DNA from: a virus
Length of the DNA stretch: 24,802 bases
Reading direction: 5' to 3' (one strand)
IMG/VR virus record: IMGVR_UViG_3300012936_000156
Coordinates: 1 to 24,802 of that record
Positions 1 to 24,802 of this stretch are shown here, one piece after another (the stretch's first letter is position 1; the number at the start of each line of letters is the position of its first letter). Position numbers and translations under genes: made by a program. Below the pieces are notes generated by a model that was given only the letters and a program-made list of their open reading frames with translations, did not search any database and was not told the origin of the DNA.

Positions 1-3000
1 AATTACCTGTAACATTTTTTACGTATACCCTTACGTCATTAAACTGTCTTTTGTAAAACACAACTTCAGCAGTAGCACCTGTTGTTTGATCTTGTACTAT
101 ATCTCCTACTACAGGTTCAAATGGTAAAGATGCAGGCAATGGTCCAAATTGTGTAAATGTGAAATCAATATATCCGTCCCATATATCATATACTGTATGT
201 TGTTTATCTATAAGTGAAGCAGTAAAAGCAGTATCTGTAAAATCTGTACTTACTTTGTCATGACCCATATAGAACTTATCACCAACACTTAAATTATTAC
301 TAAACGTTTCTGGTACCCTAACTGTCCATAATGATGATGGTTGCAATGCAAAAGTATTTCCTGGATCTCCTTCATATGTTAAAGTTTCCATAAATGAAAC
401 TTGTTCATATCCTCGTAACGGTAATCCTAAATTTGTTCTAGCGTTGTTTGCATTAAGTTGAAATGGCGTAATGTTATAATAATAGTTAGGAGTAGATCTT
501 CCACTTGCTACAGTTAAAAGATCAACGTAAACCAAACCATGTCCTGTGTCATTAAATACATTAGAACTATCATTACTTGTTGTATATTGCGGTGTATCTA
601 TCCACCAATAACCGCCTACAACATTTGTTGAATCTTGGAAGTCTTCGCTGTAGTCTCCTATTCTTATAGTGCCTACAAATACTGTTCCGTTTGGTTCAAA
701 AGTACCATTCACATCTCTTAAGTATATTGTACATGTGCTTACATCATTTGCAACATGAGCAACAATTCCGCTTGCCACTGCACTAGATAAAGTTTCACCA
801 ACCTGCGGAACATTAGCAAAATTTTCTACAACAAGGACATTATCAATTTTCTTTTGTATGACGTGTGTATCACTTAAAAATGTTCCTGTAATTTGTGGGA
901 ACTCTCCATCAAATGGTTGTACATTTAAAGTGTGTCCTGCAGGATTTAAATATGTAAAAGTATTCCAATTTAATACAATACTATCACCTACTAAACTAGC
1001 ATTGTAGGCTGTGTAAGGAGCTCTAACCAATAAGTGGCTTGTATTTTTATTGTTAATTTTATATTCGCCTGCTTGCAATAATCTTATTAAACTACTATCG
1101 CTTTGTGATACAACTCCAACATAATCATTAAAACTATCAAATGATATAGCGTTTGCACTAGCATCAATAGGTTGTATTGCTCTAAATAAGTTAGGACCAT
1201 ATTTTACAATTTGCCCTTTACTATAATTTGCACTCGGAGAATAATTTCCTGTATAGTAACTTCTTGTGTTAGTTGCTTCAGGAGATCCTACAACAAGAAA
1301 TTTTCCATCTGGACTTAGTGCAACACTTTCACCAAATTTTCCTGCATCATCTGCTACACCTGTTGGTGCATCTATTTTCTGGACAAGGACATAATTTGTA
1401 CTGTCTGCGGCTCTTTCATATATGTGTACACCTGCTTTTTCAGGAATACCTACAGCCATTTTAGTGTTGTTTTCATTAACACTTAAACTATGACCAAATC
1501 CGTGATAGGTACTATCTAACTCTAGAGTGCTATTGATTCTTTGATGTTCTTTGTAAACTTTATTATTTTTTAATACAGTCCATTTACCATTATCATCATC
1601 GTCAATCCAAACTAATTCATTTTCATTTAAATTTGCAGTTACATTATCATTTGCATCTTTAACAGTAGGTTCTCTATTAGTTGTAAAAATAGTTATAGTA
1701 CCTGTTGGATTAGTTTCATCGTAATTATCAAAATCAGATTTTTCTGTAGTGAATTCAACTTTATTAAGGCTTACTTTTGTAGCTTTGTAAAAACCGTCCA
1801 TAGTAGGATAACTTGCAGTTGACATATTTGTGATACCAAATACGTCTCCAACTGCTATTTCATTTATAGTTTTGTTTGTTGTGATTGTAATGGTTCCATT
1901 TTGATTTTGGAAGCCTTCAACTCTTAGATCACTTTCAGTATGCTGTAAAACATCCCATGTTTGCTTATTAGTAGCTACCCAAATATAAGCATTTTTGTTT
2001 ATTTCTGAAATGTCAAATGCTAATATACCGTCTTTATTAGCTACAGCTCTATTAATATCCTGTGCATCAACATATCCTACTGTCTTTACATATTCTTCAT
2101 TATTATAAAGTGTAGGAAGTTTATTTTGATCATATCCGTCTGGTTTCAAAAATACATCGTAACTAGGTATTCTATAAATTAAATCTGTAGGATCTACTGG
2201 CAGTGTATCAACTAATGATATTGGTTGTGGTTCTAACTTAAATTGGTTTTCATCTAATTGCCATTCTATTTCTTCATAGTTATCAGTAGCACCGTATTGA
2301 CTGCTTTTTAATGCCCACTCTTCATAAAAGTCTACACTTTCTTTATTTGCACTTGCTAAACTATCAAACAATTTGTCAATACTATTTCTAGTTCCTTTAT
2401 CTTGGATGAATCCTTGATAAAATTTATATTGCGAAACATCATCATTAATAATATTTTCTAAATATTGACGTTTCTGGTAACCTGTAATATGTTGTGCAAG
2501 TTTTTGTTGCTCAGAATCAAAGTTATCACTTTCTAATTCGTAAAAGTCTGTAAACTGATTTAATCTATAATCAAAGTTAGTAAGTAATTTAGGTTGTGGC
2601 TTACTGTCTAACCGTGTCCATTCGTTAGCGACAAATTTTTCTTTTCCGCTAATTGTATTTTTTGCACTATAATAAAATTCTTTGTACTTTACAGTATCAC
2701 CAATAGCGTAATCTCTATACTGTGTCCATTCTGTTACTTCTGCGGCATCAAATATAAACCCTGGAACATTAAGTCCTCCGTCCCAAGTCTCACTTACATA
2801 ACCAAGAACACGTATTCTTTCTTGTCTATATCCTGTAACAGAATCATAAATTACATCTTCAAATACACTTGTATTATCTAATAATGCGACATGTTCAAAT
2901 TGAACTAACGGCAAGCGTACAAAGTAAACTCCATCAGCAGTATTAACAAGATTAATACTGAACTCATTACCGTTTCTCAATAGTCTTGTATATTCTACAT

Positions 3001-6000
3001 TTAAAGGACGTCCATCTGCATTTTGCAAACTATATTCATAAAATTTACTTTTTATATCATCGACTACAACATAAGGCTTTGCAAATTTTATTTGGTTTGC
3101 ACTAGGACTTACTGTCAATACAGTTCCTGCACTCCACCCTTGTGTTGTCCAATACAAAAATTCTTTAACACTATATTTCCAATCTTCAACAATTTGTGCT
3201 TCCTTGTTATAAAAATCAAACGTAAAACCTTGTGACTCTAAATAGTTTGAATATGAAAGTAAAAAGTCAACAACTTCTTGTACAGTTTCATATACTGTGC
3301 CGTATGGAACTATTTGTGTAGTAGGTTCAAATTGCTGTCTGAATATTCCGGTAGCTCCTCCTCTTATAGGAATGTCTCTAATATTTTGAAATTTTTCTGG
3401 ATCAAAATTATTAGTGCTCCTATGTGCTTCTATAGTTCTATAAAATTTATTATTAAACTTAACATACTGATCTTCTACGTATTGCTTGTCAGTATCCCAT
3501 TCTGAAAAGGACTCTGATATGCCACCTACATTAATAGCAGGGTCATTATTTCTTGGTCTAGCAGGAGTTATAGTAAATTGTGGATTTTCTCTATCATAAC
3601 CTCTAACGACATAACCATAAGTTTGTTTTTCTATAATTACGCCACTATAACTTATAATTGTTGTAGGTGAACTTTTGTTTAAGAATATATTGTAGTTCTC
3701 TTTTGGTAAAAATACATTACCTTTATTAAATGGTGTTCTACTATCTAAAATAAATCTAAGTTTATCTTTATCTGTGTAAGCACCTAATTTAATTCCTAAT
3801 TGTGATTTAAGCCCAATTAATTCTTCTTGGTAAGCAGTATTTGTAATTGTACTGTTCAATAATACATAATTTACAATATAATCAACTAGTCCGCTTGTAT
3901 TGTTGCGAGTAGTATCGCCATATAAGTTACTAAAAATTAAGTTTGCAAGGCTTATTGGCTTGTTAGTATTTGCATAAGTCCATTGTCCTGCAAGGTTTCT
4001 TTTGACTTTACTTACGTCCCAACCTAATCCCATTACTTTTGCTGGTTGATTAAGTAACCATGCTTTTATAAAACTAAACGGATACTCACTGCTTTTACGC
4101 CATGCATGTTCAGTAGGAGCAATGTCTCCAAATACAAATCCATTTTTTGCAGGCTTTTGAATATATTCGCTTGCATAACCAGATTGTAATGGACTTAATA
4201 AATTACCGTCAACATCTACCGGAATGTGTTTTGTTAGATCTGTACGGATATACTGATCTGCAAACACTTCTCTTTTACCAGGTTCAGCAATCTTTCCAGC
4301 TTCTAAATCTTCCCATAAAATTAAATTATCACTAGTATATGGTGCAGGTCCATATTTGCTTTCCCACCAACTTGGTTTAACTGTAAATCCTAGCATTTCC
4401 CAAGGTGTTAAATGTGGTGTTGTTGTATCAAATGCTTCTTGATAAATGTTTCGCCAAAAACCTTGTAACGCTTTATTGTCAGGTCCTAGCATTGCAGAAT
4501 AATTATATGTAAAACTATTAGTTTCATCGTAAAAACTATTAGTAGTGTAATCAACACCTCCTAGACTTTCGCTCCATTTAACAAAATCTTTAATTAATAT
4601 GTTATCAATACTTGATTTGTTAAATTTTGTATTTCTATATCTACCTGGTGAAAATCTATTAATATCTAATTTATTAGGATCATATGCAACTTTTAAATTA
4701 TTGTATATTCTTCTTTCTAATTCTAATAATAAATTATCTCTAAAATCGTCATAAGCAACAGTTTTACTTCCGTCATGTCCTATTACAACTTTAGTAGGCG
4801 TAATGTAACTAGTGTCTACAATAATTTCAGGCACATATGCAGGATATAGTCCTAACTTTGTAGGCGTACTAGGTATAAAATTACCGTCTGTACTTTCGTA
4901 TTCATGAACAACAATTTTATCACCTTCTGCTTTTGTTGCTGTAATTACAAGAAAACCTTCATCATTAAAAGTATAATCTACGCCGTGTACAAGTTGTAAC
5001 CCATTTTTATATACTAATACTGCTTTATTTGATTGTATACTTTTATCAAATGTTTCGCTTATGCTAAAGAAATTGTTTTCTACATCATATACAGTATATT
5101 CTAATTTTTTAAAACCTTGGAATGGTACCATGTCACTGAAATAAAATGGACTTACTGTAGATTTTGTCTTAGTTATTTCTTTTAGAATTTTGTCAACATG
5201 TACTGCAACTGGTCCATCATAACCCAATGTATTTGCAGTCTGTAAGAAAGCTCTTTTAAATGTTCTATATTCTTTTCTAGCAAAGTCTATTGCTTTTACA
5301 ACGTTTGCACCTTGTGTAGTTATATGATATAATGGAAGTGTAAGTGGACCGGCATGCTGTAAGAATTTCTTACCAAACATGTTAATATCACCCAAATCAC
5401 CTAAATTACTATTACCCGGAAATTCTCCTGCAAAATTATCTAAGTCTTCAATCATAGTAAAGACATGATCGTTTATTTCTCCGAGTGTAAAATCACTTAA
5501 ATCACTATTTGTTGTATTTCTTTCTAAGTTAAATGGAAACTCATATAATCCATTTTCATTTTTATCCGCTTGTGTTTTAGTTTTTATTACAACTTTTGCT
5601 TCACCTTGTATTGGATTATCAAAGTTAACAATAGCAAGACCATTTTGTTTACTTACTGTCCAATCATATCTATACTTGTTATCTACTAAAATTACAATGT
5701 CTAGATCAGTTAGTGTGCCGCTATTTTCATATGTATCTATAGCAAAACTTTGTGCAGTATCAGCTATATTGTATTGTGCAATAACACGTTGCCTTAAATC
5801 ATTCTTAGATTTAGTCCAACCATTTTTATATTCGAAAGTTGTTAAATCAGAATACTTTCTTAAAAAACCTTGTTTTGTTTCTTTTGTAAAAAGTTGATTG
5901 TTTTCTTGATAGTTAAAGCGTCCAGTAACCAAATCAAAATCAAATGTTATATCACCAACATTTTCTAAAGCTCTATACTTTAGTGGAAATCCTAATTCAA

Positions 6001-7789
6001 CATCATTTGTTCCTGTGCCTACAGAATAAGCAAAAACTTTGCTTCCAACAAATGTACTAGTTGGATAAGTTTCTGCATCGCCAAAACTTTTTCCGTTTTC
6101 ATCATAAAGATCAAAATGTGGTTGTTGATTTACCTTAGTTTTAAGTTGTGCTAAATTCCATGCTGTGCCGTCAAACCACCAATGCTTACCACCATTATCT
6201 GTACCTTTTTTAATTAACACTACATCATTAGTTGTTGATATAGCATCAGTATCTTCTATTAAAGCAATTTGGGGAACATTACTATTATGTGTAATAAATT
6301 TTACTAGATAAATTTTGTTGTTAACACGAATGTCTAAATCTTTTGTTACAAGCAAACGCATACCGTCTGTTAGATCAACACCGTCAATATTGTAACCGCT
6401 ACTTCCTTCTATTGTACTAAAAATATCTGTTGTTTGTGTATCGATAACATCGACGTCAGCATTTTTAGCCAACGTCCCCATATTAAACAATTTTAGTCCA
6501 GCATCAAATTCAATAATTGGTCTTTTAGCTCTTTGTGATTGATCAATACTAACTATGGATCCATTTAGTTCAGCAGTTTTTTCAATAATGCTTTTATGAA
6601 ACCATTTATTATTTCTAGACCAAGCATTTTTGTCACCGCTTGCTCTATTAACGACAATGTAGTCTGCTGTTACGCTGTAACTTGCGGCATTTCCAAAAGG
6701 TAAGTTGTCAAATTGATCATTATCAAAAGCAATAGGCACATCATCTGCATATGCAAGATTAATTACTAGTTCGCCTTCTTCAATTAATTTAATTCTTGAA
6801 CCAACACCTTCAACATACCAGCTTCCTGTTGCATACTTGCTAGGAGTAACTTCACCAACAAAATTTAATTTCATTCCATTTTGAAGTTTCCACCCTGCCG
6901 CAGTGGTGTAATCTTTTTTTCCTAAAATTTCATCTTCGACGTCAATGCTACTTGCTTCGTCAACTTCACCAATACGTATAATACCGCCTGCATCTATGTT
7001 ATTGCTGTCTACGTAATATAATCTTTCAGGTGCATTAATAGGCACAGTAAATGTAATTTTTCCTTCTTCATTTACATTATTGCCGTCAATACCTGGATCT
7101 TCATATAAAGTTTCGGCATCTAAACTTCTAGCAGTTCTAATACTAAATTTCATATCTGGCGTGCTTACATCAAATGTATAAGTTTGCCCTTTAAATAATT
7201 CAATAGTTGGATTTCTTTCTAAGTTACCATTTATAACAAATGCAGGGCTTTCTAAATCAGTAACACTTGTTACAGTATAGGTACTGGTAATTTCATCGCT
7301 TTGTCCTGCGAGATTTATAGGTGCTGGTCCTGTCGGTAACCAATAGTATTCTCTAAAGTTAACAAGTTTGTCCCAATTAACATTAGGATTCCAACTATAA
7401 TATTCTGCACCATTTAATCTATCATGATTAGATACATCACCACCAAAGTTTTTTACTTGGTTTATGTAATCGTTGTAATCTTTATAAAAGTCTACGTTGC
7501 CTAGTAAATCTTTATGTACCAACGCAGGTTCTAATTGGTAGTCTTCTCTATCTTTGCTTATGTCACCGATGTAATTGTCGGCAATTCTAAATGCTTTAGA
7601 ATCCCTACGACCGTAGTAACCGTTTTCTTTGCGGGCTACACCTGGTTGTAAAACTTGATCTAAAGTTGCATCTAAGAATTTAGAATTTTTAGGTGTTCTA
7701 AAATATTTAGGAAGTAAGTCTTTACTTTTCCTATTCTTTTTACCACCTGTCGGTAATGGACTTTCTTTTTGATTATTTTCGTATGCCAT
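1..7789 (-). CDS. Giant virion structural (tail/baseplate-associated) protein, C-terminus outside window
   Basis: One minus-strand frame stays open from the ATG at 7789 to the window edge, giving at least 2596 residues with no stop; the 3' end is missing. The N-terminus starts MAYENNQKESPLPTGGKK. Translated segments look like the very large structural proteins that follow gp6 in marine T4-like phages, for example a GHDGS-containing stretch near residue 1000 (family recalled, not searched). Three segments near residues 1429-1470, 1686-1724 and 2178-2220 share a Trp/Tyr...Y..(G)D/G..VK(Y/F)...(Y/F) pattern like CBM5/12-type carbohydrate-binding modules. Two FG-GAP-like blade motifs sit at about 2097-2125 (GFGHSLSVNENNTKMAVG) and 2151-2172 (KFGESVALSPDGKFLVVGSP). 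The start overlaps the gp6 stop as TAATG, and a GGAGG inside the Gly codons of the gp6 tail is the only Shine-Dalgarno candidate, about 12 bases away. A role in the outer baseplate or host contact is inferred. Confidence 0.85.
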   Translation of the reverse strand, partial: MAYENNQKESPLPTGGKKNRKSKDLLPKYFRTPKNSKFLDATLDQVLQPGVARKENGYYGRRDSKAFRIADNYIGDISKDREDYQLEPALVHKDLLGNVDFYKDYNDYINQVKNFGGDVSNHDRLNGAEYYSWNPNVNWDKLVNFREYYWLPTGPAPINLAGQSDEITSTYTVTSVTDLESPAFVINGNLERNPTIELFKGQTYTFDVSTPDMKFSIRTARSLDAETLYEDPGIDGNNVNEEGKITFTVPINAPERLYYVDSNNIDAGGIIRIGEVDEASSIDVEDEILGKKDYTTAAGWKLQNGMKLNFVGEVTPSKYATGSWYVEGVGSRIKLIEEGELVINLAYADDVPIAFDNDQFDNLPFGNAASYSVTADYIVVNRASGDKNAWSRNNKWFHKSIIEKTAELNGSIVSIDQSQRAKRPIIEFDAGLKLFNMGTLAKNADVDVIDTQTTDIFSTIEGSSGYNIDGVDLTDGMRLLVTKDLDIRVNNKIYLVKFITHNSNVPQIALIEDTDAISTTNDVVLIKKGTDNGGKHWWFDGTAWNLAQLKTKVNQQPHFDLYDENGKSFGDAETYPTSTFVGSKVFAYSVGTGTNDVELGFPLKYRALENVGDITFDFDLVTGRFNYQENNQLFTKETKQGFLRKYSDLTTFEYKNGWTKSKNDLRQRVIAQYNIADTAQSFAIDTYENSGTLTDLDIVILVDNKYRYDWTVSKQNGLAIVNFDNPIQGEAKVVIKTKTQADKNENGLYEFPFNLERNTTNSDLSDFTLGEINDHVFTMIEDLDNFAGEFPGNSNLGDLGDINMFGKKFLQHAGPLTLPLYHITTQGANVVKAIDFARKEYRTFKRAFLQTANTLGYDGPVAVHVDKILKEITKTKSTVSPFYFSDMVPFQGFKKLEYTVYDVENNFFSISETFDKSIQSNKAVLVYKNGLQLVHGVDYTFNDEGFLVITATKAEGDKIVVHEYESTDGNFIPSTPTKLGLYPAYVPEIIVDTSYITPTKVVIGHDGSKTVAYDDFRDNLLLELERRIYNNLKVAYDPNKLDINRFSPGRYRNTKFNKSSIDNILIKDFVKWSESLGGVDYTTNSFYDETNSFTYNYSAMLGPDNKALQGFWRNIYQEAFDTTTPHLTPWEMLGFTVKPSWWESKYGPAPYTSDNLILWEDLEAGKIAEPGKREVFADQYIRTDLTKHIPVDVDGNLLSPLQSGYASEYIQKPAKNGFVFGDIAPTEHAWRKSSEYPFSFIKAWLLNQPAKVMGLGWDVSKVKRNLAGQWTYANTNKPISLANLIFSNLYGDTTRNNTSGLVDYIVNYVLLNSTITNTAYQEELIGLKSQLGIKLGAYTDKDKLRFILDSRTPFNKGNVFLPKENYNIFLNKSSPTTIISYSGVIIEKQTYGYVVRGYDRENPQFTITPARPRNNDPAINVGGISESFSEWDTDKQYVEDQYVKFNNKFYRTIEAHRSTNNFDPEKFQNIRDIPIRGGATGIFRQQFEPTTQIVPYGTVYETVQEVVDFLLSYSNYLESQGFTFDFYNKEAQIVEDWKYSVKEFLYWTTQGWSAGTVLTVSPSANQIKFAKPYVVVDDIKSKFYEYSLQNADGRPLNVEYTRLLRNGNEFSINLVNTADGVYFVRLPLVQFEHVALLDNTSVFEDVIYDSVTGYRQERIRVLGYVSETWDGGLNVPGFIFDAAEVTEWTQYRDYAIGDTVKYKEFYYSAKNTISGKEKFVANEWTRLDSKPQPKLLTNFDYRLNQFTDFYELESDNFDSEQQKLAQHITGYQKRQYLENIINDDVSQYKFYQGFIQDKGTRNSIDKLFDSLASANKESVDFYEEWALKSSQYGATDNYEEIEWQLDENQFKLEPQPISLVDTLPVDPTDLIYRIPSYDVFLKPDGYDQNKLPTLYNNEEYVKTVGYVDAQDINRAVANKDGILAFDISEINKNAYIWVATNKQTWDVLQHTESDLRVEGFQNQNGTITITTNKTINEIAVGDVFGITNMSTASYPTMDGFYKATKVSLNKVEFTTEKSDFDNYDETNPTGTITIFTTNREPTVKDANDNVTANLNENELVWIDDDDNGKWTVLKNNKVYKEHQRINSTLELDSTYHGFGHSLSVNENNTKMAVGIPEKAGVHIYERAADSTNYVLVQKIDAPTGVADDAGKFGESVALSPDGKFLVVGSPEATNTRSYYTGNYSPSANYSKGQIVKYGPNLFRAIQPIDASANAISFDSFNDYVGVVSQSDSSLIRLLQAGEYKINNKNTSHLLVRAPYTAYNASLVGDSIVLNWNTFTYLNPAGHTLNVQPFDGEFPQITGTFLSDTHVIQKKIDNVLVVENFANVPQVGETLSSAVASGIVAHVANDVSTCTIYLRDVNGTFEPNGTVFVGTIRIGDYSEDFQDSTNVVGGYWWIDTPQYTTSNDSSNVFNDTGHGLVYVDLLTVASGRSTPNYYYNITPFQLNANNARTNLGLPLRGYEQVSFMETLTYEGDPGNTFALQPSSLWTVRVPETFSNNLSVGDKFYMGHDKVSTDFTDTAFTASLIDKQHTVYDIWDGYIDFTFTQFGPLPASLPFEPVVGDIVQDQTTGATAEVVFYKRQFNDVRVYVKNVTGN

Positions 7790-10700
7790 TAGTAACCATA
7801 ACCTCCACCGGACGATCCACTGCTACCTGAGTTACCTGAACTACTACCACTTGAGCTACTTGAACTACTTGAACTACTTGTGTCTAGTCCACCACCAGTA
7901 GACATTGTTGATATCATGCTACCTGTACTTGAACTTTGCACACCTGTGCTAACTGTTTCTTGACTTGCTGTTACAACATTGCCTGTTGCTTTTAGTCTAC
8001 CTGCTGTAATTGCATCTATTACTTCTACATCATCAACACCTGCAGAGTTAATAAAGATTTCATCTGCTTCTGCTTTTATTTCAAATAAGCTACCAAAACT
8101 TTGTGATGTTGCTTTTGGAACAATTACAATGCTTACAATATCCGGCGTAAGTTGGTTCATTATATAAGTTGAAAGTTCTGTAAAATAAAAACTTTCACCA
8201 AATTCCCAATTCTCTAAACTGAAAAAGTTGTTAATTGATTCTATAACATTTGCTCTTATTTCATTATCATTAATAACACTATCTGGATTCTTCACAATTT
8301 TAAAAGTTGCTTGCAAACTTACCTCCGCCTTTGAGCCAAATAATGGCTTGTATTTTACAGGATGATATATTATTTCATCACTTATAGATTTAATCTTATC
8401 TAAATCTGAACCATAACTTTGGTACAACTGATCTGAACTAGGTGGTAAAGGTTTAGTTGTAATATCACCATTAAGCCACTGTCTGTATGAAATGTCATAT
8501 GCCCTAGTTAGTAAATGTATATCAACTAAATTACTAGCGGCAGGATCAATACGTTTGTTATAATCTGCACTATGTAAATAACGGAACTTTATGCCATTAC
8601 GTCCAATATAGCCTTTATACGAATCACTTAAAACAAGATTTGCTTTTGCACTATCTAGTGTGTAAAACAAACCTGTATCTCTTGTGTAAAATATCTGACC
8701 TACATTATATTGGCTGTAGGCTCCAATAGCACTTTGTGAAGCAAAAATTTTGATATCTTCTACTGTGTTATCAACAAATTTAAAATCTTCGATCCCGTCA
8801 GTAGTAATATATTTTTTAACAAATATATATTTGTTTTCAGGATTTGTCAATTCATCAACTATGTCTACAAAACTTTCTGGATTGTCTACAACTCCATCAT
8901 CGTCTACATCAAAAAAACCAATTTCAATTTTTTTAGTATCAACATATCCTTCAGCATCTCTAAACTCTTTTATAACTTCCCAATCATAACTACGTGTAAA
9001 AGGTGAGCTACTGTCAGGCTGATTATTAATATTTAAAACTTCAATTTTATCTTTTATAATTTGTCCTGTAGAATTATCATATATCTTATCTGTGCTATCA
9101 AAATAAAATTTAATTTCTTTATCACTTTCAAAAACATACGTTAATGTTCTGTATGTAATATCGTAGCGTTCTCCATCTGTTTTGAAGTATAATAACCAAC
9201 TTGCATCTAAGTTTTGATTACTTGTATCGCCTGCCTTACCTGTGCTGAAACCGCTTACTGTATCTAAGTTACTATTTGTAATTAGACGCCATTGTCTATT
9301 TTCAACATCATAACGTAAGCCGAATGTATTTGTTGCAAAGGCTTGGTCAATAATTTGTGTTTTTACAGCATCTGTAATTACATTAGCAAGTTTAGGACGA
9401 ACTTCTTGTAATACTGCACCACTAGGTATTAAATCATTTAATACTATAGGGCCAAGTCCGCTGTCTGCAACTGTTGTTCCATCAGCAGATACACTTACTA
9501 CTTTAGTCCATTTGTATGTAATTGCATTAGGATGATTTGCAGGTCCACTCATTAATGCATGTGAATTATCAGCCATAAAATGAAAACCTGTAGGTGCAAC
9601 AAATTTTATTAATGTGCCTGGTTCTATAAAACGCAAATTGTTTGCAGTAAAAGGCCCAACTTTATATTTTTTTGCATCGGCATCTGTAATATATCCTGTG
9701 CTTCTATTAGTGTCTGTTGTACTGCTTACCCATTCAGCATTTAAGTCTGCTGTAATAATTTTAGTAAAATTAGACAGATAGTAATTTAAAATTTTTCTAT
9801 CACGTATAATAGGTTCTATAACATTTGTAATTGCACTTTCAATATCTGTTTGCGTGGTAAAATTAAAACTTGTACGTAGGTCGTCTGACTTTTTATAAAT
9901 GACGCCATCATTTCCAAATAAATTTGTACTTGAATATTTTCCAGTTGTATCTTTTAAATCAAAATATCTTGAAATTCCGCTTGCATTTCTATTAACACTT
10001 TTTACTTTAATAATTTCTTGACTTATACCTAAAGGCGCTACATTATAATCTTCAGCAGTTATCATTCTATTTTGTGTATAGTATGTTGCTGGTGCATTTC
10101 TTTTAATACTTTCATTTGTTTCACTAGAACTACTATTGGAAACAGTATATTGTAAACTTGCTGTAATTGTAATAGATTCAGGAATACCAGATTTACTTAG
10201 GTAAGGAACTGTAATCCTAATGTTTTGCATTTCTTCTGGTTTAATTGTATAACTGTTATTTGCACTTGTTCTAAATACTGCTTTAAATCTACCTTTAGGT
10301 AAATTACCAAATACACCGTCACTAAACACAAGACTTATTCTATCTTGTATTCTTGTTTTTACTGCATACAAGTTTCTAATATTTTTATTCAGACTGTTGT
10401 AAATTACATTGTTGCCTTCTACAGCATCTACTTTTGTCCAATATTCAACTTCTTGTCCTTGGTCATTAAGTTGAAACAACCAAACATCACTATTGTTTAC
10501 ATTAATTGCATCTAAATCTATAATTTGATTTGTGCTTGGGTTTGATACACTAAATTCTCCATCATCTAATGTACCTTGTTTAAAACTTAAAAAGAATCCT
10601 GTATTACTACTACCAGGACCTTGATTATCATCTTTATACAAACATGCTAAACTGTTTGCAATGACTGGTATTTCTTCTGTAATTTGTTTATTTTCTATAT

Positions 10701-11352
10701 CACTACTAACAATTTCAAAAGGTAAACTTTGTCCTTGTACTGTGCTACTATAGGTGTATACAGGTCTATCTGTATTCAATGCATTAAATCTATACTGTGA
10801 ATGAGGTACACCTTGTATAACTTCTTGCTTTAACGGAGTACCAAAATTATTTTGTCCTCCTAATGCGGCATTCATAATTTTTATAAATTGTTCGTACCAA
10901 TCTGGGTTACTAGGATCATTCCAAGTAATTCTTTGTCCAGATAAATTAAAATTATTACTATCTGCTACATCTTCTGAGGTGCTAATTGTATCTATTTTTA
11001 ACATTCCTCCAGAGCTTTGATTACGCTTTGGATTGTAGGAAAGTAAACGTGCTAAACGCAACACAGACTCTCTACGTTCTGCAAGTTCTAAAAAGTTTTC
11101 ACGAGCATTTAAATCAATACGGAACGAAATATTTTGCCCTAAAAACGCAATTAGATCTATAAGTGCTAGATATTCACTGCTTTCAATATAATCATTAAAA
11201 TCCTCAGGATAATTGTTTCTGAGATATGCGATCATCGTTCTTCTTAGGTTGTCAAAGTCATAACTTTGGAAGTCTGCATTTCTAAAACTTTGATATATAC
11301 GCTTCCAATCCTCTGCAACCAAAAGTCTGTTTTGTCTGTCTGTAGATGACAT
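7789..11352 (-). CDS. 6: Baseplate wedge protein gp6
   Basis: Homologue of T4 gp6, the wedge subunit that forms the inner ring of the baseplate and controls its change of shape on sheath contraction. The 1187 residues greatly exceed the 660 of T4 gp6. The recognisable gp6 parts are the N-terminal region (about 10-105, with AEDWKRIYQSFRNADFQSYD and a Leu-rich helix around LALIDLIAFLGQNISFRIDL) and a C-terminal domain (about 1010-1122) containing NFFSLENWEFGESFYFTELS. Between them lie long beta-rich insertions. The protein ends in a Ser/Gly-rich tail (1159-1187) with ten consecutive serines and a GGGYGY end. It starts at ATG 11352 with AAGGA about 8 bases upstream and sits 59 bases after gp25, in a gap that carries a late-promoter-like element. 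The stop overlaps the next start as TAATG. Confidence 0.9.
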   Translation of the reverse strand: MSSTDRQNRLLVAEDWKRIYQSFRNADFQSYDFDNLRRTMIAYLRNNYPEDFNDYIESSEYLALIDLIAFLGQNISFRIDLNARENFLELAERRESVLRLARLLSYNPKRNQSSGGMLKIDTISTSEDVADSNNFNLSGQRITWNDPSNPDWYEQFIKIMNAALGGQNNFGTPLKQEVIQGVPHSQYRFNALNTDRPVYTYSSTVQGQSLPFEIVSSDIENKQITEEIPVIANSLACLYKDDNQGPGSSNTGFFLSFKQGTLDDGEFSVSNPSTNQIIDLDAINVNNSDVWLFQLNDQGQEVEYWTKVDAVEGNNVIYNSLNKNIRNLYAVKTRIQDRISLVFSDGVFGNLPKGRFKAVFRTSANNSYTIKPEEMQNIRITVPYLSKSGIPESITITASLQYTVSNSSSSETNESIKRNAPATYYTQNRMITAEDYNVAPLGISQEIIKVKSVNRNASGISRYFDLKDTTGKYSSTNLFGNDGVIYKKSDDLRTSFNFTTQTDIESAITNVIEPIIRDRKILNYYLSNFTKIITADLNAEWVSSTTDTNRSTGYITDADAKKYKVGPFTANNLRFIEPGTLIKFVAPTGFHFMADNSHALMSGPANHPNAITYKWTKVVSVSADGTTVADSGLGPIVLNDLIPSGAVLQEVRPKLANVITDAVKTQIIDQAFATNTFGLRYDVENRQWRLITNSNLDTVSGFSTGKAGDTSNQNLDASWLLYFKTDGERYDITYRTLTYVFESDKEIKFYFDSTDKIYDNSTGQIIKDKIEVLNINNQPDSSSPFTRSYDWEVIKEFRDAEGYVDTKKIEIGFFDVDDDGVVDNPESFVDIVDELTNPENKYIFVKKYITTDGIEDFKFVDNTVEDIKIFASQSAIGAYSQYNVGQIFYTRDTGLFYTLDSAKANLVLSDSYKGYIGRNGIKFRYLHSADYNKRIDPAASNLVDIHLLTRAYDISYRQWLNGDITTKPLPPSSDQLYQSYGSDLDKIKSISDEIIYHPVKYKPLFGSKAEVSLQATFKIVKNPDSVINDNEIRANVIESINNFFSLENWEFGESFYFTELSTYIMNQLTPDIVSIVIVPKATSQSFGSLFEIKAEADEIFINSAGVDDVEVIDAITAGRLKATGNVVTASQETVSTGVQSSSTGSMISTMSTGGGLDTSSSSSSSSSSGSSSGNSGSSGSSGGGYGY
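7837..7878 (-). repeat. 9-bp near-tandem repeat encoding the poly-Ser tail of gp6
   Basis: On the plus strand the unit TGAACTACT occurs at 7837-7845, 7861-7869 and 7870-7878, with a one-base variant (TGAGCTACT) at 7852-7860; three copies are directly tandem. On the coding strand these give Ser-Ser-Ser triplets. The unit is a multiple of three, so copy-number change by slippage would lengthen or shorten the serine run without breaking the frame. Confidence 0.8.
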
Positions 11353-11377
11353 GTTCGTTCCTTATATTAGTTACATG

Positions 11378-11385
11378 TATTTATT
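11378..11385 (-). promoter_or_regulatory. Candidate late promoter element upstream of gp6
   Basis: The minus strand reads AATAAATA, 7 of 8 bases of the T4 late -10 element TATAAATA, with its 3' end 26 bases upstream of the gp6 ATG. A Shine-Dalgarno AAGGA lies between it and the start. This 59-base gap between gp25 and gp6 is the longest non-coding gap inside the minus-strand operon, which fits an internal promoter. No -35 is expected for a gp55-type sigma. The call is inference from motif and spacing; AT-rich sequence yields such motifs by chance. Confidence 0.45.
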
Positions 11386-11411
11386 TGAAATTGATAAGTG
11401 CGTATATTATT

Positions 11412-11861
11412 TTATGCAGTTAGCCCAGCATTTTCATCAAAGTCTAAACGCATTTTTTCTGAAATGTTGTATGGCAAATAAGTTAAATCTAATTCTATTT
11501 GTATACCACTTTCATAAGTAGAAACACTTACATTGTTTACTTGCATTCGCGGATCGTAATTTACAATAGCTGTAACGTTTTCAGCAATAGCAGATTTAAG
11601 GTCATCCGTAAAAGGTTCAAACAATGCCTCCCAAATAATTGTTCCAAATTCAGGATTTTCAAGTTTTTCTCCTTGTCTTATATGGAAATTGTTTATTAAA
11701 TCCTGCTTTATTAATGCTAAATCGTATAGAGTACTGCTTGTTGCTTCTGGATTGACTGTGCTTATACCTCTATATGCTTTACTTTTAACAACAGGGGCTT
11801 CTGTTACACTCTTTGTAGCAACATTTATTCTACTATATAAATTTTTTTCTAAAGTACTCAT
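11412..11861 (-). CDS. 25: Baseplate wedge protein gp25
   Basis: Homologue of T4 gp25 (132 residues there, 149 here), the small conserved wedge core protein that links wedge to hub and nucleates the sheath; relatives occur in type VI secretion (TssE) and other contractile machines. The gp25/GpW-type signature is visible as IRQGEKLENPEFGTIIWEAL followed by FEPFTDDL, then the beta-strand end NNVSVSTYESGIQIELDLTY. The upstream PAAR stop ends 8 bases before the start. No good Shine-Dalgarno is visible (an AGGTG lies about 17 bases upstream), so translation may depend on coupling to the PAAR gene. It is followed by gp6, the same order as T4-like baseplate cassettes. Confidence 0.93.
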   Translation of the reverse strand: MSTLEKNLYSRINVATKSVTEAPVVKSKAYRGISTVNPEATSSTLYDLALIKQDLINNFHIRQGEKLENPEFGTIIWEALFEPFTDDLKSAIAENVTAIVNYDPRMQVNNVSVSTYESGIQIELDLTYLPYNISEKMRLDFDENAGLTA

Positions 11862-11869
11862 ATCAATAT

Positions 11870-12175
11870 TTATACACCTATGTTAACAACAGCAGAGCCA
11901 GTTGTTATATTACCCGCATCACAAGCATCACCAACTCTTCCTACTAATTTACCTGCGATTTTGACAACCGAACTACTACCCCTTACTTGTTCTACATGAT
12001 TAGGACATGCAGGTGGATTATGCGAATGAGAAACAGTAGGATCACCTAATCTACACACTAGCTCTCCTTCAATTTTAACAAAACTTTGAGTAGGAGTATC
12101 TAGTGTTGATTCACTAGTACATCCATGTCCTGTTTTGAATTTATCACCTTTTCTTGCTACGTCACCATCTGCCAT
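11870..12175 (-). CDS. 5.4: PAAR-domain spike tip protein (gp5.4-like)
   Basis: A 101-residue PAAR protein expected to sit as a sharp metal-bound cone on the end of the gp5 spike and pierce the outer membrane. Visible PAAR features are the ARKGDKFKTGHGC start, two glycine-rich half repeats (VKIEGELVCRLGDP and VKIAGKLVGRVGDA) and potential metal ligands C19, C41, H50, H52, C57, H60 and C85 plus H17. Length is close to T4 gp5.4 (97 residues). Its ATG overlaps the stop of the CHAP gene as TAATG, and it lies two genes below the spike, fitting a spike-tip role. Which residues bind the metal cannot be decided by eye. Confidence 0.9.
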   Translation of the reverse strand: MADGDVARKGDKFKTGHGCTSESTLDTPTQSFVKIEGELVCRLGDPTVSHSHNPPACPNHVEQVRGSSSVVKIAGKLVGRVGDACDAGNITTGSAVVNIGV

Positions 12176-12930
12176 TATACTGTTGTATCCGTTCCTGCTT
12201 GAGCCGCCGTTGTACCATCAATTGGCACATCATATTCTTTTGGCAAACTCCAATTACGTTTCATACTTTTAACATACTGACTTGTACTATTAAAACTGTA
12301 GTTAGAAACTTTTGCATTATTGCCTTGATTTCCGCCCAATACTTTAATAACTCCATTGCTGGTTATTTCTTGCACAAATCCTATATGTCCACCGCTACGT
12401 GTTTTTGATTTAAAAATAACTACATCCCATTTACGTATCTTACCTGTATCTCTCCAGTCAACTTCGCTACCCCAATTATACCATGCTTGGCTAGACATTG
12501 AAGGTTTTACAGGAATACCTGCTGTATATAAAGCCCAACTCACAAAAGCCGCACACCAAGCATATGCCATTGCACTACTATCTCTAGTGTAAGCGTTTCC
12601 GCAAACTTTATAAACTTCTAAAATTCTTGGGTTACCTGGTTCACCTCTTTCACGCCAGTCTTGTGTAAGCACATTTGTTAAAAGTGCATCTAATTTTTCC
12701 CATCCTGGTCCGGACGGCAAAGGTCCTGGTGTAATGTTAGGATCTAAAGGAGGTAAATTTGTACTATTGCTTCCTGTATATGATCTTGCTCCAGGACCTG
12801 TACTAGGATAGTCTCCTTCTAAATCTAAATAATTATATCTGTTCGCTTCTAATAAATCTGTCCATGCTTCGTTGTCTTGAATTTGTGCCGGATCAACAAC
12901 AGGACTAAATGGTATTACAACTTGACACAT
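12175..12930 (-). CDS. CHAP/NlpC-type peptidoglycan hydrolase of the tail
   Basis: A 251-residue protein with a Pro/Gly-rich N-terminal 75 residues, probably a flexible or docking part, followed by a papain-like amidase/endopeptidase domain at about 76-230. The Cys motif is AWCAAFVSWAL (C126), the His motif GGHIGFVQEI (H182), followed by VLGGNQGN (N201). The pattern matches the TIGR02594/CHAP-like group that cleaves peptide bonds or the amide link in peptidoglycan. Placed between the spike and PAAR genes with TAATG overlaps on both sides and a good AGGAG upstream of its start, it is probably a virion component that opens the wall during injection rather than a lysis enzyme. That role is inferred from context. 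Confidence 0.82.
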   Translation of the reverse strand: MCQVVIPFSPVVDPAQIQDNEAWTDLLEANRYNYLDLEGDYPSTGPGARSYTGSNSTNLPPLDPNITPGPLPSGPGWEKLDALLTNVLTQDWRERGEPGNPRILEVYKVCGNAYTRDSSAMAYAWCAAFVSWALYTAGIPVKPSMSSQAWYNWGSEVDWRDTGKIRKWDVVIFKSKTRSGGHIGFVQEITSNGVIKVLGGNQGNNAKVSNYSFNSTSQYVKSMKRNWSLPKEYDVPIDGTTAAQAGTDTTV

Positions 12931-15545
12931 TATACTACTCCTGAATTCCTTGGGTCATTAACATCTTTACCTGCTACAAGTAAAACATCATTTGGATCTC
13001 TTATCCAGTCTGGATCATATTTTCCGTCAGGCAAATATTTTGCTTTTAGATAACCTTGGTCTTTTGGAAAACCTAATCTGAATCCACCTTCTGTACCTGC
13101 TATTGCAAATCTAAAGTTACCTAATGTACCTCTACCAAAATCTTTGTAACGTTCTTTTAGATAAGCGGCCGTAACTTTTACAGACTTATCTACATCTGTT
13201 AACATAATAGTTGGATCATCTACTATTTCTACACCAAATGGATTTGTAGCAGGATCTACTAATTCTTCTTTGGTTAAACCTGCAAGTTTTCCGTAGCGTT
13301 GATAATTTGCTTTACCTGTTAATTGTATTAAACCACGACCAATATATTTTCCGCCATCGCCTGCCGCTGTATTACCCATACCTGGTCCAATTCTACTTGT
13401 ATATCCGTATACAAGTTCAAAGAATGTTGCTTTATCTTTTTTAATTTCTGTAAGTTCTGCATCACTAACTGTTCTAGCCGCACTAAAAATAGAACGTATA
13501 CGTGCATTGCTAGTTCCACCATAACCACTTTCTGTTCTTAATTGAAGTGCTGATTCTGTTTCTGCTGTTGCTATTGCCGCATACACTTGTTCTTCTGAAA
13601 ATCCTTCTGCAAATAACGCCGCCGCAAATTTACGTGAAAGTTCTTGCTTACTTACTTTCACTGGTTCTGGATCAGCAGGGATATCAACAGCTCTTGTTGG
13701 ATCAAATCTTTGACTTGCTTCTCCAACTTGTCCTGTATTGTTGTAACTATTTGCCTGCGTTCCGCTAAACTTAACGGTACCGCCTGGACCTCTTTTAAAA
13801 GTATCAGGTGTACTTGGTGGATAAGTTTCTGGTTGTGAATTACCTGCTCTAATATTATCACTATTATATTTTATAGGATCATAATGTTCATGTTCAAACC
13901 AAGGTTCCTGTGTTGGTCGTCTACTAGTTTGTAGAGCCACTTCTGGTGGAGTAGGATCAACGATATTCGGTGCTGGTGGAATAGTTGCTTCTCTAGGAGC
14001 TTGTGGTGTTGCTGGTGTTGCGCCTTGTATATCAATATCTAATCCGTCACTGTAAATAACCATATTAGCACCAGCATGTAAATTTTGTGTAGCATCAGTA
14101 CGTAATATCATTGAGCCTACACTTTTAACATCAAAAATATTACCAGATTCTATTTTAGTAGCTAGTGTGCTTTTTTGTGATATTTCTGCTTCAGCTAAAA
14201 CATTTATATTGCCTAAAGTTTTTAAATGATAATCACCATCGGTAGTAATTTTTACATAATCACAACCTTCAATACCTACACCAGTTGTGCTTCCTAGTGC
14301 TAGGTTTTCATTTGCTATTACACTTTGTTTTCCGCCAGCTACAATGCTTCCATCATTATTTGCATATAACACTAAGTTTGTACTTGTATTAAGACTAATG
14401 TCATCTCCAGCATTTACACTGTATTGTGAACCTGCAATAATATTTGTACTGCCAAAACTACTTGTTCTAATTTTATCTGCAACAATATTAAGTGTTTCAC
14501 CTGCTGTGATGTTTATATCTTTGTCAGCAGTAAAGTTAATATCTTGTTGTGTCCTTACACTTATACTATCTCTTGCATAGATATCTATTTTACCATTGCT
14601 TGTAAGTTCAACCCAAGCAGTACCTTTACTGTTACCTATGTAAATTAAGTCTTCTGTGTTATGTAAAAGTATTTGATGTCCGGTTCGTGTTCTTAACCTT
14701 ACATGTTCATTGTGTGGTAGTGTAGGATCTCCTCCAGTTTCACCTGCTTCTAAATTAACATATTGCATAGGTGTTTCATCTGGTCTGCCTACACGTAAAA
14801 ACTTATCATCACCGTCATCCATTACAAAAGCACTACCACCTAATCTACTTTTAGGAAATAATGTTTTTTGTCCTTCTACTCCTAGTTCAGCTTTTGGTGC
14901 ACCTTCACGTTTATCTAACGGGCCAGGAGTACTCCAACCAAATACTGCACTTGGTATATCGCGTCTAGCACTACTAGTTGTAATACCTCTTATTTCATCT
15001 TCTATTAATCCTTGTTGTATATAAGGTTTTAACAAATCTAAATGTGCATTTTTTCTATTTGTTGTAGGATCACTGCTTACAGTTGTAGTTGTATATTTGT
15101 TATATTCTGCCGCTGGTCCTTTTTTAGGAAAATCTCTAAGCAAAGATGTGCTTGCATATCCAGGCAACATAAAATTCATAAATTCATCTTGGATACAACC
15201 TATCCAATAACATTTGGCTGTATTACCTTCTGCAAAAATTACAAGGACTCTAGTTCCAACGTCAGGTGGTACTGCCCAAAATCCTGAACTTTGTTGTGTA
15301 TGCCTGTAACCTTCATTTTTTGAAACTTGACTTACAGGTGTTACATTATAAAATGGACTAAGATAACTTGCTTCAAATACTTGTCCTGAACGTTCAGGTT
15401 GGTTACCTGCAGATGTTTGCTTTAGTAACTCTACTTGTAAAGTTCCCATATACTTTGAATCAAGGTTATTAACGACTATTGCTTCAAATGGACCTGGAGA
15501 TAATATATCTTTTGCAACTCTAGATCGCCTGTCAGGTAACGGCAT
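12930..15545 (-). CDS. 5: gp5-like baseplate spike with OB fold, beta-helix and C-terminal GH19 lysozyme domain
   Basis: An 871-residue cell-puncturing protein. Residues about 17-125 form a gp5-type OB domain (FEAIVVNNLDSKYMGTLQVE, then PPDVGTRVLVIFAEG). Residues about 285-510 carry short repeating strands such as DISVRTQQDINFTADKDINI-like units, typical of the triple beta-helix of spikes (VgrG/gp5). A Pro-rich linker spans about 505-635. Residues about 636-850 are GH19-like (chitinase/muramidase): TAETESAL with E664 as likely catalytic acid, E672 as possible second, and GGKYIGRGLIQLTGKANYQR. T4 gp5 instead carries a GH24-type lysozyme between OB fold and helix, so the enzyme here differs in family and position. 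A strong AAGGAGGA precedes the ATG, and the start overlaps the upstream stop as TAATG. Confidence 0.88.
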   Translation of the reverse strand: MPLPDRRSRVAKDILSPGPFEAIVVNNLDSKYMGTLQVELLKQTSAGNQPERSGQVFEASYLSPFYNVTPVSQVSKNEGYRHTQQSSGFWAVPPDVGTRVLVIFAEGNTAKCYWIGCIQDEFMNFMLPGYASTSLLRDFPKKGPAAEYNKYTTTTVSSDPTTNRKNAHLDLLKPYIQQGLIEDEIRGITTSSARRDIPSAVFGWSTPGPLDKREGAPKAELGVEGQKTLFPKSRLGGSAFVMDDGDDKFLRVGRPDETPMQYVNLEAGETGGDPTLPHNEHVRLRTRTGHQILLHNTEDLIYIGNSKGTAWVELTSNGKIDIYARDSISVRTQQDINFTADKDINITAGETLNIVADKIRTSSFGSTNIIAGSQYSVNAGDDISLNTSTNLVLYANNDGSIVAGGKQSVIANENLALGSTTGVGIEGCDYVKITTDGDYHLKTLGNINVLAEAEISQKSTLATKIESGNIFDVKSVGSMILRTDATQNLHAGANMVIYSDGLDIDIQGATPATPQAPREATIPPAPNIVDPTPPEVALQTSRRPTQEPWFEHEHYDPIKYNSDNIRAGNSQPETYPPSTPDTFKRGPGGTVKFSGTQANSYNNTGQVGEASQRFDPTRAVDIPADPEPVKVSKQELSRKFAAALFAEGFSEEQVYAAIATAETESALQLRTESGYGGTSNARIRSIFSAARTVSDAELTEIKKDKATFFELVYGYTSRIGPGMGNTAAGDGGKYIGRGLIQLTGKANYQRYGKLAGLTKEELVDPATNPFGVEIVDDPTIMLTDVDKSVKVTAAYLKERYKDFGRGTLGNFRFAIAGTEGGFRLGFPKDQGYLKAKYLPDGKYDPDWIRDPNDVLLVAGKDVNDPRNSGVV

Positions 15546-18500
15546 TAAAATCCTCCTTCAAAGCGTCCGGTTTTTTTGTTGTACATAATATTACCACCTA
15601 AATCAGCTCTTGGTAAGTTTACAGGAGGTAAACTAATATCACCTATTTTTTGATTGTTTAATTGTTGTAATCTTCTTGCCGCTTCAGTAGAAGCACTTTC
15701 TATTGCATTTGGAATATCTACAGGAACCATCTTACTTGCTTTAGCAATAGCATCAAAATTTACATTTGGAAAATCCGTTTTTGGAATCATTGTATTTGTA
15801 CTAAACCCATCTGCCCAACCACCAGGTAGTTCAACACTAGGTATATTAAGTCCTTTAGCTTTGTCAACTATACTGCCAACACTAGTAGGAAGTCCTGCTG
15901 ATAAATCTCCAGTTGTTGATCTTAGTTGACTTAATAAATCACTACCAGCACCTAAAACATCACTTCCATTTAAATTTAGCTGAGTAAGGTTAGCCAGTTC
16001 GCCAGCTTTGGATGCTAATCCTTGGAAGTCTAATCCTATTTGATTTAAATCTCCTAATGATACACTTTTTTGAAAATCTGAAAAAGCAGATCCAACTTGA
16101 CCAAAAGCACTTTGTATATCAGGACTACGTAATACATCTTGCGTTTTCTTTAATACACTTTGTAAATTTTGAAAGCCGGGTAATAGTTTTTCAGCTTCTG
16201 CAACATATGATTGGATATTTGCACCGTTCTCTAAAGTTGCCGCTGAACTTTTGATTGTTTGATTAAATTCAACTGCACGTTCGTTAACACTTTCTGCAGG
16301 ATTTGTTACAGGTACAAGAGCACCAACATTTTGTTTTGGTCCACTTTCTTCTTGATATTTTATTCTGTGCATTATAAGTTTTTGCGTAAATGCATTTTTT
16401 TCGATATAACTGTAAACTCTTGTTACACGATAAATTCCACTAAACGTATCTACAATAATTAAATCTTCTGGAAAGATCATTTTACCTGTAGATAAATCAT
16501 AATCAACAGGTGTTCTAAACAACACATTTATATGCACTTCACTTTTTGCATGATCCATATGACCGTCAGCATTCATATTTGTATATGACGTATCTTTTGC
16601 ATGATAATTTCCAATTCCGCTGTCACTAATATAAAAAGGATCTCCCATAATAGTCATTTCAACGTTTATCATATCAGCATCAGAAAATAACAATCTATCA
16701 TTAAATTCTCTTGCAACACTTATTTCAGGATCATCTATACCTGCACTATTGTTACCGCTTACATTTTTTACAGAATCTTTTTGTGCAACTGTACCTTCGG
16801 GTGCTACACCTCCGCCGCCAGTACCATCAGATGTCTTAAACTCAGGTTGAGGTTTGCCTGCGGCTTGTTTTCCTGCCGCTCCTGTAGTAGCACTTGCACT
16901 TGCTCCGCCTTTGTCAGCTTTTGCAGGATAAATGAAAGCATTATTATATTGTATTTCAAAGTCTAAAATATCTTTATTTTTTCCTGTGTAAATGTAATTG
17001 TATTCTTTAGCACATTCTTTTTTTAGATTTGAAAGTTCCTGTGCAGGTGCTGTTGGACCTTGGAAATGACTGCTGTGAAACTTTCTTGGAATAATTCTAT
17101 ATACATAAAGTTGTGGATATGCTCCGCTACGTTCTAATTCTTTTTCGTCTTTCATTATGTATGTGTCAGTTTCAACAATATACCAATCTACAAAACCCTT
17201 ATCGTCAGTTATGTTCATAAGTTGTTTTGCAAGGGCTTTTCCATACATACTTGAAAGTAATACTTCTTCAATAATTTCTTGTATTCTTTGTCCTGCCTTG
17301 AATTTAAATACACGAATATCATCGCTTAATTGCATGTTTGGACTTGATCTTTTAAAAAAAGGATACTTTGCTTTAAGTGCTTTTTCATCTGCAAGTCCTT
17401 GAGAATTCATAGGTTGTACACCGCCTGCTAACGGATCATCAATAATAAGTTTGCTTCCAATTATATTATTGCTTTGATCACTTGCGGCATATTTTTTAAA
17501 TAAAACTTCTATAGTATTACTACTTGTAGATTTATTTGAAAGAGCAGAATAAAATTCTTGGAAACTTTCTGGCACAGGTTCTTTATCTGCTTTAGAACCT
17601 ATAATACTTGCATAAAACATTTCTAAGTTTCCTGGATCGGCATTATACCTAGGGTCACCGCCGTCGCCAAAGTCGTGGTAATCATGAGCGGGTGCTTTAG
17701 TAGCACTTCCTCCAAATTCACCTTGCGGTCCATATGCTTCCCAACCTGCACTATCTGTAGCAGGATCTCCTGGAAATAATATTACATACTGATCAGGACT
17801 AGAAACTTGATTTTTTTCTTTCATGTCTTTTAGACGCTTATTCATAATCTCTGTGAGACTTTGTGCGCCTGTTTGTAACATTTCTCTAATTGTTCTACCT
17901 TTTAAAGCTACATCAGTTTTTACTTGTTGTACACTATCATTAAGTGCTTGTTCGTTCCATGCTATACCTTCACAACTATAGGTGCTACCTCCACCGTCTA
18001 CACTGAATCTACTTTCTGTAAGTCTAATTGGTAATATTCTTCTACCGTACGGAGCTCGCATACTGTTTCCGTCTACATCATATCCTATAAATTCTAACAT
18101 TAATGCAAATGGTGCAAGTGTGTAATCTTTATATCCAGCTTTAAGAGCTCCAACTTTTAATGCTTGAAAAAACATTCCCATGCTGTACGGTTCAAGTACT
18201 TCAAATGTAATAGCATTTACATTTGCATTTTTTCCGTAACGTCCTGGTTCTATGTTTGAATCTAATTCTAAATTATCAATAAAGAATTCAACATTTGCTC
18301 CTAGTGCTTGTTCAATTCTTGTTTTCTTTTTCTTTGCACCAATTCCTCCACCACTACGTAGAATTGGAAATTTAAATCCATCTTTCCTATAAGTTTTTGT
18401 AGGTTCATTAATTTCCTCTTGACTTAATACTGCTAAGGTCATTATACAATTCATGCTTGCAAAATCTTCTAGCTCGTTAGGCCAAGGTGGTGGACTCTCG

Positions 18501-18790
18501 CCAGGAACTAATTCCCCAGCTTTAATTCCTACTCCAATAGGACCTGGCTTTGCAGGTAAATTTGCTTTAAATGTTTTTGGGCTAACACTAGCGTTTGCGA
18601 CTCCAATCTCTCCTGCTGTAAATTTTGTGCCGCCTGCTACTTCTCCTAATCCCAAACTTTGTGCTTCACTTTGTAATACATTACGTGCTTTATCAATGTT
18701 TGCTTGTAAATTTCCTGCAAATTCTGGAATATTATCTTTTAATTGGTTGAACTTACTTGTAATATTGTTCTTGATTAGATTAAAACTCAC
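15545..18790 (-). CDS. Large baseplate hub-like structural protein (gp27 position)
   Basis: A 1081-residue protein immediately upstream of the spike gene, the place expected for the gp27-type hub that holds gp5. The core has phage hub-like segments: APFALMLEFIGYDVDGNS and IRLTESRFSVDGGGSTYSCE (about 226-275), FKAGQRIQEIIEEVL (497-511), KEYNYIYTGKNKDILDFEIQ (595-614) and EMTIMGDPFYISDSG (711-725). These resemble the gp27/gpD/VgrG hub fold, though a profile search was not possible. An Ala/Gly-rich linker lies at about 627-690 and a helical plus Pro-rich tail follows 820. The start is GTG one base after the gp53 stop, with AGGA upstream; this GTG gives the natural MSFNLIKN start. It could be a hub fused to additional tail modules. 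Confidence 0.6.
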   Translation of the reverse strand: MSFNLIKNNITSKFNQLKDNIPEFAGNLQANIDKARNVLQSEAQSLGLGEVAGGTKFTAGEIGVANASVSPKTFKANLPAKPGPIGVGIKAGELVPGESPPPWPNELEDFASMNCIMTLAVLSQEEINEPTKTYRKDGFKFPILRSGGGIGAKKKKTRIEQALGANVEFFIDNLELDSNIEPGRYGKNANVNAITFEVLEPYSMGMFFQALKVGALKAGYKDYTLAPFALMLEFIGYDVDGNSMRAPYGRRILPIRLTESRFSVDGGGSTYSCEGIAWNEQALNDSVQQVKTDVALKGRTIREMLQTGAQSLTEIMNKRLKDMKEKNQVSSPDQYVILFPGDPATDSAGWEAYGPQGEFGGSATKAPAHDYHDFGDGGDPRYNADPGNLEMFYASIIGSKADKEPVPESFQEFYSALSNKSTSSNTIEVLFKKYAASDQSNNIIGSKLIIDDPLAGGVQPMNSQGLADEKALKAKYPFFKRSSPNMQLSDDIRVFKFKAGQRIQEIIEEVLLSSMYGKALAKQLMNITDDKGFVDWYIVETDTYIMKDEKELERSGAYPQLYVYRIIPRKFHSSHFQGPTAPAQELSNLKKECAKEYNYIYTGKNKDILDFEIQYNNAFIYPAKADKGGASASATTGAAGKQAAGKPQPEFKTSDGTGGGGVAPEGTVAQKDSVKNVSGNNSAGIDDPEISVAREFNDRLLFSDADMINVEMTIMGDPFYISDSGIGNYHAKDTSYTNMNADGHMDHAKSEVHINVLFRTPVDYDLSTGKMIFPEDLIIVDTFSGIYRVTRVYSYIEKNAFTQKLIMHRIKYQEESGPKQNVGALVPVTNPAESVNERAVEFNQTIKSSAATLENGANIQSYVAEAEKLLPGFQNLQSVLKKTQDVLRSPDIQSAFGQVGSAFSDFQKSVSLGDLNQIGLDFQGLASKAGELANLTQLNLNGSDVLGAGSDLLSQLRSTTGDLSAGLPTSVGSIVDKAKGLNIPSVELPGGWADGFSTNTMIPKTDFPNVNFDAIAKASKMVPVDIPNAIESASTEAARRLQQLNNQKIGDISLPPVNLPRADLGGNIMYNKKTGRFEGGF

Positions 18791-18791
18791 G

Positions 18792-19094
18792 TTAAATTCC
18801 TAACATCTGTTTTAAAATAGGACCTTTCGGTAGGTAAATTTTTGTACCAGCTTCTATATCATAGACAGGATCTTTAATTGTATCCATGTTTCTTTGTGCG
18901 AATACCCACCATAATTTTGATGTGCCATATAAATCATAAGCAAGTAAATCAGGACGATGTGTGTATTGTGTTTCAATTTCATACAATATGTCATCAGCTT
19001 CTGCAGGCACTGATCTAATTTGAAACACACCCATATAGTCTCTATTTACTGGTGTATTTTTCCAAGGACTTGTATTTGAATAACTTGCTGGCAT
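18792..19094 (-). CDS. 53: Baseplate wedge protein gp53
   Basis: A 100-residue match to the T4 gp53 family, which joins wedges together; T4 gp53 is 196 residues, so this is a compact form. Conserved features are the RPDLLAYDLYGTSKLWWVFA block and the LysM-like end DPVYDIEAGTKIYLP. The start overlaps the gp48-like stop as TAATG, and the stop is one base before the GTG of the hub gene. Position inside a baseplate operon supports the call. The protein looks complete. Confidence 0.85.
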   Translation of the reverse strand: MPASYSNTSPWKNTPVNRDYMGVFQIRSVPAEADDILYEIETQYTHRPDLLAYDLYGTSKLWWVFAQRNMDTIKDPVYDIEAGTKIYLPKGPILKQMLGI

Positions 19095-19939
19095 TATATC
19101 ATTCCATTATTACTAATTAATTTTCCACTTACAAAATCTTTTAATGTAAATTGTTCTACATGTGTTCTGCTGTAGATTGGCTGAACTGTAACAGCAATTA
19201 AACTTTGTGATGGTACCCATGTACCCGGACCTGTTTCATTAGTTGGATCATCTGTGTTTATCTTTGTTTTAAAATAGTCTACATCTTGTGGCATATCAAT
19301 GTTAAAACCTGTTAATACACACGGAACATTTTTAAATACATATTCTCCATATCCATTAAGTTTTGTAATAGGTGGAGGATTTCCAGATTCTGGTCCGTTA
19401 TCTCCATAAAACATTTTTGTCAATGTTCGTAAAAAGGTAACTGCGGCTATCCAATATTTTGCATCTGCATTTGTTTCAACAAAAAAGTCACCGGAAATAG
19501 TAATAGCGTCCACAGCGGAGTTCTGATAATTGTAAAAAGGATAATTACTATGAGCAGGTTGCATTGAATTGTAGTTTGCAGAGTGCGAAAAAATTATCGA
19601 AGGTGTAAAAGGAAATATCATTCTGTCTCCAGTATCTACCAAAGGATTCAATAAAGGTGATGACAAATCGTTTACAATAGGGGGAATACTTAGACTTACA
19701 CGCCAGTCATTATTACTACCAGTATCTGTAACTAGTGCTTCAGTGGTAGTTTTCTTTTCTGGTACAGCATCTTTTGCTAAATTAGTGCTTCTAATAGCCC
19801 GCATGTAATCTTTAGGATTACCTGTAAATTTAGCAACTTTTTTTGCTTTCTCTTTAACTTCGTTCTGTAAGACGCCTCCTGGGCCTCTTTTTATTTGTAT
19901 ACCTGGGGTATTAGGATCTGCGTCTTTAAATGTAGCCAT
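19094..19939 (-). CDS. 48: Baseplate tail tube cap protein (gp48-like)
   Basis: First gene of the minus-strand operon, 281 residues. The central and C-terminal parts (about 90-260) contain DTGDRMIFPFTPSIIFSHSA, AVDAITISGDFFVETNADAK, PPPITKLNGYGEYVFKNVPC and DMPQDVDYFK. These features recall the tube-initiator/cap proteins gp48 and gp54 of T4-like marine phages, whose fold is related to the tail tube. T4 gp48 is 364 residues. The assignment to gp48 rather than gp54 rests on recall of gene order in marine relatives and is less certain. A strong AGGAGT precedes the ATG, with a late-promoter-like CTAAATA further upstream. Residues 17-22 (KRGPGG) recur in the spike protein linker. Confidence 0.65.
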   Translation of the reverse strand: MATFKDADPNTPGIQIKRGPGGVLQNEVKEKAKKVAKFTGNPKDYMRAIRSTNLAKDAVPEKKTTTEALVTDTGSNNDWRVSLSIPPIVNDLSSPLLNPLVDTGDRMIFPFTPSIIFSHSANYNSMQPAHSNYPFYNYQNSAVDAITISGDFFVETNADAKYWIAAVTFLRTLTKMFYGDNGPESGNPPPITKLNGYGEYVFKNVPCVLTGFNIDMPQDVDYFKTKINTDDPTNETGPGTWVPSQSLIAVTVQPIYSRTHVEQFTLKDFVSGKLISNNGMI

Positions 19940-19963
19940 AATAAATTTTACTCCTAGTAGTAT

Positions 19964-19970
19964 TATTTAG
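19964..19970 (-). promoter_or_regulatory. Candidate late promoter of the baseplate operon
   Basis: The minus strand reads CTAAATA, 25 bases upstream of the first ATG of the operon, at almost the same distance as the AATAAATA before gp6 (26 bases). A Shine-Dalgarno AGGAGT lies between. It shares the AAATA end of the T4 late element TATAAATA. The adjacent plus-strand base begins the -35 box of the divergent gp55 promoter. Function is inferred from position and motif. Confidence 0.45.
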
Positions 19971-19999
19971 TTGACTTTTTAATGTACGTAGTTTATAAT
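19971..19999 (+). promoter_or_regulatory. Sigma-70-type promoter for gp55
   Basis: TTGACT (19971-19976), a 17-base spacer and TATAAT (19994-19999) match 11 of 12 bases of the bacterial housekeeping consensus at ideal spacing. The expected start near 20006 gives a leader of about 18 bases that includes AGGAAA before the ATG at 20024. This fits an early promoter read by host polymerase before phage sigma is made. Confidence 0.8.
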
Positions 20000-20023
20000 A
20001 TAACAGTTAAATAGGAAAAATAT

Positions 20024-20854
20024 ATGAGAAAAACAAATTATTTGAACAATAAAGACATACTTAAAGAGATACACAAATCTAAAAATACTTTCAATAGTTA
20101 CACAGATACAGACTTTGCACAGTATGATATAATTTTGCCATCTATAGATAAAGTAAACATACGAACTATAGCAGAAGCAAAAAGAAATAAAGCAAAACGC
20201 TTGAGTGTACAAGCATTTGAACTAGCAAAAAGCCAAGGAAAAAAGGTAAAACAAGCAGAATGTGAAGTTGATTACAAAAAAATTACAAAAGAAGAACTAA
20301 TTTTTAGAATTATGACATTTGATCATATCCCAGAAGAGCCTGGACGTAAAAAGAATCCAAAAACAATAGCAGATACTAAAACAAAACTTAATTTTCCACC
20401 ATTCCAACATTACAAGTTTAATGATGCTGGTGAATTACTTTGTGTAGGTAAAAGTCATTGGGTTGGCGGTATGGAAAATGGTTATTTTTCAAAAGACCAC
20501 GGAAAAGCTACGAACAAACTTGCACTAATGTGGATGAAATTATGTGATAGATACGCTACACGTGGCAATGTGAGAGGATATACTTATAATGATGAAATGC
20601 GAGGACAAGCGATACTGCAACTTGCTCAAATTGGTTTACAATTTGATGAGTCTAAGAGTAATAACCCGTTTGCTTATTACACAGCGGCAGTCACAAACTC
20701 ATTTGTACGTGTTATCAACCTTGAAAAACGCAATCAAAACATTAGAGACGACATCTTAGAGATGAATAATATGAATCCTTCTTATACTAGACAACACCAG
20801 GGAGAGTGGGAAGCAAGTCAGCGTAGAGAAAAAGAAGCGTCACAAGCAAAATAA
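20024..20854 (+). CDS. 55: Late-transcription sigma factor gp55
   Basis: Homologue of T4 gp55, the small sigma-like protein that directs host core RNA polymerase to late promoters with help from the sliding clamp gp45. The sigma region 2-like segment is at about 165-250: NKLALMWMKLCDRYATRG, YTYNDEMRGQAILQLAQIGL, then SNNPFAYYTAAVTNSFVRVI and EKRNQNIRDDILEMNNMNPS, matching the conserved gp55 core of marine T4-like phages. T4 gp55 is 185 residues; the 276 here include about 160 N-terminal residues, Lys-rich in the first 90, with no domain I recognise. It is expressed from a near-consensus sigma-70 promoter and lies 56 bases before gp47. Confidence 0.9.
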   Translation: MRKTNYLNNKDILKEIHKSKNTFNSYTDTDFAQYDIILPSIDKVNIRTIAEAKRNKAKRLSVQAFELAKSQGKKVKQAECEVDYKKITKEELIFRIMTFDHIPEEPGRKKNPKTIADTKTKLNFPPFQHYKFNDAGELLCVGKSHWVGGMENGYFSKDHGKATNKLALMWMKLCDRYATRGNVRGYTYNDEMRGQAILQLAQIGLQFDESKSNNPFAYYTAAVTNSFVRVINLEKRNQNIRDDILEMNNMNPSYTRQHQGEWEASQRREKEASQAK

Positions 20855-20858
20855 TCTC

Positions 20859-20887
20859 TTGACAAATAACAATTTTTACTGTATGCT
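20859..20887 (+). promoter_or_regulatory. Sigma-70-type promoter for gp47-gp46
   Basis: TTGACA (20859-20864, perfect -35), a 17-base spacer and TATGCT (20882-20887, 4 of 6 of the -10 consensus, keeping the key T, A and final T). It lies just after the gp55 stop. The expected transcript start near 20894 leaves AAAGGA (20899-20904) as Shine-Dalgarno six bases before the gp47 ATG. Confidence 0.7.
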
Positions 20888-20910
20888 AGTAAAAAATAAA
20901 AGGATATTTC

Positions 20911-21921
20911 ATGTTTAAGAAAGCGGCTGTCTTTACAGATATCCATTTTGGACTAAAAGGTAATTCAAAAATTCACAATGATGATTGTGAAAATTTTGTA
21001 GACTGGTACATAGAACGTGCAAAAGAACACGGATGTGAAACAGGTATCTTTTGTGGTGATTGGCATCACAATAGAAACAGTCTAAACCTTACCACAATGG
21101 ATGCAACAATACGTTGTTTAGAAAAATTAGGTAAAGCATTTGATAATTTTTACATGTTCGTTGGTAATCACGACTTGTATTATAAAGATAAAAGAGATGT
21201 AAGCTCTACAGAGTTTGCAAGACACATTCCAGGTATAAATGTAGTTGAAGATTTTACAGAAATTGAAGATGTAGCGTTGGTTCCTTGGTTAATAGGTGAC
21301 GAATGGAAGAAAATTCAACAATGTAAATCAAAATATATGTTTGGACACTTTGAACTTCCACACTTTTATATGAATGCAATGGTGCAAATGCCCGAACACG
21401 GTGACCTACGTGCAGAACATTTCGTAAATCAAAAATATGTGTTCTCTGGACACTTCCATAAAAGACAAAAACAAGGGGCCATCCATTACATTGGTAATGC
21501 ATTTCCACACAACTATGCAGATGCATGGGACGATGCACGTGGAATGATGGTATTAGATAGAGAGAATGACGGTGAACCAATGTACATTGATTGGTCAGAC
21601 TGTCCAAAATATAGAACAACATCGTTAAGCAAACTAATTGATCCAAAAAGTGACATAATTAAACCAAATATGTACCTACGTGTTACTATTGATATTCCAA
21701 TTAGTTACGAAGAAGCAAGTTTTATAAAAGAAACTTATGTAAGCACACACGGATGTCGTGAAATTACACTTATTCCGCAAAAACAGATTGAAGAAATATC
21801 AACAGAGTTGGATATTTCAACATTTGAATCAGTAGATCAAATTGTTTCTAAAGAAATTGAAGCAATTGAAAGTGAACAATTTAACAAAAAGATGTTATTA
21901 GACATCTACAACGAGTTATAA
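20911..21921 (+). CDS. 47: Recombination endonuclease subunit gp47 (SbcD/Mre11-like)
   Basis: A 336-residue metallophosphoesterase nuclease; T4 gp47 is 339. Together with gp46 it forms the phage Mre11/Rad50-type complex that resects DNA ends for recombination-dependent replication and host DNA breakdown. All five metal motifs are visible: TDIH (D10, H12), GDWHH (D50), GNHDLYY (N86, H87), GHFE (H146) and SGHFHK (H181, H183). It has its own sigma-70-like promoter and its stop overlaps the gp46 start as TAATG, fitting stoichiometric production. The sequence looks intact. Confidence 0.95.
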   Translation: MFKKAAVFTDIHFGLKGNSKIHNDDCENFVDWYIERAKEHGCETGIFCGDWHHNRNSLNLTTMDATIRCLEKLGKAFDNFYMFVGNHDLYYKDKRDVSSTEFARHIPGINVVEDFTEIEDVALVPWLIGDEWKKIQQCKSKYMFGHFELPHFYMNAMVQMPEHGDLRAEHFVNQKYVFSGHFHKRQKQGAIHYIGNAFPHNYADAWDDARGMMVLDRENDGEPMYIDWSDCPKYRTTSLSKLIDPKSDIIKPNMYLRVTIDIPISYEEASFIKETYVSTHGCREITLIPQKQIEEISTELDISTFESVDQIVSKEIEAIESEQFNKKMLLDIYNEL

Positions 21922-23693
21922 TGATAAAAGTAAAAGATTTAACAGTAAAAAACTTTATGAGTGTGGGTAATCAAACCCAAGCAGTTGACTTTAATAAAGA
22001 ACAACTAACACTCGTGCTTGGTGAAAACTTAGATCAAGGAGGTGATGATTCTGGATCGCGTAACGGTACAGGCAAAACTACGATAATCAATGCATTGTCG
22101 TATGCACTGTATGGCCAAGCATTGACCAACATCAAACGTAACAACCTTATTAACAAAACAAATAGTAAGGGGATGTTGGTCACTTTACACTTTGAAAAGG
22201 ACGGCATTGACTATAGAATTGAGCGTGGACGCTCTCCTAATGTGCTAAAGTTCTTTATCAATGACCAGGAACAAGAGTTGATTGACGAATCTCAAGGTGA
22301 CAGCCGCAAAACACAAGAGACAATCAACAACTTGTTGGGTATGAGTCACGATATGTTCAAACATATCGTGGCTCTAAACACCTATACAGATCCTTTTTTA
22401 AGTATGCGGCAAAATGATCAACGTGCAATTATAGAACAATTACTTGGTATTACTATTTTAACAGAAAAAGCAGAAAATCTAAAAGAACAGATAAAAAATA
22501 CTAAAGAAAAGGTTACAGAAGAAACTGCAAAGATAAATGCACAGCAACAAGCAAACGAAAGAGTTGAAAGTACAATTACAAGTTTGCAAGGAACACAAAG
22601 AGCATGGATAAGCAAAAAAACGCAAGACGTAGAAAAGTTACAAACTGCATTAAATGAATTAGAACACTTAGATATTGATAATGAGCTAGATTCACATGAA
22701 AAACTATCGTCTTGGAGTGAACAAAACAATGCAATTACGGCTCTTAATAAAGAAAAAGGCACATTAGAGTCAGCACTACTACGTGCAAACAAGTCTGTTG
22801 AAAAAGCATCTAAAGATATTGCAAATTTAGATGATGCAACTTGTTACACATGCGGACAAGCATTACATGATGATAAAAAAGCAGAGCTAGAAGCACGTAA
22901 AGCAAAAGAGTTAGCAGATGCAGAAGCATATCAAAAAGAAGTTGCAGATAAACTACAAGAAGTTGTGACTGGATTAAATGAAATTGGTGATATAAATGGC
23001 AGGCCAAATACATTTTATGAAACTGCTAAAGAAGCATACGAACATAGACAAAATGTTGACAGTTTAAAACAAGCACTTCAATCAAAAGAAGCAGAAACTG
23101 ATCCATATGAACAACAAATTAATGAATTAAAACAAACTGCAATACAACAAATTGACTGGACACCTATAAACAGACTAGATGAATTCAAAGAACATCAAGA
23201 ATTTTTACTTAAACTTCTTACAAACAAAGATTCGTTTATACGTAAAAAAATTATAGATCAAAATTTAGCATATCTAAACAATAGACTTACATATTATCTT
23301 GATAAACTTGGATTACCGCATCAAGTAGAGTTTCAAAATGATTTAAGTGTGCAAATTACGCAATTAGGTCAAGACTTAGACTTTGATAACTTATCAAGGG
23401 GTGAGCGTAATAGACTTATACTTGGTATGAGTTTTGCATTCCGTGATGTTTGGGAAAGTTTATATCAGAATATTAATTTATTGTTTATCGACGAACTTAT
23501 TGACAGCGGTATGGATAGTGCAGGTGTTGAACATGCACTTGCTGTAATTAAGAAAATGGGTAGAGAAAGACATAAAAATGTTTTCTTGATATCACACAAA
23601 GACGAACTTATAGGAAGAGTTAATCATTTGATGAAAGTTGTCAAAGAAAATGGCTTTACATCTTATGAAAACGATATAGAGATTGTAGAATGA
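21921..23693 (+). CDS. 46: Recombination endonuclease ATPase subunit gp46 (SbcC/Rad50-like)
   Basis: A 590-residue SMC-type ATPase, partner of gp47 (T4 gp46 is 560). Order of features: N-lobe with Walker A GSRNGTGKTT (K52); coiled-coil arm from about 180 to 300; zinc hook CYTCG (C308, C311); returning coiled coil to about 420; ABC signature LSRGERNRL (491-499); Walker B LLFIDE (D524, E525); D-loop region and H-loop ISHK (H559). Every catalytic element is present. Its stop overlaps the next ATG as ATGA. The first 500 bases are visibly richer in G+C than the rest (see findings). Confidence 0.95.
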   Translation: MIKVKDLTVKNFMSVGNQTQAVDFNKEQLTLVLGENLDQGGDDSGSRNGTGKTTIINALSYALYGQALTNIKRNNLINKTNSKGMLVTLHFEKDGIDYRIERGRSPNVLKFFINDQEQELIDESQGDSRKTQETINNLLGMSHDMFKHIVALNTYTDPFLSMRQNDQRAIIEQLLGITILTEKAENLKEQIKNTKEKVTEETAKINAQQQANERVESTITSLQGTQRAWISKKTQDVEKLQTALNELEHLDIDNELDSHEKLSSWSEQNNAITALNKEKGTLESALLRANKSVEKASKDIANLDDATCYTCGQALHDDKKAELEARKAKELADAEAYQKEVADKLQEVVTGLNEIGDINGRPNTFYETAKEAYEHRQNVDSLKQALQSKEAETDPYEQQINELKQTAIQQIDWTPINRLDEFKEHQEFLLKLLTNKDSFIRKKIIDQNLAYLNNRLTYYLDKLGLPHQVEFQNDLSVQITQLGQDLDFDNLSRGERNRLILGMSFAFRDVWESLYQNINLLFIDELIDSGMDSAGVEHALAVIKKMGRERHKNVFLISHKDELIGRVNHLMKVVKENGFTSYENDIEIVE

Positions 23694-23956
23694 GCAAGGA
23701 CGAAGTAGTTAGTAACTGTGTTGGCGATGATTTCAAACCTATTGATAGGTTATATGGTGATTTGCACGGCAAACATTTCGTTGTAAACAAAGACTTTAGT
23801 ACATATAAAGGCAAAGTCTTTAAGAAAGGCTTACTAGTCAAAGACATTGATGGGAATAGGTTTAGAAGTCATTGTTTTGTTACAGAGGACAATCGTTATT
23901 TTGATAGAACTGGTATGCCAATAGCAAAACCTAATGGATTGATTGGTGATGAGTGA
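23690..23956 (+). CDS. Small conserved-looking protein of unknown function
   Basis: An 88-residue ORF starting at an ATG that overlaps the gp46 stop (ATGA), so it is probably co-translated with gp46. Visible composition: mixed charge, many aromatic residues, a probable beta-rich middle (KHFVVNKDFSTYKGKVFKKG followed by LLVKDIDGNRFRS), no membrane segment and no signal peptide. The regular strand pattern suggests a small SH3-like or OB-like barrel, but no family is recognised. Codon use and tight spacing support that it is real. Confidence 0.7.
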   Translation: MSKDEVVSNCVGDDFKPIDRLYGDLHGKHFVVNKDFSTYKGKVFKKGLLVKDIDGNRFRSHCFVTEDNRYFDRTGMPIAKPNGLIGDE

Positions 23957-24167
23957 TATAAAAGATGATATACATGATCAATTAACAAAGGCTTATTTAG
24001 AATATTTCAAGGCAAACGAAACATACGAAGCAAAAAACTCTGTGCGTACAACAACTGCTGTAAGAAGATGTTTAAGAACTATCAGAACACTAGCAAAGCA
24101 ACGCATGGATCAAATAGCACAAGATCACAAGGCAACTAGAATAACCAAAAAAGACAAAAATTTATAG
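23949..24167 (+). CDS. Small basic helical protein of unknown function
   Basis: 72 residues from the ATG at 23949, which overlaps the end of the upstream gene by 8 bases; in-frame TTG and GTG lie just upstream, but ATG followed by SDIKDD is the better start. The N-terminal half is acidic and helical; the C-terminal half is strongly basic (TAVRRCLRTIRTLAKQRMDQ, then KKDKN at the end). A similar layout occurs in short uncharacterised proteins of marine T4-like phages with an ARKAL...LAK.RR pattern; this is recall only. Nucleic-acid or polymerase contact is possible but unproven. Confidence 0.65.
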   Translation: MSDIKDDIHDQLTKAYLEYFKANETYEAKNSVRTTTAVRRCLRTIRTLAKQRMDQIAQDHKATRITKKDKNL

Positions 24168-24186
24168 CAGGCACGGTAAGTACCAC

Positions 24187-24621
24187 ATGCAATGGACTTA
24201 TCAAGGAAAAGAAGTTACTGAAATACCAGATAGTATAGAAGGATTCGTATACTTGATAACAAATCTTACCAATAATAAGAAATATATAGGCAAGAAACTA
24301 GCAAAATTCAAAAAAACCCGTCCACCGCTAAAAGGTCGCAAAAACAAGCGTAGATCTAAGGTAGAATCAGATTGGAGAGACTACTGGGGATCATCGGATA
24401 AACTATTAGCAGACGTAGAACAATTAGGCCAAGAAAAATTTACCAGGGAAATACTTTATTATTGTAAAAGTAGAGGCGAATTATCATATTTAGAGGCTAA
24501 AGAACAGTTTGCTCGCGAAGTATTGTTAAAAGACGATTACTACAATGGCATTATTAATGTAAGAGTAGGCGGTTCACAAATTCTTAGAGAAAATTTAAAG
24601 GCACACAAGGACACTGTTTGA
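24187..24621 (+). CDS. GIY-YIG family endonuclease-like protein
   Basis: 144 residues. The GIY-YIG core is visible as GFVYLITNLTNNKKYIGKK (residues 19-37, with Y22 and Y33/G35 as the paired motif), a basic stretch KKTRPPLKGRKNKRR, then SDWRDYWGSS and EAKEQFAREVL, the last providing the likely catalytic Glu of the fold. Stand-alone GIY-YIG proteins in T4-like phages are often homing endonucleases (Seg type), but short single-domain forms like this lack an obvious separate DNA-recognition module, so repair or host-DNA cleavage is equally possible. It sits 19 bases after the preceding gene with no strong Shine-Dalgarno. The 181 bases after its stop are structured and non-coding. Confidence 0.8.
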   Translation: MQWTYQGKEVTEIPDSIEGFVYLITNLTNNKKYIGKKLAKFKKTRPPLKGRKNKRRSKVESDWRDYWGSSDKLLADVEQLGQEKFTREILYYCKSRGELSYLEAKEQFAREVLLKDDYYNGIINVRVGGSQILRENLKAHKDTV

Positions 24622-24802
24622 TCTAGATAGCTAGATCCACCTTGAGTAGCAGGAAACTGCAACAGATCTGGTGAGTCCAACAGGCTGTATGCTACGAAAA
24701 CCCCTTAGCAATAGGAACGAAGCAGGGGATATTACGGTGTAGCGTATATTTTAAGAATATACGGTATAGCGTAAGATGTCGACGTAGGTTGGGAAAGGTC
24801 AG
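24622..24802 (+). ncRNA. Candidate structured RNA of unknown family, continuing past the window edge
   Basis: No open frame of useful length exists here, and the sequence is richer in G and C than its surroundings. Inverted repeats on the plus strand: GATCTAG/CTAGATC (24620-24626 with 24631-24637, loop ATAG); CTAGATC again with GATCTGG (24631-24637 with 24665-24671, one G-U); GCAG-GAAA-CTGC with a GNRA-type loop (24649-24660); GTAGCA/TGCTAC (24646-24651 with 24690-24695); CCCCT/AGGGG (24701-24705 with 24724-24728); CGTATATT/AATATACG (24743-24750 with 24756-24763). Some helices exclude each other. It does not match tRNA, tmRNA, RNase P, hammerhead or glutamine riboswitch patterns that I checked by eye. 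Strand is assumed from the flanking genes. Confidence 0.45.
24733..24773 (+). repeat. Pair of 14-base direct repeats around an 8-bp hairpin
   Basis: TACGGTGTAGCGTA (24733-24746) and TACGGTATAGCGTA (24760-24773) differ at one base and are 27 bases apart. The end of the first and the start of the second contribute to the perfect 8-bp stem CGTATATT/AATATACG with loop TTAAG. The arrangement is part of the candidate structured RNA region. Confidence 0.8.

Follow-up and report, generated by a model that had tools for sequence, protein, structure and literature searches.

Bacterial small RNAs with duplicated seed motifs, e.g. AbcR and RsaE, are small and carry C-rich anti-Shine-Dalgarno seeds. Among the ornate self-assembling RNAs, GOLLD has been described as conserved in its 3′ region and variable in its 5′ region (PMC12286853). 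The Polynucleobacter-1 RNA (RF01718) is listed in PMC2864571. The window, i.e. the whole stretch analyzed here, comprises 24,802 nt of IMG/VR record IMGVR_UViG_3300012936_000156, a linear contig of a T4-like phage. At its end lies the first half of a large structured RNA. A search of open-licence PMC papers yielded no description of this RNA.

The locus behind the SegE-like gene

The window contains, in a row, a gene for a late sigma factor, SbcD/SbcC genes resembling gp47/gp46, and a GIY-YIG gene of the SegE-like type. The GIY-YIG gene (24187–24621, + strand, 144 aa) encodes a product matching Pfam PF19835 (SegE_GIY-YIG, E 9.7e-36) and PHROG homing-endonuclease families. Two small ORFs between gp46 and this gene (23690–23956 and 23943–24167; 88 and 74 aa) gave no PHROG or Pfam matches. 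Downstream of the stop at 24621, the window holds no ORF of 50 aa or more, in agreement with the gene-free gap of 181 bases claimed in a first-pass annotation. The high G+C content noted there was reproduced, with 44.8% in 24622–24802 vs. 33.7% in the whole window; 0.8% of the 181-nt windows reach this value. The claimed folding was borne out by a predicted energy of -61.6 kcal/mol for the strand 24600–24802 (z = -3.67; 0 of 200 shuffles as good), and the named inverted repeats, including a GNRA-capped stem and a C4/G4 stem, are present.

Searches with Rfam 15 at the curated gathering threshold resulted in no match for the window and six homologous loci, and permissive scans gave sub-threshold hits only. 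GOLLD and ROOL covariance models did not match the window or homologous loci either. ARAGORN detected neither tRNA nor tmRNA in the window or the 12 homologous loci scanned. The earlier assignment as an unclassified structured phage RNA holds, given the absence of Rfam matches and the strong covariation described below. Because its base pairing is conserved, the segment is not a decayed remnant of a coding sequence.

Two corrections concern the ends of the RNA, the 5′ part of which was delimited on the + strand at 24609–24802 by pair counts in 17 aligned relatives of the same short (S) form. The start is placed at about 24609, inside the last codons of the GIY-YIG ORF, because GGAC (24609–24612) pairs with GUCC (24675–24678) and shows compensatory changes in relatives. 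This pseudoknot helix is 100% paired, with double-sided changes from GC to AU (6/18) and from CG to UA. The contig end falls inside the RNA: 24784–24802 makes up one side of a stem, the 5′ strand, and the matching 3′ strand is located past the last base, so about 125 nt of the core and a hairpin tail are missing. The suggestion of a larger element was thus confirmed, the window segment representing the 5′ half of a larger RNA.

Within this half, CUGUU (24614–24618) is a weak candidate for a second pseudoknot helix with AACAG (24679–24683), being 86.7% paired without a double-sided change. A hairpin of seven pairs, GAUCUAG/CUAGAUC (24620–24626/24631–24637), is 100% paired with three double-sided changes. 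The following helix (24638–24641 with 24670–24673) shows compensatory AU/GC/UA and CG/UA exchanges. The GNRA-capped stem GCAG-GAAA-CUGC (24649–24660) is replaced by other hairpins in the S-form alignment (A2). A stem of CCCC (24701–24704) and GGGG (24725–24728), with a conserved GGAACGA in its loop, is 86% paired in an alignment that is partly misregistered; in the long (L) form it is 93% paired, three pairs having double changes. After the variable peripheral hairpin P6 (24729–24777), the conserved 3′ core starts at 24784–24802 with the stem strands GUAGGU and GGG and the pseudoknot loop strand GGUCAG. Relatives supply the partners past the contig end, namely ACCUAC, CCC and UCUGAC(Y).

The setting of the RNA is conserved upstream. 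Among the matches listed, 99 of 102 loci with sufficient sequence have the GIY-YIG gene upstream of the RNA in the same orientation; three RNAs lack it. The longest downstream ORF shares the strand of the RNA in 70 of 90 loci and is inverted relative to it in the other 20 (among the matches listed), without the conserved co-directional gene expected of a 5′ leader or riboswitch. The RNA is therefore regarded as free-standing, and the proposed leader of a next gene such as gp45 was abandoned; that reading is also weakened by hairpins, often accompanied by a late-promoter-like box, between RNA and gene. A convincing promoter of its own was not found for the RNA in the window's family. The RNA may thus be cut from the transcript of the upstream operon or function while still part of that mRNA.

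Relatives and conserved fold

Relatives were collected from IMG/VR via the GIY-YIG protein and a DNA pattern of the conserved core, which occurs in at least 120 stretches. At least 103 distinct full-length relatives were obtained, 86 of the L form and 17 of the S form among the matches listed, and the carriers are at least 100 uncultured, mostly marine phages. The window RNA represents the S form, which has its own 5′ pseudoknot; the L form is commoner. From the 5′ end to the second of two heptamers, described below, the RNAs measure 327–423 nt (L) and 283–322 nt (S), followed by a hairpin tail. The core pattern was present in 15 of 21 larger records, in one copy each except for two in one bacterial bin, and lacking in six. 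The tail motif GAGCGNNAGCGA occurs exactly once, at the RNA, in six of ten phage records and not in the other four, several of these records being fragments. Several contigs, including the window, stop inside the most conserved stretch, which fits assembler breaks at sequence shared by co-occurring phages.

The bacterial bin is a Neomarinimicrobiota MAG with the RNA on two contigs (PBPT01000016.1 and PBPT01000082.1). The first reads as T4-like phage sequence, with the same GIY-YIG protein and structural-type proteins, and both are probably misbinned phage contigs. In another record (IMGVR_UViG_3300023105_001938, 1–103879), CATG was observed 8 times vs. 331 expected. All eight sites are located past ~100.3 kb, the first at the RNA. 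Either strong restriction avoidance is combined here with an end acquired by recombination, or the contig is a chimera whose parts meet at the RNA.

Isolate phages yielded no homologue when 50,697 phage records were searched by blastn with the consensus. Since genome surveys annotate proteins, a viral RNA class has escaped notice that is conserved in 100 or more contigs of uncultured phages and absent from the isolates searched.

Mutual information was calculated, without a given structure, for 70 non-redundant L-form sequences. Watson-Crick helices ranked at the top, and a long-range pseudoknot appeared in which the strand preceding AUAAAAAC pairs with the loop that follows AGAGCCC. A second alignment (A1; 33 L-form sequences) was scored against a named structure of 58 pairs, with shuffled sequences and slid partners as controls. 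Standard pairs made up 97.6% of the pair cells, and 28 of the 58 pairs had double changes. Compensatory cells numbered 254 vs. a mean of 80.8 after shuffling and 20–48 after sliding. The helices GGUCAGA/UCUGACY and GGAACC/GGUUCC are nearly invariant and thus beyond the reach of covariation. In the S form (A2), 33 double-change cells were counted vs. 8.7 in shuffled alignments. The compensatory changes that the first-pass annotation had proposed to look for thus lie well above the controls, as in structured non-coding RNAs. Comparison of the sequences shows a conserved pseudoknotted core with interchangeable 5′ domains and a variable peripheral hairpin.

The latter, P6, separates the 5′ half from the 3′ core, and both its length and its sequence differ widely among the RNAs. 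The window has the palindrome TACGGTNTAGCGTA here, with 22-nt arms (24729–24750/24756–24777). Its part 24733–24773, TACGGTNTAGCGTATAT...ATATACGGTNTAGCGTA, had exact matches in 26 IMG/VR contigs, in 25 of them together with this RNA (four known loci and 21 of 22 new ones). Unrelated phages have it as well, Caulobacter phage CcrBL9 within its tRNA array and a Dinoroseobacter phage between genes, and it may be a small mobile palindrome. A role as conserved heart of the RNA was rejected, the palindrome being one among several interchangeable P6 inserts.

Twin heptamers and their putative partner

Just beyond the window end, the relatives carry two direct repeats of 7 nt, usually ACAUGAA, about 50–65 nt apart. 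Each heptamer ends a similar module, GUCUcGGCUG...CUC and GUCUGACUG...AUCU, respectively. Among the matches listed, both copies are identical over 7 nt in 149 of 150 loci (duplicates included), with a differing preceding letter, and in 106 of 107 distinct RNAs. A tree of these 107 distinct RNAs (among the matches listed) was computed with the heptamers left out. About 13 changes of the word fall on it; the two copies switched in concert, apart from a single mismatch. Mutual information between the heptamers reflects identity (A-A, U-U, G-G) and not complementarity. Their predicted accessibility, 0.58 and 0.42 vs. an RNA average of 0.42, is not clearly higher in a prediction made without pseudoknots.

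A third covarying position for the heptamers was not detected within the RNA. Neither this RNA nor the second family described below contains an internal complement, G-U pairs allowed, and no variant-specific complement recurs at one place in the RNA or its flanks. Two candidate partners were rejected. For phage mRNAs, a complementary orthologous target near start codons was absent in ten genomes. For tRNA anticodon loops, the L-form words fit by eye, while AGAUGAU and GAAUGAU of the other family need a pyrimidine at loop position 37. Genome-wide enrichment of the heptamers was not observed. Because the copies change in lockstep and lack a complement in the RNA, its flanks or orthologous gene starts, they most probably have a common partner, external to the RNA.

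An even chance is given to a phage-encoded, free-standing structured RNA of about 290–420 nt plus hairpin tail, bivalent through its heptamers for one trans-acting partner. Such an RNA would be made downstream of the gp47-gp46-SegE-like gene block and would accumulate as RNA instead of acting as a leader. Each heptamer would contact the same partner, for which host RNAs and RNA-binding proteins with sequence specificity are the likeliest candidates, and the RNA could work during infection as bivalent decoy, scaffold or antisense RNA.

Contacts of the heptamers with other subunits of a homo-oligomer, as in an ornate self-assembling RNA like GOLLD or ROOL, are unlikely. The phage origin, several pseudoknots, the conserved 3′ core and the variable 5′ region would suit such an assembly. 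A kissing contact needs a heptamer complement, which the RNA lacks, and most variants are non-palindromic; moreover, the 12 homologous loci scanned are devoid of tRNA genes. It is likewise improbable that the RNA is a 3′-UTR element of the upstream operon, controlling how stable the GIY-YIG mRNA is or how well it is translated, or that it serves a phage RNA-binding protein as operator with two identical sites. Its place behind the GIY-YIG gene, the overlap in the window and the lack of a clear promoter are compatible with both, and lockstep identity suits two sites for one protein. The RNA is larger and more complex in its pseudoknots than usual operators, the three RNAs without the upstream GIY-YIG gene (among the matches listed) do not fit, and part of the related family has a TTGACA-N17-TATATT promoter sequence just before the RNA. 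Catalysis by the RNA, with self-cleavage or self-splicing at two reaction sites that carry the same word, is highly improbable: the compact pseudoknotted core, invariant GGAACGA and GGUUCCGUCUGAC and the duplicated module would fit, while Rfam ribozymes and introns gave no match even at permissive thresholds and an internal guide complementary to the heptamers is absent.

For a bivalent RNA with one outside partner, the co-changing heptamers provide a direct handle on function. The binder must change too, so the partner should be traceable by coevolution or pull-down.

Sister RNAs and known systems

At the corresponding site, the six records without the window-type RNA have a different RNA, and so do many other GIY-YIG loci. 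A second DNA pattern retrieved 76 distinct sister RNAs with covarying helices and, again, two heptamers in lockstep. Their words are GCAUGAU, ACAUGAU, AGAUGAU, AGAUAAU and GAAUGAU. A few pairs are mismatched, some at position 7 only, and some listed mismatches arose from a repeat search on the wrong site. A blastn search with one sister RNA (L054) against the 50,697 phage records gave no homologue, and a 43-nt match of another (L045; E 0.5) was taken as chance. The 5′ domain of the window RNA is homologous to sister 5′ domains (nhmmer E down to 5e-8). Homology between the 3′ domains was not detectable by sequence.

The Polynucleobacter-1 model matches three sister loci at 59–64 bits: L045 (6445–6591), L064 (3096–3242) and L023 (3495–3639). 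All 141 model positions are matched, right after the GIY-YIG gene, and no match was obtained in the window or its RNA-bearing relatives. The model spans the 5′ part only, without the repeat modules. In all three loci, the matching segment opens a longer RNA, which in L045 ends in AGAUGAU twice. Polynucleobacter-1 has been known since 2010, with no function assigned to it, and these phages suggest that here it is the 5′ piece of something longer.

Four further loci (L006, L047, L070 and L069) harbor additional RNA-like segments past the GIY-YIG gene, sharing motifs such as AAAAGA.GTGGG...CCCAC. Near-repeats GGTAATGAC/GGTAATAAC occur in L006 and L047. The TTGACA-N17-TATATT sequence is located directly upstream of the segment in L070.

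Since sister 5′ domains are homologous or RF01718-like while the twin heptamers recur, the locus is read from these sequences as holding modular RNAs, whose 5′ domains are swapped and whose two-heptamer end is kept. A wider proposal has a probability short of even: these modular phage RNAs would make up a new superfamily, whose members recognize their partner through two separate copies of one word of 6–7 nt, coevolving in lockstep with that partner. If true, the recognition logic needs two sites of one RNA to be identical to each other.

Like GOLLD and ROOL, the window RNA is large, pseudoknotted and phage-encoded, with its function unassigned. It differs in its smaller size, the lack of a sequence match and the lack of tRNA genes found nearby. 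To our knowledge, a heptamer pair is not known from GOLLD or ROOL. With the AbcR- and RsaE-type small RNAs it shares two identical short motifs per RNA for the same kind of target. In contrast to their seeds, the phage word is A/U/G-rich, varies between lineages and is placed within a large pseudoknotted RNA.
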